From positions 1 to 64,000 of the forward strand of contig ONOU01000008.1 in assembly GCA_900319525.1 (NCBI GenBank): a stretch of DNA of 64,000 nt. The letters are read 5' to 3'. This DNA is from an uncultured Prevotellaceae bacterium. GTDB taxonomy: Bacteria > Bacteroidota > Bacteroidia > Bacteroidales > Muribaculaceae. Shown in pieces: positions 1 through 64,000 of this stretch. Below the pieces are notes generated by a model that had not been told where the DNA came from, did no database searches, and saw nothing but the letters and a program-made list of their open reading frames with translations. Within the stretch, counting starts at the first letter, position 1. Each line of letters starts with the position of its first letter. The position numbers and the translations under genes are program-made.

Positions 1-653
1 GGATAATCCCTGTTATATGGAGCTACCTTCATGCTGCCGGGGTTTTCTTCCCTGAAGCAGTTGAAGGGGGCGAAAGACCTTGCTCCAGTACAATAGAACG
101 CTCCCTGTATCGGAACAATGCCGCCCAAGGCATCATACTCCATGTTGTTGGAGAATATCATCAGTTGGGTGATATTGATGAAGCGGCGGAATTTCTTGTT
201 GGGAAAGCGTTCCTTGTTCATTCGGGTACTTTCAGCCACCATGCCACCGTGATTGTTGGGCTTCTTCACTTCAACAAAGCAAAGAGGCAATCCATTTACA
301 AACAGGGTTATGTCTGGACGGAACTCATCTTGACCATTCTTGCATGTGAACTCTGCCGTGAAATGGAAATCGTTGTTCTTGGGATGGTCAAAGTCTATCA
401 ACCGAACTGGCGACACAGACTTCAATCGCTTGTAGAAGCCTCTGCCGAGATCATCATCATTCAGCTCTTTTCGGATGTCACGCAACACTTGAAGATACTC
501 TCCTTCGTGACCAGGATTCAGCTCTACAAACTTCTTCTTGAATACTTCTATCAAGATATTGGTATCGCCATCATAGACTGTACCCTCAGTGGCTTCGTGA
601 ATCTTCCCGAAGTATTTATATCCCAAGCGAGTTAGATGCACCATTGCTGGCAT
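1..653 (-). CDS. hsdR: Type I restriction endonuclease subunit R (HsdR), N-terminal part
   Basis: This minus-strand gene runs off the left edge; about 217 N-terminal residues are visible. It reads as the nuclease end of HsdR, the subunit that translocates and cuts DNA in type I restriction systems. The segment RPDITLFVNGLPLCFVEVKK gives a D114...E128-x-K130 PD-(D/E)xK arrangement, and the openings MPAMVHLTRLGYKY and ITQLMIFSNNMEYD are typical of the family. The helicase domains and the HsdM/HsdS partners would lie outside the window. The ATG at 653 is the only standard start, but family-like sequence (LKFNEATRVQ) continues upstream in frame to about 686 with only ATC/ATA codons as possible starts. 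The gene follows the GIY-YIG gene without a gap and is probably in its operon. Confidence 0.85.
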   Translation of the reverse strand, partial: MPAMVHLTRLGYKYFGKIHEATEGTVYDGDTNILIEVFKKKFVELNPGHEGEYLQVLRDIRKELNDDDLGRGFYKRLKSVSPVRLIDFDHPKNNDFHFTAEFTCKNGQDEFRPDITLFVNGLPLCFVEVKKPNNHGGMVAESTRMNKERFPNKKFRRFINITQLMIFSNNMEYDALGGIVPIQGAFYCTGARSFAPFNCFREENPGSMKVAPYNRDY

Positions 654-688
654 CTGAACCCTTGTTGCCTCGTTGAACTTTAGGATAA

Positions 689-1354
689 CTATTGTTCCTT
701 TTCTTTTCGAATATCGTATAATGTCTTACCTTTATAGCTGAAATATTTTGGCCCCTGATATGCCCTAGATGGTGTCTGCATGTCTTCTGGCAGGAAGTTG
801 CCAGTAAATGCTGAAAGGCTATAAAGACGGCCCTCGTATTCCACCTTGTCATCAGAGGCTACTTTTACATCGAGTTTAAGGGCATCAAAAGTAACAATGT
901 CACCGACCTTTAGGCCTATCATGTGAAACTTGAAGGGGTCTTTGCGACGTGTTTCTTTCGCAGCTTCCTTTGCTGTTATCTCCTTATCTTCTTCTTTACT
1001 CTTGGAAATTACGGGCTTGCCATCTACATACACTGCAAGTTCGGCATCGTCAAGCAAATCTGCGATGTCGCGCATAATATCCAAGGCTACGTCTGGAGCA
1101 ATGTTGAAAAACTCGCGGTTCTGGCGAATGCGTAAATCCGTCAAACGGTCAATCTGTTTGTGGATTTGTTTCTCAACTTTATCATACTTCTCCGTCTGCA
1201 GTGTAGCATAAATTTCAAAGGGAAGAGGGACAGCGGTATTATCCAACTCCTTTGAACGCACATTAACGGGACGTGATGATTTGCCAATCTTAACCCAATC
1301 TTCTCTGAAAGATGGGTTCGTAAGAATGTAAACGTAGCCTTTACTATTTTCCAT
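689..1354 (-). CDS. T5orf172 / GIY-YIG nuclease-fold protein
   Basis: A 221-residue protein opening with GYVYILTNPSF, followed by WVKIGKSSRPVNVR at about 20-33 and EFFNI near 82. These are the conserved pieces of the T5orf172 branch of GIY-YIG nucleases: the Y-x-I strand, the KIG turn and a basic arginine helix. The C-terminal half (about 140-221) ends in a basic region with FSYKGKTLYDIRKEKEQ and looks like a small separate DNA-binding or dimerisation domain of unknown type. Such proteins often sit in phage and restriction loci. Here the gene lies between a small conserved protein and hsdR, and its stop overlaps the hsdR reading frame, suggesting co-translation. A nuclease role is inferred from the fold; its target is unknown. 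Confidence 0.75.
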   Translation of the reverse strand: MENSKGYVYILTNPSFREDWVKIGKSSRPVNVRSKELDNTAVPLPFEIYATLQTEKYDKVEKQIHKQIDRLTDLRIRQNREFFNIAPDVALDIMRDIADLLDDAELAVYVDGKPVISKSKEEDKEITAKEAAKETRRKDPFKFHMIGLKVGDIVTFDALKLDVKVASDDKVEYEGRLYSLSAFTGNFLPEDMQTPSRAYQGPKYFSYKGKTLYDIRKEKEQ

Positions 1355-1365
1355 GTGTATAATCT

Positions 1366-1719
1366 TTATTTATGAGGGAGAGAGAGTGGTACACTGAATT
1401 TGATATGTTGTTCGTTCCTTTTTCGGTTTTTTGAAAGACCTCCGAAGTTAAATCCTATACTTGTTGGAACTATAAGTGAAACGCCACCACCAGACTTGTT
1501 CTCGTCTTCCGCAATAACAGTAATGTCAAATTCCACGTTTTTAACCAGTCCAACATTGCCTTCCGCATCTTGCCCCGTAGCATAATCGACATCTCCTACA
1601 GGGCCATTTATTGTTTTTGCTATAAATGCACCTTGCTCCTTAATCTTATTATCTGCATCATGGATGCCCTCCACGATGTCACAAATAGATTTTGATATAA
1701 AGTCTTTTAACTCTACCAT
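1366..1719 (-). CDS. Small conserved protein, trypco2-like
   Basis: A protein of about 117 residues that starts MVELKDFISKSICDIVEGI and ends NEQHIKFSVPLSLP. The layout is an amphipathic helix, a segment VEFDITVIAEDE, a glycine-rich turn (SGGGVSL) and a final beta strand, with no signal peptide. It resembles small proteins, some labelled trypco2 (trypsin-co-occurring domain), that accompany proteases, nucleases or phage-defence genes, but I cannot assign it firmly. The ATG at 1719 is preferred because it matches the usual MxELKDF opening; another ATG at 1740 lies inside a hairpin. It is the first gene of the operon that continues into the GIY-YIG gene and hsdR. Confidence 0.55.
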   Translation of the reverse strand: MVELKDFISKSICDIVEGIHDADNKIKEQGAFIAKTINGPVGDVDYATGQDAEGNVGLVKNVEFDITVIAEDENKSGGGVSLIVPTSIGFNFGGLSKNRKRNEQHIKFSVPLSLPHK

Positions 1720-1728
1720 AATAAAACG

Positions 1729-1792
1729 AGAACTCCACATGCAGTGTCTCGACAGGCGACCAAACCTTTATGCTACACTGCGAGGGAGTTCT
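1729..1792 (-). other. Long imperfect inverted repeat in the leader of the hsdR operon
   Basis: Arms at 1729-1747 and 1775-1792 read AGAACTCC-acat-GCAGTGT and ACACTGC-gag-GGAGTTCT, so 15 base pairs form around a small internal loop with a 27-base loop between the arms. It lies in the transcribed leader just upstream of the chosen start codon and would fold in the mRNA. It could be a regulatory leader structure, a short structured RNA or the end of a lost mobile element. Confidence 0.6.
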
Positions 1793-1878
1793 GTATATTT
1801 ATTAGCCAATTGGCTGTTGGGGGTCTTTTGCCGATGAATGTAACGTAGATTGTTCGTCATGCGCACATTGCATGGGCG

Positions 1879-1886
1879 CAAAGTTA
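1879..1886 (-). promoter_or_regulatory. -7 box of the hsdR operon promoter
   Basis: The minus strand reads TAACTTTG, matching the Bacteroidota -7 consensus TAnnTTTG. Transcription would start near 1872, giving a leader of about 150 bases that contains the inverted repeat at 1729-1792. No clear TTTG -33 box is seen. Confidence 0.5.
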
Positions 1887-2496
1887 CAAATTTTTAATGA
1901 GATAATGGCCTTTCTCTTCTGTTTTTATTGTTATTTAAGCCTGTTTACTGACATTTTGCCATCTGAGACACCCAAAAATGGAAATCCAAGATGCTATTTG
2001 CTATGAAAAATGGTTTCTGAGGGGATTCGTGTGCTCAAATCGGGAACATTGAGTAGTCTTAATCGTTGATTTGTCCTTATAATCAATTACTTATACCGAC
2101 TTTGTTTCATGCAAGGTCGATGAACAACCCCTTGGAACACGTTTTCAAGCCCATCTTTCTTCTTTCCCTTTCTTCAATCATGGAACTTACCCCATGAAGG
2201 ACGAAAGTAGGGAAGAAAAATGAGTGTGCCATCACTCAACATTTTGAGGTTATGGAACATGAACAATCGGCGAAAAGTTGTCTTAAAAAGTGTAAATTCA
2301 CTGTTAAAAAGTGTTTAGTGTAAATTCACCAAAAAGGGTGTTTTGGAGCGTAAAAAACGAACGAATTTTAAGCCTAAAATGTCGGGAACATACAGTCGAA
2401 TTTTGGCATATTTCATCATTTTGCCTATATGCTTAATGCTCTGTATATAAGCCATTTAGAAACGTAATTTCGCCATCATATTGCCATGAGCGCCGA
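1887..2496. other. AT-rich intergenic stretch with a repeated near-palindrome
   Basis: No gene is seen in about 610 bases. The sequence is AT-rich compared with its flanks. The 12-mer GTGTAAATTCAC occurs twice, at 2290-2301 and 2318-2329, 28 bases apart start to start, each preceded nearby by AAAAAGTGT. The motif is close to palindromic and could be an operator pair or a remnant of a mobile-element end. Confidence 0.45.
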
Positions 2497-3417
2497 TTAC
2501 TCTGACAGGCTGAAATTGAATTGCAAGCCCTGGCCGGGCGAGGAGTGAGCCTCGATGACACCGCCATGCAACTGCACGGCATTCTTGACGATGGCCAGGC
2601 CCAGCCCCGTGCCGCCGAGTGCGCGGCTGCGGCCCTTGTCGATGCGGTAGAAGCGTTCAAAGATGCGCGGCAGGTGATCGGCATTCAAGCCTGCCCCATC
2701 ATCAGCAAAGGTAAAATGCCACTTGCCTTCGCTCCTGTGCGCATTGATTTCTACCGTTGTTCCTTCACCGGCATACTTGATGGCATTGTCCATCAGGTTG
2801 CGAAAGATGCTGTAGATGAGCGACGGGTTGCCATAGATGATGATATCCTGTGGCAAATGGTTGCGGACATTCATCTGTTTTTTAGCCACGTCAAGGCCCG
2901 TTTCCTGGATGATGTCGCTAACAATATGGGACACATCCACCCGTTCGTGCTTGATCATGTCGGCGGCATAGTCCATGCGGTTGAGTGTGGAGATGTCCTG
3001 TAAGAGCGACGTGAGACGCTGTGCCTGAGACTGCGTACGCTCGATAAACTGGCGTTGCATCTCCTGCTCCATATCGGGATGGGCTAGAATGGTCTCGGTA
3101 TAGCCCAGTATGCTTGCCACGGGAGTCTTGAGCTCATGGGAAATGTTCTGCGTCAACTCGCGACGCATCCTGTTCTGCTTGTCGGCCTGCTCGCGGCTGA
3201 TGCGTTCATCCATGCGGCGCGCATAGCGCAGCAGCACAATGCTCAGGCACACCATCACCACAAACGAGAACAGCACCATGTGCCACTCGTTGATTTCACG
3301 GGCGGGCGGCAGAAAATAGCGTTCAAAGTCCTCAAACAGGATAAAAATGACCGCGTAGATGGCAAAGATCACCATCACGCTCAAGAACATCTTGTTGCCT
3401 TCGGTCAAGTGTTTCAT
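2497..3417 (-). CDS. Sensor histidine kinase, PhoR-like
   Basis: A 306-residue membrane histidine kinase. Two membrane segments (about 10-27 and 45-63) flank a very short external loop, so it probably senses through its membrane part or a partner. The H-box is NISHELKTPVASILGYTE, the N-box RNLMDNAIKYAGEG, and the G-boxes FADDGAG and GGTGLGLAIVK are intact, so it should autophosphorylate. The start chosen at 3417 (MKHLTEGNK) overlaps the response-regulator stop by four bases (ATGA), a classic coupled arrangement; longer upstream starts would fall within that gene in another frame. With the regulator and the Na/Pi transporter upstream it may respond to phosphate, but that is inferred from position only. 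Confidence 0.85.
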   Translation of the reverse strand: MKHLTEGNKMFLSVMVIFAIYAVIFILFEDFERYFLPPAREINEWHMVLFSFVVMVCLSIVLLRYARRMDERISREQADKQNRMRRELTQNISHELKTPVASILGYTETILAHPDMEQEMQRQFIERTQSQAQRLTSLLQDISTLNRMDYAADMIKHERVDVSHIVSDIIQETGLDVAKKQMNVRNHLPQDIIIYGNPSLIYSIFRNLMDNAIKYAGEGTTVEINAHRSEGKWHFTFADDGAGLNADHLPRIFERFYRIDKGRSRALGGTGLGLAIVKNAVQLHGGVIEAHSSPGQGLQFNFSLSE

Positions 3418-4100
3418 TCCACGACAAACAGGTAGCCGAACCCGTGGCGTGTAATGATGCACGACGAGTAGCGGCCTATCTTCTTGCGCATGCGCGTGAT
3501 ATTCACGTCCACGGTGCGGTCGGTAACGACAACATCCTTGGGCCACACACGGTCGAGCACCTCCTGGCGCGAGAACACCTGGCCGCGGTTCCCGAGCAAC
3601 AGTTTCAAGAGTTCATACTCCGTCTTGGTCAGCGACACCGACTTGCCGTCAACGGTCACGACCATCTTGTCAAGATCCATCGTCAAGCCCTCATAGCTCA
3701 GCTCGTGGGCGCTACTGGACTGGGCTGGCGCAGTACGGCTCAACACTGCCTTTACTCTCGCCAGCACCTCCTTGATCGAGAAGGGTTTGGCGATGTAATC
3801 ATCGGCACCCAAGTCAAAGCCATGCAGCGTGTCCTCCTCCGACCCCAGAGCCGTGAGAAAGATAATGGGAATCTCGGCTGTCTCCTTGTCTTGCCTGAGC
3901 TGGCTGGCCAAGTCAAAGCCAGACATGCCAGGCATCATCACGTCGAGTAGCAACAAGTCATAGTGCGAGAGGCCCTTGTCCAGCGCCTCGGCCGCCGAAG
4001 CCGCCATGTCCACCTCATAGCCAGCGGCGCTGAGATTGAACTGCAGTATCTCACACAGGTCGCGCTCGTCATCTACTACTAAAATCTGTTGTTTCTTCAT
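3414..4100 (-). CDS. OmpR/PhoB-family response regulator
   Basis: A 228-residue two-domain regulator. The receiver domain has the acidic pair D10/D11, phospho-acceptor D53 (LLLLDVMMPG) and K105 (YIAKPFS). The C-terminal winged helix (about 135-228) carries the OmpR-type signature SLTKTEYELLKLLL and DRTVDVNITRMRKKIG. It is followed by its kinase with a four-base overlap. The ATG at 4100 fits the alignment; a TTG four codons earlier overlaps the promoter box and is less likely. The -7 box at 4110-4117 ends only ten bases before this ATG, so a transcript from it would have almost no leader. The gene may also be read through from the Na/Pi transporter 62 bases upstream. Confidence 0.88.
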   Translation of the reverse strand: MKKQQILVVDDERDLCEILQFNLSAAGYEVDMAASAAEALDKGLSHYDLLLLDVMMPGMSGFDLASQLRQDKETAEIPIIFLTALGSEEDTLHGFDLGADDYIAKPFSIKEVLARVKAVLSRTAPAQSSSAHELSYEGLTMDLDKMVVTVDGKSVSLTKTEYELLKLLLGNRGQVFSRQEVLDRVWPKDVVVTDRTVDVNITRMRKKIGRYSSCIITRHGFGYLFVVE

Positions 4101-4109
4101 ATTCAGTCG

Positions 4110-4117
4110 CAAAAATA
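4110..4117 (-). promoter_or_regulatory. -7 box directly in front of the response regulator
   Basis: The minus strand reads TATTTTTG, a match to TAnnTTTG. The start codon follows ten bases later, which implies a leaderless or nearly leaderless mRNA if this promoter is used. Confidence 0.45.
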
Positions 4118-4161
4118 GTAAAAACCTTTCACTTCAGGCACATGATTATGCGACAAACATA

Positions 4162-5853
4162 TTACAACTGTCCGAATCGTGCCTCGACAACATTAACAAT
4201 ATAGTCGCCCAATTTCTCGAGTTCGCCCACCAGGTCACCAAAAGCCGTTCCCACTGCATAGTCATATTGATGGTCATTGACAGCGTTAATATTCCAGTTC
4301 TTGAGGGTATCGCGCATGTTGTTGATCTTGTTCTCGTAGTAGTAGGTCTGGCGGATGTCATGCTGATCGATGGGCTCATTCAGCACTTGGTTCATCTGTG
4401 TCAAGGCCTCTTCACACAGCGACATCATCTCGGAGAGACGGCTCTGCTGCTGTTCGTCAAAGGCCTTGCCTTGCTCATCACGACGGCAGATGGTGCGTCC
4501 CAGGCGGAAGCATGAGTCACCGATGCTCTCCAGCTCGCCAATCTCGCGCAGCAGTTGCCTAGTCTTGTTCTTGGAGTCATCACTCAGGTGCCCGTCAGAC
4601 ACCTGCTCGAGGAAACGGGCGATGTTGATCTCGGCTTCGTCTGACGAATCCTCTTCCTTCTCAATCTCGCGGAAAATTTCTTCCAGTTTGTCACTGTCAT
4701 TCACCTGCATCATGTCCTTAACGAGCCCGAACATCTGCTGCACTTCCTGTCCGTAGTGGGCAGTCTCCTTTTGTGCTTGGAGAATGGCAATTTCAGGCGT
4801 CTGTATCAGGTGAGACTTGATGTACTGCAGCTTGAAATGCTCCTCATTGCCATCGCCCTTGTCGGGCAACATCCATCGCACCAGTTTTTCCATCTGCGGA
4901 ATAAACCCGATAAGAATAGCGGTATTGGTCACATTGAAGCACGTGTGGAACATGGCCAGCACAACGGGCAGGCGCTCAACCTGACCTCCAACGGCAGGGT
5001 CATAACCCACCAGCCTGCACACAAGATCGACAAACGGGTAGAACACACACATGACCCAAATGACACCGAACACATTGAACATCAAGTGGGCAAGCGCCGC
5101 ACGGCGGGCCTCGGTATTCGCCCCGAGGGCGGCCAGGTTGGCAGTGGCTGTGGTTCCGATGTTCTCACCCATCACCAGCGCAATTCCCAGATAGATGGGT
5201 AACACACCTGTCGAGCACAACAGGATCGTAATGGCCATTACCGCAGCCGACGACTGCACGATACAGGTGATTAAAGTGCCGATAGCCAGGAAGGCGAGAA
5301 TGGTGAGATGGCTGCTCGTGTCAAACGAGGCAAAGAACTGCATTACCGCCTGGTTATGCTCCAGATCCAATTCCTTGCCGGCACTACTGAGCAGCACCAG
5401 CGAGAAAAACATGAACGCGATTCCAAACAGGAAATCACCAATATAGCGGTGGCGCTTGTGGTAAATGAGCAGGATGCCCACCAGAAATGCCGGGAATACC
5501 ACGTTGGTCAAGTCAACGTTGTAGCCCAGTGACATGATCCACGCCGTGAGTGTCGTGCCGATGTTCGCTCCCATGATCACACTGATGGCCTGACCTAGCG
5601 TGAGCAATCCAGCAGACACAAACGAGACCGTCATCACCGTGGTAGCCGATGACGACTGCACGGCACATGTCACGGCAGTACCAGTCAACATGCCGGTGAT
5701 GCGGTTGGTCGTCATTCTCCCCAACACGTGACGCAGCTGCGGTCCTGCCATCTTCTGGAGCGCGGTACTCATCATGCGCATACCGAAGATCAGCAGTCCT
5801 AACGTACCTAATATCTTAAACAACAATACAATATAATCCTGTGTGGTATCCAT
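4162..5853 (-). CDS. Na+/phosphate cotransporter (NptA family) with PhoU-like tail
   Basis: A 563-residue inner-membrane protein. The N-terminal 330 residues hold two inverted repeats with the family signature QSSSATT (about 67-73) and QSSAAVMA (about 200-207), and two GANIGTT/GENIGTT motifs, as in SLC34-like Na/Pi carriers. The C-terminal 200 residues are helical and charged, resembling the PhoU-like domain of bacterial NptA proteins. It should import inorganic phosphate with sodium, or act in cyclic-dinucleotide-linked uptake as some homologues do. It has its own promoter box (5882-5889), lies upstream of the two-component genes on the same strand, and is divergent from the polyphosphate-polymerase-domain gene at 6180. 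Confidence 0.9.
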   Translation of the reverse strand: MDTTQDYIVLLFKILGTLGLLIFGMRMMSTALQKMAGPQLRHVLGRMTTNRITGMLTGTAVTCAVQSSSATTVMTVSFVSAGLLTLGQAISVIMGANIGTTLTAWIMSLGYNVDLTNVVFPAFLVGILLIYHKRHRYIGDFLFGIAFMFFSLVLLSSAGKELDLEHNQAVMQFFASFDTSSHLTILAFLAIGTLITCIVQSSAAVMAITILLCSTGVLPIYLGIALVMGENIGTTATANLAALGANTEARRAALAHLMFNVFGVIWVMCVFYPFVDLVCRLVGYDPAVGGQVERLPVVLAMFHTCFNVTNTAILIGFIPQMEKLVRWMLPDKGDGNEEHFKLQYIKSHLIQTPEIAILQAQKETAHYGQEVQQMFGLVKDMMQVNDSDKLEEIFREIEKEEDSSDEAEINIARFLEQVSDGHLSDDSKNKTRQLLREIGELESIGDSCFRLGRTICRRDEQGKAFDEQQQSRLSEMMSLCEEALTQMNQVLNEPIDQHDIRQTYYYENKINNMRDTLKNWNINAVNDHQYDYAVGTAFGDLVGELEKLGDYIVNVVEARFGQL

Positions 5854-5881
5854 ATCTAAAAATACATTATTAATGATGATG

Positions 5882-5889
5882 CAAAATTA
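5882..5889 (-). promoter_or_regulatory. -7 box for the Na/Pi cotransporter gene
   Basis: The minus strand reads TAATTTTG (TAnnTTTG); the predicted start near 5875 leaves a leader of about 22 bases before the ATG at 5853. Confidence 0.5.
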
Positions 5890-6164
5890 CTCATAACATG
5901 AGACCTTCCCCGTTACGGAATGGTTACAAACCAATTAATCTTCTGTTACAGCCCACTGATGCCTGAACACCAAGCGTTTTCCGTAGAAAAGCTTTTTTTT
6001 ACAACAATGTCATGGCTCATGTGCTGAGAATTTGTTGGAGTTATACTATTTTTGCGGCATTAAAAGCAGAGGCAACGTCAAATTTTGCTGATATATTTCA
6101 ATAATTCACTGAATTCTAGAATCAATATCACAATTCAAGAGGCCGTTTCTCGTTAGTATTATAT
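5890..6164. other. Divergent intergenic region between phosphate transporter and VTC gene
   Basis: This stretch is AT-rich and holds no gene. A second plus-strand TATTTTTG box lies at 6047-6054 and could give a longer leader of about 120 bases for the VTC gene. Nothing else is recognisable. Confidence 0.4.
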
Positions 6165-6172
6165 TACATTTG
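6165..6172 (+). promoter_or_regulatory. -7 box immediately before the VTC gene
   Basis: TACATTTG matches TAnnTTTG and ends eight bases before the ATG at 6180. If used, the mRNA would start at or within a base or two of the start codon. A two-codon frame ATG-CAA-TGA at 6175-6183 overlaps the real start. Confidence 0.45.
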
Positions 6173-6179
6173 CTATGCA

Positions 6180-6971
6180 ATGAACGACATCATCAGGACA
6201 TACGACCCGATCTCGCTCGACGAGATGAGTGGCATCAAGCTGATGAACCGCACCGACACCAAATTTGTCACGACGGTTGACCGGCTCAAGCTGCTGTTGC
6301 AGCTTGCCCGTGAAGACTATCGTGCCCAGGAGATAGGCGGCGAGCGCATTGCATCCTATTACACGGCCTACTTTGACACGCCCGACAACAACATGTACAT
6401 CGTTCACCAGAACGGACATGCGGGACGCCAGAAGCTGCGCATACGTTCCTATGTGGACTCGGGCCTGAACTTCCTGGAGGTGAAGACCAAGAACAACCAT
6501 GGCCGCACCAAGAAGAAACGTGTGGACATGGTGGGATTTGACCCCCAGCACCCCGACCACGGCATCCGCTTCCTGCGTCAGGACGAGCAATTCAGGAGTT
6601 ATGACGAGTTCCTGCGCAAGCATCTGCGCTATGACCCATCGGTGCTGAGCGAGCAACTGGAGAACCACTTTCACCGCATCACACTGGTCAACAAGACCAA
6701 GACCGAGCGGCTGACCATCGACAGCGACCTGTGTTTCCACAATCTGGTTACGGGACATGACGCCAATCTGACCGGGCTAATCATCATCGAGCTGAAACGC
6801 GACGGCCTGCAGCCCTCTCCCATCCTGGGGATACTGCGCGAGCTGCGCATCAAGCCCAGCGGCTTCTCCAAGTACTGCATGGGCTCGGCCCTGACCAACC
6901 CGTCGCTCAAACGCAACAACTTCAAGGAGCGCCTGCGCCTGGTCGATCGCCTGCTGCAACGAGTAAACTAG
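6180..6971 (+). CDS. VTC-domain (polyphosphate polymerase-like) protein
   Basis: A 263-residue cytoplasmic protein of the VTC/CYTH-like tunnel fold. The nucleotide-binding basic residues appear as NRTDTKF (R24, K28), FDTP (65-68), KLRIRSY (K85, R87, R89), FLEVKTK (E100, K102) and a later IIELKRDG acidic strand. In yeast Vtc4 this domain makes polyphosphate from ATP. In bacteria the family is found next to DUF4956 and CotH or Cthe_2159 proteins, and the product is less certain. Here it leads a plus-strand set with DUF4956, DUF2490 and two beta-helix proteins, and is divergent from a phosphate importer, which fits use of phosphate or ATP. The residues needed for binding look complete; whether the product is polyphosphate is inference. 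Confidence 0.85.
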   Translation: MNDIIRTYDPISLDEMSGIKLMNRTDTKFVTTVDRLKLLLQLAREDYRAQEIGGERIASYYTAYFDTPDNNMYIVHQNGHAGRQKLRIRSYVDSGLNFLEVKTKNNHGRTKKKRVDMVGFDPQHPDHGIRFLRQDEQFRSYDEFLRKHLRYDPSVLSEQLENHFHRITLVNKTKTERLTIDSDLCFHNLVTGHDANLTGLIIIELKRDGLQPSPILGILRELRIKPSGFSKYCMGSALTNPSLKRNNFKERLRLVDRLLQRVN

Positions 6972-7025
6972 AAACACATCACATAGATTATTAACTACCT
7001 AAAAAACAAGAGATTTTTAAAAATT

Positions 7026-7766
7026 ATGATAACACTTCAAGACATAACAGGACTTGACGACGGAGTTGCAGATGCCACTCAGGATGCGATCACCAAGGGG
7101 TTGCAGATGAACCTGCTTGACGGTGTGGCCTTGACCGAGATGCTGCTGCGCTTTGCTTTCTTCATGGTGGTACTGTTTTTTATCGTCTATTTCCTGTATT
7201 ACCGCAAGACGCATCGCCGTGACTATTTCTTCACGCTCACCCTGCTCAGCGTGAGCATCTTCTTCCTCATCTTCCTGCTGGGGAGCGTCAAGGTGAAAAT
7301 CGGCTTTGCGCTGGGTCTGTTCGCCATCTTCGGGGTGCTGCGTTACCGCACCGAGACGATACCCGTCAGGGAGATGTCCTACATGTTTGGCGTCATCAGC
7401 CTGTCGGTCATCAACGCGCTGGCCGACTCGTTGAGTTTTGCCGAGCTGCTGGTGCCTAATGTGTCTATCGCGCTGCTCATCTGGCTGTTTGAGGCATTTG
7501 TCCTGCGTGCCAACCTGGCGAGCAAGCTGATCCTGTATGACCGCATCGAGCTCATCACGCCCGAGCGTCGCGAGGAGTTGCTCGAGGACCTGCACAAGCG
7601 CACTGGCCTGACCATCACCAAGGTCAACGTGGGCTCGATCGACTTCCTCAAGGACACGGCCATCCTCAAGATTGAATATGAGAACGATGGCGAGGGGCAC
7701 AGCCACGTTAACGACACACTCAAAATTCCAAAATACGAATGGCAAGAAGTAAAAGAAAACAACTAG
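7026..7766 (+). CDS. DUF4956 inner-membrane protein
   Basis: A 246-residue protein with an N-terminal amphipathic part, membrane segments at about 38-56, 66-86, 91-104, 119-137 and 147-165, and a soluble C-terminal alpha/beta domain (about 175-246). The strongly conserved central stretch FGVLRYRTETIPVREMSYMF is diagnostic of DUF4956. The family is consistently linked with VTC-domain proteins and is a likely membrane partner for export or anchoring of the product, but no activity is established. It begins 55 bases after the VTC gene and its end overlaps the next gene by 28 bases, so the three are probably one operon. Confidence 0.88.
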   Translation: MITLQDITGLDDGVADATQDAITKGLQMNLLDGVALTEMLLRFAFFMVVLFFIVYFLYYRKTHRRDYFFTLTLLSVSIFFLIFLLGSVKVKIGFALGLFAIFGVLRYRTETIPVREMSYMFGVISLSVINALADSLSFAELLVPNVSIALLIWLFEAFVLRANLASKLILYDRIELITPERREELLEDLHKRTGLTITKVNVGSIDFLKDTAILKIEYENDGEGHSHVNDTLKIPKYEWQEVKENN

Positions 7767-8497
7767 TCTTGTGCATGCTCATGCTATGGGCCACTTGCAT
7801 GCCCGCCATTGCTCATGCCGAGGATGACACTGGTCTAATACTGAGCGCCGAGGCGTCATACAAGATCAAGAAAGGCCTGAATGTGGACTTTGAGACCGAG
7901 TTCCGCTCGCGCAACGACTTCCGCACAGCCGACCGTGTGGCCCTCGGGCCGTCGATCAGCTACAAGGTGTTGCCATGGCTCAAGGCCGCAGCAGGTTATC
8001 AGCTGCTCATTGACAACAACCACGAGGAGATCACCTATCAGGACGATGGCGTCAGTTACAACAACTGGCGCCCCAGCTACTGGGGCGTTCGCCACCGCTT
8101 CAACGTCTCGTTAACGGGCAGCTACAAGTTCAACCGCGTGGAGGTGAGCCTGCGCGAGCGCTGGCAATACACCTACAGGCCATCACGCATCGTCGACAAC
8201 TTTGACTTTGACAACGCCGAGTGGGAGGATCACGAGGTGCGTGGCAAGGGCAAGAACGTGCTGCGCAGCCGCTTGCAGCTGGAGTGGGACATACCCAAGT
8301 GCAAGTTTGACCCATTTGCCAGTGTGGAGTTCCACACCACGCGTGAGCTAGAGGAAACGCGCTTTATCCTAGGCGTTGATTACTCAATCAAGAAGACCCA
8401 CTACTTCAAACTATACTACCGCTATCAGCTCGCCGGCAGCAATAGTGACGACCCCAACATGCACAGGTTGGGCTTGGGTTATACGTTTAAGTTCTAG
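7739..8497 (+). CDS. DUF2490 outer-membrane beta-barrel protein
   Basis: A 252-residue exported protein with a signal peptide (MARSKRKQLVLCMLMLWATC, cleavage likely after AHAE) followed by alternating amphipathic strands such as WRPSYWGVRHRFNVSLTG, a tyrosine-rich YTYRPSR turn, and the terminal strand RLGLGYTFKF ending in phenylalanine, as expected for an outer-membrane barrel. DUF2490 proteins are small barrels of about this size with no assigned substrate. The start lies inside the 3' end of the DUF4956 gene (28-base overlap), implying translational coupling and a shared task, perhaps as an outer-membrane port for the same surface system. Confidence 0.85.
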   Translation: MARSKRKQLVLCMLMLWATCMPAIAHAEDDTGLILSAEASYKIKKGLNVDFETEFRSRNDFRTADRVALGPSISYKVLPWLKAAAGYQLLIDNNHEEITYQDDGVSYNNWRPSYWGVRHRFNVSLTGSYKFNRVEVSLRERWQYTYRPSRIVDNFDFDNAEWEDHEVRGKGKNVLRSRLQLEWDIPKCKFDPFASVEFHTTRELEETRFILGVDYSIKKTHYFKLYYRYQLAGSNSDDPNMHRLGLGYTFKF

Positions 8498-8519
8498 AAT
8501 AGAAAATTTATAGCAAGTC

Positions 8520-9737
8520 ATGAGAAAAAACATCATTCTATACGCCCTGCTGGCCACAATGCTCGGCACCACCCTGGTGTCGTGCCAGAGCGATGACACC
8601 GACATGGACGAGATCATCGCCATGTACCAGGTTGAGCCCGCAGCAGTCGAACTGGACTTCAGCGAGCTGACTGAGTTGCCAGATGTGCCCGTCACCGATG
8701 AGGCCGACTCGGCCTACAATGACTATGTGGAAAACAGCCCGTGGAACAAGGTCATCAGCATCGCCTTTGACGGCGAGGAGGCCACCATCAGCGGCAGTGT
8801 ACCCGGCGTGTCCATTCAACGCAACGGTGCTCACCTGACCATCATGAACATGTCTGGCCCCGTGAAATTCATCATCAGCGGCAAGACCACCAACGGCTCA
8901 CTCAAGTTCTACGGCGACAAGCGCTTCCAGGTGCTGCTCAATGGTGCCGAAATCAGCAACCCCAACGGCGCCGCCATCAACAACCAGGGCAGCAAGACGT
9001 TCTATGTCGTGCTGGCCGACGGCACGGTCAACCGTCTGCAGGACGGCGAGACCTACACTATGGTTGACGAGGAGGACCAGAAGGCAGCCCTCTTCAGCGA
9101 GGGACAAATCGTCTTCAGTGGCCATGGCGAGCTGAGTGTCATTGCCGTGGGGCGCGGCGGCATCCGCAGCGACGACTACATCCGCATCCGTCCCGGCGTG
9201 AAGCTTTACGTCAACAGCTCGGCACTTGACGGCTTGCGTGCCAACGACGGCATCACCGTCGATGGCGGTGTTGTCAACATCGAGACCACGGGCGACGGCG
9301 CCAAGGGCGTGCGCAGTGGCGGCCTGATGACCGTCAACGGCGGACGCGTCATTGCCTTGTGTGCCGGCAACACGCGCATCACCACCGAGGATAATGTCAC
9401 CGACACCGCCTCATGCGCCGGTCTGTACTGCGACAGCCTGCTCATCGTCAAGGCTGGCACGCTCATGTTCAAGGCCACCGGCGACGGCGGCAAGGGCATC
9501 AACAGCAAGCACAATGTCAACATCCAGGGCGGGTCGCTCACCGCGGTAGCCACAGGAACGAGCAAGGTCAAGAAGCCCAAGGGCATCAAGATCGACGGCA
9601 ACTTTGACATCAGCGGAGGCTACTGCTACAGCTATAGCCGCCGCAGTGACCCGCTGGAGGTCGCAGGCACGCTCCAGGTGGCCACGGGCTACAAGACCTA
9701 TGACAGGACTCCCAAGGTAATCACTATCGCCTATTGA
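8520..9737 (+). CDS. Lipoprotein with Cthe_2159-type carbohydrate-binding beta-helix
   Basis: A 405-residue lipoprotein: the signal MRKNIILYALLATMLGTTLV ends in the lipobox-like VSC-Q, so C22 is probably lipidated. The rest is a right-handed beta-helix built of short repeats such as GVRSGGLMTVNGG, DGGKGINSKHNVNIQGG and GIKIDGNFDISGG, the pattern of the Cthe_2159 family, whose founder binds polygalacturonate and calcium. The order of repeats matches the 459-residue paralogue that follows. It starts 22 bases after the DUF2490 gene and is probably the last gene of the first transcript, because a strong hairpin follows at 9742-9780. The likely role is a surface polymer- or cation-binding protein. 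Confidence 0.8.
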   Translation: MRKNIILYALLATMLGTTLVSCQSDDTDMDEIIAMYQVEPAAVELDFSELTELPDVPVTDEADSAYNDYVENSPWNKVISIAFDGEEATISGSVPGVSIQRNGAHLTIMNMSGPVKFIISGKTTNGSLKFYGDKRFQVLLNGAEISNPNGAAINNQGSKTFYVVLADGTVNRLQDGETYTMVDEEDQKAALFSEGQIVFSGHGELSVIAVGRGGIRSDDYIRIRPGVKLYVNSSALDGLRANDGITVDGGVVNIETTGDGAKGVRSGGLMTVNGGRVIALCAGNTRITTEDNVTDTASCAGLYCDSLLIVKAGTLMFKATGDGGKGINSKHNVNIQGGSLTAVATGTSKVKKPKGIKIDGNFDISGGYCYSYSRRSDPLEVAGTLQVATGYKTYDRTPKVITIAY

Positions 9738-9741
9738 TATT

Positions 9742-9780
9742 CAAGTTTCTAAAGCGATTCAACCACTTTAGAAACTTGAG
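9742..9780 (+). terminator. Hairpin after the first beta-helix gene
   Basis: Arms TCAAGTTTCTAAAG (9742-9755) and CTTTAGAAACTTGA (9767-9780) pair perfectly over 14 bases with an 11-base loop, followed by a T-containing tract. It probably terminates or stabilises the VTC-to-lipoprotein transcript. Confidence 0.65.
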
Positions 9781-9824
9781 TTGATTTTTAATCACAAAAT
9801 ACTATACAAAAGGAAGGAATTACT

Positions 9825-11204
9825 ATGAGGAAGTTTTTACTCATCACCTTATCAATCATCGCAGTGGCCTTCACAGCCAGTGCTGCCAGGGGCGACGTTA
9901 ACGGCGACAGTGAGGTGAACATCGCTGACGTCAACGCCGTCATCGACATCATCTTGAACAGTGGCGATGACAGTAACGGCGACGTCAACAGCGATGGCGA
10001 GGTCAATATCGCTGATGTCAATGCCATCATCGACATTATCCTGAATGGTGGTGACGACGAGGAACTCACGCCCAAGGAAATCGCGCTGGACTTCAGCGAG
10101 CTCGACGAGCCTGCCGAAACCATCACCGAGGACGAGGAAGCGCCCGACTATGGCGACTATGTCGAGAACACCACTTGGTCCACCACCGTGCGCATCAACT
10201 TTGACGGCGACACGGCCACTGTCACGGGAACGACAAGTTCGATTTTTGCCACCATCGACGGTGCCCACGTGACCATCACCAGTGCCGCCAAGCGCGTGCG
10301 CTACATCGTCACCGGCACCACCGCCAACGGCTCAATCAAGTTCTACAGCGAGCGCAAGTTCCAGCTGCAACTCAATGGCGCGGATATCACCAATCCCACG
10401 GGTGCCGCCATCAACAACCAGTGCGGCAAGTCATTCTACCTCGTCGTCAACGAGGGTACTGAGAACACCTTGCGGGACGGAGAAACCTACACCATGGTCG
10501 AGAACGAGGATCAGAAGGGAACCCTCTTCAGCGAGGGACAGATCCTGGTCAGCGGCAAGGGCCAGCTCAACATCTATAGCGTGGGCCGCCATTGCATGGC
10601 CAGCGACGACTATGTGTTTGTGAGACCCGGCACCAAGCTGTACCTGAACAGCACCAGCGGCCACGGCATCAAGGCCAAAGACTACGTGTATATCAAGGGA
10701 GGCGTCATCAACATGGAGATGGCTGCCGACGGTGCCAAGGGCATCAACTGCGACAGCCTTATCACCATCACTGGCGGACGCACGACCATCCTCACCAGCG
10801 GCACCTCCAAGATGGAGACCGACTCACTGGGCAATCCCGTCTCGACAGGATGTGCCGGCGTGAAGTCTGACCGCAACATCACCATGACGGGCGGCACGCT
10901 CAACATCTTGTGCACCGGCGATGATGCCAAGGGCATCAACGTGGCCGAGCCGTTCCTGTTCACCGGCGGTGAACTCAACGTAGTGCTTACCGGCAAGCAG
11001 AGCAGCGTTGCCCCCAAGGGAGTGAAGTGTGACACCGACTGCACCATCCAGGGCGGATCGTTCTACAGCTGTGCTCCCAATGGACGCGCGCTGGATGTGG
11101 ATGGCACACTCACCATCCAGGACGATTACACCACCCTGAACCTGGAGAACGGCTGCACCATCGACAACCTGGAGGACAGCCGACTCGTCGAGATCAGTTA
11201 CTGA
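9825..11204 (+). CDS. Secreted Cthe_2159-type beta-helix protein with dockerin-like repeats
   Basis: A 459-residue secreted protein. The signal peptide (about 1-20) is followed by two dockerin-like calcium-binding repeats, GDVNGDSEVNIADVNAVIDI and GDVNSDGEVNIADVNAIIDI, separated by a short linker. The remaining 370 residues form the same beta-helix as its upstream neighbour (repeat pattern GIKAKDYVYIKGG, GAKGINCDSLITITGG, GVKSDRNITMTGG). Each dockerin repeat carries the D-x-N-x-D calcium loop. In gut Bacteroidales such repeats occur on many exported proteins and do not imply a cellulosome. A good ribosome site (AAGGAAGG) precedes the ATG. A duplication of the upstream gene followed by gain of dockerin repeats is the simplest history. 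Confidence 0.82.
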   Translation: MRKFLLITLSIIAVAFTASAARGDVNGDSEVNIADVNAVIDIILNSGDDSNGDVNSDGEVNIADVNAIIDIILNGGDDEELTPKEIALDFSELDEPAETITEDEEAPDYGDYVENTTWSTTVRINFDGDTATVTGTTSSIFATIDGAHVTITSAAKRVRYIVTGTTANGSIKFYSERKFQLQLNGADITNPTGAAINNQCGKSFYLVVNEGTENTLRDGETYTMVENEDQKGTLFSEGQILVSGKGQLNIYSVGRHCMASDDYVFVRPGTKLYLNSTSGHGIKAKDYVYIKGGVINMEMAADGAKGINCDSLITITGGRTTILTSGTSKMETDSLGNPVSTGCAGVKSDRNITMTGGTLNILCTGDDAKGINVAEPFLFTGGELNVVLTGKQSSVAPKGVKCDTDCTIQGGSFYSCAPNGRALDVDGTLTIQDDYTTLNLENGCTIDNLEDSRLVEISY

Positions 11205-11220
11205 CTCGAATAATTCTCGT

Positions 11221-11341
11221 GGGAAGACAAGAAAGACAAGAAAGACAAACAATGATTATTTGATTGATAATCAATAGTTTGTCTTTCTTGTCCTATTTGT
11301 ATTCAAATCTAAAACTTAGCGTGATACCCAAGAGCGCGGAT
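11221..11341 (-). repeat. Dispersed intergenic hairpin element, copy A
   Basis: Between two convergent genes. Arms 11235-11250 (GACAAGAAAGACAAAC) and 11277-11292 pair perfectly over 16 bases around an AT-rich centre. Read on the minus strand the element also carries GGCATCCGCGCTC, CGCTAAG and GATTTGAA in the same order as copy B at 21393-21552. It may serve as a bidirectional terminator and is clearly one of a dispersed family. Confidence 0.65.
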
Positions 11342-11413
11342 GCCACTCTAAACCCTAGACCTCTCACGAAGTGAGCATTAAAACTTAGCGTGAGGTTTAA
11401 GAGAAACGGAGCA

Positions 11414-12097
11414 TTAGTTGGCGGGAGCCATGCCGAAGCCCAGTCTCACGCCGTCGTACTGCTTGCTCAGGTCACCAACGGTCTGCAACGTGGAATTGCC
11501 GCTCATTGCGGCAATCGCCTGCAGGACCTTTAACAGGTTCTTGCTCTCGAAGGTGAAAGCCAGCCCCCGCGTGGTGCGGGTGATGTACATGTTGGAACTG
11601 AAGAGCATCGTTTTGAGCTTTATGGTCGCCGTCGATGGGTCGTAGGTGTAAGTGCCGCTCAAGGGGATACCCTTCACATAGGCGTTGAACTGATGGTCCT
11701 GTGTGAACTGGAACTGGGTGTTCTGCGCACTGATTCCCAGTGTATTGTAAACGGGCTGCAGCTTCTCCTTGCAATTCTCGGCAGCGACTGCACCACCGGC
11801 TTTTGCCAGCAGGTTCTCACTGGTGAAGGCGCAGCCTGGCTCGGTATAATACCATGCGCCATAGAGTTCACTCTCCTGCACCTTGACACTGCCGATGACC
11901 AGTCCCAACAGGCCGTCAACAGTGTTTTGCGATCCCAGCACGCCCAGGATGCCGCCCAGCACATTGCCCAGCGTACCGCCGCTGGCGGTGCCGTCATCAC
12001 CTGTGCCCAGACCGCCCAAGCCACCGAGCAGTCCAGTGTTACATCCCGAACACAACAACATCAATGAAGCCAAAACTACGCTATATACCTTTTTCAT
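11414..12097 (-). CDS. DUF4923 lipoprotein
   Basis: A 227-residue protein. The signal peptide ends in the lipobox LCSGC-N (C19), followed by a glycine-rich linker (LLGGLGGLGTGDDG) and the DUF4923 domain, with the recognisable stretch ESELYGAWYYTEPGCAFTSENLL and a lipocalin-like run of short strands to QYDGVRLGFGMAP. The family is common in Bacteroidales and has no known function; a periplasmic or surface ligand-binding role is only a guess. It is a single gene, with its own promoter box at 12140-12147, and converges on the beta-helix gene across the repeat element. Confidence 0.85.
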   Translation of the reverse strand: MKKVYSVVLASLMLLCSGCNTGLLGGLGGLGTGDDGTASGGTLGNVLGGILGVLGSQNTVDGLLGLVIGSVKVQESELYGAWYYTEPGCAFTSENLLAKAGGAVAAENCKEKLQPVYNTLGISAQNTQFQFTQDHQFNAYVKGIPLSGTYTYDPSTATIKLKTMLFSSNMYITRTTRGLAFTFESKNLLKVLQAIAAMSGNSTLQTVGDLSKQYDGVRLGFGMAPAN

Positions 12098-12139
12098 CTG
12101 TTTCCACGATTATTGGTTAATACTTTACGTTAATTGTCG

Positions 12140-12147
12140 CAAAAATA
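12140..12147 (-). promoter_or_regulatory. -7 box for the DUF4923 gene
   Basis: The minus strand reads TATTTTTG; transcription would begin near 12133, about 35 bases before the ATG at 12097. Confidence 0.5.
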
Positions 12148-12257
12148 AACAAATAAAGCGAAACATCAACAATTTTTAAGGAAAAAACGAGCAACATCAT
12201 CACGGCAGCAAGGCAACATAATGGGGAAATCATCGTGGTGATTCCGAGAATTTTGGG

Positions 12258-12265
12258 TACCTTTG
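12258..12265 (+). promoter_or_regulatory. -7 box for the LOG-family gene
   Basis: TACCTTTG matches TAnnTTTG and overlaps an upstream TTG that could otherwise be taken as the start codon. Transcription near 12272 makes the ATG at 12299 the real start. Confidence 0.5.
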
Positions 12266-12298
12266 CCCGTGAACGTAACCATTAAGACCAAGGACCAG

Positions 12299-13270
12299 AT
12301 GATTACCGCTACAGGCTTCAACGAACTCAAGGACACGGTGAGGCACCTCGAGGAGGTACCCTATGACGTGACGCGCAAGACGCTGTACACGGCCGCCGAG
12401 CTGTACGAGGGCTACCGCCCCGATGACGAGACGAGCTATAACCAGTGCTTTGACGGCAAGGTGTATGAGCAATACAAGGCGATGGGTCAGCACGCCGCCA
12501 ACGTGAATGAATTGCTGGCACGCACACTGCACGACCACTGCATCCACACGGCTCTCGCCCGCTTCTTCAAGGAGCACGACCACCGCCGTTGTGTGGGCGT
12601 CATGGGCGGGCATGCCCTGCTCAGGACCGACAGGATGTACCGCGAAATCGCGCGCTTGAGCCAGCTGCTCACCCAGCAGGGGTTTGTCATGATCAGCGGT
12701 GGCGGCCCCGGCGCCATGGAGGCAACCCACCTGGGGGCATGGATGGCAGGGCGCACAGCCGCCGAACTCGACGACGCGCTCTCGATGCTCGCTGTGGCCC
12801 CCTCGTTCAGGGAGAAGGGGTGGCTACGGTCGGCATTTGAAGTCATCAAGCGTTATGGACAAGAGGAATATGTGAGTCTGGGCATCCCCACGTGGCACTA
12901 CGGGCATGAGCCCTCCACGCCCTTTGCCACCCACATCGCCAAATTCTTTGAGAACAGCCTGCGCGAGGACAATATCCTCACGCTAGCCTTTGGCGGCATC
13001 ATCTATGCGCCAGGCAGTGCGGGAACGCTGCAAGAGATATTCCAGGAAGCGGTGCAGGACCATTACCTGTCCTACGGGTTCGCCAGCCCGATGATCTTTC
13101 TGGGCACAGAATTCTGGACTGATGAAGTTCCGGTCTATCCCCTGTTGCAACGAATGATGGAAACGGGTAAATACAAGAACCTGCTGCTCTCGATCACCAA
13201 CGACATCGACGAGGCGTTCACTGTCGTGCAACAATTTCACAACACCAACGACTCGACGGCGACACTCTAG
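12299..13270 (+). CDS. LOG-family (lysine decarboxylase-like) nucleotide hydrolase
   Basis: A 323-residue Rossmann-like protein. GVMGGHALLRTD, VMISGGGPGAMEATHLGAW and the motif YAPGSAGTLQEIFQE match the LOG family, in which PGGxGTxxE binds the nucleotide phosphate and the glutamate is catalytic; the second glycine is serine here. LOG enzymes remove ribose 5-phosphate from modified AMP or from other nucleotides. The length is larger than the 190-residue minimal enzymes and has an N-terminal extension of about 90 residues. The ATG at 12299 is chosen because AAGGA stands four bases before it and the promoter box overlaps the longer frame. The exact substrate cannot be read. Confidence 0.75.
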   Translation: MITATGFNELKDTVRHLEEVPYDVTRKTLYTAAELYEGYRPDDETSYNQCFDGKVYEQYKAMGQHAANVNELLARTLHDHCIHTALARFFKEHDHRRCVGVMGGHALLRTDRMYREIARLSQLLTQQGFVMISGGGPGAMEATHLGAWMAGRTAAELDDALSMLAVAPSFREKGWLRSAFEVIKRYGQEEYVSLGIPTWHYGHEPSTPFATHIAKFFENSLREDNILTLAFGGIIYAPGSAGTLQEIFQEAVQDHYLSYGFASPMIFLGTEFWTDEVPVYPLLQRMMETGKYKNLLLSITNDIDEAFTVVQQFHNTNDSTATL

Positions 13271-13281
13271 CCGCGATCACC

Positions 13282-14127
13282 TCACACCAGCAAAGTGCCC
13301 TCGGCAACGATGCTGCATCGGCCTCCCACCCAGATGCAGCCCTCATCGTCCAGTGTGGTGGCCACCACGCTGGGCCTGTGCATGGCCTCACCCTGCAAGA
13401 AGCGGCACTGGCTGCCCAAGCCGATTAACGCACGGCGCTGCAGGTAATGGGTCAATGCGGCATTGGCGGTGCCGGTAGCCGATTCCTCGGGGACGCCATA
13501 CCGAGGACCAAAGTTGCGCACATGGGCCGTGTAGCCATCATCGGTGAGGGCACAGGCATGGACACCCACCACATCGAGTTCGGTACTGTAGGCCGACAAA
13601 GCCTCCATGTCGGGGCGCAGACTGTTCAGCGCCTCCACGCTGGCCACGGGCATGATGATGTCGGGCAAGCCGGTCGAAACGATTTCAACGGGCAGCTCGG
13701 GCCATGGTTGGGCCGACGCTCCGCTCATGATGACGTGCAGGCGATCAATGTCAACAGGGCGATCGATGACAGCGGGCTGTGCCATCTGCATCATCACCGG
13801 GTCCCCCACCCTGACCTGGAGGTCGCCTGCCAGCGTGTGGTTCAGGCACATGGCGCCATCGGCAACGATGCCCTCCTTCAACAACAGCCCAAACGTGGCT
13901 ATCGTCGCGTGGCCGCACAAGTCCACCTCTCCAGCCGGCGTGAAGTAGCGCACCATGAACTCCAGCGATCCCTGTTGCTGCACAAAGGCCGTCTCGCTAT
14001 AGCGCAGCTCGGCCGCCACCTGCTGCATCAGTCTGTCACTGGGGAAGTCCCCGTCGAGCAGCGCCACACCAGCCGTATTTCCCCCAAAGGGTTCGCTGGT
14101 AAACGCGTCAACAATGTAGTATTTCAT
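13282..14127 (-). CDS. PhzF-family epimerase/isomerase
   Basis: A 281-residue protein with the PhzF fold, two DapF-like halves. The opening YYIVDAFTSEPFGGNTAGVALL, the active-site glutamate in ELRYSETAFV (about E47), DLCGHATIATFG and the second-half motif GVPEESATGTANAALTHYL are all present. Family members isomerise small acids, and the natural substrate of most is unknown. The gene lies 33 bases downstream of dapF on the same strand. Since PhzF and DapF share ancestry and fold, the pair may be an ancient duplication or a joint operon; the shared promoter box is at 15015-15022. Confidence 0.9.
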   Translation of the reverse strand: MKYYIVDAFTSEPFGGNTAGVALLDGDFPSDRLMQQVAAELRYSETAFVQQQGSLEFMVRYFTPAGEVDLCGHATIATFGLLLKEGIVADGAMCLNHTLAGDLQVRVGDPVMMQMAQPAVIDRPVDIDRLHVIMSGASAQPWPELPVEIVSTGLPDIIMPVASVEALNSLRPDMEALSAYSTELDVVGVHACALTDDGYTAHVRNFGPRYGVPEESATGTANAALTHYLQRRALIGLGSQCRFLQGEAMHRPSVVATTLDDEGCIWVGGRCSIVAEGTLLV

Positions 14128-14160
14128 TTCAATTGCAATAGGATGGATTGATTATTAGCA

Positions 14161-14994
14161 TTAATCAGGAAGGTTGATATCGCCCTCATAGACAAAGGTG
14201 GCCGGACCCGAGAGATAGACGTGGTTGTCGCTGGCGCGCCACTCGATGTCGAGTGTACCGCCATCCATGACCACGCGCGACCGGCGGCCACAGCGTCCCG
14301 TCACAGCGGCTGCGACAGCCGTGGCACAAGCTCCCGTGCCGCAGGCCATGGTGATGCCGCTGCCGCGTTCCCACACGCGCATGCGTATTCCTCCAGGCGT
14401 CACCTGAGCAAACTCGATGTTACAGCGCTCGGGAAAACGCTGGTGGCGCTCCAACATGGCGCCACGGGCGGCCACATCCACGCTGTCCAGGTCATCGACA
14501 AAGATCACATAGTGGGGATTGCCCATCGAGACAAAAATGCCGTCGGGCAACGGTTCGCCCTCATTGAGGAACTGGGTCTCGTGCTCGAGCATCGGAGCCA
14601 GCATGTCAACGGTCACACTGCCTACCGAGCCATCGGGGTTGATGGCCAGTTCCAGCACCTTGATGCCCGAAGCCGTGAGCAGCCTCACCCGCGTCTGGCG
14701 GGTCAAGCCGCGCTCATACACATACTTGCCGATGCAGCGGCTGGCGTTGCCGCACATCATCCCCTCAGACCCGTCGGCATTAAAGATGCGCATGGAGAAG
14801 TCGGCATCGGGGCTTGGGGAGCGCCCGATGAGTACCAGGCCGTCGCTGCCGATGCCCATGTGCGGGCGGCTCCAGGCAATGGCGGCGGCTTCGGGGTCGG
14901 CAATGGCATACAGCGCGGTATCGACAAAGATATAGTCATTGCCCACACCGTGCATCTTCATGAAGTGGATCCGGTTGGTGTTGTTCTTGTTCAT
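14161..14994 (-). CDS. dapF: Diaminopimelate epimerase
   Basis: A 277-residue enzyme that converts LL- to meso-diaminopimelate for lysine and peptidoglycan synthesis. The two catalytic cysteines are in [10 protein letters not shown] and [10 protein letters not shown], with the signature [14 protein letters not shown] near the N-terminus and [13 protein letters not shown] in the second half. Length is normal. The start [11 protein letters not shown] is preceded by a promoter box about 20 bases upstream. It is followed by the phzF-like gene and is divergent from a PatB/MalY-type aminotransferase. Confidence 0.95.
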
Positions 14995-15014
14995 GGTTAC
15001 TGATGATTAGACCG

Positions 15015-15022
15015 CAAAGATA
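15015..15022 (-). promoter_or_regulatory. -7 box for dapF
   Basis: The minus strand reads TATCTTTG; the predicted start lies about 14 bases before the dapF ATG. Confidence 0.5.
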
Positions 15023-15085
15023 CAGATTTCAACCCTCTTACCCAATAAAAAAACGGCAATTCTGCCTCTTATCAGAAAAATAATG

Positions 15086-15093
15086 TACATTTG
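15086..15093 (+). promoter_or_regulatory. -7 box for the PatB/MalY gene
   Basis: TACATTTG matches TAnnTTTG, giving a leader of about 35 bases to the ATG at 15135. Confidence 0.5.
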
Positions 15094-15134
15094 CAGCCGA
15101 ATCATATTTAATACCGCATTTATACCTTAAAGAG

Positions 15135-16319
15135 ATGCCACATTACGATTTTGACCAACGCATTGACCGCCATGGAACGCAATGCAAGAAGATTGAGGTA
15201 CTGAAACAAGATTACGGACGCGACGACCTGGTGCCGTTGTGGATCGCCGATATGGACTTTGCCGTTTGTCCCGAAGTCACTCAAGCGCTGGTGCGGCGCC
15301 TTGCCGACCACCCGGTGTATGGCTACACATGCCTCTATGACGAGTACTGGCAGTCGATCATCGACTGGCAGCGTGAGCGCAACGGCTTTGAGTTCAGCCG
15401 CGAGGAGGTTACCTTTGTGGCCGGCATCGTCACGGGCTTTGGCCTGGCCGTGAACCACTTCACCCGCCCGGGCGACAAGATTGTCATCCAGGAGCCCGTC
15501 TATTACCCCTTCAAGGACGTCATCGCCGGCAACGGCCGCGTGATGGTGGACAACGAGCTCATACACACCAGCGACAACTTCTACCGCATGGACCTCGAGG
15601 GGCTGGAACGCATCTTTGAGCAGGAGAAGCCCAAGATGATGGTCGTGTGCAACCCCCACAACCCCATCGGCATCGCCTGGGAGCCCGAAGTCCTGCGCGA
15701 GGTGGCACGCCTGGCACGCAAGCATGGCGTGATTATCTTCTCGGACGAGATCTTTGGCGACCTGATGCTCTACGGGCACCGCCACACCCCCATGACCACC
15801 GTGAGCGAGGACGCCGCTGCCGTGACCGTCACCTGTGGCGCCCCTAGCAAGACCTTCAACATCGCGGGCCTCAAGAGCTCATGGTGTGTGGTCAAGAATC
15901 CCGAGCTCAGGAAGCCTTTCTTTGAGTGGATCGAGATCAACGAGTTGTGCAACGCCAACTTCCCTGCTATCATCGCCACCGAGGCCGCCTATCGCCATGG
16001 CGCCCAGTGGCTCGAGGAGTGCCTGCACTACATCGAGGGCAACATCGACTATGTGGAACAGTATTGCCGTGAGCACATCCCCGGCATCGTCGCCATCAAG
16101 CCGCAGGCCGGTTTCCTCGTCTGGCTCGACTGCACGGGCCTGGGGCTGACCCACGAAGGGGTCATCGACCTGATACGCAACCAGGCCGGGCTGGCCATGA
16201 ACGAGGGCACGATGTTTGGCGCTGCCGGCAATTGCCACATGCGCTGCAACATGGGCAGTCCCCGCAGCGTCATCGAGCAGGCCATGCATCAGCTCGCCGA
16301 CGCCGTCGCAGCCATGTGA
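15135..16319 (+). CDS. PatB/MalY-type pyridoxal-phosphate C-S lyase or aminotransferase
   Basis: A 394-residue fold-type I PLP enzyme. Features are the N-terminal LVPLWIADMDFAVCPEV, substrate-site VYGYT, the PLP-stacking YYPF, NPHNPIG, the SDEIFGDLML aspartate, and the Schiff-base lysine in CGAPSKTFNIAGLKSS. This pattern is that of PatB/MalY cystathionine beta-lyases rather than LL-DAP aminotransferase, although it is divergent from dapF. It probably cleaves cystathionine or cysteine to homocysteine or H2S, pyruvate and ammonia; transaminase activity cannot be excluded. A hairpin at 16393-16417 closes the gene. Confidence 0.88.
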   Translation: MPHYDFDQRIDRHGTQCKKIEVLKQDYGRDDLVPLWIADMDFAVCPEVTQALVRRLADHPVYGYTCLYDEYWQSIIDWQRERNGFEFSREEVTFVAGIVTGFGLAVNHFTRPGDKIVIQEPVYYPFKDVIAGNGRVMVDNELIHTSDNFYRMDLEGLERIFEQEKPKMMVVCNPHNPIGIAWEPEVLREVARLARKHGVIIFSDEIFGDLMLYGHRHTPMTTVSEDAAAVTVTCGAPSKTFNIAGLKSSWCVVKNPELRKPFFEWIEINELCNANFPAIIATEAAYRHGAQWLEECLHYIEGNIDYVEQYCREHIPGIVAIKPQAGFLVWLDCTGLGLTHEGVIDLIRNQAGLAMNEGTMFGAAGNCHMRCNMGSPRSVIEQAMHQLADAVAAM

Positions 16320-16392
16320 TTGCACGACAGTACGGTAAAAAAACTCGTCGTTGGGTTTTGACACACCGCCTTCGAGGGCCTTTTTCCTGCGA

Positions 16393-16417
16393 TTTTAACA
16401 GTTTTGGACTGTTAAAA
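16393..16417 (+). terminator. Terminator hairpin after the PatB/MalY gene
   Basis: TTTTAACAG (16393-16401) pairs with CTGTTAAAA (16409-16417) over nine bases with a seven-base loop; A/T tracts on both sides would let it work in either direction. Confidence 0.6.
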
Positions 16418-16494
16418 AATGTAATAATGTGGTCATCTGGGGCAAAAACGCCATTTTTCATGACTTTTAGCACATTATTTTCGCTGGACGGTTG

Positions 16495-16502
16495 TACTTT
16501 TG
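16495..16502 (+). promoter_or_regulatory. -7 box for the FadL-like gene
   Basis: TACTTTTG matches TAnnTTTG; the leader to the ATG at 16551 would be about 42 bases. Confidence 0.5.
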
Positions 16503-16550
16503 TTGACCAAAAAAATCTCCACTTCAGGTTTGTTTTAATAAAAGTCAACA

Positions 16551-17999
16551 ATGAAAAGAATTACAACATTAGTGCTCTCTCTCACGACCGTAGGTCTGTC
16601 GGCCCTGGCCGGTGGACTGTTACACAACACCAACCAGCACATCGCCTTCATGCGCATGATGGCCCGTGGCGCCAGCCATGAGATTGACGCTGTCTATACC
16701 AACCCCGCCGGTCTGGCCTTTATGGACCATGACGGCTGGACCCTGTCGCTCAACATCCAGAGCGCCTCACAACGCCGCGACGTGCTCACCACGTTTGCCC
16801 TCTTCCCCGAGGCCGACCACACCCGTCTGTACAAAGGCAAGGCCGAGGCTCCTGTTCTCCCGTCACTCTACGGTGCCTACAAGAAAGACCGCTGGACATT
16901 CTCGGGCTTCTTTGGCATCACTGGTGGCGGCGGCAAGTGTGACTTTGACAGCGGCCTGCCCATGTTTGACGCCGCTGTGATGGCCGGTGTTGCCGCCCAG
17001 ACCAAGCCGCTCATTTCCCAGTTCCCCCAGGCAGCCGCCTTGTTCCCCCAGGGCTATGTGGATCCCTCATTCTATGACATCGAGTCGGCAATGAAGGGTC
17101 GTCAGTATATCTTCGGACTGCAATTGGGTGGCACCTACAAGATCCTGGACTGGATGAGTGCCTATGCCGGTTTCCGCATGAACTATTTTAACGGCAACTA
17201 TTCAGGTCACATCTCGGCAAGCGCCAACGACAAGTTGAAGGGTGCCGTCGGCCAGATGCTGCCCCTGGTGCAGCAGTATGCCCCCGAATATGTGCCCGTC
17301 CTCTCGGGGATGGCTGGTGAGGGGGGACTGGCCAAGGTCGCACTCGACTGCTCCCAGACCGGTTGGGGCGTGACTCCCATCATCGGCGTGGATCTGGTGT
17401 GGAAGGGCTTTACCCTGGCTGCCAAGTATGAGTTCAAGACCAACCTTAATATCGAGAACGACAACAAGACGTTCGAGAACGATGTGCCCGACGCCTTCAA
17501 GGAGAAGATGGCCGACTACAAGCACGGCGTGAACACGCCCAGCGACCTGCCCGCCGTGTTCTATGCCGCCCTGGGCTACGAGTTCATCCCCCACAAGCTG
17601 CGTGCCACCGTCGAGTATCACTACTATGACGACAAGCATGCCGAGATGGCCCACGACAAGCAGAAGGCCCTGCGCCACGGCACCCACGAGGTGCTCGCCG
17701 GCGTGGAGTGGGACATCAACAAGATGTTCACTGTGAGCGCCGGTGCCCAGAACACCGACTACGGCCTGAGCGACCAGTTCCAGACCCACACCTCCTTCTC
17801 CTGCGACAGCTACTCGATAGGCTTCGGTGGCGCTGTGAACCTGAGCGAGAAGGTGAAGCTGAACGTGGGCTACTTCTGGACCACCTACAAGGACTATGAC
17901 CGCAGCGAGACCGACTACTTCGGCACCACGCTGCCCGGTAAGGACACCTACAGCCGCACCAACAAGGTATTTGGCGCCGGCATCGACTTCAAGTTCTAA
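16551..17999 (+). CDS. OmpP1/FadL-family outer-membrane transporter
   Basis: A 482-residue exported barrel. After a signal peptide (about 1-20) the N-terminal plug has MMARGASHEIDAVYTNPAGLAFM, matching the NPAG motif of FadL. The rest alternates long amphipathic strands with charged loops and ends KVFGAGIDFKF, a terminal-phenylalanine strand recognised by the BAM complex. FadL proteins let hydrophobic compounds such as fatty acids or aromatics cross the outer membrane; the substrate here is unknown. It has its own promoter and is closed by two hairpins at 18018-18107. Confidence 0.85.
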   Translation: MKRITTLVLSLTTVGLSALAGGLLHNTNQHIAFMRMMARGASHEIDAVYTNPAGLAFMDHDGWTLSLNIQSASQRRDVLTTFALFPEADHTRLYKGKAEAPVLPSLYGAYKKDRWTFSGFFGITGGGGKCDFDSGLPMFDAAVMAGVAAQTKPLISQFPQAAALFPQGYVDPSFYDIESAMKGRQYIFGLQLGGTYKILDWMSAYAGFRMNYFNGNYSGHISASANDKLKGAVGQMLPLVQQYAPEYVPVLSGMAGEGGLAKVALDCSQTGWGVTPIIGVDLVWKGFTLAAKYEFKTNLNIENDNKTFENDVPDAFKEKMADYKHGVNTPSDLPAVFYAALGYEFIPHKLRATVEYHYYDDKHAEMAHDKQKALRHGTHEVLAGVEWDINKMFTVSAGAQNTDYGLSDQFQTHTSFSCDSYSIGFGGAVNLSEKVKLNVGYFWTTYKDYDRSETDYFGTTLPGKDTYSRTNKVFGAGIDFKF

Positions 18000-18017
18000 C
18001 CGCTGCCCAAACAGCAT

Positions 18018-18044
18018 CTCTTATAACACACACGCGTATAAGAG
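18018..18044 (+). terminator. Hairpin after the FadL-like gene
   Basis: CTCTTATA (18018-18025) pairs with TATAAGAG (18037-18044), followed by an AT-rich run. Confidence 0.5.
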
Positions 18045-18070
18045 GTTTATAAAAATCTGTATCCTATGGC

Positions 18071-18107
18071 GCGCCGCCGTCCGACAGTTGCAATCGGACG
18101 GCGGCGC
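18071..18107. terminator. Strong GC-rich hairpin between convergent genes
   Basis: GCGCCGCCGTCCGA (18071-18084) pairs perfectly over 14 bases with 18094-18107 around a nine-base loop. It lies six bases beyond the stop of the minus-strand TPR gene and probably ends both transcripts. Confidence 0.7.
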
Positions 18108-18113
18108 TGCTAT

Positions 18114-19814
18114 TTACTCTGCTGCTGGCTCTTCTGGCATGAACTCAGCGATATAGTCGTCCAGCTTGCACTTTAGCTCTAGTTTCCTGGCCAGGAAGCG
18201 TTTTTTCCTGTAAACCGAGTGGAGGTCACTAAAGCCCAAGCACGCCATGATGGCCGAAGTGGGCAGGTCACAGCTGCACAGGCTCAGGAAACGCACATCG
18301 TTCTCGCTCATCGACGGATGAGCCTCAACTGTGCGGGTGATGATATTGTTGCATGTGCTGTCGGCATAGGCTCGAAGTCCTGCCCAGAACGACAGGTCAG
18401 GTTGATTCAAGCCATAGGCCTTCTTGAACAGCTCGTCAAACTTCTTGGGGAATTGGGTGAACTGGGTGTGATGCATCTCCACGAGCTGGGAGAATGTGTT
18501 AATCTGGTGCTTGATGGTGGCCTTGAGCCCGTCGCTCATCTCCTGGTTGGCTTTCAGCATCGCTTCCAGCTGGTCTGCATCACTCTTTAGCCGTTCGATA
18601 GTGTCTTCGCTGGCCGTCAATTGCTGTTTGCGCCGTGCGGCCTTGCGGGCTATCACCATCAGGGTAATGACCAGGATACTGACGGCGAGCAGTGCCCCCA
18701 GTAGCAAGAGTTGCCAATGGGTCTTGTATTTCAATGCCTCGTACCGCAGTGCCTCGTTGTCATACTTGGCCTCCACGTCTCGCAACTGCCGTTGCATGTT
18801 GTTTCTCGTCAACGAGTCTGAACGGTTGTTGGCAGAATCATAGTATCGTTTGAATTGCTCGACATCCTTGCGGCAGCGGGCAATCTCGGCAAGGCAACTC
18901 TCATACAGGACCAACATGCCATCATCCAGTCTGTCCTTATCCACTTGATTCAAGTGCAGTTGTGCTGAATCGGGCTTATTGAGCAAGGCGAGTGCATAGG
19001 CGGCGTCCATGAGCACATGATCCCTGCTGCCATTAAGCTCAATATCGCTGTTCAGCAGTTTTAAAGCACTGGATTTTGCTCTATCGATATCATCAGCATC
19101 ATCGCCAAACATCATCAAATCAATAAGATACAGCGTGTTGTTCAGCTCATCGGCCTCCAGTTGCAACTTGTGGGCCAGAGTATCGGCCCGCTCCAGATAC
19201 ACGATGGCACTATCTCTAATATCCTTTGCGGCATAGATGCCTCCTATCGCCGATAGGCATTTCAAGATATAGGAGCTGTCATTTACTTGCTCAAAATGAT
19301 ATAAAGCGTCTTTGACAGCCTGAATAGCAGAACTGTCTGAAATCAGGTAATCACGGTATAGGCTCCCTATCCTCAAGTTGGCGTAGCCCAGGTTGGAATG
19401 ATCGCCGGGAGCGGCAACGCTCTGCGCTTGCTTGTAAATGGCCATGGCGGCCTCCGCGTCTCCCATCACCTCGGTGACGGCCCCCTTATAGATGTAGGCG
19501 CGCGCCAGCCTCTCTTGCTCGCCGTTATGATGCTTGTAGTAGTTCAGGGCCACGTTAATGATGCTGTCACTGTTGATGTCCACATAGCAGCGGTACTGCG
19601 CCTGCGTCAGCAGCAACGCATAATAGGCACGGTTAGCAGCACCATCAAGCCTACTGGCATTGATGGACTCGAGCACTTGCAGGGCGCTGTCAGGGTTGTT
19701 TGCCTGCAGCAGGCTATCGGCCGCCACGAGCCGCAGGTCATCATGCGGCGCACTGCTGTGGCACCCACACAGTACACATGCCCATGCAAGACACATCAGA
19801 ATTTTGTTTCGCAT
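18114..19814 (-). CDS. TPR lipoprotein-like membrane regulator
   Basis: A 566-residue protein. An N-terminal signal with a lipobox-like CGCHSS (C17/C19) precedes about ten TPR-like helical repeats (30-330). A single membrane helix follows (about 365-390, LLLLGALLAVSILVITLMVI), then a coiled coil and a C-terminal domain with the helix-turn-helix-like segment LPTSAIMACLGFSDLHSVYRKK at about 525-546. This is the layout of a Bacteroidales family in which a periplasmic TPR sensor is joined through the membrane to a cytoplasmic DNA-binding-like domain, related to DUF6377 proteins. It may sense an envelope signal and control transcription, but no target is visible. A related layout is found at 58839-60467. 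Confidence 0.72.
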   Translation of the reverse strand: MRNKILMCLAWACVLCGCHSSAPHDDLRLVAADSLLQANNPDSALQVLESINASRLDGAANRAYYALLLTQAQYRCYVDINSDSIINVALNYYKHHNGEQERLARAYIYKGAVTEVMGDAEAAMAIYKQAQSVAAPGDHSNLGYANLRIGSLYRDYLISDSSAIQAVKDALYHFEQVNDSSYILKCLSAIGGIYAAKDIRDSAIVYLERADTLAHKLQLEADELNNTLYLIDLMMFGDDADDIDRAKSSALKLLNSDIELNGSRDHVLMDAAYALALLNKPDSAQLHLNQVDKDRLDDGMLVLYESCLAEIARCRKDVEQFKRYYDSANNRSDSLTRNNMQRQLRDVEAKYDNEALRYEALKYKTHWQLLLLGALLAVSILVITLMVIARKAARRKQQLTASEDTIERLKSDADQLEAMLKANQEMSDGLKATIKHQINTFSQLVEMHHTQFTQFPKKFDELFKKAYGLNQPDLSFWAGLRAYADSTCNNIITRTVEAHPSMSENDVRFLSLCSCDLPTSAIMACLGFSDLHSVYRKKRFLARKLELKCKLDDYIAEFMPEEPAAE

Positions 19815-19836
19815 ATAATCTTCTTTTTTAGTGACA

Positions 19837-19844
19837 CAAAATTA
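19837..19844 (-). promoter_or_regulatory. -7 box for the TPR regulator gene
   Basis: The minus strand reads TAATTTTG; the transcript would start about 16 bases before the ATG at 19814. Confidence 0.45.
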
Positions 19845-20007
19845 CTCAAAAAAAACCAAGATGCTACCGCAAGAATCTCCCCAAAAGTGGCCTTTAAAAA
19901 CCCATGTCCCATGCATGTCCCATTAAATATTTTTAAAGCACAGATAACCAGCTTGTTACAAAACAAGATGTCCCACCTAAAAACTTGTCTTTCTTGAAGA
20001 TTGCCTG

Positions 20008-20015
20008 TAACTTTG
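20008..20015 (+). promoter_or_regulatory. -7 box for the interrupted DUF3244 gene
   Basis: TAACTTTG matches TAnnTTTG, about 32 bases before the ATG at 20048, so the promoter of the broken gene is intact. Confidence 0.45.
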
Positions 20016-20047
20016 CAATCGTGATTTTACAATTATTATATCATGCT

Positions 20048-20422
20048 ATGAAACGTGTACTTTCATTTATTTTTTTATTGTTATTCTCATTACAGGTCAT
20101 TGCCGACAACAGGCAAGAAGTGATTATTCTTCATAGCTAAGGTGGGCTACGCTCAGGCCAACCTCTGTATTATGACATGCCTGCTGCGTATTATGAGTAT
20201 AGCCCTAAGGGGCAGCGTATCATCATCGATGGCGGTGGGGCAGTGAGTTACTACGACGTGGAGATCAGCTCGGCCACGACGGGAGCGGTGGAAATGACCA
20301 CGACCGTCAGCGGCACCTACGACACGTTCAACATCTCGTCGCTGAGCGCCGGCACCCACGTCATCACCATCGAGTCCCCCTCGGGCAACACCTTCGAGGG
20401 TACGTGTTTTTATAAAAGTTAG
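20048..20422 (+). pseudogene. DUF3244-like secreted protein broken by an in-frame stop
   Basis: From the ATG at 20048 one reading frame encodes a signal peptide (MKRVLSFIFLLLFSLQVIA) and DNRQEVIILHS, then a TAA at 20138-20140. The same frame continues without shift through GGLRSGQPLYYDMPAAYYEY and a beta-rich domain to the stop at 20422. Together the two parts give a protein of about 124 residues, the usual size and layout of DUF3244 (periplasmic immunoglobulin-like) proteins. The promoter and domain look undamaged, so the inactivation is recent or the stop is read through. The segment from the internal ATG at 20177 alone would lack a signal peptide and is unlikely to be a gene by itself. Confidence 0.75.
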
Positions 20423-20442
20423 TTATTCTGATCAATTTCTAC

Positions 20443-20450
20443 TATTTTTG
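20443..20450 (+). promoter_or_regulatory. -7 box for the 294-residue secreted protein
   Basis: TATTTTTG matches TAnnTTTG; the ATG at 20483 follows about 25 bases after the predicted start. Confidence 0.5.
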
Positions 20451-20482
20451 CAAATAAGTTTAACCGTTAAACACAGAAGACA

Positions 20483-21367
20483 ATGAAAAAGAAATTACTA
20501 TTTATCATTTTGGCCGTGCTGGGCATGACCCAGGTCATGGCAGAGAGTTACTATAGTTTGCCGATTGTTCGCGAGGGAGTCAAGTGGGTGAACGAAAAGG
20601 TGATCATCAATCATGGTGACACGACCAGTTATTATTACACTTATGAGTTTAGCGGCTATGACAGCACCCGAGTGAATTTTCACGGTGAAGTCTTTCCAGC
20701 CTGTTACTATTATGAAGGAGAGCATCTGAATACCGAAACAGATAGTATTATTTCGGGCTTCTATGGCGGGCCTCTTGGTGCTTCTTGTTTCAGAAATAAT
20801 GCCTTGAATAAAGTGTTAAGAGAAGGACGTTGTATGATTTCCTATCCTATGTACACAGATGGAGGTACCATAGTTCTTTACATATGGCATGAGTGCATAC
20901 CATTTTACTTAAGTGGAGCATATTACATGAATATGACAGAACCCCTGTTGACAGAAGAGAATTTCACCGAGGTTGAGCCGATAGAGGTTGAGGGTACTAC
21001 TTGTCGCCGTTATGCCTATGTGAAGGAGAATGGAGACACGATGTGCTATGTGGTCGAGGGCATCGGATTTGACAGCCGCAACATGGGCGACCTGTTGACG
21101 CCTTTCACCCGTGAGCCCGACCCCGATGCCGACTATCAGGAGTACTGCGGCCTGTGCCACGTGGTCAAGGACGGCCAGATCATCTACAAGGGCATGCGCT
21201 ATACCCCCGACAACATGACGGGTGTTGACGAGGTTGTGGCCGAGCAGCCGCAGGCGCGCAAGTATGACGACAACTACTACAACCTGATGGGCCAGCCCGT
21301 GGGCAAGACGTTGCCGACCACTCCCGGCATCTACATCCACCAGGGAAAGAAGATTGTCATTCGGTGA
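20483..21367 (+). CDS. Secreted protein of unknown function with a PGIYI-type C-terminal tail
   Basis: A 294-residue protein with a clear signal peptide (MKKKLLFIILAVLGMTQVMA). The mature part is rich in tyrosine and acidic residues, and I recognise no catalytic motif. The last 35 residues, with YYNLMGQPVGKTLPTTPGIY and IHQGKKIVIR, form the short tail common on exported Bacteroidales proteins and resembling type IX secretion-type sorting sequences. The 5' two thirds are somewhat more AT-rich than the 3' end. No operon partner; the hairpin repeat at 21393-21552 follows. Confidence 0.7.
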   Translation: MKKKLLFIILAVLGMTQVMAESYYSLPIVREGVKWVNEKVIINHGDTTSYYYTYEFSGYDSTRVNFHGEVFPACYYYEGEHLNTETDSIISGFYGGPLGASCFRNNALNKVLREGRCMISYPMYTDGGTIVLYIWHECIPFYLSGAYYMNMTEPLLTEENFTEVEPIEVEGTTCRRYAYVKENGDTMCYVVEGIGFDSRNMGDLLTPFTREPDPDADYQEYCGLCHVVKDGQIIYKGMRYTPDNMTGVDEVVAEQPQARKYDDNYYNLMGQPVGKTLPTTPGIYIHQGKKIVIR

Positions 21368-21392
21368 GCGGACCTTTGGCCCGCGGCTTAAG

Positions 21393-21552
21393 GGGGCATC
21401 CGCGCTCCGCTTTAGCCTCACCCTCATGAACTCGCGCTAAGGTGCAGGGACGCAAAGTTTTTGGATTTGAAGACAAGAAGGACAAGTAAGACAAAATATT
21501 GATTATCAATTAAATAATCACTTATTGTCCTTCTTGTCTTTCTTGTCTTCCC
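21393..21552 (+). repeat. Dispersed intergenic hairpin element, copy B
   Basis: AAGACAAGAAGGACAA (21470-21485) pairs perfectly with 21526-21541 around an AT-rich centre, and GGCATCCGCGCTC, CGCTAAG and GATTTGAA precede it. These parts match copy A (11221-11341) in the opposite orientation. Like copy A it sits between convergent genes. Confidence 0.65.
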
Positions 21553-21609
21553 ATGAGAAAATGGGGGCGCGATAGATTGATAGATTCTGCGTGTGTAGAG
21601 GGGTTGTGT

Positions 21610-22152
21610 TTACCGCAAGAGGTTGGACATCATGGTGTTCCAGTCCTGGGCGTCGGAGATGCTGCTGAGCATTCCCTCGTGGACGGGGAAGGCCAGGCTG
21701 TCGTTCAGCGTGTAGGTGACCTGCGGCAGTTTGACATACAGGCCGAGGGTGTTCAACGTCTGTCCCGTCTGGTACTGCTCGCCCAGCTGCTTGAAGTCGG
21801 CAGCGTTGATGTAATACAGGCGGTCGCCCTTGTTGCACAGGTAGATGCGGCTGAACTCGCGGTTGCCCAGCTGCTGGGCACACTGCAGCAGGCAGCGCGT
21901 CACGTCAAAGCGGTCAAAGCTGCGCTCGTCGGCCTCGCCCACGTTAAACGAGAGTTCCCCGTGGGGGTTGTACCAGGGCTCGGTGACGGCTATGTTGATG
22001 CCGTTGTTGGCCGGATCCAGGTTCTTGAGCTCCACGCGCGAGATCACGTTGCGGCCATGGCGCACGACATCTACCGACAGCAGCGCATGGGCTGCCACCA
22101 GTGCCAGCACGGCGATGACGGCCAGCAACAATAGTTTGTCTTTCCTTGTCAT
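21610..22152 (-). CDS. Small membrane-anchored protein of unknown function
   Basis: A 180-residue protein with one N-terminal membrane helix (KLLLLAVIAVLALVAAHALL) and a soluble remainder that would face the periplasm. No family is recognised. The segment RFDVTRCLLQCAQQLGNREF has two cysteines, and YLCNKGDRLYYI a third. The ATG at 22152 follows the LD-carboxypeptidase stop by 16 bases with GTGAG before it; a TTG start nine codons earlier would overlap that gene. It is the last gene of the peptidoglycan-related run 21610-24370 and may share that context. Confidence 0.6.
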   Translation of the reverse strand: MTRKDKLLLLAVIAVLALVAAHALLSVDVVRHGRNVISRVELKNLDPANNGINIAVTEPWYNPHGELSFNVGEADERSFDRFDVTRCLLQCAQQLGNREFSRIYLCNKGDRLYYINAADFKQLGEQYQTGQTLNTLGLYVKLPQVTYTLNDSLAFPVHEGMLSSISDAQDWNTMMSNLLR

Positions 22153-22168
22153 CTCACTGTAGAAAAGC

Positions 22169-23203
22169 CTATTTGGCAAACGTCAGCGTCACGCCCTCGG
22201 GGGTGACGTCGAGCAGCGCCGGGCACCCCTCGATCATCGGGTAGTTCCAGTTCTCGTCGTGGCTGACGGGGAAATCATAGCACACGGGGATGCCATACCC
22301 ATTCAGCGTCTCGCTCAGCATCTCATACATGTCGTAGTAGCCGCTCTGGGGCTCATACTCGGTGAAGCGTCCCACGATAATGCCCTTGACGCGCTCAAGC
22401 ACGCCCTTGAGGCGCAGTGCCTGCAACATGCTGTTGACACGCGGCATGCTCTCGCTCACGTCCTCAAAGAAGAGGATGATATCCTTGCCGCGGATGTTGT
22501 CGCGGTCCAGGAAGTCCCACTTGCGGCTGCCGCCGATGTTGGTGAACACGGCCATATTGCCGCCGATGACGATGCCGCTGGCCTTGCCCGTGACGTTCAG
22601 GCGGTGGGCCGGTACCTCATAGGTGGGCAAGGTGCCCATGAGCACACTGCGCAGCATCTGGTTGAGCGGATCCTCGGGGCCGCGGCTTCCCAGCGCGCCG
22701 CCCATGTTGGCGTGCAGGCTCATCACGCCGCTGCACACCAGGGCGCTGTGCAGGGCGGTGATGTCGCTATAGCCCACGACCCACTTGGGATGCTGATTGA
22801 AGTCCTTGCGGGTCAACGAGTCGAGCAACATCGCCGAGCCATAGCCGCCACGAGTACACACGATGGCCTTGATTTCGGGGTCGTTGAACGCCCAGCGCAG
22901 GTCGGCGCAGCGCTCCTGGACCGTGCCGGCATACATGTGGCACTTGGAGAGCGTGTGAGGCCCGATCACCGGCTCAAATCCCCAGGCGCGCAACGTGGCG
23001 GCGGCTTTCTCGGGATTGTCGTCGGCAGGCGTGCTGGCGGGCGAGACGATGGCCACCTTGTCGCCACGCTTGAGGGCGGCGGGCATCACCATCTTGTCCC
23101 GGTGAGAGTTGGGCACACGGTGGCGGTGCCGGTCCTGTGCACTAGCGATAACACTCATGGTTGCTAACAGTATCAATATCGTGACTAAAAATATCCTTTT
23201 CAT
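22169..23203 (-). CDS. LD-carboxypeptidase (peptidase S66)
   Basis: A 344-residue protein that should remove the terminal D-alanine from muropeptide tetrapeptides during peptidoglycan recycling. The catalytic serine is in CTRGGYGSAMLLD, preceded by IVSPASTPADD; the S66 hallmarks WVGYSDITALHSAL, a glutamate in ILFFEDVSESMPRVNSML and a C-terminal histidine in FPVSHDENWNYPM complete the Ser-Glu-His triad. A signal peptide (about 1-22, ending VIASAQ) puts it in the periplasm, unlike the cytoplasmic LdcA of E. coli. It lies just downstream of a NagZ-like hydrolase. Confidence 0.9.
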   Translation of the reverse strand: MKRIFLVTILILLATMSVIASAQDRHRHRVPNSHRDKMVMPAALKRGDKVAIVSPASTPADDNPEKAAATLRAWGFEPVIGPHTLSKCHMYAGTVQERCADLRWAFNDPEIKAIVCTRGGYGSAMLLDSLTRKDFNQHPKWVVGYSDITALHSALVCSGVMSLHANMGGALGSRGPEDPLNQMLRSVLMGTLPTYEVPAHRLNVTGKASGIVIGGNMAVFTNIGGSRKWDFLDRDNIRGKDIILFFEDVSESMPRVNSMLQALRLKGVLERVKGIIVGRFTEYEPQSGYYDMYEMLSETLNGYGIPVCYDFPVSHDENWNYPMIEGCPALLDVTPEGVTLTFAK

Positions 23204-23245
23204 AATCTCCTTTTTTTCATTTCTTCCGTTTTTTACATGCTCCCA

Positions 23246-24370
23246 TTACTCTATCGCACCCAGCTTGTGTTGCAGCCGTTGCAGGCGCTCGTGGGACTGC
23301 TCCATCCGTTCCCATGAGATGCGCCCCTGCTTGACCGAGTTGACGATCATGTCCACCAGCTTGAACGGGCGGTCGGCCTCAAAGCCGGTGCTGATGTTGT
23401 TGCCCACACAGATCAGGTCGGCACCCGCGTTGATGGCCAGTTCCAGCGCCGTGGGGATGCTGTACTGGTTGCGGATGGCCTGCATGTACAGGTCATCGGT
23501 CACCACCACGCCGTCATAGCCCATCTCGCCGCGCAGCAGGCCGTTGATGGTCCTTGCCGACAGTGTGGCAGGGTACTCGTCGTCGATCTGGCGGTTAAAC
23601 AGGTGGGCCGTCATGATCAAGTCGGCCTTGCCGGCATCGATGAGCTGGCGAAACGGCTCCAGCTCGGCAGGGCTCCAGCGCGTGGTCACATCGACGAAAC
23701 CGTAGTGCGAGTCGTCGATGGCGTTGCCGTGGCCGGGGAAGTGCTTGAGGGTGCACAGCACGCCCTGACGGCGGCTCTCGTCGATAAACCAGCCCGCATG
23801 GCGCGCGATCACGGCTGTCTGGGTCGAGTAGCAGCGGTTGTAGTGGCCCACGGCAGGGCAATCGTGGTTGAGCACATCGACCACAGGAGCCAGGTTGACG
23901 TTCACGCCGGCCTCGCGCATCTCGCGTGCCAGCCGTGACGCATAGTAGCGGGTGGTGTCCTCGTTGTCGATGGTGCCCAGGTGTTCGGCGGTCACCGTCG
24001 GCAGGAAGCCGTATTGCGGCTTCAGGCGCGCTACCTTGCCGCCTTCCTGGTCGGTGGCGATGATCAGGGGATAGTCGGCCCATGCTTGGAGCTGGGCGGT
24101 CATGCGCGTGAGTCGCTCCTTGCTGGTGATGTTGCGCGAACCCAGCGTGGCGTCGCCCGTCACGTCGATGTCAAACAGCACGAGCGCGCCCACCTTGAGG
24201 TCGCGCACATAGCGTGCCGCGTCACAGTCCTCGGTCACGCTGTCGCCCTTGAATCCCACCATGAGCATCCCCGCGGCATAGCGGCGGATGACCGAGTCGG
24301 GCGGCAACTGCGCCATCAGGCTACCCGCTGCCAGCAGCGCAATAGCCAGTGTCGTGAATATCCTCTTCAT
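23246..24370 (-). CDS. Glycoside hydrolase family 3, NagZ-like N-acetylhexosaminidase
   Basis: A 374-residue exported enzyme with a signal peptide (MKRIFTTLAIALLAAGSLMA). It has the NagZ signature KHFPGHGNAIDDSHYGF, the early DQEGGKVARL and the nucleophile aspartate in VVVTDDLYMQAI. Single-domain GH3 enzymes of this length remove N-acetylglucosamine from muropeptides or chitin fragments. Start at 24370 is chosen because GGAGGTGAA precedes it and the signal peptide begins there; an upstream ATG at 24433 gives an unlikely leader. With the LD-carboxypeptidase 42 bases downstream it forms a periplasmic peptidoglycan turnover pair. Confidence 0.88.
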   Translation of the reverse strand: MKRIFTTLAIALLAAGSLMAQLPPDSVIRRYAAGMLMVGFKGDSVTEDCDAARYVRDLKVGALVLFDIDVTGDATLGSRNITSKERLTRMTAQLQAWADYPLIIATDQEGGKVARLKPQYGFLPTVTAEHLGTIDNEDTTRYYASRLAREMREAGVNVNLAPVVDVLNHDCPAVGHYNRCYSTQTAVIARHAGWFIDESRRQGVLCTLKHFPGHGNAIDDSHYGFVDVTTRWSPAELEPFRQLIDAGKADLIMTAHLFNRQIDDEYPATLSARTINGLLRGEMGYDGVVVTDDLYMQAIRNQYSIPTALELAINAGADLICVGNNISTGFEADRPFKLVDMIVNSVKQGRISWERMEQSHERLQRLQHKLGAIE

Positions 24371-24421
24371 CTGGTTATCTTCACCTCCATTAAATAGAAA
24401 ACAATCGGTCCACATCAAGGG

Positions 24422-24459
24422 CAATAAATACAATCAACTGTCTTCAATTGTACTTATTG
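24422..24459 (-). terminator. Hairpin between the repeat protein and the GH3 gene
   Basis: CAATAAATACAAT (24422-24434) pairs with ATTGTACTTATTG (24447-24459) with one mismatch. It follows the stop of the small repeat gene on the minus strand and probably ends its transcript. Confidence 0.5.
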
Positions 24460-24484
24460 TTTTCCTTATTGCTTGCCGTTGTCG

Positions 24485-24916
24485 TTACTTGTCAAAGAAA
24501 TGGAAGAAATAGTAGCAGGCGATCCAATCGACGCGCACGCCACGGGCAAAGCCGATGGTCTGCTTCTTGTCGTCGGTCACCTTGCCGTCGTTGATGTTGA
24601 TGTAACCCAGCACGTTGCTCTGGCCGTCACGCACGGTGCCATCGGTGTTGATGTAACCGATGCGCTGACCATCGGCACTGTAGATGTCGAGCTGCTTGAT
24701 GGAGCCCAGCGCCTTGCCGCTGTTGTCACGCACGCTGCCGTCGGCCTCAAACGTGCCCACCGAGCGGCCCGCCTGGTCGCGCACCACGCCGTTGCCGTTG
24801 ATGCGGCCGATGCTGGTGAAGTTGGCGTCGCGCAGCACCTGAGCACTAGCGCCCGATGCCATAATGCCAGCCAGTGCCAGCACTGCGACCATCATGTATA
24901 ATCTGAACTTTTTCAT
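24485..24916 (-). CDS. Small secreted protein built of glycine/aspartate beta repeats
   Basis: A 143-residue protein with a signal peptide ending ASGASAQ. The mature part is a run of about five short units of the form IGRINGNGVVRDQ, VGTFEADGSVRDN, LGSIKQLDIYSAD, IGYINTDGTVRDG and LGYININDGKVTDD, resembling beta-hairpin repeats of cell-wall or choline-binding type in layout but without aromatic binding residues. The start at 24916 is set by AGGAGG eight bases upstream; such a strong Shine-Dalgarno site is unusual in Bacteroidota. It is divergent from the MmeI-like gene. The function is unknown. Confidence 0.7.
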   Translation of the reverse strand: MKKFRLYMMVAVLALAGIMASGASAQVLRDANFTSIGRINGNGVVRDQAGRSVGTFEADGSVRDNSGKALGSIKQLDIYSADGQRIGYINTDGTVRDGQSNVLGYININDGKVTDDKKQTIGFARGVRVDWIACYYFFHFFDK

Positions 24917-24984
24917 AGTCATTTCCTCCTTAGTTTTCACTACTATAGAACTAAATTGTACTCCTTTAGACTCGGAACAAGCCA

Positions 24985-24992
24985 CAAAGTTA
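24985..24992 (-). promoter_or_regulatory. -7 box for the small repeat protein gene
   Basis: The minus strand reads TAACTTTG, with a TTTG 22 bases upstream (25015-25018 on the plus strand as CAAA), near the normal -33 spacing. Confidence 0.5.
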
Positions 24993-25024
24993 AATCATTT
25001 TTTTCAATATCCCGCAAAAAACGC

Positions 25025-25032
25025 TACCTTTG
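25025..25032 (+). promoter_or_regulatory. -7 box for the MmeI-like gene
   Basis: TACCTTTG matches TAnnTTTG and makes the ATG at 25059 the first start on the transcript, so upstream in-frame ATGs are not used. Confidence 0.55.
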
Positions 25033-25058
25033 TCAATTCCAATCATCGACATGGCACC

Positions 25059-27872
25059 ATGAACAAGAGCGAGAAACAGATTGCACAAGCCGCCCAACGC
25101 TTTGCCGAGCGCTGGCAGGGCAAGGGATATGAAAAAGGCGAGAGCCAGACCTTTTGGCTCGAGCTGTTGACCGAGGTCTTCGGCGTGAAGGAGCCCTCGA
25201 CGTTCATCACCTTTGAGGAACAGGTCAAGCTCGACGCCACCAACTTCATTGACGGGCACATCCCCTCGACGCGCGTGCTCATCGAGCAAAAGTCGCTGGG
25301 CAAGGACCTGCGCCAGCCCATCAAGCAGAGCGACGGCACCTACCTCACCCCCTTCCAGCAGGCCAAGCGCTATGTCACCAATCTGCCCGTGTCGATGCAT
25401 CCGCGCTGGATCGTGACGTGCAATTTCTCGACGTTTCTGGTCTATGACATGGAGAACCCCACGGGCGACCCGTTTGAGATACGCCTGGCCGACCTGGGCA
25501 AGGAGTATTACCGCCTGCGCTTCCTCGTCGAGACCGATGCCAGCCACCTGGAGCGTGAGATGCAGGTGTCGATGCAGGCCGGCGCCATCGTGGGCAAGCT
25601 CTATGACGCCCTGCTGGCCCAGTACCTCGACCCCACCAACGCCGAGTCGCTGCGGTCCTTGAACGTGCTGTGCGTCAGGCTCGTGTTCTGCCTCTACGGC
25701 GAGGACGCGGGCATCTTCGGGCCCCACGACATGTTTCATGACTACCTGGCGCGCTACGACATCATGGACATGCGCAATGCCCTCGTGCGCCTGTTCAAGA
25801 CGCTCGACACGCCGCTCGACGAGCGCGACCCCTACTTGCAGGACGACCTGGCGGCCTTCCCCTATGTGAACGGGGGCCTCTTTGGCGGCGACATCGAGAT
25901 TCCGCGCTTCAACGAGGAGATACGTGACCTGCTGCTCCATCACGCCTCGCTGGACTTTGACTGGAGCGAGATCTCGCCCACCATCTTCGGGGCGGTGTTC
26001 GAGAGCACCCTCAACCCCGAGACGCGGCGCAGCGGCGGCATGCACTACACCTCTATCGAGAACATCCACAAGGTCATCGACCCCTTGTTCCTCGACGACC
26101 TGCGCGGCGAGCTGGACAACATCCTGGCCGAGAAAGTGCCCAACAAGCGCCGTCGCCGCCTGCTCGACTACCAGGAGCGCCTGGCATCGCTCACCTTCCT
26201 GGACCCCGCCTGCGGCAGCGGCAACTTCCTCACCGAGACCTACCTGTCGCTGCGTCGCCTGGAGAACAGGCTCATCCGCTCGCTCTATGAGGGACAGGCC
26301 ATGTTTATCGGTGGCGAGTTCCAGAACCCCGTGCGCGTGAGCATCCACCAGTTCTACGGCATCGAGATCAACGACTTTGCCAAGACCGTCGCCACCACGG
26401 CCCTGTGGATCAGCGAGGCACAGATGCTGGCCGAGACCGAGCGCATCGTCGCCCGCGACATCGACTTCCTGCCGCTGAAGACCTACCCCAACATCGCCGA
26501 GGGCAACGCCCTGCGCATGGACTGGCGTAGCCTGTTCAATAAAACAACTGAATCATCTGAAATCTCTGAGCACAGCACCTGCTTGCCCGACTACATTATG
26601 GGCAACCCACCGTTCGTCGGCGCCAGGATGATGGAGCAGGGAGGTTCTCAGAAAAAAGACATTGAAGACCTCTTTGGAAAGATCAAGGACGTTCAAGATT
26701 TGGATTACGTGTGCGGATGGTATAAAAAAGCCGCTGAACTGATGCAGGGAACCCATATCAAAACAGGTTTTGTCTCCACCAACAGCATTTGCCAGGGGTC
26801 ACAAGTGCCCATCCTATGGAACGTGCTTTTCAATGATTTCCAACTCAATATCATTTTTGCTTACCAGACGTTCAAGTGGAACAGCGAAGCCAGCGAGAAA
26901 GCGGCCGTCCATTGCGTGATTGTTGGACTCTCATCCGACAACCCTAAGCAGAAGACGCTATTCACATCTGACGGCAAGGCCGTGACGGTCAGCAATATCA
27001 GTCCCTACCTGACCGAAGGGACTTCAACATTTGCAGTTTCTCAAAAAGAGCCACTATGCAATGTCCCGAAAATGAACTTTGGCAACCAGCCCCGAGACGG
27101 AGGTCACTTTATCCTCACCGATGACGAGAAAAATGAAATTCTGTCCATGGAACCGACTCTGGACAAATGGATACGCCCCTATGTGGGTTCTGAGGAGTTT
27201 ATTAAGGGGAAATCGAGATGGTGCTTGTGGCTGAGGGATGCCTCACCGATGGATATCAAGCAGAGCAAGACGCTATATGAGCGGGTGAACGCAGTGAGAG
27301 AGTTCCGACTGGCCTCTAAGGCCAAAACGACCCGTGGATATGCCAAGGTTCCCTTGTCTTTCGCTCAAGTCACCCAGCCCGAGGGCAAGGATTGCCTGTT
27401 AATACCTCGTGTTTCCTCAGAGCGTCGCGACTATGTCCCAGTTGGTTTTATTCGTGCAGGCATCGTGACATCTGATGCTGTACAAATAGTACCTGATGCA
27501 ACATTATATCATTTTGGCGTCATCACAAGCTGTGTGCACATGGCGTGGATGAGGACTGTATGCGGGCGATTGGAAATGCGGTACCGTTACAGCAAAGAAC
27601 AGGTTTACAATACATTCCCGTGGCCCCATGCCAACGACAGGCAGCGGGAGAGGATTGAGCAGACCGCACAAGCCATCCTGGATGCGAGGGCATTGTACCC
27701 CGACTCGTCGCTGGCCGACCTGTATGACCCGGTGACCATGCCGTCCGAACTGCTGAAGGCGCACCGCGACAACGACCGTGCCGTGATGGCCGCCTACGGC
27801 ATCCCCAGCACAATGAGCGAGAGTGAAATTGTCGCCCACCTGTTCGCCCTCTACACCGAGCTAACGCGCTGA
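25059..27872 (+). CDS. MmeI-like single-chain restriction-modification enzyme (type IIL/IIG)
   Basis: A 937-residue protein, close to the 919 of MmeI. An N-terminal PD-(D/E)xK nuclease has D65...E76-Q-K78 (FIDGHIPSTRVLIEQKS); a helical linker follows; the adenine methyltransferase has motif I DPACGSGNF (382-390) and motif IV NPPF (516-519). The C-terminal third carries the target-recognition region, ending with YSKEQVYNTFPWP and a helical tail. Such enzymes methylate one strand and cut about 20 bases away, guided by the same specificity domain. From about 26540 to 27600 the gene is visibly more AT-rich than its two ends, as expected of an exchanged specificity segment. No separate methyltransferase or endonuclease gene is next to it. 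Confidence 0.88.
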   Translation: MNKSEKQIAQAAQRFAERWQGKGYEKGESQTFWLELLTEVFGVKEPSTFITFEEQVKLDATNFIDGHIPSTRVLIEQKSLGKDLRQPIKQSDGTYLTPFQQAKRYVTNLPVSMHPRWIVTCNFSTFLVYDMENPTGDPFEIRLADLGKEYYRLRFLVETDASHLEREMQVSMQAGAIVGKLYDALLAQYLDPTNAESLRSLNVLCVRLVFCLYGEDAGIFGPHDMFHDYLARYDIMDMRNALVRLFKTLDTPLDERDPYLQDDLAAFPYVNGGLFGGDIEIPRFNEEIRDLLLHHASLDFDWSEISPTIFGAVFESTLNPETRRSGGMHYTSIENIHKVIDPLFLDDLRGELDNILAEKVPNKRRRRLLDYQERLASLTFLDPACGSGNFLTETYLSLRRLENRLIRSLYEGQAMFIGGEFQNPVRVSIHQFYGIEINDFAKTVATTALWISEAQMLAETERIVARDIDFLPLKTYPNIAEGNALRMDWRSLFNKTTESSEISEHSTCLPDYIMGNPPFVGARMMEQGGSQKKDIEDLFGKIKDVQDLDYVCGWYKKAAELMQGTHIKTGFVSTNSICQGSQVPILWNVLFNDFQLNIIFAYQTFKWNSEASEKAAVHCVIVGLSSDNPKQKTLFTSDGKAVTVSNISPYLTEGTSTFAVSQKEPLCNVPKMNFGNQPRDGGHFILTDDEKNEILSMEPTLDKWIRPYVGSEEFIKGKSRWCLWLRDASPMDIKQSKTLYERVNAVREFRLASKAKTTRGYAKVPLSFAQVTQPEGKDCLLIPRVSSERRDYVPVGFIRAGIVTSDAVQIVPDATLYHFGVITSCVHMAWMRTVCGRLEMRYRYSKEQVYNTFPWPHANDRQRERIEQTAQAILDARALYPDSSLADLYDPVTMPSELLKAHRDNDRAVMAAYGIPSTMSESEIVAHLFALYTELTR

Positions 27873-27903
27873 TTTCTAGCCTAGAATAACTTTTTTCACT
27901 TTT

Positions 27904-27945
27904 CACTTTTTTCATATTATATATATAATAAGTGAAAAAAATGAA
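27904..27945 (+). terminator. AT-rich palindrome after the MmeI-like gene
   Basis: The centre ATTATATATATAAT (27916-27929) is a perfect palindrome, extended by CACTTTTTT on the left and TGAAAAAA on the right after a small internal loop. It probably terminates the restriction gene. Confidence 0.5.
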
Positions 27946-28109
27946 AAGATGAAAAAAACCCTTGTCCGTGGGGAAAGTTTAGCAGGCCAGGAGGCCTGCC
28001 CGCCTGACATAGCAAGCCCCCTCGCATAAGGCCGCCATAAAAGCATTGATTTCAATGTGTTTATGCACCCTTGGCGATTTTTTCCCCGGACACCAATAAT
28101 TTTAATTTA

Positions 28110-28176
28110 AAAATTTGAATAATTTCCCGTGCGATAGCACGGTTATATTTCCGAGCCGCAATGATGACACAGCCTC
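28110..28176 (+). repeat. 67-bp repeat, copy 1
   Basis: This 67-base sequence recurs exactly at 45174-45240 in the same orientation. It contains the small hairpin CCGTGC-gata-GCACGG (28127-28142). Both copies lie just downstream of an acquired-looking locus (here the restriction enzyme). Confidence 0.8.
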
Positions 28177-28301
28177 AAATTTCTTTGCGCCTTAGCGTCT
28201 TAGCGTGAGATGTGGGGGGAAAAGCGCTGATAAAAGATGGGATTGTGGTTAAATTTGGTCAAATATCGTGGGCTGGAACGGTAATATTGAAATATTTAGA
28301 G

Positions 28302-28309
28302 TACCTTTG
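28302..28309 (+). promoter_or_regulatory. -7 box for the DUF2723 gene
   Basis: TACCTTTG matches TAnnTTTG, giving a leader of about 50 bases to the ATG at 28368. Confidence 0.5.
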
Positions 28310-28367
28310 CCGTTTGGTAGAAAACAAATACAACGAAATACAACTAATTGACAAGACAAGAGAAACG

Positions 28368-31300
28368 ATGAAGAAGTACAACCTCATCAACAACACGCTG
28401 GGATGGCTCCTGTTTGTGGTGGCGGCGGCGACCTATCTGCTGACCATCGAGCCGACAGCCAGCTTCTGGGACTGCCCGGAATTTATCGCTCAAAGTTTTA
28501 AGACAGAAATCGGCCACCCGCCCGGCAACCCGATCTTTATCCTTGCCGCCAACTTTGCGAGCAAGTTTGCCGGTGGTGACGTGATGGCCGTGGCCAAGTG
28601 TGTGAACGCGATGTCGGCGATCTTCAGTGCGCTGACGATCCTGCTGCTGTTCTGGTCCATCACCCACCTGGTGAAGAAACTCGTCGTCACCGACGGCGAG
28701 GAGGACAAGATGACGCTGGCCCAGTACCTGGTGGTGATGGGTAGCGGCATCTGCGGTGCGCTGGCCTACACGTGGAGCGACACCTTCTGGTACAGTGCCG
28801 TCGAGGCCGAGGTGTATGCCTTCTCGTCGTTCTGCACCGCGCTGGTGTTCTGGCTCATCCTCAAGTGGGAGAACCGTGCCCACCTGGACGGCAGTGACCG
28901 CTGGATAGTGCTGATTGCCTACGTCTTTGGCGTGTCGCTGGGCGTGCACCTGCTGAACCTGCTGTGCATCCCTGCCATCTCGCTGGTGTTCTACTACCGC
29001 CAGTGCCGCCTTGCCGGCAAGGACTCGACGTTGAAGGGCTCGTGCCTGACGCTGCTCGTGTCGTTTGTCGTGGTGGGACTGATCCTCTACGGCCTGGAAC
29101 CGGGCTTTGTGGAGTGGGGACAGAAGTTTGACCTCTTCTTTGTCAACACGCTGGGCATGTCGTTCAACTCGGGCGTGCTGGCCTATGCCATCGTGCTGCT
29201 GGCCGTGCTGGCCTGGTCGCTGTGGGAGCTCTACAGCAACAAGAGCCCGCTGCGCATCAAGCTGTCGTTTGCCCTGGCCATCGTGCTGTCGGGCATGCTG
29301 CTGATGGGTGACAGCCTGCTCATCCCGCTGGTGCTCGTCGTAGCCCTGTGCGTGTATCTGTTCAAGTTCTGCAAGAGCATTCCCGTGCGCGTGTTCACCA
29401 ACATCGTGACCTCGGTGCTGGTGATTTTCATCGGCTTCAGCTGCTATGCGCTCATCTTGATCCGCAGCTCGCAGAACACGCCGCTGGACGAGAACTCGCC
29501 CAACAACACCTTTGCCCTGGCCAAGTACCTGAGCCGTGAGCAGTATGGCGAGACGCCGCTGCTGTATGGCCGCACGCTCTATAGCGACATCATGTACCAG
29601 GATACCGGCAACGGCACCATGGCGCCCGCCACCAAGGAGGGTCCCATGCAGTATGCCCCGCAGGTGAAGAATACCCCCGACGATCCCGACCGCTACAAGG
29701 AGCTGGGTCCCAAGCAGATCTACCGCTACAGCCCCGAGCAGAACATGCTGTTCCCGCGCATCCATGACGACAAGCACGAGCGCGAGTATGTCGAGTGGCT
29801 GGGCATGCAGGGCGAGCAAGTCGAGGCGACCACACAGCTCGACGGTGACGGCAATCCCACACGCCGTGAGACCAAGATGAAGCCCACGATGATGGAGAAC
29901 CTGCGCTTCTTTGTCGATTATCAGTTGAATTACATGTACTGGCGCTACTTCATGTGGAACTTTGCCGGCCGCCAGAACGACATCCAGGGCATGGGCGAGA
30001 TCACCCATGGCAACTGGATCTCGGGCTTCTCGTTTATCGACAATCCGCGCCTAGGCGACCAGAGCCTGCTGCCCGACGACCTGGGCAAGGGCAACAAGGG
30101 CCACAACGTGTTCTACCTGCTGCCGCTGCTGATGGGTATCATCGGCCTGTTGTGGCAGGCCTACCGTGGCCGTCGCGGCATCGAGCAGTTCTGGGTAGTG
30201 TTCTTCCTGTTCTTCATGACGGGTATCGCCATCGTGCTCTACCTGAACCAGACGCCTAACCAGCCCCGCGAGCGTGACTATGCCTACGCTGGCTCGTTCT
30301 ATGCCTTCTGCATCTGGGTCGGCATGGGCGTCGCCGGCTTGTGGAGCCTGGTGATGTGGGCCATGAAGAAGAAAGGCAAAAAGGAGGCTAAGGAGGGCGA
30401 AGCAGCCCTGGCCAGCGGCAACCGCGGCGGTGTGGCCACCGCAGTAGCCGCCGTGGCAGCCCTCATCGGCATCATCGTGCCGTTGCAGATGGTGAGCCAG
30501 ACGTGGGACGACCACGACCGCAGCGGACGCACGGCAGCGCGCGACTTTGGCCGCAACTACCTGTCGAGCGTGGCCCCCAACGGCGTGATCTTCTGTAACG
30601 GTGACAACGACACCTTCCCGCTGTGGTACCTGCAGGAGGTGGAGGGTTACCGCACCGACGTGCGTGCCGTGAACCTGAGCTACCTGGCCACCGACTGGTA
30701 CATCAGCCAGATGCAGCGTGCCGCCTATGAGTCGGCCCCGCTGCCCATGCAGGCCGGCAAGGACACCTACGCCTATGACGACCGCCAGTTCAACTACTTC
30801 ATGCAACCCGACGAAACGCCCACCGAGGCGCTCAAGTCGATTGCCGCGGTCTATAGTCCCGACAGCAAGAACAACCCCTACGGCATCAACGAGATACGCT
30901 ATCCCAAGGTTTATATGCCCGTGAACGCCGACCAGGCCATCAAGGCCGGCGTGGTGCGTGAGGAGTACCGCGACCAGATCCAGGAGTCGATCAACCTGGA
31001 CCTGCAGCGCATGGGCTCGGGCTTGACGTCCAGCCAGATGATGTCGCTGGACATCATCGCCAGCAGCATCGCTCAGGGCTGGAACCGCCCGTGCTACTTT
31101 GCCATGACCGTTCCCAGCAGCTATTATCTGGGACTGGATCCCTACCTGCGCTTGACCGGTCTGGCCTATCAGGTGAGCCCGCTCATCAACGCCAACGGCG
31201 ATGCCGGTGTCTCGACCGACGTGATGTATGACAACGTGGTGAACAAGTTCCGCTGGGGCGGCCTCGACACGGCCAAGCCCGGCCACCTGTATCTCGACGA

Positions 31301-31928
31301 GACCGTGAGCCGCATGGTAACCACGATGCGCAGCGCCCTGCTTGACCTGGCCACCAGCCTGGTCAACGAGGGAACCCTCGCCCGCGAGGGCCAGCATCCC
31401 ATCCCCGCAGGAATGACTGCCGAGCAATATTCGGCCGACCGCTACAAGAAGGCGCGCACCATCCTGGACCTGATGCTAGAGAAACTGCCCACGAGCATCT
31501 GCCCGTTTGCCGTACAGATGGGTGAGCAGGTATCCAACGTCTATTACACCCTGGGCAAAGCCAGCGGTGACAACACCTGCATCGAGAAGTCCAACAAGAT
31601 TCTGGAAGACGAGATCATGCACTGGGGCAGCTACATGCGCTTCTACCAGTCGCTCGACGCCGACCAATACTCCCGCCTGACGGCCAGCGACAAGTTCATC
31701 GACCAGCAGTACATGATCTTCATGCTGCACGACTACTTCCGCCAGTGTGGCGAGAAGAAATATACTGCCATGATGGAGAAGCTCAGCCGTGCCGGCGTGA
31801 ATGTCGAGCGCCTGCAAGCCTACCAGAAGGCCTATGAGCAGGCATTGCTCCAGCAACAGCAGCAACAAGAGCAGCCCGAGCCGGAGCAGGAGTCGTCGAT
31901 CAGCCTGGACGAGGCCCTGGGCAACTGA
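28368..31928 (+). CDS. DUF2723 membrane protein (GT117/TMEM260-like)
   Basis: A 1186-residue membrane protein. The N-terminal 480 residues hold about ten membrane helices and the family hallmark ASFWDCPEFI (D35, E38), in the position of the catalytic acid of GT-C mannosyltransferases; DUF2723 includes the human O-mannosyltransferase TMEM260. A second membrane block with the conserved NQPRERDYAYAGSFYAFCIW lies near 690, followed by a soluble domain containing CNGDNDTFPLWYLQ and a helical tail ending in a glutamine/glutamate-rich run. In Bacteroidota such proteins may transfer sugar to exported proteins. Start 28368 is the first ATG after the promoter. A deacetylase gene follows after 28 bases. 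Confidence 0.87.
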   Translation: MKKYNLINNTLGWLLFVVAAATYLLTIEPTASFWDCPEFIAQSFKTEIGHPPGNPIFILAANFASKFAGGDVMAVAKCVNAMSAIFSALTILLLFWSITHLVKKLVVTDGEEDKMTLAQYLVVMGSGICGALAYTWSDTFWYSAVEAEVYAFSSFCTALVFWLILKWENRAHLDGSDRWIVLIAYVFGVSLGVHLLNLLCIPAISLVFYYRQCRLAGKDSTLKGSCLTLLVSFVVVGLILYGLEPGFVEWGQKFDLFFVNTLGMSFNSGVLAYAIVLLAVLAWSLWELYSNKSPLRIKLSFALAIVLSGMLLMGDSLLIPLVLVVALCVYLFKFCKSIPVRVFTNIVTSVLVIFIGFSCYALILIRSSQNTPLDENSPNNTFALAKYLSREQYGETPLLYGRTLYSDIMYQDTGNGTMAPATKEGPMQYAPQVKNTPDDPDRYKELGPKQIYRYSPEQNMLFPRIHDDKHEREYVEWLGMQGEQVEATTQLDGDGNPTRRETKMKPTMMENLRFFVDYQLNYMYWRYFMWNFAGRQNDIQGMGEITHGNWISGFSFIDNPRLGDQSLLPDDLGKGNKGHNVFYLLPLLMGIIGLLWQAYRGRRGIEQFWVVFFLFFMTGIAIVLYLNQTPNQPRERDYAYAGSFYAFCIWVGMGVAGLWSLVMWAMKKKGKKEAKEGEAALASGNRGGVATAVAAVAALIGIIVPLQMVSQTWDDHDRSGRTAARDFGRNYLSSVAPNGVIFCNGDNDTFPLWYLQEVEGYRTDVRAVNLSYLATDWYISQMQRAAYESAPLPMQAGKDTYAYDDRQFNYFMQPDETPTEALKSIAAVYSPDSKNNPYGINEIRYPKVYMPVNADQAIKAGVVREEYRDQIQESINLDLQRMGSGLTSSQMMSLDIIASSIAQGWNRPCYFAMTVPSSYYLGLDPYLRLTGLAYQVSPLINANGDAGVSTDVMYDNVVNKFRWGGLDTAKPGHLYLDETVSRMVTTMRSALLDLATSLVNEGTLAREGQHPIPAGMTAEQYSADRYKKARTILDLMLEKLPTSICPFAVQMGEQVSNVYYTLGKASGDNTCIEKSNKILEDEIMHWGSYMRFYQSLDADQYSRLTASDKFIDQQYMIFMLHDYFRQCGEKKYTAMMEKLSRAGVNVERLQAYQKAYEQALLQQQQQQEQPEPEQESSISLDEALGN

Positions 31929-31956
31929 TGTTCAACCCACACAACCCGCACTTGCC

Positions 31957-32574
31957 GTGTTAGTTGAACGTCCGCCGCTCATCTATCGAATGATATTTCC
32001 CGAGACCGTGTGGCGCATCCACAAGCGCGACCACACGGTCTATTTGACCTTTGACGACGGGCCCATCCCCGAGGTCACGCCGTGGGTGCTCGACACGCTC
32101 GACCGCTATGGCGTGAAAGCCACCTTCTTTATGGTGGGCGAGAATGTGGAGCGGCATCCCGAGCTGCTCGAGGAGGTGCGCCGCCGTGGCCACAGCGTGG
32201 GCAACCACACGATGAGCCACCTGCAAGGCGCCCACGTGGGCACCAAGCACTACCTACACAATGTATTCAGGGCCAATGAGTTGATTGGCTCTACGTTATT
32301 CCGCCCACCGCATGGATTGCTGCGCTGGGGACAGAGCAAGGTACTGCGCTCGCGGTTTGCCATCATCATGTATGACCTGGTCACGCGTGACTACAGCCGC
32401 AAGCTCACGGGCGAGCAGGTGCTGAACAATGTCAAGCGCTATGCCCGCAACGGCTCGATCATCGTCTTTCACGACTCGTTGAAGGCCGAGAAGAACATGA
32501 AATATGCCCTGCCGCGAGCCATCGAGTGGCTGCAGAGCAAGGGCTATAAATTCGATGCCATCCCCGAACTGTGA
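31957..32574 (+). CDS. Polysaccharide deacetylase (NodB fold)
   Basis: A 205-residue protein with the NodB homology domain: TFDDGP holds the catalytic base and metal aspartates, GNHTMSH the metal histidines, FRPPHG the third motif and IVFHDS the catalytic histidine motif. It would remove N- or O-acetyl groups from a surface or cell-wall polysaccharide. There is no signal peptide, so its location is unclear. The GTG at 31957 is preferred because it yields MLVERPPLIYRMIFPE, the usual opening of Bacteroidales homologues; the ATG at 31990 would cut this off. It lies 28 bases after DUF2723 and overlaps queG by 20 bases. Confidence 0.85.
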   Translation: MLVERPPLIYRMIFPETVWRIHKRDHTVYLTFDDGPIPEVTPWVLDTLDRYGVKATFFMVGENVERHPELLEEVRRRGHSVGNHTMSHLQGAHVGTKHYLHNVFRANELIGSTLFRPPHGLLRWGQSKVLRSRFAIIMYDLVTRDYSRKLTGEQVLNNVKRYARNGSIIVFHDSLKAEKNMKYALPRAIEWLQSKGYKFDAIPEL

Positions 32575-33499
32575 CATACCGTCGATAATCAAATCCCAGG
32601 CTGCGAGTCTGGGATTTGACGCATGTGGCTTTGCTGCCGCCACCCCCGTCGATGACGAGGCAGTGGCACGTTACGACCGCTGGGTAGAGCAGGGCCATCA
32701 CGGCTGCATGCTGTGGGCTGCGGGGCATCGTGACCTGCGCCGCGACCCGTCGATGCTGCTCGAGGGGGCCCAGACGGTCATCTCGCTGGCGATGAACTAT
32801 TATCCGTCCCGTTTCCAGCCCTCAAGCGCATTGCGTGTCGCCTATTACGCCTACGGCCGCGACTACCATGAGGTCTTGCGGGAGCGATTGACCCAAATGG
32901 CCCGTTTCATCGAGGAATTGACCCATTGCACGACCCGCCCGTGCGTCGATTCGGCACCCATTCGCGAGCGCTACTGGGCCCAGCAGGCAGGCATCGGATT
33001 CGTGGGTCACAACAACTGCCTGATCCTGCCCGGCAAGGGGTCCTTCTACTTCCTGGGCGAGATTGTCACGACGGCCCAACTGCCGCCCGACGAGCCCTGC
33101 ACGATGACCTGCGGCGACTGCGGCAAGTGTGTTGAGGCGTGTCCGTCGGGGGCCTTGGATTCCCAGGGCGCGGTCGATGCCTCGCGCTGCCTGTCGTGCC
33201 TGCTCATCGAGAACCACGACGAGCAATTGCCCGACTGGGTGGGTAACGTCATCGGCAACAGGGTTGTGGGCTGTGACGAGTGCCAGCTGTGTTGTCCCCA
33301 CAATGCCCATGCCGTGGCGACCACGATCGAGGACTTTGCCCCGACCCTGGCGGTGATGACGCTCACACGCGAGCGCATCGAGGCGATGACATCGGGCGAA
33401 TTCAAGCGCACCTTTGCCCACAGCGCCATTTCCCGCCTGCGTTACAAGACCCTGCGCCGCAACGCAGAGCTTGTGCAGCAGGGCGATGATTGCCAATAA
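32555..33499 (+). CDS. queG: Epoxyqueuosine reductase
   Basis: A 314-residue cobalamin- and iron-sulfur-dependent enzyme for the last step of queuosine synthesis in tRNA. The two [4Fe-4S] clusters are shown by CGDCGKCVEACPSGAL and CLSCLLIENHDE with CDECQLCCPHN; the active-site VDSAPIRERYWA and GFVGHNNCLI are intact. It lacks the C-terminal HEAT domain of longer QueG proteins, as is common in Bacteroidota. The ATG at 32555 overlaps the deacetylase gene by 20 bases. Confidence 0.92.
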   Translation: MPSPNCDIPSIIKSQAASLGFDACGFAAATPVDDEAVARYDRWVEQGHHGCMLWAAGHRDLRRDPSMLLEGAQTVISLAMNYYPSRFQPSSALRVAYYAYGRDYHEVLRERLTQMARFIEELTHCTTRPCVDSAPIRERYWAQQAGIGFVGHNNCLILPGKGSFYFLGEIVTTAQLPPDEPCTMTCGDCGKCVEACPSGALDSQGAVDASRCLSCLLIENHDEQLPDWVGNVIGNRVVGCDECQLCCPHNAHAVATTIEDFAPTLAVMTLTRERIEAMTSGEFKRTFAHSAISRLRYKTLRRNAELVQQGDDCQ

Positions 33500-33534
33500 T
33501 TGATGAGGTGTGCCAGTTTCTTGAAAATTTGTTG

Positions 33535-33542
33535 TATTTTTG
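33535..33542 (+). promoter_or_regulatory. -7 box for cstA
   Basis: TATTTTTG matches TAnnTTTG; leader of about 28 bases to the ATG at 33577. Confidence 0.5.
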
Positions 33543-33576
33543 TGCGACAATAAAAAAATAGAATTATTCATTCATT

Positions 33577-35115
33577 ATGATAAGTTTTATGATTAGCCTA
33601 GTGGCCCTGGTGTTGGGCTACCTGGTTTACGGCGCGGTAGTGGAGCGCGTGATGCGCCCCGACGACCGCGAGACACCGGCCGTGCGGATGGCCGACGGCG
33701 TGGATTATGTGGTATTGCCCACCTGGAAGGTGTTCATGATCCAGTTCCTGAACATTGCGGGTACGGGACCCATCTTTGGTGCCATCATGGGCATGTGGTT
33801 CGGCCCTGCCAGCTACTTGTGGATTGTGCTGGGCTGCATCTTTGCCGGCGCGGTGCACGACTTCATGAGCGGCATGCTCTCGCTGCGCAACGACGGCGCC
33901 AACCTGCCGACGCTCATCGGCAAGTACCTGGGCGGCGGCACACGCAACGTGATGCTGGTGTTCACCGTGCTGCTGCTGTTGATGGTGGGTGCCGTGTTTG
34001 TATATAGCCCTGCGCTGATTTTAGCGGGCATGTGGGGTAATCCCTTGATGTGGATCATCATCATCTTTGCCTACTATGTGATCGCCACGCTGCTGCCCAT
34101 CGACAAGATCATCGGCCGTATCTATCCGTTGTTTGCCGTCGCCCTGCTGGTGATGGCGGCCGGACTGCTGGTGGGCTTGTTGATCAAGATGCCGCACCTG
34201 CCCGAGCTGTGGAACATGGGCGACATGTCGCAGTGGACTGCTAACCAGGTCATTGACGGCAAGGACACGCTGGGCGTTGCCGCCTTCTTGAACAAGAATC
34301 CCATCTTCCCCTGCATGTTCATCACCATCGCTTGTGGTGCCATCAGCGGTTTCCATGCCACGCAGAGCCCCCTGATGGCGCGCTGCCTCAAGAGCGAGCG
34401 CCTGGCCCGCCCGGTGTTCTACGGCGCGATGATTACCGAGGGCATCGTGGCGCTCATCTGGGCGACCGTCTCGTCCTATTTCTTCTATTATGGCGGCTGG
34501 AAAGAGGTTGTCGATCCCGAGGCAGTCAACGACTTCATGGCACAGGTGCAACTGTCCGACGGCAAGACCCTGACCCAGTACTTCACTGCCCCACAGGTGG
34601 TTAACCTGGTGTGCAGCAGCTGGCTGGGACTCGTGGGCGGCACACTGGCCGTGCTGGGTGTGGTGGCTGCCCCCATCACGAGCGGTGATACAGCCTTTCG
34701 CAGTGCGCGACTCATCATTGCCGAGGCGCTGCACTTTGAGCAAAAGAGCATGACGCGACGCCTGACGATCAGCGTTCCCCTGTTTGCGGCCTCACTGCTG
34801 CTGCTCATCTGGCAAATGGAGAACCCCGACGGCTTTAACGTGCTGTGGCAATACTTCGGCTGGTTCAACCAGGCGCTGTCGGTATTCACCTTGTGGATGA
34901 TTACCGTGTATCTGGCCCACAACCGCAAGCCTTACATCATCACGTTGATTCCCGCACTCTTGATGACAACAGTGTGCGTTACCTTCCTGGTGGTATCACC
35001 ACAGGCATTCGGTCTCAAGGAACTCTTGCCCTGGGCCGTCATCGCCGTCATCGCTATAGCCGTCGTATGGTTTGCCCTGTGGCTCCATAAGGACCGCACC
35101 ACCAGCAAGCTGTAA
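33577..35115 (+). CDS. cstA: Carbon starvation protein CstA
   Basis: A 512-residue polytopic inner-membrane protein of the CstA family, thought to import peptides or pyruvate. The conserved block NIAGTGPIFGAIMGMWFGP with the following GAVHDFMSGMLSLRNDG and HATQSPLMARCLKSE are diagnostic. It is shorter than the 700-residue E. coli CstA, which is usual for Bacteroidota. A strong terminator follows. It is a single gene. Confidence 0.92.
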   Translation: MISFMISLVALVLGYLVYGAVVERVMRPDDRETPAVRMADGVDYVVLPTWKVFMIQFLNIAGTGPIFGAIMGMWFGPASYLWIVLGCIFAGAVHDFMSGMLSLRNDGANLPTLIGKYLGGGTRNVMLVFTVLLLLMVGAVFVYSPALILAGMWGNPLMWIIIIFAYYVIATLLPIDKIIGRIYPLFAVALLVMAAGLLVGLLIKMPHLPELWNMGDMSQWTANQVIDGKDTLGVAAFLNKNPIFPCMFITIACGAISGFHATQSPLMARCLKSERLARPVFYGAMITEGIVALIWATVSSYFFYYGGWKEVVDPEAVNDFMAQVQLSDGKTLTQYFTAPQVVNLVCSSWLGLVGGTLAVLGVVAAPITSGDTAFRSARLIIAEALHFEQKSMTRRLTISVPLFAASLLLLIWQMENPDGFNVLWQYFGWFNQALSVFTLWMITVYLAHNRKPYIITLIPALLMTTVCVTFLVVSPQAFGLKELLPWAVIAVIAIAVVWFALWLHKDRTTSKL

Positions 35116-35146
35116 CAACCAATCAACCGTGAAACAAATTAGCATC

Positions 35147-35181
35147 AAGCCATCAGGGACAAAACTCCCTGATGGCTTTTT
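35147..35181 (+). terminator. Rho-independent terminator after cstA
   Basis: AAGCCATCAGGGA (35147-35159) pairs perfectly with TCCCTGATGGCTT (35166-35178), followed by a T-run that continues into the rpoN promoter. Confidence 0.85.
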
Positions 35182-35210
35182 GGGTAATTGAAAACTTTAT
35201 ACTACCTTTG
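35179..35210 (+). promoter_or_regulatory. rpoN promoter with -33 and -7 boxes
   Basis: TTTG (35179-35182) and TACCTTTG (35203-35210) are 20 bases apart, the expected Bacteroidota spacing. The -33 box lies in the T-run of the cstA terminator. Confidence 0.65.
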
Positions 35211-35241
35211 TAGGTTACAACGATAAAACCTCAAGACGACG

Positions 35242-36714
35242 ATGGCAAAACAGGCACTTACACAGGAACAGAAACAGACACAGCGGCTGGCGCTGGAGCA
35301 ACAGCGCATGCTCGGCCTCGTGCTGGAGAAAAATGATGCCGAGATGGCCGAGTTTATTGACAACAAGGTCAACGAGATCCAGGCGCTGGAAAAGAAGTCT
35401 GACGATGACAACGAGTATGGCAACGACGACAGCAACGGCAAGGACCGTCAAGACGCCAACCACGAGGAAAGTGACACCACACCCAGCGGAGAGGTGAACA
35501 GCGACGGTGACGACGACACGGCGGCATGGTACCGCTACTTTGCCAACAACCGTAGCCGCGACGACGAGTATTACGCTCCCATCGCTGTGAGCGAGAAGAC
35601 CCTGCAAGAATACCTGGCCGACCAGCTGGGAGAAATGGAACTGGACGAGACCCAGCAGATCATTGCCCATGCCATCGTGGGCAACCTGGAGGATGACGGC
35701 TACCTGCGCCGCTCGGTCAGCGAGATTGCCGACGACGTGACCTTCAACGACGGCTATGTCGTGGACGCGCCCCAAGTCGAGCAGGTGCTCAATCTCATCC
35801 AGACCCTGGATCCCCCAGGCATTGCCGCCCGCGACTTGAAGGAGTGCATCCTGCTGCAGTTGCGCCGCAAGGACCCCAGCGAGGACACCGAGCTGGCCAT
35901 CACGATGGTGGACCGGCACTTTGACGACTTTGCCGCCATGCGGTTCGACACACTGGCCCGCAAAATGGGCGTGGACAGCGAGCGCCTGGAGCATGTGTTC
36001 AAGCACCAGATCAGGCGAGGCCTGAACCCGCACCCTGGCAGCTCATTCGGCTCACGTGCCGATACCAGCCAGCAGGTGACGCCCGACTTTGACGTCGAGC
36101 TGGAGGAGGAAACAGGCCGACTGACGGTAACCCTGCGCAACAACATTCCCGCGTTGCAGATCAGCGAGAGCTATGTCTTGATGAATGACCGCTACAAGAG
36201 CGCGGCTCCCCTGAGCGTGAAGGAGAATAAGGAGAAGAAACAGATTCAGGACGCCTATCAGCGCGCGAGCATGTTTATTGAGGTGCTCAAGCAGCGCCAG
36301 GAGACGCTGTTCAACACCATGAGCGCCATCGTCAAGTGCCAGCGCGACTATTTCCTGCACGGCGACGAGCGCGACCTCAAGCCACTGGGGCAACAGCAGA
36401 TTGCCGACATGATCGGCAAGGATGTGTCGGTCGTCTCGCGGGCCGTGAGCAACAAATACGTGCAACTACCCTGGGGCGTGAAGAGCCTCAAGTCATTCTT
36501 CAGCGAGGACATCAACGGCTCGTCGCGCCACGAGGTGTATGACGACCTCAAGAAGCTCGTCGACAGCGAGGACAAGAAACGCCCCCTGAGCGACGATGCC
36601 CTGTGTGAGAAGCTCAAGGCCATGGGATACAAGCTCGAGCGGCGCACGGTGGCCAAGTATCGCGATGCGCTCAAGATACCCAGCAGCACCATCCGCCGCA
36701 AGATGGCCCGATAG
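35242..36714 (+). CDS. rpoN: RNA polymerase sigma-54 factor
   Basis: A 490-residue sigma-54. The glutamine-rich activator region is LTQEQKQTQRLALEQQRMLG (region I), an acidic linker rich in aspartate and asparagine follows (region II, about 60-100), then the core-binding and helix-turn-helix domains, and the RpoN box ERRTVAKYR at about 466-474. Length is normal. It directs transcription from -24/-12 promoters together with AAA+ activators; none of those activators is in the window. Followed after 37 bases by a PAP2-like membrane protein and ispG on the same strand. Confidence 0.95.
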   Translation: MAKQALTQEQKQTQRLALEQQRMLGLVLEKNDAEMAEFIDNKVNEIQALEKKSDDDNEYGNDDSNGKDRQDANHEESDTTPSGEVNSDGDDDTAAWYRYFANNRSRDDEYYAPIAVSEKTLQEYLADQLGEMELDETQQIIAHAIVGNLEDDGYLRRSVSEIADDVTFNDGYVVDAPQVEQVLNLIQTLDPPGIAARDLKECILLQLRRKDPSEDTELAITMVDRHFDDFAAMRFDTLARKMGVDSERLEHVFKHQIRRGLNPHPGSSFGSRADTSQQVTPDFDVELEEETGRLTVTLRNNIPALQISESYVLMNDRYKSAAPLSVKENKEKKQIQDAYQRASMFIEVLKQRQETLFNTMSAIVKCQRDYFLHGDERDLKPLGQQQIADMIGKDVSVVSRAVSNKYVQLPWGVKSLKSFFSEDINGSSRHEVYDDLKKLVDSEDKKRPLSDDALCEKLKAMGYKLERRTVAKYRDALKIPSSTIRRKMAR

Positions 36715-36751
36715 GCACTACAGTAAACAACCAGAAACCCAAACACTATAA

Positions 36752-37393
36752 ATGAACCGATACTCCGTCAATAAGTTTATTGCAGGACTAGCGCGTTTCC
36801 TGTCCACGGCATTGACCCCCCTGCTGATGCCCACCTATGGCGTTTTTCTCGTCTTATGGGTGTCGGTATTGTGCCTACTGCCTTACGGCAGCCGAGTGGC
36901 AGTGCTGCTCGTGTGCATGGGCATCACGTGCATCGTTCCGCTGATTTTCCTGAGTGTTCTGCGCCACTTTAATCTGGTCAAGGACTTGCATGTCGAGATC
37001 CGCCAGCAACGACTCATCCCTTATCTATTTACCACCTTCTGCTATGCCGTGGCGGCCTATTACCTGTACTACGGCTGCCATGCTCCCCAGTGGTTCGCCA
37101 TGTTTATGGTCGGCTCAGCCATCACCGTGCTGGTGATGGCGATCATCAACCTGTGGTGGAAAATCAGTGCCCACATGGCGGGAATCGGCGGCGTTGTGGC
37201 CTTGATTTACCAGATTCATGTACAAGGCCTTAGCGCATTTGACCTGCTATGGCTGCTGTGCCTGAGCATCATCGTGGCAGGTATGCTGGGATCGGCAAGG
37301 CTGGTGCTCAAGCGGCATGGCCTGTGGCAAGTGCTGGCGGGAGCTGCGGTGGGGTTCCTGTGTGTGTCGCTAACCATGCGTTTCCTCGGTTGA
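36752..37393 (+). CDS. PAP2-like membrane protein, degenerate
   Basis: A 213-residue membrane protein with about six helices. WWKISAHMAGIGG and ARLVLKRHGLWQVLAGAAVG resemble the second and third motifs of PAP2 lipid phosphatases, although the first KxxxxxxRP motif is not apparent. Bacteroidota homologues are annotated as PAP2-family and usually stand near rpoN or isoprenoid genes. It may hydrolyse undecaprenyl diphosphate or act only as a membrane scaffold; the incomplete motif set leaves this open. Confidence 0.65.
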   Translation: MNRYSVNKFIAGLARFLSTALTPLLMPTYGVFLVLWVSVLCLLPYGSRVAVLLVCMGITCIVPLIFLSVLRHFNLVKDLHVEIRQQRLIPYLFTTFCYAVAAYYLYYGCHAPQWFAMFMVGSAITVLVMAIINLWWKISAHMAGIGGVVALIYQIHVQGLSAFDLLWLLCLSIIVAGMLGSARLVLKRHGLWQVLAGAAVGFLCVSLTMRFLG

Positions 37394-37476
37394 ATAAGGC
37401 AGCCAAGCGGCCGACGTGCGCCGTGCTTATCGTCACGGTCTTTAAAAACTAAGCCATTTAAAACTAAATAGATATA

Positions 37477-39300
37477 ATGAACTTCAACTATAACCGCCGC
37501 CACACAGTCAGCGTCAACGTGGGCGGCATCGCAATGGGCAGCGAGTGGCCCATCAGAGTACAGTCGATGACCAACACGTCCACCGACGATGTCGAGTCCA
37601 GCGCGGCCCAGTGCCAACGCATAGCCTATGCCGGGGCCGATTATGTCCGCCTCACGGCACAAGGCGTCAAGCAGGCCAACAGCATCGGCGAGATTTCGCA
37701 GGTGCTGCGTGCCCAGGGCTGCGACGTCCCACTCATCGCCGACATCCACTTCAATCCCCAGGCTGCCCTGGCGGCAGCTGCGGTGTGTGAGGGTGTGCGC
37801 ATCAATCCGGGCAACTTTGTCGATCCGGCACGCACCTTCAAGCAGCTGGAATACACCCAGGAGGAATATGAGGCCGAGCTGGCGCGCATCCATGAAGCGC
37901 TCCTGCCGTTTATCGCCGTGTGCCGTGAGCACCACACCGCCGTGCGCCTGGGTGTGAACCACGGCTCGCTGAGCGACCGCATCATGAGCCGATATGGCAA
38001 CACCGCCGCCGGCATGGTCGAGAGCGTGATGGAATTCCTGCGCGTATTTGTCGAGGAGGATTTCCTAGACGTGGTGATCTCGATGAAGGCGTCTAACGTT
38101 GTCGTTATGGTCGAGGCCGTGCGGCGACTGGTGGACGCCATGGACCGCGAGGACATGCACTTCCCGCTCCACCTGGGCGTGACCGAGGCGGGATTTGGCG
38201 AGGATGGGCGCGTCAAGAGCGCTGTGGGCATCGGTGCCCTGCTGGCCCAAGGCCTGGGCGACACCATCCGTGTCTCGCTCAGCGAGGAGCCTGAGCTCGA
38301 GGTGCCCGTGGCCCGCAAACTCGTGGACTATATCTCGCAACGGCAGGGTCATCCCGATATCGCCGGGGAATACTGCCCTGGATATGACCCCTTGTGTCCC
38401 GAGCGACGGGTGACCACCGCTGTCGATAACCGCATCGGCGGCAGTTGCCAGCCTGTGGTCATTGCCAGCTACAGGCCCGATGAACTCAAGGACGTGGCCT
38501 TGCAGCCCGACCTGTACTACAGCGCCAACGGACACATCGACGGCATGCACCGCTTCCTGGTGCCGCTCGATGCCTGGCATGGCGAGCGCAATGCCTACCC
38601 ACTGCTCACCCTGGGAGAATGGGACCGCTGCCCCGACACGGCAAGCATGCGATTCCTGCAACTGCCGGCCTCCACACCGGCCAACCGCTTGGAGTTCCTT
38701 CGTGGTCGTGAGGACACGGTGCTGGTGATCACGCCCGTGGGCATGAACATCCCCGGCGAGCAGCAGGCACTCATCCATGCACTCGAGGCTGCCGGCATCA
38801 ACTGCCCCGTGATTCTGCGCAACAACTATTCCGACAGCTCCAACGAGTGGTTACAGGTCAAGGCCGGTGCCGACATGGGAGCGGTATTGCTCAACGGCCG
38901 TGCCGACGGCATCTGGCTCGAGGCGCCCAACTGCCATAACTGTGCCGACGTCGTGCGCTATGCCTTCGCCATCCTGCAGGCAGCACGCCAGCGCATCACC
39001 AAGACGGAGTTCATCTCTTGTCCCGGCTGCGGCAGGACGATGTTTGACCTGCAGACGACGGTACAACGCGTCCAGCAGGCGACAGCCCACCTCACCCACC
39101 TCAAAATCGGCGTCATGGGCTGCATCGTCAACGGCCCTGGCGAAATGGCCGATGCCGACTATGGCTACGTGGGCGCGGCAGCTGGCCGCATCAGCCTGTA
39201 CAAGGGCAAGCAGTGCATCGAGATGAATATCCCCGAGGAGGAGGCCATCGACCGCCTCGTTGACCTCATCAAGCAGCACGGCGACTGGCGTGAGCCTTGA
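37477..39300 (+). CDS. ispG: (E)-4-hydroxy-3-methylbut-2-enyl-diphosphate synthase, long form
   Basis: A 607-residue enzyme of the non-mevalonate isoprenoid pathway, turning MEcPP into HMBPP with a [4Fe-4S] cluster. The TIM-barrel starts at VNVGGIAMGSEWPIRVQSMT; an insertion domain of about 200 residues follows, as in plant and Bacteroidota long forms; the C-terminal cluster cysteines are C515 and C518 (CPGCG) and C549 (GCIVNGPGEM). Bacteroidota and plants share this three-domain form, whereas most bacteria have about 370 residues. Confidence 0.95.
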   Translation: MNFNYNRRHTVSVNVGGIAMGSEWPIRVQSMTNTSTDDVESSAAQCQRIAYAGADYVRLTAQGVKQANSIGEISQVLRAQGCDVPLIADIHFNPQAALAAAAVCEGVRINPGNFVDPARTFKQLEYTQEEYEAELARIHEALLPFIAVCREHHTAVRLGVNHGSLSDRIMSRYGNTAAGMVESVMEFLRVFVEEDFLDVVISMKASNVVVMVEAVRRLVDAMDREDMHFPLHLGVTEAGFGEDGRVKSAVGIGALLAQGLGDTIRVSLSEEPELEVPVARKLVDYISQRQGHPDIAGEYCPGYDPLCPERRVTTAVDNRIGGSCQPVVIASYRPDELKDVALQPDLYYSANGHIDGMHRFLVPLDAWHGERNAYPLLTLGEWDRCPDTASMRFLQLPASTPANRLEFLRGREDTVLVITPVGMNIPGEQQALIHALEAAGINCPVILRNNYSDSSNEWLQVKAGADMGAVLLNGRADGIWLEAPNCHNCADVVRYAFAILQAARQRITKTEFISCPGCGRTMFDLQTTVQRVQQATAHLTHLKIGVMGCIVNGPGEMADADYGYVGAAAGRISLYKGKQCIEMNIPEEEAIDRLVDLIKQHGDWREP

Positions 39301-39347
39301 TGGAGTGAAACGGCAACAATAGCAAAATGATTTATACGTCTATCACA

Positions 39348-40373
39348 ATGAGCAAGATACTGTCACATAACCCCTTAATGATTGTGTTGCTGCTTGTCGC
39401 CATGCTATCGTCGTGCAGCAACAACGAGTTCAAGATTGATGGCAACATCGCTAACCTCAACGACGGTGTGGTCAGGATCGTCTTTCATGGCGACTCGAGC
39501 ATCGTCGATGAACTGACTGATCTGGACGAGAAGGGACGTTTCTCCTTCAAGGGAGTGTCGGCACAGCCCGTGGTTGTGAATCTGCTTGATTCGCGGGGCA
39601 ATCCGTTGACCGCGGTGGTAGCGGCTAACGGCGACCACATCAAGGTCAAGGGGGATGCCGACAAAGCATCAGGCATCAAGGTGCGCGGCAACCGCCTGAA
39701 CGAGGACTGGCAACTGTTCCGCAACGAGCATGCGGCGTTCTACAGCGACCCTAACCCGAGCCGCCTGGATGCCGCTATCGCGAAATATGTGAAAGAGCAC
39801 CCCGCCGACATGCTGTCAACGGTGCTGCTCATGGTCGATTACAGCGACTACAGCAACCGTGAGGCGGTGGACAAGATGCTGCAAAGCATTGACGAGAAGG
39901 CGCGTCCCAAGTCACTTCTTGAAGCCTACGAGAGCCGCCCAGCCAAGCGCAGGACGGAGGCGCTACCGCGCCTGATGACCCTCAATCTGGTCAAGCACGA
40001 TGGCGATTTTGAGCACATCACGCTGACCAACCAGGTCACCCTGCTGCACCTGTGGGCCAACCCGTTCCAGAACCGGGTCACGACAGTGAACAAGATGAAA
40101 GGACTCAGCCCTGCCATCCACGTGGTGGATGTGCTGACCGAGAGCGACACGCTGCGCTGGCAACAGGCCATCAGTGCCGACCCTGCCTCTTGGAAGCACT
40201 ACTGGGCTCCAGGCGGACCGTTAGAGCCTGGCATCCAGCTCCTGGGCATCAGCATGGCACCGTGGTTTGCGGTCATCGACAGCACGGGACTGGTCACCTA
40301 CTCGGGACCCGACTACAGCACTGTCGAGCGTGAGCTGAATGCCGCGCTAGATCCGATGAAAAAAACAAGATAA
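39348..40373 (+). CDS. DUF4369 lipoprotein with thioredoxin-like fold lacking CxxC
   Basis: A 341-residue lipoprotein: signal MSKILSHNPLMIVLLLVAML, lipobox SSC-S. A DUF4369 beta-sandwich (KIDGNIANLNDGVVRIVF) is followed by a helical middle and a C-terminal thioredoxin-like part (TLLHLWANPFQNRV, then the cis-proline-type GISMAPWFAVIDSTG). In active TlpA/ResA relatives the first motif would contain CxxC; here it is WANPF with no cysteines, so it cannot be a disulfide oxidoreductase. It lies 46 bases after ispG and 16 bases before yifB and probably shares transcription with them. The start at 39348 is chosen over an upstream ATG because the signal begins there. Confidence 0.75.
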   Translation: MSKILSHNPLMIVLLLVAMLSSCSNNEFKIDGNIANLNDGVVRIVFHGDSSIVDELTDLDEKGRFSFKGVSAQPVVVNLLDSRGNPLTAVVAANGDHIKVKGDADKASGIKVRGNRLNEDWQLFRNEHAAFYSDPNPSRLDAAIAKYVKEHPADMLSTVLLMVDYSDYSNREAVDKMLQSIDEKARPKSLLEAYESRPAKRRTEALPRLMTLNLVKHDGDFEHITLTNQVTLLHLWANPFQNRVTTVNKMKGLSPAIHVVDVLTESDTLRWQQAISADPASWKHYWAPGGPLEPGIQLLGISMAPWFAVIDSTGLVTYSGPDYSTVERELNAALDPMKKTR

Positions 40374-40389
40374 TCATGAGATAAGGCCT

Positions 40390-41937
40390 ATGTTAACAAG
40401 AACGATTGCAGCCGCAGTACAGGGCATTGACGCCATCAAGGTCGAGATCGAGGTGACTGTCGATTATGGTGCCGGATTCATGGTCATCGGACTGCCCGAC
40501 ACCGCCGTCAAGGAGAGTGCCGAGCGGGTGAGGTGCGCCATCAGGCAGACGGGCAATAAGTTCCCGGGGCGCAAAGTGATGGTCAACATGTCACCTGCCG
40601 ACATCAAGAAGGAAGGCTCGGCCTATGACCTGCCCCTGGCCATCGGCATCCTGGCTGCCGACGAGAAGGTACCGGTGGATCGGCTCGACCGCTACATGTT
40701 CATGGGAGAACTGTCGCTGGATGGCTCGCTACGGCCCATCAAGGGCGTGCTGCCCATGGCCATCCTGGCTAGGGAACTGAAACTCGATGGCTTTATCGTT
40801 CCGCAAGCCAATGCTATGGAGGCTGCCGTGGTCAACAACCTCAACATCTACGGTGTGGACAACTTCATTCAGGTGGTGAACTTCTTGAACGGTGACCTCA
40901 CCCTGGAACCAACTGTGGTGGACACACGCGCCGAGTTTGCCAAGGCACAGGGTATCTTCCCCTTTGATTTTGCCGACGTCAAGGGACAGGAGAACGTCAA
41001 GCGCGCCTTTGAGGTTGCCTGTGCAGGTGGACACAACATCCTGCTGGTGGGCAGTCCCGGTTCGGGCAAGTCGATGATGGCCAAGCGCCTGCCGTCCATC
41101 ATGCCGCCGCTCACGCTGAGCGAAGCCCTCGAGACGACCAAGATCCACAGCGTGGCAGGCAAACTGCCCCAGGGAACCACACTGATGACGACGCGACCCT
41201 TCCGCAGTCCGCACCACACCATCTCGCCCGTCGCCCTCGTCGGCGGCGGAACGTTTCCCATGCCCGGGGAAATCTCTCTAGCCCACAATGGCGTGCTCTT
41301 CCTGGATGAGCTGCCCGAGTTCAATCGCTCCGTTTTGGAGGTGATGCGGCAGCCGCTGGAGGACAGGATTATCAGTATCAGTAGGGCAAAATACTCTACA
41401 GAGTACCCGGCGTCGTTCATGCTTGTGGCGTCGATGAATCCGTGCCCGTGCGGGTACTATGGGCACCCCAAGAAGAAGTGCGTCTGCAACGAGTATCAGC
41501 GCACGCACTACATGAGCAAGATTTCGGGGCCGCTGCTAGACCGCATTGACCTCCAGATCGAGGTCCAGCCCGTCGATTTCGACCAGATGTCGTCAAAAGC
41601 CCCAGGTGAGCCCAGCGCCGCCATCCGCCAGCGCGTCATCGCCGCGAGGATGCTGCAGGAGCGCCGCTTCAAGGACGAACCCGGCATCCACTGCAACGCC
41701 CAGATGACCCCGTCCCTGCTGCACAAATACGCCGAACCCAACGCCGCCGGCCTGGAGAAGCTGCGCGACGCCATGGACCGCATGAACATGAGCGCAAGGG
41801 CCTACGACCGCATCCTCAAGGTCGCCCGCACCATCGCCGACCTCGAAGCCTGCGCCGACGTCCTCGACCACCACATCATGGAAGCCATCGCCTACCGCAA
41901 CCTCGACCGCCCCACCTACCTCGGCACCACATTATAA
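40390..41937 (+). CDS. YifB/ComM-family Mg-chelatase-like AAA ATPase
   Basis: A 515-residue protein of the ComM/YifB family. An N-terminal Lon-like domain (to about 185) precedes the AAA module with Walker A GSPGSGKSMMAK, Walker B LFLDELPEF and the zinc-like cysteine cluster PCPCGYYGHPKKKCVC. ComM homologues are branch-migration helicases that extend heteroduplex DNA during natural transformation. The gene is intact, yet two further pieces of a yifB-like gene lie downstream: the last 171 bases (42976-43146) and an internal stretch (44841-44909). The 3' third has a strongly C-ending codon style, also seen in the downstream copy, so the tail may have been exchanged. Confidence 0.92.
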   Translation: MLTRTIAAAVQGIDAIKVEIEVTVDYGAGFMVIGLPDTAVKESAERVRCAIRQTGNKFPGRKVMVNMSPADIKKEGSAYDLPLAIGILAADEKVPVDRLDRYMFMGELSLDGSLRPIKGVLPMAILARELKLDGFIVPQANAMEAAVVNNLNIYGVDNFIQVVNFLNGDLTLEPTVVDTRAEFAKAQGIFPFDFADVKGQENVKRAFEVACAGGHNILLVGSPGSGKSMMAKRLPSIMPPLTLSEALETTKIHSVAGKLPQGTTLMTTRPFRSPHHTISPVALVGGGTFPMPGEISLAHNGVLFLDELPEFNRSVLEVMRQPLEDRIISISRAKYSTEYPASFMLVASMNPCPCGYYGHPKKKCVCNEYQRTHYMSKISGPLLDRIDLQIEVQPVDFDQMSSKAPGEPSAAIRQRVIAARMLQERRFKDEPGIHCNAQMTPSLLHKYAEPNAAGLEKLRDAMDRMNMSARAYDRILKVARTIADLEACADVLDHHIMEAIAYRNLDRPTYLGTTL

Positions 41938-41947
41938 ATACAGAAAT

Positions 41948-42970
41948 ATGTCTGACCAAGAGAGAAATATCATCATCTACCGCACTGCCGATGGCCGTGC
42001 ATCGGTAGCACTTTATGCCCATGACGGCAAGATTTGGGTTAACCAGCAACAGATGGCAGAACTTTTTGCCACCTCCAAGCAAACTATCAGTTATCACATA
42101 GTTAATATCCTGAAGGAAAATGAATTAACTCAAGATTCAGTTGTCAAAGAATTTTTGACAACTGCCGCCGATGGCAAGAGTTACAACGTCATTTTCTATT
42201 CGTTGGAGATGATTATTGCAGTGGGTTATCGTGTACGTGGCGTACGTGGTACTCAATTCCGCCAATGGGCAACGGAACATTTGACCGAGTATTTGGTTAA
42301 GGGATTCACAATGGACGATGAGCGTTTAAAGAATCCCGATGGTCGTCCCGACTATTTTGATGAACTGTTAGCGAGAATTCGGGACATTCGGGCCTCGGAG
42401 AAACGCTTCTACCAAAAAATCCGTGATCTGTTCAAACTAAGCAGCGATTACGATAAAACAGACAAGGCAACACAGATGTTCTTTGCCGAGACGCAGAACA
42501 AATTACTCTATGCTGTCACTCATCAAACCGCCGCCGAATTGATTTGCGTCCGTGCTGATGCCGAGAAGCCCAATATGGGTCTGACCACATGGAAAGGTTC
42601 CATCGTACGCAAGGGCGATATCATCATTGCAAAAAACTATCTGCAAGATGCTGAAATCGACAGGCTGAACCGCCTCGTTGACATCTTCCTGACATCAGCC
42701 GAAATGCGCGTACAAGATAGACGAGACCTCACCCTTGACTACTGGCGTGACAACGTTGACAACCTTCTCGCCTTCCAGGGAATGGACGTTCTCCAAGACA
42801 AAGGCTCCGTCTCCAATGCCCAGATGGAGCATCACGTCCGTGAAGTCTACGCCGATTTCGACACCAAACGCAAGCAACTCGAAGCCCAGCAAGCCGACGC
42901 CGACGACCTAAAACTCCTCGAAGACATCGAGAAACGAATCCTCAACCAATCAAGTAACGAGCAAGAATAG
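41948..42970 (+). CDS. RhuM-family protein
   Basis: A 340-residue protein. The N-terminal domain ([20 protein letters not shown] and [19 protein letters not shown]) is the winged-helix-like BRO/RhuM DNA-binding part; the rest, with YVKVG-like [20 protein letters not shown] and [17 protein letters not shown], is a Fic/DOC-related fold without the Fic HPFxxGN motif. RhuM was first named in a Salmonella pathogenicity island, and the family is often linked to mobile DNA and toxin-antitoxin loci. It starts ten bases after yifB and is more AT-rich than yifB. A copy of the yifB 3' end follows it directly, so it appears to sit inside a cassette. Confidence 0.88.
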
Positions 42971-42975
42971 ATGGT

Positions 42976-43146
42976 GACGCCATGGAACGCATGAACATGT
43001 CTGCCCGCACCTACGACCGCATCCTCAAGGTCGCCCGCACCATCGCCGACCTCGAAGGCACCGCCGACGTCCTCGACCACCACATCATGGAAGCCATCGC
43101 CTACAGCAACCTCGACCGCCCCACTTACCTCAGCACCTCGTTATAA
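42976..43146 (+). pseudogene. Second copy of the yifB 3' end
   Basis: 171 bases encode [20 protein letters not shown] and onwards to a TAA, matching the last 57 codons of the intact yifB (41767-41937), with only scattered differences. It begins directly behind rhuM and ends with the same stop context. It has no start and cannot be a gene; it is a scar of cassette insertion or recombination at the yifB 3' end. Confidence 0.9.
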
Positions 43147-43204
43147 ATCAGAGGTATGTACAATTTTGATAAATCTTTTTATTGACTATTTAATCATCAA
43201 CACA

Positions 43205-44641
43205 ATGAGTACTTTGAAATATTTTGATACTCTAAAAAATGCTTTAGATGTTTATCAGTTTGCTAATGCAAATGAAGAACATCTCAATGAAGTGGTTTTC
43301 CCTAAAGTTGCAACACAACTTTTATACGGAGGCTTTTTTCTGCTCAATGGTAAAGAGAAATTATATCTCAGAGAAATAGAGTTTTACTTCATAAATATGG
43401 ATGGCAGTATTCAAGAGGATAAACTGTATAGAAAAGATTTGCCTGACGATGAATGGTTAGAGGCAGGTACTCTTTTCCCGCACAACTCTGGCATTGATAT
43501 CACGTTTGAAGATCACGAGAAGCATAAGTTTCGCGCATCTGTATTGATTAGAGCCTTTGACCTTTTCAATATGGATAATTCCCCGATTATACTTGATAAT
43601 GGTCGGTCGCTCTCGGTTTACGACATACTTTTATCAAGGAGTAACATATTCGATGGAGTGTCTATCAAGTGGATGGATGAATGGACAGAACCTCGCACCA
43701 AGATCAAAACACAACAGCGACAAGGCTTGAAAGGAGCCCAAGCATATAGGACATGGAACTTTAGAAGGAATGAGAACTTGTTCATCTCACTCGACAAAGA
43801 GGTTAATAAAGTATATTTCTCAGATAAAGTCATGGTAAAGCATGATATCTCTCAGATATACAAAGAGATTTGCGATATACTCGATGAGTATGGCATAAAA
43901 CATGAACTACTGCCCCACACCAAGGATATTTGGTGCCGAGATTACATGCCTGTACAGATGTCTCCTAATCGCTTCGTGCAATATGTATATGATCCAGACT
44001 ATTTGGATAATGATCAATACCGAAACACCAAGACTTCGCCTGATGCCGTATGCGATGCCATCCATCTTGCCAGGTCCAAGTCTAAACTCATCTTGGACGG
44101 CGGTAACATCATCAGAACGCCTCAAGGAGTTATCATGACAAGAAAGGCTTATAATTCCAACAAAATGAGTCAAAAGGAGTTTGAGGACATCTTTAAGCAA
44201 AACTTTGGGGTCAACAAAATAACTTGGTTAAATTGGGACAGACGTGAGATCTACGGTCATGCCGACGGCATCGTACGATACATCAGTGCCGACCATGTTC
44301 TTATGACCAATTATTCTGAAATTGATAAAATGAGTGCAATTTCGTTTCGAAAAGCCTTAGAACAGGATGGATACAAAGTAGAAGAACTCCACTATTCGTC
44401 TAATGCGTTACCGAGAAGTGATGACGATCTTAGTTGGGCGTACATCAACTTCCTCCAGACTTCAAAGGTCATAATAGTTCCTCTTCTTGGTATTGAAAAA
44501 CAAGATGCAGAAGCATTGAAGCAGATTCAAGACACTTATTCAGGTATCGATGTTAAGGGCGTTTATGCCTTACCTCTACTAAAAGAAGATGGTGGATTTA
44601 ACTGTTTCAGTTGGACAGTTAATGAAATAATTGATAGATAG
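43205..44641 (+). CDS. Unknown N-terminal domain fused to a peptidyl-arginine/agmatine deiminase-like domain
   Basis: A 478-residue protein, strongly AT-rich for this genome. Residues about 195-478 form a guanidine-modifying deiminase domain of the PAD_porph/agmatine deiminase type: IWCRDYMPVQ, GHADGIVRYI and the C-terminal cysteine in GGFNCFSWT supply the Asp-His-Cys catalytic set. Residues 1-190 are a separate domain (TQLLYGGFFLLNGKEKLYLR and FPHNSGIDITFE) that I cannot name; the spacing faintly recalls 3-methyladenine DNA glycosylase folds. There is no signal peptide, so it acts in the cytoplasm. The start at 43205 is favoured; a weaker ATG is 39 bases upstream. It is bracketed by two yifB fragments. 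Confidence 0.8.
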   Translation: MSTLKYFDTLKNALDVYQFANANEEHLNEVVFPKVATQLLYGGFFLLNGKEKLYLREIEFYFINMDGSIQEDKLYRKDLPDDEWLEAGTLFPHNSGIDITFEDHEKHKFRASVLIRAFDLFNMDNSPIILDNGRSLSVYDILLSRSNIFDGVSIKWMDEWTEPRTKIKTQQRQGLKGAQAYRTWNFRRNENLFISLDKEVNKVYFSDKVMVKHDISQIYKEICDILDEYGIKHELLPHTKDIWCRDYMPVQMSPNRFVQYVYDPDYLDNDQYRNTKTSPDAVCDAIHLARSKSKLILDGGNIIRTPQGVIMTRKAYNSNKMSQKEFEDIFKQNFGVNKITWLNWDRREIYGHADGIVRYISADHVLMTNYSEIDKMSAISFRKALEQDGYKVEELHYSSNALPRSDDDLSWAYINFLQTSKVIIVPLLGIEKQDAEALKQIQDTYSGIDVKGVYALPLLKEDGGFNCFSWTVNEIIDR

Positions 44642-44840
44642 CCAAAAATGCGCCTTTTGAGATAACATGGGCTCGAATCCGCAAGAAAAAAGGGACGAAT
44701 CTTTTGATATAATGTTTGTGTCTTTGTTCTGAGAAACGTTTATCTTTCTGGATGTGATTGGTTTCCTGGTGAATATGGTGCTTGTTTCGGTGGAGTTGGT
44801 GCAACTGGGGACGGCTAAAAAATGGGGCAAGTTGTTCCGC

Positions 44841-44909
44841 TTGGATGAGCTGTCTGAGTTCAATCGCTCAGTTTTGGAGGTGATGCGGCAGCCGTTAGAG
44901 GACAGGATT
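44841..44909 (+). pseudogene. Internal yifB fragment (Walker B region)
   Basis: These 69 bases match 41302-41370 of the intact yifB at 63 of 69 positions, encoding [20 protein letters not shown]. The flanking sequence does not match yifB. It is therefore a scar of a second, partial yifB copy. Confidence 0.85.
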
Positions 44910-45173
44910 TTCTCGATTTCAAAGGCGATCTGGACGAACTGGAGTACCGACTCGAAGAATGAGCCGAGGGTCACTTCTCAAACAATAGTAGTCGTACTAA
45001 CAACTGATTGATCTGAGATTTCTGATCGGTTTTCGCAAACTAGAGTGTGTCATAATTCAAATGCTGCAATAATAACCGCCCTGCAGGCGGGAACCTTTAG
45101 CTCGGCGAAGCCAAATTTATCAAATTTTTAAATTAAAATTAATCATTGATTTATATTAATGATATTTTTAAAT

Positions 45174-45240
45174 AAAATTTGAATAATTTCCCGTGCGATA
45201 GCACGGTTATATTTCCGAGCCGCAATGATGACACAGCCTC
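45174..45240 (+). repeat. 67-bp repeat, copy 2
   Basis: Identical over 67 bases to 28110-28176 in the same orientation, with the same CCGTGC-gata-GCACGG hairpin. It lies at the right end of the yifB-associated island. Confidence 0.8.
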
Positions 45241-45331
45241 TTGTGAAACGCCAGCCACAATGCTGCCGGGAGGCGCAAGTTTTGCGTCTCTACATATTTG
45301 ATGGGGTGAATGGCAACGCTTTATTTGTTTA

Positions 45332-46951
45332 TTACTTGTAGAGGAAGCGTTTGATGGTTTTCTTCGGGGTTTTCTCGAAGGGTTCGTTCATCATTTCCAC
45401 TCTTGCGATCTTGCTGTATGCGGGGAGGGACTTGTTGGCAGCCTCGCGGATTTGTCCAGGAATGGTGGCCCTGGTCGCCTCGTCCATGTCGGCGGGGAGT
45501 TCGGTATAGACGAGCGCAGTTATCTTGCCGTCACGGTCCACCACAAGGCATTCGTCCACATTCGGGCAGTTGGACAGGACTGCCTCCACCTCTTCGGGGT
45601 AGATATTCTGGCCCGATGAGTTCAGGATCATGGATTTGATGCGTCCACGGATAAAGATGTTGCCCTTCTCATCCATCACACCCAAGTCACCGGTTCGGAA
45701 CCAGCCGTCCTGGGTAAATGCGGCTGCAGTAGCTTCGGGATTCTTGTAGTATCCGATGGTCAGGTTGCGTCCACGCGCCTGGATTTCGCCGGGGACATGG
45801 TGCGGGTCTTCTGAGTCGATGCGGACTTCATGTACGGGCTTTCCGCATGAGCCTGGCACAAAATTGGTCCACCACTCATATCCCAGCAGCGGGCAGGCTT
45901 CGGTCATGCCATAGCCCACCGTATAGGGCAGACGTATCTTTTTAAAACACTGCTCGGCTTCGGGATTGAGCGCTGCACCACCCATGATGAAACACTGCAC
46001 AGCGCCGCCAAAGGCCTCGATGACCTTGTTGCGGGCCTTGCGGTATATCAGCCAGTTCAGCACGGGGATGGCCAGCAGCGATTTGGCTTTTTCCAGCGCC
46101 GGCTTGATGGCGTTGGCATATATTTTCTCCATCACCAGCGGCACAGTGACCACCATATAGGGCTTGATGTCCTGCATCGCCTTGAGCAGGGTGGTGGGCG
46201 ACGGCGTCTTGCCCAGGAAATAGACGGTGACGCCATCCACGTTGGGATGAATGAACTCGATGGCCAGCCCATACATGTGCGCCAGAGGCAACATCGAGAC
46301 AACGGTCTGGCCAGGATGGTTCGGGAAGTGGGTGTTGGCAAAGTCGTCGGTGTCGGACATCGCCCCGTAGGTGAGCATCACGCCCTTGGGGTTACCCGTA
46401 GTACCCGACGTGTAATTGATGATGGCCAGGTCATCGATATTGTCGGTATCATAAGAAACCTGCTCAGGCCACAGCCCATCGGGATAATGTTGCGCGAAAG
46501 CCTGTTTGCGCTGCATCCAAGCCTGAGCCACCACATCATCCCGGTTCCACAACAAATTGCCGTCCCTAACATTGATGGCGGCCTTGAGTTCAGGCATGTC
46601 GTCGGGATTCATCTTTGCCCAGATGTCGTCGTCAACAAAGAGCACAACACTATCAGAGTGCTTTGTCAGCGTTGAGACGCTGTCGGGATGAAAGTCGGCC
46701 AAAAGCGGGACCGCCACACGGGCATTCACATTGATGCCCCAAAAGGTCATTGCCCACCGTGCCGAGTTGCGCGCGCAGATAGCGATTTTCTCACCCTTAC
46801 CAATGCCAGCCGCAGTGAAGAAGATGTTGAATTGCTCAACGTTTGTGGCCAGTTGGGCATAAGTAAAGGAGTCGCCGTTGTAGTCACACAAGGCTTTCCG
46901 GGTCCATTGCTCGCGGACAGTACTTTCCAAATTTGACAGATAGTGCTTCAT
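45332..46951 (-). CDS. AMP-forming acyl-CoA ligase
   Basis: A 539-residue adenylate-forming enzyme that activates a fatty or other carboxylic acid with ATP and CoA. The P-loop NYTSGTTGNPKGVMLTYG, the A5 motif YGMTEACPLLGYE, the A7 DLGVMDEKGNIFIRGRIK and a C-terminal lysine in KKTIKRFLYK are intact. It lacks a membrane anchor. It is a single gene with a promoter box at 47028-47035; long-chain acyl-CoA ligase is the likely assignment, but the substrate cannot be read. Confidence 0.9.
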   Translation of the reverse strand: MKHYLSNLESTVREQWTRKALCDYNGDSFTYAQLATNVEQFNIFFTAAGIGKGEKIAICARNSARWAMTFWGINVNARVAVPLLADFHPDSVSTLTKHSDSVVLFVDDDIWAKMNPDDMPELKAAINVRDGNLLWNRDDVVAQAWMQRKQAFAQHYPDGLWPEQVSYDTDNIDDLAIINYTSGTTGNPKGVMLTYGAMSDTDDFANTHFPNHPGQTVVSMLPLAHMYGLAIEFIHPNVDGVTVYFLGKTPSPTTLLKAMQDIKPYMVVTVPLVMEKIYANAIKPALEKAKSLLAIPVLNWLIYRKARNKVIEAFGGAVQCFIMGGAALNPEAEQCFKKIRLPYTVGYGMTEACPLLGYEWWTNFVPGSCGKPVHEVRIDSEDPHHVPGEIQARGRNLTIGYYKNPEATAAAFTQDGWFRTGDLGVMDEKGNIFIRGRIKSMILNSSGQNIYPEEVEAVLSNCPNVDECLVVDRDGKITALVYTELPADMDEATRATIPGQIREAANKSLPAYSKIARVEMMNEPFEKTPKKTIKRFLYK

Positions 46952-47027
46952 AATTTCCTGATTTTTAAAGATGCATTAAACATTAATACGACAAGATACG
47001 TGCCAGAATTATTTTTAATCATCCACC

Positions 47028-47035
47028 CAAAGGTA
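47028..47035 (-). promoter_or_regulatory. -7 box for the acyl-CoA ligase gene
   Basis: The minus strand reads TACCTTTG; the transcript would start near 47021, about 70 bases before the ATG at 46951. Confidence 0.5.
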
Positions 47036-47205
47036 CAACAATTTTTCAAATTATCGCTTTTCAGCAACAAAAACTTCACTTTTTTCAGCATGCTACTTGC
47101 AGCTTTCATTCTACCTATTGCATCAGCTTTTTCCTCATGAGTAGTATGGTATGCTGTGGAAATGGTTATCCAGCGTCATTTTTACCGGACAATAGTATGT
47201 GATGA

Positions 47206-47246
47206 CAAATGGCCGTGGATGGAGACTTGCCATCCACGGCCATTTG
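47206..47246. terminator. Perfect 17-bp hairpin downstream of pyrH
   Basis: CAAATGGCCGTGGATGG (47206-47222) pairs perfectly with 47230-47246 around a seven-base loop. It lies about 110 bases past the pyrH stop on the minus strand and probably ends that transcript. Confidence 0.65.
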
Positions 47247-47357
47247 CTATATCGATATCGGTATGAGTTATCTTCAACTCACGATGCGGAGGGCCTGATT
47301 TAAAGCCGTCATTGCTGCCTGCCTATCAGGCTGTCCATGTTGTCTTGACAATGAGCC

Positions 47358-48071
47358 CTAGAGGGTGACGACTGTACCGATGGGCTCGCCGCTCATCACC
47401 TTCTTGAGGTTACCCACGACGTCCATGTTGAACACGTGGATGGGCAGCTTGTTGTCGCGGGCCATCACGGTGGCGGTCATGTCCATGACCTTGAGGCCAC
47501 GGTTGTAAATCTCGTCATAGGTGATGCGGTCAAACTTCGTTGCCGTGGGATCCTTCTCGGGATCGGCGGTGTAGATGCCGTCCACGCGTGTGCCCTTGAG
47601 CATAACGTCGGCCTCGACCTCGATGGCACGCAGCGTGCTGCCCGTGTCGGTGGTGAAGAACGGGCTCCCCGTGCCACAGGAGCAGATGGCTACCTTGCCG
47701 GCCTGCATCGCCTCGATGGCGCGCCACTTGCTGTAAGGCTCGCCGATGGGGAACATGCCGATGGCGGTGAATACCTGGGCGGGCTGGCCGATGGCCTCGA
47801 GGGCCGACGAGATGGCCAGTGCGTTGATGACCGTGGCGAGCATGCCCATCTGGTCACCCTTCACGCGGTCAAAACCCTGGGCGGCACCCTTGAGGCCGCG
47901 AAAGATGTTACCGCCACCCACGACGATGGCAACCTGTACGCCAGCGTCCACGATTTCCTTGATCTGGGATGCATAGTCGGCGACGCGCTGTGCGTCAATG
48001 CCGCTCCCCTGCTCGGCAGCCAGCGACTCGCCGCTGAGTTTGAGCAATATGCGATGATAAATCGGTGTCAT
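47358..48071 (-). CDS. pyrH: UMP kinase
   Basis: A 237-residue bacterial-type UMP kinase (amino-acid kinase fold) that makes UDP. It starts ILLKLSGESLA, has the GGGNIFRG phosphate loop, the UMP-site GTGSPFFTTDTG and TRVDGIYTADPEKDPTATKF. Start 48071 is fixed by AAGGAG at the correct distance; a longer frame has no such site. It follows a TPR membrane protein on the same strand after 98 bases. Confidence 0.95.
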   Translation of the reverse strand: MTPIYHRILLKLSGESLAAEQGSGIDAQRVADYASQIKEIVDAGVQVAIVVGGGNIFRGLKGAAQGFDRVKGDQMGMLATVINALAISSALEAIGQPAQVFTAIGMFPIGEPYSKWRAIEAMQAGKVAICSCGTGSPFFTTDTGSTLRAIEVEADVMLKGTRVDGIYTADPEKDPTATKFDRITYDEIYNRGLKVMDMTATVMARDNKLPIHVFNMDVVGNLKKVMSGEPIGTVVTL

Positions 48072-48169
48072 AATAATCTCCTTGTTTTTCAATATCGGTT
48101 TTGAAAAAAAGGTTGGCACAAAACCATGTTTTGGCCAACCCTTCTATGTGATGTATCCACTTGCACTGA

Positions 48170-48847
48170 TTATTTGCCTGCCAGTGCGTTAGCACGCTCC
48201 AAGTACTTGTCCACGTTGAAACCGTTCTGCTGGCCATACATGGGGTACTTGTCTTTAATGGTCTGGTAGATGGCGGCCTCGTCGGCATACTTCTTCTGCT
48301 CGTGCAGGATGGTAGCCTTCTTGATCATGAACACGGGGGTATAAGCCTCGTTGTCGCCGGTCATCGAGATAGCCTTGTCATAGGCACTGAGGGCCTTGTC
48401 CAGCTTCTTCAGGTTCACATAGCAGTCACCCAGCAGCGACTGAGCGGCAGGAGCCACGAGGTTGCCGTCGGGGTTGAAGCCCTCGAGGTGCTTGGCAGCC
48501 TTCTCATACTCACCTTTTTCATAAAGGAGGATGGCGGCATTGAGATGAGCGCGCTCACCAGCCTTGTTGCCAAAATCGGCAGCCACCTTCTCATAGTCCT
48601 TCAATGCCTCGTCTTGCTTTCCCTGCAGGAGCTCGATATCGGCCTCACCAATCTTTTCCTTAGCCTCCTGAACATTCTTGTTGTGCAGCCAGATGTAACC
48701 GCCAGCAAGCAGAGCAATCACTGCGATAGCGATGAGTGCCCAGTTGATGTACTTCTTGTTGTCCTCAATGCGTTGTGCTGCCGACGTCAGTGATTCATTC
48801 ACCTCTTCAAGGGTCGTGCGGGCACTTTGATCTTGTTTTTTTGCCAT
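48170..48847 (-). CDS. Membrane-anchored tetratricopeptide protein (YfgM-like)
   Basis: A 225-residue protein with a cytoplasmic N-terminal helix, one membrane segment (about 34-53, INWALIAIAVIALLAGGYIWL) and about four TPR units in the periplasmic part (VAPAAQSLLGDCYVNLKKLD and YTPVFMIKKATILHEQKKYA). Its layout is that of YfgM/TPR_21 proteins, which work near the Sec translocon and chaperones. It lies upstream of pyrH and has its own promoter. Confidence 0.82.
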   Translation of the reverse strand: MAKKQDQSARTTLEEVNESLTSAAQRIEDNKKYINWALIAIAVIALLAGGYIWLHNKNVQEAKEKIGEADIELLQGKQDEALKDYEKVAADFGNKAGERAHLNAAILLYEKGEYEKAAKHLEGFNPDGNLVAPAAQSLLGDCYVNLKKLDKALSAYDKAISMTGDNEAYTPVFMIKKATILHEQKKYADEAAIYQTIKDKYPMYGQQNGFNVDKYLERANALAGK

Positions 48848-48890
48848 TTTTATTGCGTTAATTTTAATGTTTTCGACACTTTAGCGGGTG

Positions 48891-48898
48891 CAAAAGTA
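48891..48898 (-). promoter_or_regulatory. -7 box for the TPR membrane protein gene
   Basis: The minus strand reads TACTTTTG; the transcript would start about 37 bases before the ATG at 48847. Confidence 0.5.
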
Positions 48899-49001
48899 TA
48901 ACATATTATTAAAATTTAAAAGCAAATGGGCAACATTTTTTGATTTTGAGGCATTTTTGGGAGCTTCATTGGCCATCAGTAAACGAGTAAAACGCAAAAT
49001 A

Positions 49002-49033
49002 TTTGCAATTTTGATTTCGTTGCCGTAACTTTG
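49002..49033 (+). promoter_or_regulatory. Promoter of the zinc-ribbon gene with both boxes
   Basis: TTTG (49002-49005) and TAACTTTG (49026-49033) are 20 bases apart, a full Bacteroidota consensus. Confidence 0.65.
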
Positions 49034-49052
49034 CAGCCACGTCAACAAAGAT

Positions 49053-49667
49053 ATGCTCATGGAACTTCAATGCCCACAGTGCGGTAAATGGATGGCCGTA
49101 TCACAGGAGGAGCTTGTGATACACGACAGTCAGGTCGTGTGTCCCCAGTGCCTTGCCGTGTGCCGTTGCATCGACGGCAAGCTGGAAGTGCGCGACGACA
49201 GTGACGCCCCCTACCGTCACACAGCCACCGTGGACTCGGGCAAGCACGAGAGCACCAAGTTCTGCCACAACTGCGGCAAGCAGCTGCCCAGCGGCATCAG
49301 CTTCTGCCCCTACTGCGGTGCAGACTTGAGCGCCCCCTTTGACAATCCCAAGCCCACACCTGCTGCCAGGCAACCCGAGCCGGCACCTGTCAAGAGAGAG
49401 GTTCCCCAGCAGCCGTCTCCCAAGCCAGCCCCCGAGCGACCCGCTGTTACTGCCGAACGCCAGCCCAACCACAGCCAGGTTGAGGACAAGTTGCGCACCA
49501 TATCCCGCCACTACAATAACGGTCCCCGGCCCCACCTGCACCAGAACGGCACAATGCCTAGCCGCTCGTTCAAGATCATGGCCTATGCCGTTATTGCCAT
49601 CCTGCTCATTCTGCTGGCGTGTATCATCATTGCAGGCCTGAATATCGAGCCCGCAACCATCGAATAA
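49053..49667 (+). CDS. Zinc-ribbon membrane protein
   Basis: A 204-residue protein with two zinc-binding knuckle pairs, CPQCGKW...CPQCLAVC near the N-terminus and CHNCGKQ...CPYCGADL at about 72-90. A long proline/glutamine-rich linker follows and one C-terminal membrane helix (MAYAVIAILLILLACIIIAG), so the soluble part faces the cytoplasm and the protein is tail-anchored. Proteins of this shape are often of unknown function; a role in membrane-linked regulation is possible. A short ATG two codons in (49059) is an alternative start. A strong terminator follows. Confidence 0.78.
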   Translation: MLMELQCPQCGKWMAVSQEELVIHDSQVVCPQCLAVCRCIDGKLEVRDDSDAPYRHTATVDSGKHESTKFCHNCGKQLPSGISFCPYCGADLSAPFDNPKPTPAARQPEPAPVKREVPQQPSPKPAPERPAVTAERQPNHSQVEDKLRTISRHYNNGPRPHLHQNGTMPSRSFKIMAYAVIAILLILLACIIIAGLNIEPATIE

Positions 49668-49705
49668 GGCAAATCCCACATCAATCTATTTAATCAAACA
49701 TCACA

Positions 49706-49750
49706 AACATCAGGTCCGCCCGACGTCAGCAGTCGGGCGGACCTGATGTT
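49706..49750. terminator. Perfect 19-bp bidirectional terminator
   Basis: AACATCAGGTCCGCCCGAC (49706-49724) pairs perfectly with 49732-49750 around GTCAGCA. It separates the convergent zinc-ribbon and peptidase genes. Confidence 0.8.
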
Positions 49751-49779
49751 CTATCGCTATTTCCATTCAGCGCATCACA

Positions 49780-51180
49780 TTACTGTGCTGCCATGAAGTC
49801 CTCAACATCCTGAGGATGGTAGGGGATACGTTTCTCACCCAGGAAGCGGCAGCCGTCGGCCGTGATGAGAATGTCGTCCTCGATGCGAATGCCGCCAAAG
49901 TCCTTATACGTCTCGAGTTTGTCAAAGTTCAGGAACTCGGCACAGTGGCCGCTGGCGCGCCAGTCGTCGATGAGGGCGGGAATAAAGTAGATGCCCGGCT
50001 CATCGGTTACAACGAACCCCTCCTGCAGGCGACGTCCCATGCGCAGGGCATTGGTGCCGAACTGGTCCAAACGGGGGCGTGTCTCCTCGTCAAAGCCGAC
50101 GTAGATCTGTCCCAGACCCTCCATGTCATGCACGTCCATGCCCATCATGTGACCCAGGCCGTGAGGCAAGAACATGGCGTGGGCACCGGCAGCAACGGCC
50201 TCGTCCACATCGCCCTTCATCAGGCCCAGCTCCTTGAGGCGCTCGGTCATGCAGCGGCAGACGGCCATGTGCACGTCCATATACTTCATACCAGGCTTGG
50301 AGATGTCCAGAGCCAAGTCGTGGCATTCCTCAACAATGCGGTAAATCTCGAGCTGACGCTGGTCATACTTGCCGTTGACAGGCATGGTGCGGGTGTTGTC
50401 ACTGCAATAGAACTCCATCGTCTCGGCACCGCAGTCACACAGGGCAAGCCTTCCAGCTTCAAGCGGAGCCATCGACGGATTGCCGTGCATGATCTCTCCA
50501 TGTTGCGAGAAGATGGTGGCAAAGCTCACCTTGGCGCCATAGCTCTCGGCGATACCGTCAATCTGACCGCCGATGTACTTCTCGGTCACGCCCGGCTTGA
50601 TCAGGCGCATGGCGGTGGTGTGCATCATGTAACCCACCTCGGCAGCACGCTCCAGCTCGGCGATTTCCTCGGCCGTCTTGACCGAACGCATGTTGATGAC
50701 TGCCATGCGAAGGTCATGAGAGCAGGCCTCGCCTTGCTTGCTGGGATGGATGCCCAGCAGGTCCATGATCTGGATCTTGGTGTCGTGGCGGTAAGGCGGC
50801 AGGAAATGGATGCGGCGGCCCTTGGCGCGAGCCTCGTCACAGATGACCTGCAACTGCTTCATCGGCGCCGAGTTGGCCACGCCCACCTGGGCAGCCATGT
50901 CGGCCACACTGTCCACCGAGCCATACCACACGATATCCTCGATGTCAATGTCATCGCCCACCAGCGTCTCCACGTTGTTGTCGATGTCAATCACGCCCAC
51001 CAGCCCGTCTCGCTGCTGACCGAAGTAGTACAGGAACGACGAGTCCTGACGGAAGGGATAATAGGCGTTGTTGGGATAGTTACACGGCGACTCGTTGTTG
51101 CCGAACAGTAAAATCACGCCATCGCCCACAAGCTTCTTCAGCTCGTTGCGTCTCTCAATGTAAGTCTCTTTCTTTAACAT
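49780..51180 (-). CDS. Xaa-Pro aminopeptidase (M24B)
   Basis: A 466-residue metallopeptidase that removes an N-terminal residue before proline. The N-terminal creatinase-like domain is followed by the pita-bread catalytic domain with metal ligands: the two aspartates in CDCGAETMEFYCSDNTRT, the histidine in HGLGHMMGMDVHD, and the glutamates in VTDEPGIYF and IRIEDDIL. Length is normal for PepP and it has no signal peptide. It lies upstream of a strong terminator. Confidence 0.92.
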   Translation of the reverse strand: MLKKETYIERRNELKKLVGDGVILLFGNNESPCNYPNNAYYPFRQDSSFLYYFGQQRDGLVGVIDIDNNVETLVGDDIDIEDIVWYGSVDSVADMAAQVGVANSAPMKQLQVICDEARAKGRRIHFLPPYRHDTKIQIMDLLGIHPSKQGEACSHDLRMAVINMRSVKTAEEIAELERAAEVGYMMHTTAMRLIKPGVTEKYIGGQIDGIAESYGAKVSFATIFSQHGEIMHGNPSMAPLEAGRLALCDCGAETMEFYCSDNTRTMPVNGKYDQRQLEIYRIVEECHDLALDISKPGMKYMDVHMAVCRCMTERLKELGLMKGDVDEAVAAGAHAMFLPHGLGHMMGMDVHDMEGLGQIYVGFDEETRPRLDQFGTNALRMGRRLQEGFVVTDEPGIYFIPALIDDWRASGHCAEFLNFDKLETYKDFGGIRIEDDILITADGCRFLGEKRIPYHPQDVEDFMAAQ

Positions 51181-51206
51181 AGTGGTATATTTGGTTTTTA
51201 GTTGTT

Positions 51207-51234
51207 AGTTTTAAGTTTTAAGTTTTAAGTTTTA
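51207..51234. repeat. Heptamer tandem repeat between pepP-like and head-GIN genes
   Basis: AGTTTTA occurs four times in tandem at 51207-51234, in the 63-base gap that includes the leader of the peptidase gene. Slippage could change the spacing. Confidence 0.6.
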
Positions 51235-51243
51235 AGTTGTTAG

Positions 51244-51963
51244 TTAGTTTTTAGTGTCCATAGGGATGGCCTTGATGGTGCCCAGTTTACGCACGGTCAC
51301 CTTGCTGGGCGTGCCCTTGTAATAGACTTTGCCCGTTCCGCTACCGCTCACCTTGAGGTAACCTCCATTGACATCGCAGCCAATGGTGCCTGTGCCCATG
51401 ATGCGGCATGTCACGTTGGTTGCCACGACATCGTCGGCCTGAATCTCGCCGGTTCCTACAAGGCGCAGCGAGAGGTCGTCACATGTCCCCTGGGCAATGA
51501 TCTTGCCCTTGCCGCTCAAAATCTGCAGCTCCAGTTTTGATGCCTTGAGGCCACGCGCGATGACCTTGCCGTTGTCGATGAGCCTTACCTTAAAATCTCT
51601 CATCGGTGGCAGTCCTGATATCCTGAGCGTACTGTCACTCGAGTTCTCCACCTCGTCGAGCGATGACGAGTAAACGGTGATTACGGGCAGGTCACCCAGT
51701 CGCTCATAGGCATCATCTACCTGGATGCTCAAGCGTCCAGAGTTGTTTATTGTGAACATGAGGTGGCTGGCTATCTCCTGAGTGCAGTTGATGACCGCCA
51801 GCCCTGCCGAGTCGGCATTGCAGCGGTAATTGACGTTAATGTCATCAAGCAGTGACAGGCGGGTAAAATTACCCACCTTCACCTCATGACGTGTCACCTG
51901 GGCCATGCAGCTGATCGACACAGCGAGTATCAACGCCACACTACTGATTATCCTTTTTTTCAT
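51244..51963 (-). CDS. Secreted head-GIN domain protein (DUF2807)
   Basis: A 239-residue exported protein with a signal peptide (MKKRIISSVALILAVSISC) that ends near SCMAQ, and a run of short beta strands with the repeated G-x-G-x-I/L pattern (SGKGKIIAQG, VGTGEIQADD, MGTGTIGCDV, SGSGTGKVYYKG). This is the head domain of DUF2807, a beta-helix-like adhesin-type fold of unknown ligand. Its start lies inside the end of dusB (23-base overlap), so the two are translated together although their roles look unrelated. Confidence 0.82.
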   Translation of the reverse strand: MKKRIISSVALILAVSISCMAQVTRHEVKVGNFTRLSLLDDINVNYRCNADSAGLAVINCTQEIASHLMFTINNSGRLSIQVDDAYERLGDLPVITVYSSSLDEVENSSDSTLRISGLPPMRDFKVRLIDNGKVIARGLKASKLELQILSGKGKIIAQGTCDDLSLRLVGTGEIQADDVVATNVTCRIMGTGTIGCDVNGGYLKVSGSGTGKVYYKGTPSKVTVRKLGTIKAIPMDTKN

Positions 51964-52969
51964 CGTCAGGTTGATTTTGCAGTTCAACGTTTGGCAATAT
52001 ATCGTTCTCGATGTGATCGAGTATCGCTTCAAGTTCCTGGCGCGTGTCGGCCTGAAGCATGGCAATGCGCATGGGACGGAAGTTGCGTATGCCCTTGAAC
52101 AGCGGGGTGGCGGCCAGGTGACGGCGAATGTGCAGAATGCCGCGGTACTCGTCGATGCGGTCGATGCTCTCGGCAATCTGTCGACGCACGAGTGCCATCT
52201 TCTCGGCATTGCTGATGACAGGCACCTCTCCCGTGAGCAGGTACTGTTTCATCTCGCGGAATATCCAGGGCGCACCGATGCTCGCACGGCCCACCATCAC
52301 GCCGTCCACGCCGTAGCGGTCATAGCACTCCTTGAGCCGCTGGGGGGTAGTCACGTCACCGTTGCCGATGATGGGAATGTGCATGCGCGGGTTGTTTTTT
52401 ACCTCGCCGATGAGGGTCCAGTCGGCCTCGCCGCTATAGATCTGGGAACGGGTGCGGCCATGAATGGTCAGTGCGGCGATGCCGCAATCCTGCAACTGCT
52501 CGGCCAGTTCGACAATGATCTTGTTATCGTGATCCCACCCCAGGCGTGTCTTTACCGTCACGGGCAGGTCAACGGCATCGACCACGGCACGTGTGATCTC
52601 GAGCAACAGCGGCACGTTGCGCAACATGCCGGCCCCTGAGCCCTTGCCCGCAATCTTCTTGACGGGGCAGCCCCAATTGATGTCAATGATATCGGGATGG
52701 GCAGTGGCAGCGATGCGCGCCGCCTCGACCATGGCATCCTTGTCACGACCATAGATCTGGATGGCGGCAGGACGCTCGCCAGGAGCTATCGACATCTTCT
52801 GGAACGATCGCTCGATACTGCGTATCAGCGCGTCAGCACTGACAAACTCAGTATAGACCATATCGGCTCCCTGTTCACGGCAAATGAGCCTAAACGACTG
52901 ATCGGTGACATCCTCCATGGGTGCCAGCATCACAGGACGTTCCCCTAAATCGATATTCCCTATTTTCAT
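51941..52969 (-). CDS. dusB: tRNA-dihydrouridine synthase B
   Basis: A 342-residue FMN enzyme that reduces uridine in the tRNA D-loop. VMLAPMEDVTDQSFRLICRE opens the TIM barrel; NWGCPVKKIAGKGSGAGML has the catalytic cysteine; and the FMN-phosphate motif GNGDVTTPQRLKECYDRYG and GVMVGRASIGAPWIF close it. The C-terminal helical tRNA domain ends in a charged tail (DEKKDNQ) that overlaps the head-GIN gene. Confidence 0.94.
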   Translation of the reverse strand: MKIGNIDLGERPVMLAPMEDVTDQSFRLICREQGADMVYTEFVSADALIRSIERSFQKMSIAPGERPAAIQIYGRDKDAMVEAARIAATAHPDIIDINWGCPVKKIAGKGSGAGMLRNVPLLLEITRAVVDAVDLPVTVKTRLGWDHDNKIIVELAEQLQDCGIAALTIHGRTRSQIYSGEADWTLIGEVKNNPRMHIPIIGNGDVTTPQRLKECYDRYGVDGVMVGRASIGAPWIFREMKQYLLTGEVPVISNAEKMALVRRQIAESIDRIDEYRGILHIRRHLAATPLFKGIRNFRPMRIAMLQADTRQELEAILDHIENDILPNVELQNQPDDEKKDNQ

Positions 52970-53139
52970 CGCAATGCGTGCCTTGGTTTTGTTTTAACCC
53001 TGCGAAATTACGATAATTTGACCAACCGCACAAGCCGTTAACGTAATTTAGACCATAAATAAAGAAAAATATAAGGAAAAATATGACATTGCAAATCAAT
53101 GACTGGCCAGAAACAGGCTGGCAGAGTCACAATCATGAA

Positions 53140-53169
53140 AATGAGGGCACGCTGTGGCGCACCCTCATT
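53140..53169 (-). terminator. Hairpin after the 1296-residue exported protein gene
   Basis: AATGAGGG (53140-53147) pairs with CCCTCATT (53162-53169), with further CGC/GCG pairing inside. It lies 30 bases beyond the stop on the minus strand. Confidence 0.55.
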
Positions 53170-53198
53170 CAATAACCTGTCGTCAAGTGAGCAGGAGG

Positions 53199-56100
53199 CT
53201 ACTTGACAGACACCTTGACGGTATCGACATGGCTTCCGCTGCGGCCCTGCACGATGTAGATGCCACGCCCCAGTTGGCGCATACCCACAGTGTGCTGGCC
53301 ACTAGCCACTTGCTGGCCATGGATGTTATAGACAGTAATCGCACCCGGATAGATGGCGACATGGTCACGCACCTGGATACTGGGCCCTTTATCCTCCACT
53401 GTCTCGATAACGCTAGCTTCATCTTCCTTCACGCCGTTGGCCGTGATGGTGAAGAAGTAGTCACGGTCGGCCACGATGTCATAGTCGGGCAACTGAACGC
53501 CGTTGTTCCAGTTGTTGAAAATCAAGTGGTAGTTGCCGCCCTCGGTATCGAGCAGGAACACCTTGTAGTTGACGCCGTTAACGATAGAATCGCCCACACT
53601 GGCCTCACCAGGCCAAGCGCCGAAGAGCTCGCTGTCACCCCAAGCGTACAGGCCTAGGGCATCCCATCCCGTCTGGTCGTTGACAAAGATGTAGTGCTTG
53701 CTGGCAGGAATCTTGGGCAGCTCACCACTGATGGCAAAGTCGTCGATACCCAGAGCCATAGCGCCCTGAGCGGCATCGCCACTGGCCACACTGATGTTCC
53801 AGGCCAGATACAGGTCGCAGCCGCGAGAGAGCTTGGTGGGCAGCACGGCGCTCACGGGAACCGTCTCGCCAGGAACGGTCTCGTAGCCAACGGTCTCGTT
53901 GTCGGGAGCGAAGTAGGTATAGAAACCATTGCCGGCATTGGTCCAGTTGCGGCCGTCGATGGAATAGTACAACTGTACGGCAAAGCCGGCACTGTTGTTA
54001 CCCTTGCGGTATTTCTCAACGTTATAGGTGACGTTGACATTCTCGATGTCCTTCTTGCCCGTGTTGAGCAGATGGGCATAGACGTTGACACAGCGTGTGC
54101 CGTTAGCCACACCGGTCGAGATGCCACCCAGGGCACGGTCGTCACCGGCGTTGTCGCCAAAGTTCCAAGTACCGTTCTTGGCGTTGCTGGGCAGGCTCAC
54201 GCCGCCGCTGTACATTGTCTGGTCATCAGCCTGGTCATAGCGGCCCACGGTGCGCGGGGCGGTCAGGATGCGGTCGATGCGCCATGCCTGGGGCAACGAG
54301 GCTGTTGCGTCCTCGCCCATCACGTCAAAGCTCTCGCCAACGCTCAGGGTAGTCTCGTTCAGCTCGATGGCAGGATAGGTCACTACCTCGGTCAGCGCGG
54401 TAGCGACCTTGACGGTGGCGTTCTGGGTGAAGTCGCCCGTGGTGGCGGTAACGGTATATTCGCCGTTAGTGCCGTTGCTGGTGAATACCAGGTCAGCGTC
54501 GATGTCGCCACCGTCACTCAGGGTCATCTCCACAGGAGTTGGAGCATCAATCTCCATGCCGAACTGGTCGCGCACGGTGACCTTGTAATGAACCTGGCCA
54601 GCGGTGTGGTCAACATAGTTGGTGAAGCCGTTCAAGGCACGGCTGGCATAGCCACGCATGGCAGCGGCATCGTCACTGCTCAAGCCGTTAGGTGCCCAAG
54701 TGATGGTCAGCGGGTCAACGCCGTAGATCAAGCCATACTCCATTGCTGCGGCCATATAGGTGGCCTTGAGGGTAGGATGACGGTCATCCAGGAACCACGT
54801 CTGGGTGCCTGTGCTGCCCTCCAGGTCATAAACCTCCTGATAGGCAACGCCCACGGGGCACAGCGTCACGCCCAAGTCAAGGGCTACATCCTGGTAGTTC
54901 TTGACAAAGGCCGAGTTGAATGCGGTGTAGTTCTCCCAGTCGCCGCTGTAGGCCCAGTTCACGGGCACGATGATGATGGCGTTGGGGTTGGGGCAGTATT
55001 CACGTATGTAATCCACCCAGCGCTTGACATTAGCGCGGAAGGACTCGATATTGGTGCGGGGCAGTGAACTCTGCTCTTGCAGGATGATGTGGCTCCAAGC
55101 CTCGCTGCGCACGAGCATCTTGGCACCAGGGTTGCCGTCCTCGGCCACGCCGTCGCCCTCTTCCCAGTGGGTCTGGAGCGACTTGCCCAGCAGGGTGTGC
55201 TTGGTCCAGTTGGCATCCTTGCCCATTGCCTGTGCAATGCCGTTGAACACCGCATCCTGGTCATTATAGTAGATGAGGCTGTTGTTGAGCGAGAGCACCT
55301 TGACCTGCTCGGGCAACTCGGGCACGAGCACGACATCGGCGGGCTGCAGCGTCATCGTCGTGGGAGTGGAAGCGGCAATCACGAGGCTATACTCGCCCGT
55401 CTCGAGGTTGAAGGTCACGTCATAGGTACCCGGAGCGGTCGAGACCTTACCCGTGGCACCCTTGATAAGCGTGCCATTGGTATTGTCGCCGGTGAGGTCA
55501 TTCTCGGCACCCCAGACGCCACCCATACCCAGACGCTGATAGATGCGCCAGTGGCTATAGCCGTCGCCCACGGCAGGCATGGTCACCTGGCCTCTGTAGG
55601 TCTTGCCCTCGACGAGCTTCAGCTCGCCCGACGTGTCCATGTAGTTCCAGCCGTTATTGTCGCCGATGACATAGACACTGGTCAGACCCGTATCGTCATC
55701 ATCGCTCACGAGCATCAGCGTGGCGGCACCATCCGCGATGTTGAGGACGATGCGCTTGCACACGAAGGTGTTGCCGCCGCACGAGATGTTGTCGTTGGTA
55801 CCCAGCACGAGGTTGTAGGGAACATCCACCTGGATACTGCTGCCGTTGCTGCCGTAATTGCAGGCGCTGGTCCAGCCCGAGTCGGCGACCTTGAACTGGC
55901 CGCTGAGGGTCTTGTCATACAGCACATAGGTGCCACCGCCCTCATCACTGAATTCCCAATCGGCCACAGCGCCCCAGCTGTTCACCTCGCCGCGCAGGTA
56001 GATGCCCGAAGCAACAAACGGGGGACGCGTCGGGTCAACATAGCCGGTATAGTTTTGAGGATCGGCGATTTCGGTCACCTCTTCCTTCGTCAGGCACAGG

Positions 56101-57089
56101 TAGTGGTCACCATCGGCATTGACGGTGCAGTTCACGGCATTGCCGTTGTTGTCGGTGAACAGGAGCGCATGCTCGGCACCATCCATGGCCATAGACCATA
56201 CCTTATAGGTCACGCCGTTGACAACGGCGCTGCCGCTGGCGGGCTGAGCCTGGGCGCCATCAACGCCCATCAGCAGGCTGCTCCACTTGGTCACATCCTC
56301 AACATAGATGTAGCACGACTGGTCCTGGGAGGCAAAGGTCGCGTCGATAACGACATTGTCAATGGCCAGGCCCATCGCCTTGTTGGGGCTGCTGCCACTG
56401 GCCACACTGATGTTCCAGGCCAGGTACAGGTCACTGCCTGCGGCAACGTCCACCATAAGCTGCTTGCCGCTGACGGGGGTCGTGCTGATGGGCACCACCT
56501 CGGCGCCGATAGTGGAAGCATCAGGGGCAAAATAGGTGTGGAAGTCATCGCCAGCACTGGTCCAATTGACACCATCGGTCGAGACGTAGAGCTGCACGGC
56601 AAAGCCGGCGGCATTGTCGCCGTCGCGGTACTTCTCGATGTCATAGTTCAGGGTCAGCTTGGTGATGGCCTCGTTACCGGCATTACGCAGGCAGGTCATC
56701 ACACTGATGCAGCGGGTACCTCCATCGACGGTAGTCGACAAGCCACCCACCGAGCAGTCACTGGGTTCACTGCTTGACACAAAGTTCCAGGTGCCGTTCT
56801 TGGCATTGCTGGCCAGGCTTGTGCCACCAGTGTACATGACTGTTGACGTCGCACTGGCATAGGAACCCACGGTGCGCGGAGCACCCATCTGCCGCTCCAC
56901 GAGCCAGCCCTGGGGCATGTTGAGCGTTGGGGCCTGGGCCTCGGCATCCCACATGCCGTCAAAATTCTGGGCCACCTGGGTGGCGTCGGGCGTGATCACC
57001 AGCGCCTCCTGGGCCCAAAGGTTGCCGTTCCATGCGCCAGACAGCAGCATGAGGACGGCAAGACTGATTAAAGTTGAAAATTTCTTCAT
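53199..57089 (-). CDS. Large exported multidomain protein with DUF4886/SGNH-like and carbohydrate-binding-like parts
   Basis: A 1296-residue secreted protein with a signal peptide. Two copies of a jelly-roll-like anchor domain (about 30-250 and 910-1130) share motifs such as MGAPRTVG / LTAPRTVG, KNGTWNF and DLYLAWNISVASG. Between them are SusE/CBM-like domains and a DUF4886 SGNH-like hydrolase domain (about 605-840) with the opening VKVLSLNNSLIYYND, SHIILQEQSSLPR and the catalytic-type DDRHPTLKATYMAA. A CBM26-like module (YIFVNDQTGWDALGLYAWGD) precedes the C-terminal type IX sorting domain with VYNIHGQQV and GRGIYIVQGRSG. It is probably displayed on the surface as a carbohydrate-binding esterase or deacetylase. 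The substrate is unknown. Confidence 0.8.
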   Translation of the reverse strand: MKKFSTLISLAVLMLLSGAWNGNLWAQEALVITPDATQVAQNFDGMWDAEAQAPTLNMPQGWLVERQMGAPRTVGSYASATSTVMYTGGTSLASNAKNGTWNFVSSSEPSDCSVGGLSTTVDGGTRCISVMTCLRNAGNEAITKLTLNYDIEKYRDGDNAAGFAVQLYVSTDGVNWTSAGDDFHTYFAPDASTIGAEVVPISTTPVSGKQLMVDVAAGSDLYLAWNISVASGSSPNKAMGLAIDNVVIDATFASQDQSCYIYVEDVTKWSSLLMGVDGAQAQPASGSAVVNGVTYKVWSMAMDGAEHALLFTDNNGNAVNCTVNADGDHYLCLTKEEVTEIADPQNYTGYVDPTRPPFVASGIYLRGEVNSWGAVADWEFSDEGGGTYVLYDKTLSGQFKVADSGWTSACNYGSNGSSIQVDVPYNLVLGTNDNISCGGNTFVCKRIVLNIADGAATLMLVSDDDDTGLTSVYVIGDNNGWNYMDTSGELKLVEGKTYRGQVTMPAVGDGYSHWRIYQRLGMGGVWGAENDLTGDNTNGTLIKGATGKVSTAPGTYDVTFNLETGEYSLVIAASTPTTMTLQPADVVLVPELPEQVKVLSLNNSLIYYNDQDAVFNGIAQAMGKDANWTKHTLLGKSLQTHWEEGDGVAEDGNPGAKMLVRSEAWSHIILQEQSSLPRTNIESFRANVKRWVDYIREYCPNPNAIIIVPVNWAYSGDWENYTAFNSAFVKNYQDVALDLGVTLCPVGVAYQEVYDLEGSTGTQTWFLDDRHPTLKATYMAAAMEYGLIYGVDPLTITWAPNGLSSDDAAAMRGYASRALNGFTNYVDHTAGQVHYKVTVRDQFGMEIDAPTPVEMTLSDGGDIDADLVFTSNGTNGEYTVTATTGDFTQNATVKVATALTEVVTYPAIELNETTLSVGESFDVMGEDATASLPQAWRIDRILTAPRTVGRYDQADDQTMYSGGVSLPSNAKNGTWNFGDNAGDDRALGGISTGVANGTRCVNVYAHLLNTGKKDIENVNVTYNVEKYRKGNNSAGFAVQLYYSIDGRNWTNAGNGFYTYFAPDNETVGYETVPGETVPVSAVLPTKLSRGCDLYLAWNISVASGDAAQGAMALGIDDFAISGELPKIPASKHYIFVNDQTGWDALGLYAWGDSELFGAWPGEASVGDSIVNGVNYKVFLLDTEGGNYHLIFNNWNNGVQLPDYDIVADRDYFFTITANGVKEDEASVIETVEDKGPSIQVRDHVAIYPGAITVYNIHGQQVASGQHTVGMRQLGRGIYIVQGRSGSHVDTVKVSVK

Positions 57090-57123
57090 ATCGCGTCAAT
57101 AATTAAAAAATAGTGATTTGATG

Positions 57124-57154
57124 CAAAGTTATTACATTGCATCGACTCACCAAA
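57124..57154 (-). promoter_or_regulatory. Promoter of the 1296-residue protein gene with both boxes
   Basis: The minus strand has TAACTTTG (57131-57124) and TTTG (57154-57151) with 19 bases between, close to the consensus spacing. Confidence 0.6.
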
Positions 57155-57293
57155 TACCATCCAATAAAAATCAAAGTCCGATAAAATATTATTTCATTGT
57201 TTATCAATATATTCCATCATCTACTGGATGTGATTTATCTAAACTCATCTCCAAGTATTCTGCTACTCCTATTCGCAGCTCATGAAATGCAAA

Positions 57294-57325
57294 AATCCCC
57301 GATTTCATCGAGGAAATCAGGGATT
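57294..57325 (-). terminator. Terminator after the cysteine-rich repeat gene
   Basis: AATCCC-C-GATTTC (57294-57306) pairs with GAAATC-A-GGGATT (57313-57325) with one mismatch, and the minus strand continues into a T-run. Confidence 0.65.
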
Positions 57326-57376
57326 TAGATGCTCACTTGACGGTGGACGCCGTTCAAGTTGTAGCCTTGGCCTGGA

Positions 57377-57811
57377 TCAGTCCTTCTTGGCTTTCTCCTT
57401 GCAGTCGGGGCACTGCTGGTCGGCGGGCTTGTCGCACTTCTTGCCGTCCATCTTCTTGTCCTTGCAGCAATCCTTCTTTTGGGCGGCAGCCTTGTCGCAC
57501 TGCTTGGCGGCACCTTCCTTGCACTCATGCTTCATGCCCTCGGCCTTCTTGCACTCATGCTTCATGCCCTCGGCCTTCTTGCACTCGTGTTTCATGCCTT
57601 CAGCCTTCTTGCACTCTTGCTTGCCGGCTGCAGCCTTGGCCTTGCAGTCGTCGCACTGCTGGTCGGCAGGCTTGTCACACTTCTTGCCGTCCATTTTCTT
57701 GTCCTTGCAGCATTCCTTCTTTACCTGAGGTGCTGAAAAGTTAGCGGTCTGAGCGGTCATCGATGTAGCGGCAAACACTACAAGAGCGAGTGATAATAAG
57801 AGTTTCTTCAT
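57377..57811 (-). CDS. Exported lysine- and cysteine-rich tandem-repeat protein
   Basis: A 144-residue protein with a signal peptide (MKKLLLSLALVVFAATSMTA). The mature part has 15 cysteines, many lysines and no hydrophobic core. It is built from two outer copies of CCKDKKMDGKKCDKPADQQC and three inner copies of KKAEGMKHEC, the latter an exact 30-base tandem repeat in DNA (57521-57610) with the third copy diverged. Paired cysteine motifs with histidines suggest metal binding or a cross-linked structure. Downstream, in another frame, GQGYNLNGVHRQVSI resembles an export-tail sequence. Promoter at 57864-57871. Alone as a gene; no recognised family. Confidence 0.8.
   Translation of the reverse strand: MKKLLLSLALVVFAATSMTAQTANFSAPQVKKECCKDKKMDGKKCDKPADQQCDDCKAKAAAGKQECKKAEGMKHECKKAEGMKHECKKAEGMKHECKEGAAKQCDKAAAQKKDCCKDKKMDGKKCDKPADQQCPDCKEKAKKD
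57521..57610 (-). repeat. Three 30-base tandem repeats inside the cysteine-rich gene
   Basis: Units at 57521-57550 and 57551-57580 are identical, and 57581-57610 differs at a few positions. Each codes for ten residues, KKAEGMKHEC, and copy number could vary by slippage or recombination without a frameshift. Confidence 0.8.
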
Positions 57812-57863
57812 TTTTGTTTACTTTTTAGATATAATAAATGATTAAATTAGTGATATTGCGCGC

Positions 57864-57871
57864 CAAAGTTA
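57864..57871 (-). promoter_or_regulatory. -7 box for the cysteine-rich repeat gene
   Basis: The minus strand reads TAACTTTG; the transcript would start about 46 bases before the ATG at 57811. Confidence 0.5.
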
Positions 57872-57930
57872 GCAATAAAAACTGAATAATTAGATGATTT
57901 AAACTTTTTTTGGTTTAATCTGGCCCAAAA

Positions 57931-57962
57931 TTTGAATGTTGTGTGTAAAACGTGTACATTTG
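57931..57962 (+). promoter_or_regulatory. panB promoter with both boxes
   Basis: TTTG (57931-57934) and TACATTTG (57955-57962) are 20 bases apart, a full consensus; the leader to the ATG at 58005 is about 36 bases. Confidence 0.7.
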
Positions 57963-58004
57963 CACCCTTTGAATAACAATCTTTAATTACAGAAGAATAA
58001 CAAC

Positions 58005-58826
58005 ATGTCAACCTATACAGTAACCGACCCCCGCAAGGTCACCACCAAGCGCATCGCCGACATGCGCCTTGCTGGCGAGAAAATCGCCATGATCACCGCT
58101 TATGACTTCACGATGGCTACCCTCGTCGATCAGGCCGGCATCGACATCATCCTCGTGGGCGACAGTGCCAGCAACGTCATGCAGGGCAATGCCACCACCA
58201 TCCCCATCACCATCGATGACATGATCGTGTATGGCCGCACGGTGGCGCGGGCTGTCAAGCGTGCAATGGTCATTGTGGACATGCCCTTCGGCACCTATCA
58301 GGGCGACCCCATGGAGGCCCAGCGCAATGCCGTGCGCATCATGCAGGAGACGGGTGCCGACGGCGTGAAACTGGAGGGCGGACGTGAGATGCGCGCTGCC
58401 ATTGAGATGATACTGCGTGCCGGCATCCCCGTGATGGGACACCTGGGACTCACGCCACAGAGCATCAATCAGTTTGGCACTTACTCTACCCGTGCCCAGG
58501 ACGAGGCCGAAGCCACGCGCCTGCTGGCCGACGCCAAGGTGCTGAGCGAGATTGGTTGCTTTGGCATCGTGCTGGAGAAGATTCCGGCCACACTGGCGGC
58601 CAAGGTCACCCAGAGCATCAACGTGCCCACCATCGGCATTGGCGGTGGCGGCGCTTGCAGCGGACAGGTGCTGGTACTGCACGACATGCTGGGACTGAAC
58701 CGCGAATTCAAGCCCAAGTTCCTGCGCGTCTATAACAACCTGGGCGAGCAGATCATCGACAGTGTGGGCAACTACATCAACGACGTCAAGAGCGGCGACT
58801 TCCCCAACGAAAATGAACAATATTAA
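58005..58826 (+). CDS. panB: 3-methyl-2-oxobutanoate hydroxymethyltransferase
   Basis: A 273-residue enzyme for the first step of pantothenate synthesis, adding a hydroxymethyl group to ketoisovalerate. The metal- and substrate-binding motifs are ITAYDFTMATLVDQAGID and LVGDSASNVM (Asp in GDS), VVDMPFGTYQ, KLEGG, PVMGHLGLTPQS, VLEKIP with the catalytic glutamate, and GIGGGGACSGQVLVLHDMLG. Normal length. Followed after 12 bases by a DUF6377 regulator. Confidence 0.95.
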   Translation: MSTYTVTDPRKVTTKRIADMRLAGEKIAMITAYDFTMATLVDQAGIDIILVGDSASNVMQGNATTIPITIDDMIVYGRTVARAVKRAMVIVDMPFGTYQGDPMEAQRNAVRIMQETGADGVKLEGGREMRAAIEMILRAGIPVMGHLGLTPQSINQFGTYSTRAQDEAEATRLLADAKVLSEIGCFGIVLEKIPATLAAKVTQSINVPTIGIGGGGACSGQVLVLHDMLGLNREFKPKFLRVYNNLGEQIIDSVGNYINDVKSGDFPNENEQY

Positions 58827-58838
58827 AATCCACCTTTC

Positions 58839-60467
58839 ATGCGGGCTGGGCCAATACTGCGCGTAACCACATTTATGTGGACATGCCTGTGTTGCCTCAT
58901 GGCCCATGCCAGCGAGCACTATCGTGTGGACTCGCTGCTCAGTGTGCTTGACGCCGTCATTGACAGCAGTGCCTACTATGACCAGCAATTGCAACAGCAG
59001 TTAGTGCGATACAGGACAATGTATGAAAACGCCTCTGGCCAGGAGGCTCGCTTTGAACTTGCCCACACGCTGTTTCTCAATTACCGCCGGTATAGACTGG
59101 ACTCAGCCCTCTACTATGCTCGCCAGCGAGTCAAGTTGGCCGGGATAAAAGGTTTACCTGACTCCTTATCATCGGCCCGCCTTGACGAGGCCGATGCCCT
59201 CAAGTGCCTGGGCCGCCTGAACGATGCCTTGAACGTGCTCAACGACATACCCCACACCCCCTACATCAAGGGGAATGCCCATTATTACTATCTCTACCAC
59301 AGCATTCTTCTTGCCCTGATGCAGATGACGACCGATGCCGACGAGGTAGCGCTCTATAAACCGCAGCTGATGAGCTACCGCGACACGGTGAACAGGGTAA
59401 ACGAGAACGACCCGTTGACAGTGTGTGTCAACACCTGCGAGATTGAGAAGAGTCAAGGTAACATCCAGCAGGCGCTTGACAGGCTGCTGCAATTCGGGCA
59501 GACACATCGAGACCTGGTGAACAATTCTGCAATCTATTGGTTTGTTCTTGGAGAAACTTATCGTGACTACGGTGATACAGAGGGTGCGAAATACTGCTTA
59601 ACCATGTCATCGATTATCGACAAGCGGAACTGCAATAAGACTTACACCTCGCTGCAATCGCTGGCGTGGATGCTATATAACGAGGGAGATACCGAGCGGG
59701 CCTACCGCTACATCACATGCTCGCTGCACGACGTGATGTCCAGCAATGCCCGCAGCAGGCTCTCACTAGTGGGAGAATACCTGCCTATCATCACTACGGC
59801 CTACTCTCAAAAACAACGTGCTTCGGTTCTGAGACGTAACATCATGATCATTGCTGTACTCATAGCCATTACTCTGCTCAGTTTCCTGCTCTGGATCATA
59901 CACTCGAGGAACAAACGCTTAACAACCATGCACCATGAGCTTGCCGTCAATAATGATAAGCTGCAATCGCTCAATTCACGGCTCGAAGAGCTCAACCACG
60001 AGCTGGTGGAGAGCAACATGATTAAGGAAGAGTATATCGGGCAACTATTCAACTTGTGCTCCAGCTACATCAGCGAAACCGAAAAAAACAGGATACGCAT
60101 ACTAAGCAAGCTCAAATCGGGTAAAAACAAGGAAGTACAGGCCCAGCTTGACCAGTCTACAATGAAACAAGACCTGAGCCAGTTGTTCTACAATTTTGAC
60201 ATGATTTTCCTAGAGCTTTTTCCTGATTTCATCGACCATTTTAACGCATTGTTGCGCCCTGATGAACATATCGAGCCCAAAGGAGAAAACCTGCTCTCAC
60301 CAGAACTACGCATCTATGCACTGGTGCGCTTGGGCATCAACGATAGTGTCAAGATTGCCAGTTTCCTGCACTATTCACCTCAAACTGTATATAACTACAG
60401 GCTCAAAACACGCAATCGTTCAGACCTGCCAAAGGAAGAATTTCTCGCACACGTCAGGAGACTATAA
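58839..60467 (+). CDS. DUF6377-type TPR membrane regulator
   Basis: A 542-residue protein with a signal peptide, about eight TPR-like helical repeats (to about 320), one membrane helix (IMIIAVLIAITLLSFLLWII, about 333-352), a coiled coil and the cytoplasmic DUF6377 domain, with the hallmark IKEEYIGQLFNLCSSYI. The last 60 residues contain IASFLHYSPQTVYNYRLKTR, a helix-turn-helix-like segment, so it may bind DNA. The layout echoes the gene at 18114-19814. A periplasmic signal relayed to transcription is a reasonable model; its targets are unknown. The 12-base gap to panB suggests co-transcription. Confidence 0.8.
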   Translation: MRAGPILRVTTFMWTCLCCLMAHASEHYRVDSLLSVLDAVIDSSAYYDQQLQQQLVRYRTMYENASGQEARFELAHTLFLNYRRYRLDSALYYARQRVKLAGIKGLPDSLSSARLDEADALKCLGRLNDALNVLNDIPHTPYIKGNAHYYYLYHSILLALMQMTTDADEVALYKPQLMSYRDTVNRVNENDPLTVCVNTCEIEKSQGNIQQALDRLLQFGQTHRDLVNNSAIYWFVLGETYRDYGDTEGAKYCLTMSSIIDKRNCNKTYTSLQSLAWMLYNEGDTERAYRYITCSLHDVMSSNARSRLSLVGEYLPIITTAYSQKQRASVLRRNIMIIAVLIAITLLSFLLWIIHSRNKRLTTMHHELAVNNDKLQSLNSRLEELNHELVESNMIKEEYIGQLFNLCSSYISETEKNRIRILSKLKSGKNKEVQAQLDQSTMKQDLSQLFYNFDMIFLELFPDFIDHFNALLRPDEHIEPKGENLLSPELRIYALVRLGINDSVKIASFLHYSPQTVYNYRLKTRNRSDLPKEEFLAHVRRL

Positions 60468-60615
60468 ACCAATTGGCACTGTGCCGTAATTCATTTGTCG
60501 CAAATTGAATCGCGCTTCACGCAAGGCCGATTAATACACGATGCAGAATTATGACACAGCGCCAATATGATCCACTTTCTTATCGCTCTTTAGGAAAGGG
60601 GTATCAAGTGGATTG

Positions 60616-63600
60616 TCACTTCATGTCCACAACATGTCCCCAGGCATCATAGGAGATGCCTTCTTTGATAATCAACATGCGACCATCTTTAAAGACCTTC
60701 TGCACACCAGGCATCTGGGCATCCTGATGGATGTCGGTTACACTTGTAGGATATGGTGAATCGCCGCGCAACTTGGCTACACAGGTTTCTATCTCGCCAC
60801 GGTTGAGATAGCCATCATCAACAAAGTGGGCAATGATGGCATCCTGCAATGTTGGCAGCAGCGTTCCCTCTTCGGGATATTGATACAGGGTGCAACCTCC
60901 GCTATAGGCCGTGTGTGAAGCCTTTGCCTCGTCAAGCGTAGTAGCGGTATAGACGGTTGGTAAGGCATCGGGGCCCGAAGGCAGAATCAGGGGATCAAAG
61001 CCCGTGAGCAGATAGAAGGCATACCGCAACTGGTTGGAATGGCGATATTCCGAAATCTGCATGTCGCTCGTGCGCATATAATCGGCTGCGATGTCGTCCC
61101 ACGATGCGCCACACATGGCGGCCAGTGTACCCGAGAATACGCCAGTGCGGTCTGCTCCCAAGTGGCAATGGATCTGGAACGGGACAGGATGATCCTCATC
61201 ATTAATGAAATGGACAATTTCCTGAATCCACTCGGCATAGCGGCTCTGGTCGGTGTAATAGAGGGCATGGTCATAGGACGGAGTGTGGCCATTCTGAGTG
61301 CCCACGTAGAGGACTCGCTGGTTATTGATAATCTCTCGGTAGTAGTCGGGAATGCTTGTAGTGTAGGTTGTGCCTGCAACGGTGTAGGTTGCAGTGCCGT
61401 CCTCCGACTCCAGGTTACCCGACAAAGCGATGTCACAATTGATGCCTGCCTGAGTGGCCAGGGCTGCTACCCATTCAAGACGAGCATGCTCGCTATCATA
61501 GCTCGCACGGGATGAGTGGTAAGGATGGTATGAGCGGTACAGATACTGAGTTCCAGGAACAAGGCGGAAGTTGGAGATGCGCTCCTGTTCCATCCTGTCG
61601 GTCAGATCAAAGTCAGCAAGCGGACGGATGTACAAGGCCGTCTCCTTGCGCTGAGCAAGGTCTTCAATATCGTCATCACTCAATGCCACAATCTGTTTCC
61701 AGCCGTTGGAGCAGAAGGTCAGATAATCTTCACAACCCTCGGCCAGCGTGGGCCACGACTGGGTGACGTAGGAGTTGCCGTTAATATGATAGACCTTGAA
61801 CAGGAATTCAGGTTGGCCACCGTTACCGGTGCGTGCGATATCACTGTAGGGCAAGGTGAGGTAGAAACAACCGTCGGCGCTGAAGCCTGACATCTGATAG
61901 TCGGCATCACTCTGTGACCAGTTGGAGATGGAGCCATAGACATACAGCTTCTGCAGGTTAAGTGGGGAGATGACAAAGCGGGTGCGTGACGTCGAGAAGA
62001 TGAACGTTATCTGGCGCAAGTCGTCATTCAAGCGATAACAGTTATTCTTCTCGGTAGTCGTGAACCTCTCGCCATAGTCGCCATCGAGATGTGACAATGT
62101 GATCGGACATCCATTGTCGGCAGCACCCAGGGAGATTTCCCAGCCGTCATTTATCCCCGATTGCCAGCCTTCACTGTAAATGGCTGAATAATGGTTGGCC
62201 AAGCTCAGGTCGGATGGCCCCCAAGTGCCACTGGAAAAGTGGCTGTTGCCTATCACAGCGGCATAGGTGATATCTTCCTTGACATAGGGCACCGGACAGG
62301 TGAGGCGTCCCTGTGCATCAGGCAAAAAGCGCACACACAGCGACTCGCTGTCATTGCCCACTACCAGATAGATGCACTCATCGTCCCAACCTGCCAGGCT
62401 GTTATCCAAGTAAACGCGGCCACCCACTAGAGAGAATGCCTTGCTGGGGTCGGGCTCGATGATGACTTCATCCTGCTGAGCCGCCTTGGTCAGACGGATG
62501 AAAACCGCCTTAGTGACAGGGTTAAAGGCAAACTCGGCTGAGTCTCCCACCGCTGGGTTATCTATCAAGGTGAGGTCACTCAGAGGAACCCACACGGAGT
62601 TAATGCCCAGCACGTTGTCGGCATAGTTGCAGCCAGTACCGCCATAAACGTCTTGACGGGTATATAAGGTAGAATCGGCATTAGGATAGAGTTCACGCCA
62701 CTGCCAGGATGCATCCAGACCGTCTCCCCAGCCATGCTTGAAGAACCAGCGCTGACCCGTTTCCTCCTGAGACTCGCCCATATTGCGGATGCTGATAGCT
62801 CCAGTAAGTGGATTGAATGTGAACTCACAAGAGTCTCCTACATTGGGGTTATTCACCAGTTCGATGTCGGACAACGGTACCCACGACGAGCCGCTGCCAT
62901 TGATGTTATCAGCATAATTGCAACCGTTACCACCGAAGATGTCCTTGCGGCTGTACAGCGTTGCGTCCTCGTTAGGATACACCTCATGCCATTCCCACGA
63001 GCCGCTGGCCCAAGGATGCTTGAGGAACCACCGCTGAGCCACTGGGGTCGTCCCGGAACCATCATAGTCGGGATTAGGCTTCAAGCGTATGGCATAAGTG
63101 TACCATGAGCCTGACGAAATCATTGCTATGACAGCCTCATCGGTTCCGCCATTGACTACATAGCCATAGGAAACGTCAGAACCAGGAGCCAGATCAATGT
63201 CTCCCAGCGATGTGCCGTTGTAACCGCCATTTTTAAAGGTCAGCGTGCGTGACGAGGACGAGGACGTTGAATTGCCCCACACCTCAATGGTGTCGCCAGG
63301 GTTGGCCGTGAAGTACAGCCAACGGTAGGCCGTACTTGACTTGCCATTGAATTTCATGCGCTGGGTAAACGTCATGGTCTCGCCATCGGTGGGTGAGGTC
63401 CACGAGCGGCTGGAACAGCCCTGGAAAATGGGAACACGATCGGCCGAGGAGCCGTCGGTGACAAAGGTCACTCCATGCAACGTGGTCGTTGACCACAAGG
63501 TGTCGCTGGGAAACAGATCAGTGTCTGTGAAATTCCAGAAGGTAACACCCTGGGCCGACATCAACAGGGGGCACGCCAATAGCAATGCAAACACCCTAAG

Positions 63601-63621
63601 TAATAATGACTGATTTTTCAT
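60616..63621 (-). CDS. Large exported protein with a tyrosine-phosphatase domain and repeated domains
   Basis: A 1001-residue exported protein. After a signal peptide (about 1-23) comes an N-terminal beta domain, then two tandem copies of an approximately 85-residue module (197-281 and 291-377; compare WHEVYPNEDATLYSRKD and WRELYPNADSTLYTRQD, each with GCNYADN), further beta domains with carbohydrate-binding character, and a C-terminal phosphatase domain of the Y_phosphatase3 type. Its active site is HCHLGADRTG with C819 and R825, preceded by FRLVPGTQYLYRS. The tail ends in KVFKDGRMLIIKEGISYDAWG, a Bacteroidales export-type ending. It could act on phosphorylated protein, lipid or inositol phosphates outside the cell. 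Confidence 0.82.
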   Translation of the reverse strand: MKNQSLLLRVFALLLACPLLMSAQGVTFWNFTDTDLFPSDTLWSTTTLHGVTFVTDGSSADRVPIFQGCSSRSWTSPTDGETMTFTQRMKFNGKSSTAYRWLYFTANPGDTIEVWGNSTSSSSSRTLTFKNGGYNGTSLGDIDLAPGSDVSYGYVVNGGTDEAVIAMISSGSWYTYAIRLKPNPDYDGSGTTPVAQRWFLKHPWASGSWEWHEVYPNEDATLYSRKDIFGGNGCNYADNINGSGSSWVPLSDIELVNNPNVGDSCEFTFNPLTGAISIRNMGESQEETGQRWFFKHGWGDGLDASWQWRELYPNADSTLYTRQDVYGGTGCNYADNVLGINSVWVPLSDLTLIDNPAVGDSAEFAFNPVTKAVFIRLTKAAQQDEVIIEPDPSKAFSLVGGRVYLDNSLAGWDDECIYLVVGNDSESLCVRFLPDAQGRLTCPVPYVKEDITYAAVIGNSHFSSGTWGPSDLSLANHYSAIYSEGWQSGINDGWEISLGAADNGCPITLSHLDGDYGERFTTTEKNNCYRLNDDLRQITFIFSTSRTRFVISPLNLQKLYVYGSISNWSQSDADYQMSGFSADGCFYLTLPYSDIARTGNGGQPEFLFKVYHINGNSYVTQSWPTLAEGCEDYLTFCSNGWKQIVALSDDDIEDLAQRKETALYIRPLADFDLTDRMEQERISNFRLVPGTQYLYRSYHPYHSSRASYDSEHARLEWVAALATQAGINCDIALSGNLESEDGTATYTVAGTTYTTSIPDYYREIINNQRVLYVGTQNGHTPSYDHALYYTDQSRYAEWIQEIVHFINDEDHPVPFQIHCHLGADRTGVFSGTLAAMCGASWDDIAADYMRTSDMQISEYRHSNQLRYAFYLLTGFDPLILPSGPDALPTVYTATTLDEAKASHTAYSGGCTLYQYPEEGTLLPTLQDAIIAHFVDDGYLNRGEIETCVAKLRGDSPYPTSVTDIHQDAQMPGVQKVFKDGRMLIIKEGISYDAWGHVVDMK

Positions 63622-63667
63622 ATCAACTAAAGAATTATGGTTAATGAAAAGATAATGTTATCGACCA

Positions 63668-63675
63668 CAAATTTA
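63668..63675 (-). promoter_or_regulatory. -7 box for the phosphatase-domain gene
   Basis: The minus strand reads TAAATTTG; the transcript would start about 40 bases before the ATG at 63621. Confidence 0.45.
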
Positions 63676-63868
63676 ATCAATCTTGAAGCCATGAACACTC
63701 ACAGTAAAACACAAAGTAACCCAACGCCAACCGACAATCATCTGACTATCAGCAGGAAACAATTCATCCAGCAACAATAAAAAGTAAACCACCTGTGAGG
63801 CTTATATTGCATGCACGCATGCTCAGAAAAACGGAGGATGCGGAAAGCTAGCAGCCGTCAACTTGCAG

Positions 63869-64000
63869 CTACACTTTTCTTTTCCTCAAGGAGCGGAAGA
63901 AGTGGATGGTGAGGGGGATGGCGAGCAGGAAGGCCAGCACGTCACACACGGCCTGGCAGATTTCCACGCCCTTCAGGCCCATGTAATGTGGCAAAATCAG
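63869..64000 (-). CDS. C-terminal end of a MATE-type membrane transporter
   Basis: 44 codons at the right edge, ending in TAG at 63869-63871. The segment LPHYMGLKGVEICQAVCDVL and LAFLLAIPLTIHFFRSLRKR matches the last membrane helix and charged tail of Bacteroidales MATE multidrug/Na-antiporter proteins. The rest lies beyond the window. Confidence 0.6.
   Translation of the reverse strand: MILPHYMGLKGVEICQAVCDVLAFLLAIPLTIHFFRSLRKRKV

Follow-up and report, generated by a model that had tools for sequence, protein, structure and literature searches.

How does a gene come to be followed by cargo and by pieces of itself, and still remain whole? This question is raised by yifB in the 64,000-nucleotide stretch of DNA analyzed here (the window), part of a genome of 3.28 Mb in 54 contigs. 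An earlier, sequence-only reading of the window gave the order as intact yifB, rhuM, a second yifB 3′ end of 171 bp, a deiminase-fusion gene, and an internal yifB piece. That order was confirmed in the sequence (Table 1).

Results

Organization of the yifB region

Table 1. Features in and around yifB, with positions in the window.
Feature	Position	Strand	Basis or remark
Intact yifB (comM-type AAA+ gene), 515 aa, single ORF	40390..41937	+	
Codons 305-307, Walker B (L-D-E), putative exchange point	41302..41310	+	Junctions in relatives; history change in intact genes
GATGA core within Walker B of yifB	41305-41309	+	
3′ half of intact yifB, putatively cassette-borne	41302..41937	+	5′-half signal lost from about codon 305 (24 genes)
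rhuM, first cargo gene	41948..42970	+	PF13310, E 7.5e-108
171-bp yifB 3′-end copy (tail piece, without right end)	42976..43146	+	
PAD_porph-domain fusion ORF, second cargo gene	43166..44641	+	ATG at 43205
Degraded class A right end, 103 bp	44738..44840	+	71% identity
Remnant of displaced yifB 3′ half, from codon 305	44841..44912	+	
Acyl-CoA-ligase-like gene, far flank of the variable stretch	45332..46951	-	ORF

The YifB protein of the window has the Mg_chelatase, ChlI, and Mg_chelatase_C domains. Behind its gene stands rhuM, a unit that also adjoins yifB in other species, and then the 171-bp copy, which corresponds to yifB codons 460 to 515 plus the stop codon at 91% identity. The deiminase-fusion ORF carries its PAD_porph domain in the C-terminal half (E 1.1e-30). 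The internal yifB piece is a 71-bp match (44842-44912 against yifB 41303-41373, codons 305 to 328) at 92% identity; the piece of 69 bp with 63 identical bases described earlier is the same one, trimmed. Because it scores an E value of 2.3e-21 in a whole-genome search, it is not a chance match. The suggestion that each event leaves a piece of yifB holds in that pieces were left, but the two in the window differ in kind, the 71-bp one standing behind a dedicated right end at a fixed codon. The degraded copy of the class A right end, described below, had been missed by the earlier reading; we found it by local search at E up to 0.01. On the far flank, the homologue of the acyl-CoA-ligase-like gene in one relative (L068) matches acyl-CoA ligase models below their cutoffs.

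A variable array downstream of yifB

The region downstream of yifB is a real, variable array. A query made of the 56 C-terminal residues of YifB matched 92 of 101 genomes of the genus, 47 of the 101 at two or more places. With the 3′ half as the query, two or more matches were found in 17 of 26 genomes of the genus and in 10 of 221 genomes of other genera, and split genes or paralogues may account for some of these. A scan of named genomes for relatives of YifB gave 43 loci, mostly in rumen and foregut Bacteroidales assemblies (labeled Bacteroidales, Prevotellaceae, or Muribaculaceae).

The downstream loci are a nonrandom sample that favored genomes with multiple matches, plus one set of mostly single-match genomes. 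Fifty-four loci, two of them from other genera (L172 and L173), had 3 kb or more of downstream DNA. A yifB piece lay in 36 of these and a right end of either class in at least 26, the search for class A ends having covered the loci outside the mostly single-match set. In the window and in most loci read, yifB itself is in one piece, and only displaced 3′ pieces occur besides. The stretch from yifB to the acyl-CoA-ligase-like gene measured 1.2 to 12.2 kb (median, 6.5 kb) in the 20 of 64 loci that had both in reach. In 20 short stretches from other genera, a search for the ligase-like gene found nothing, which leaves no empty site for comparison.

The cargo varies from locus to locus. Its families include RhuM, ORF6N, FRG, AAA_14/DUF4143, SocA/Panacea, and YhcG; SEFIR/TIR, Thoeris-like ThsA and ThsB, McrBC, and AbiEii-like proteins; and BspA-type LRR proteins with dockerin, a TonB-type receptor, a radical SAM protein, and an M48 peptidase. 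One and the same arrangement of rhuM, deiminase gene, and fragments in all relatives, the result that would have told against the earlier reading, was not found; the cargo differs. The earlier proposal that yifB is a site of repeated insertion is thus borne out by the 47 genomes with multiple matches, the varied cargo, and the recurrent junctions described below.

Two fixed junctions in displaced yifB

In one class of junction, displaced yifB 3′ halves behind unrelated cargo begin at Walker B codon 305, and the junction is preceded by the same conserved, ~95-bp non-yifB sequence, the class A right end, whatever the cargo. This junction is present two or more times within single arrays. Across 50 copies, conservation of the right end peaks beside the core and fades beyond about position -95. 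A genome-wide search at E ≤ 0.001 listed 56 places in 32 of 101 genus genomes, the window's own genome not being among the 32; for 53 of the 56, the contig or stretch also bears yifB or a piece of the gene (none in L164, L165, and L167). Recognizable yifB codons 308 to 340 follow 34 of the 50 right ends and are absent after 16. Codon 305 reads TTG in 46 of the 50 right-end copies, against none of the 24 intact genes in the window's clade and 1 of 33 other intact genes.

In a second class of junction (class B; 9 cases), displaced yifB begins at codon 281 behind a sharp 28-bp end, and the DNA upstream of that end is unrelated between cases. With up to one mismatch allowed, the class B motif gave 20 sites in 15 of 397 genomes of the family, compared with one match for the reversed motif in the same search. 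yifB follows the motif directly in 19 of the 20 fetched loci, two of which, overlapping loci of G051, show one and the same site; the remaining locus, in G260, has a site with one mismatch. An exact site occurs in a genome of another genus (G314), whose YifB is 58% identical.

Two possible relations of these ends to other sequences were tried and rejected. A dif/XerCD reading of the class B end found no match in eight genomes at up to one mismatch, for an E. coli-type dif pattern that a divergent dif could escape. Matched arms fared no better, as the class A right end resembles the left arm of the resident yifB at no more than chance level (623 of 2,000 shuffles were as good; rank 688 of 1,515 windows), and the class B end likewise (109 of 200 shuffles as good).

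History of the intact gene

For the window's clade (24 intact genes), we correlated the distances within each 30-codon window with those over the rest of the 5′ half and obtained r values from 0.08 to 0.72. The value was 0.55 to 0.72 in the three windows ending at codon 300, 0.15 at codons 286 to 315, and at most 0.11 later; some windows deep in the 5′ half are also low (0.08 to 0.18). With 12-codon windows, the correlation was significant through codons 294 to 305 (P ≤ 0.017) and had P ≥ 0.126 beyond, and r comes down in steps from around codon 278, its value passing from 0.64 to 0.20 between codons 274 and 305. The 5′ signal of the 15 clade B genes has faded well ahead of codon 281, where no sharp break is seen.

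Closely related genes were also compared pairwise. Two sister pairs are 3 to 4% apart before codon 305 and 15% apart over codons 305 to 400, with the shift in both at or just after codon 307. In the third closest pair (L044/L056), the shift comes only around codons 321 to 330, with none at 305. Divergence to the left of codon 305 is raised in the pair L059/L067 and is not raised in L042/L070. The history of the intact genes changes, and the TTG contrast at codon 305 together with the change in divergence at or after codon 307 brackets the exchange to a GA[T/C]GA core. Because the 5′-half signal is lost at about codon 305 in the 24 intact genes, the 3′ half appears to have been exchanged, and the intact yifB is, to judge from these comparisons, a hybrid; this agrees with the earlier suggestion that it may have a foreign 3′ end. 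A second basis for a putatively cassette-borne 3′ half is the very low fourfold-site diversity at codons 481 to 500: in the window's clade, diversity is 0.35 to 0.57 at codons 1 to 340 and drops gradually to 0.024 at codons 481 to 500, whereas 20 genes of other genera have 0.55 to 0.71 up to codon 360 and 0.49 at codons 481 to 500.

The displaced halves have the resident intact gene as their nearest relative in 1 of 18 cases. Their mean distance was 0.208 to the resident gene versus 0.240 to others (18 cases; P = 0.03), and in a stricter set of 6 the same comparison gave P = 0.83. Given the 1 of 18 cases and the P value of 0.83, local duplication finds little support as the source of the pieces.

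A second process at the 3′ end

The rhuM units of the window and of L077 are 96 to 100% identical in 13 of 14 60-bp windows, with one at 78%, compared with 70 to 88% identity in the 5′ part of yifB; the units of L064 and L073 are less close to that of the window. Five loci, the window among them, have a tail behind rhuM that begins at codon 460. Tail junctions are specific to the cargo, their starts span codons 455 to 478, and the tail pieces have no right end; the tail of L073 is decayed. Since its start codon is linked to the cargo and it has no right end, the 171-bp piece is better read as a homology arm, or as the product of a deletion, than as another site-specific insertion. Probably, the rhuM-plus-tail unit spreads by ordinary recombination via homology at the yifB 3′ end. 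Single-strand folding of two yifB 3′ ends (four stretches) gave z scores of 0.13 to 0.74, with no excess over shuffles, so the yifB tails, the part that was folded rather than the right ends, have no attC-like hairpin.

Enzymes in and around the arrays

About 60 cargo ORFs were scanned singly; they included one IS1595 transposase, no site-specific recombinase domain in Pfam, and none of the Tn7 genes (tnsABC and tniQ) was seen. PF00589 and PF00239 (tyrosine and serine recombinases) had no match inside the arrays of the 14 genomes searched, and one array-bearing genome (G082, 88% complete) has two matches to each. For 120 cargo ORFs compared with PADLOC and NCBIfam, the 25 commonest families were listed, and a rare recombinase could escape such a list.

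A GIY-YIG-like ORF stands directly after yifB in four loci (L063, L065, L066, and L076), with an HNH ORF next in three. Strong matches to the GIY-YIG-like ORF were found in 4 of 101 genomes, all at those places, and strong matches to the HNH ORF also in 4 of 101, every one in an array. Repeats associated with homing endonucleases (PF18780, E 1.8e-19) are present in the HNH protein, and the GIY-YIG family match, at 16.4 bits (E 0.012), lies under the 22.6-bit cutoff. Neither endonuclease ORF is present in the window, and the GIY-YIG-like one has no viral relative. IMG/VR, searched for exact matches, held none to the class A right-end pattern or to the 3′-end DNA pattern, and a plasmid search in near mode gave no match. 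The matches in phage records were weak and mostly to yifB; they came from fecal clones and two other records.

Discussion

We propose that cassettes insert at yifB codons 305 to 307, replacing the 3′ half of the gene, by the action of a site-specific recombinase supplied in trans, and we give this whole statement a probability of about 0.5. Site-specific insertion with replacement of the 3′ half, whatever the catalyst, is likely; it would explain why the junction is fixed, why a right end is present, why the gene is a hybrid, and why the pieces are stacked. A class A cassette would consist of a new yifB 3′ half, cargo, and the ~95-bp right end, and would move as a free unit. Insertion at the GA[T/C]GA core would keep yifB whole by fusing its resident 5′ half to the 3′ half that arrives, and the old 3′ half, now displaced, would be left joined to the right end. 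Repeated insertions at one point would stack the cassettes, with the newest adjoining yifB, and the old displaced halves would decay. The window would hold the decayed product of one such insertion (44738-44912) and, within it, the rhuM-plus-tail unit. More tentatively, the whole may be an integron-like system, in which cassettes that have no recombinase, each bringing an extra yifB 3′ half and an end site of either type (305 or 281), are captured in trans, giving stacked defense, surface, and regulatory arrays with YifB still functional.

Several observations stand against this proposal. No tyrosine or serine recombinase match fell in the arrays of the 14 genomes searched, recognizable yifB is lacking after 16 of 50 right ends, and the tails have no right end. 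Correlations are low in places inside the 5′ half and fall stepwise, L044/L056 shift elsewhere, and the signal in clade B fades. The displaced halves are slightly nearer to the resident gene, and the right end is unlike the left arm.

Known elements share parts of this geometry. AbaR-type islands split comM, and in integrons and SCC-type composite islands cassettes without a recombinase of their own can stack at one attachment site. The arrays differ from integrons and SCC-type islands in that their site is internal to a housekeeping gene, of which every unit has a long piece; unlike integrons, they had no integrase beside them in 14 genomes. Tn6022-type Tn7-like transposons and AbaR-type islands have the same target gene, but those split comM, so the parallel drawn earlier with the comM islands of Acinetobacter holds for yifB as an insertion target and fails for the splitting of the gene. 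For Tsy transposons (YRec-HTH-TnsF, some with a GIY-YIG nuclease), Faure et al. (2023; PMC10293859) describe attachment to the Walker B region of comM, which is split, with its 3′ portion left downstream after the cargo, and report that TnsF of Tn6022 requires the comM Walker B region. Here too, the junction is at the comM/yifB Walker B (codons 305 to 307), the 3′ portion is downstream of the cargo, and a GIY-YIG-like ORF occurs in a few genomes (4 of 101). Unlike in Tsy, yifB would be kept whole by the incoming 3′ half, the cassettes are stacked, and PF00589, a model other than TnsF's own, had no match in the arrays of 14 genomes. In fungal mitochondria, the mORFs described by Beaudet et al. 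(2013; PMC3630166) replace the C termini of mitochondrial genes, with cargo next and the native C termini downstream, and carry LAGLIDADG or GIY-YIG endonucleases, in single organelle genes. A foreign 3′ end and a displaced native 3′ end downstream are both seen here, whereas the cargo here is diverse, stacked, and mostly without a nuclease. Among the best literature matches, which covered few subscription journals, there was no published description of a yifB array.

The main rival to a recombinase in trans is a homing nuclease. A free-standing GIY-YIG-like or HNH nuclease would cut yifB at Walker B, and repair would copy in the donor 3′ half, cargo, and right end; the old 3′ half would stay behind, other cargo would hitchhike, and the nuclease gene would later be lost. 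The GIY-YIG-like ORF after yifB in four loci, with the HNH ORF next in three, fits this account, as do the confinement of all strong GIY-YIG-like matches to post-yifB places and of all HNH matches to arrays, the repeats in the HNH protein, and the same geometry in fungal mitochondria; the divergence left of codon 305 in L059/L067 and the stepwise fall in r could be co-conversion. However, the nuclease ORFs occur in few genomes (4 of 101), the GIY-YIG match scores below its family cutoff (16.4 versus 22.6 bits), L042/L070 have no raised divergence left of the point, and homing alone leaves the kept ~95-bp end with unrelated cargo unaccounted for. We therefore find homing doubtful and prefer a recombinase in trans, because nuclease ORFs are rare and the right end is independent of the cargo.

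Homologous recombination probably does act on the tail units. That it did everything, with yifB-flanked units moving by homology and the codon-305 junction left by one ancient accident, we consider improbable: the closeness of the rhuM unit to that of L077 (96 to 100% in 13 of 14 windows) against 70 to 88% in the yifB 5′ part, the gradual drop in fourfold diversity toward the 3′ end, weaker in the 20 genes of other genera, and the cargo-specific tail junctions all speak for it, yet it predicts scattered left crossovers where the 5′-half signal disappears near codon 305, single arrays can contain the same junction at least twice, and a second fixed junction exists elsewhere in yifB. Decayed autonomous elements of a Tsy-like or Tn7-like kind whose enzymes were lost from the observed copies are quite improbable. 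Tn6022 and Tsy do target the comM Walker B, Tsy does leave the comM 3′ portion downstream, and right ends are often degraded, that of the window being at 71%; against this, Tsy and Tn6022 split comM where many loci here have yifB in one piece, and some 60 cargo ORFs had one IS1595 transposase and no site-specific recombinase domain. An assembly artifact, with repeated yifB pieces misjoined in metagenome bins, is hardly credible: the named relatives are metagenome assembled and repeats can misassemble, but the structure recurs across assemblies from several projects and hosts, and contigs of up to 345 to 450 kb carry it with varied cargo and shared junctions.

The array is a variant of the elements that target comM/yifB, and the defined junction offers a handle in the search for the missing enzyme. 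It adds a Bacteroidales case to the comM/yifB Walker B landing site, beside Tsy and Tn6022. The recombinase reading would show that, in a gut-bacterial lineage, single genes and small operons, defense-like ones among them (McrBC, Thoeris-like, and AbiE-like), can be stacked without an adjacent recombinase and without breaking the target gene, with the discarded 3′ halves as a readable record of past insertions.

Repeats and additional yifB pieces

Several yifB tail pieces, the short copies of the gene's 3' end that lie behind cargo without a right end, have a short insert in common (around CAAACAACTGATTAGTCTGA), placed close to codon 486, and the cargo alongside differs from piece to piece. 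It may represent a third type of end, beside the two classes of right end, or a small insertion element. Resembling letters are found at window 44971-45029. An AT-rich interspersed repeat (window 45035-45240) separates the array from the ligase gene, with a second window copy at 28096-28176 and about 28 more matches in the window's own genome, on both strands and many contigs.

Some class A right ends, the conserved sequence otherwise preceding displaced yifB 3' halves, continue into non-yifB DNA carrying repeated TAGTCCCTAAC...GTTAAGGACTA inverted repeats. The window itself has two terminator-like inverted repeats between genes.

Sequence features in the window and at other loci (L-numbers)
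Feature	Locus	Position	Arms; loop
CAAACAACTGATTAGTCTGA-type insert in tail piece	L062	12095
CAAACAACTGATTAGTCTGA-type insert in tail piece	L069	9517
CAAACAACTGATTAGTCTGA-type insert in tail piece	L070	2888
CAAACAACTGATTAGTCTGA-type insert in tail piece	L073	3410
CAAACAACTGATTAGTCTGA-type insert in tail piece	L073	10452
CAAACAACTGATTAGTCTGA-type insert in tail piece	L074	5306
Class A right end followed by TAGTCCCTAAC...GTTAAGGACTA inverted repeats	L046	8339
Same	L062	10307
Same	L070	10177
Same	L162	389
Same	L163	147
Same	L064	8613
Perfect inverted repeat, intergenic, terminator-like	window	49706-49750	19 bp; 7 bp
Perfect inverted repeat, intergenic, terminator-like	window	47206-47246	17 bp; 7 bp

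Two loci (L149 and L159) have a Bacteroidales-type yifB on contigs labelled Lentisphaeria and Pseudobutyrivibrio, labels that probably reflect binning contamination. In genome G067, a contig other than that of the main array carries a right end together with small pieces of yifB (L161, G067:C8:48500-56500), possibly a second array site. In G140, a genome of another genus, a second yifB piece (L201, 6885-7262; codons 386-511, 67%) lies about 5 kb past the intact gene; thus, yifB pieces are present also outside the window's genus.
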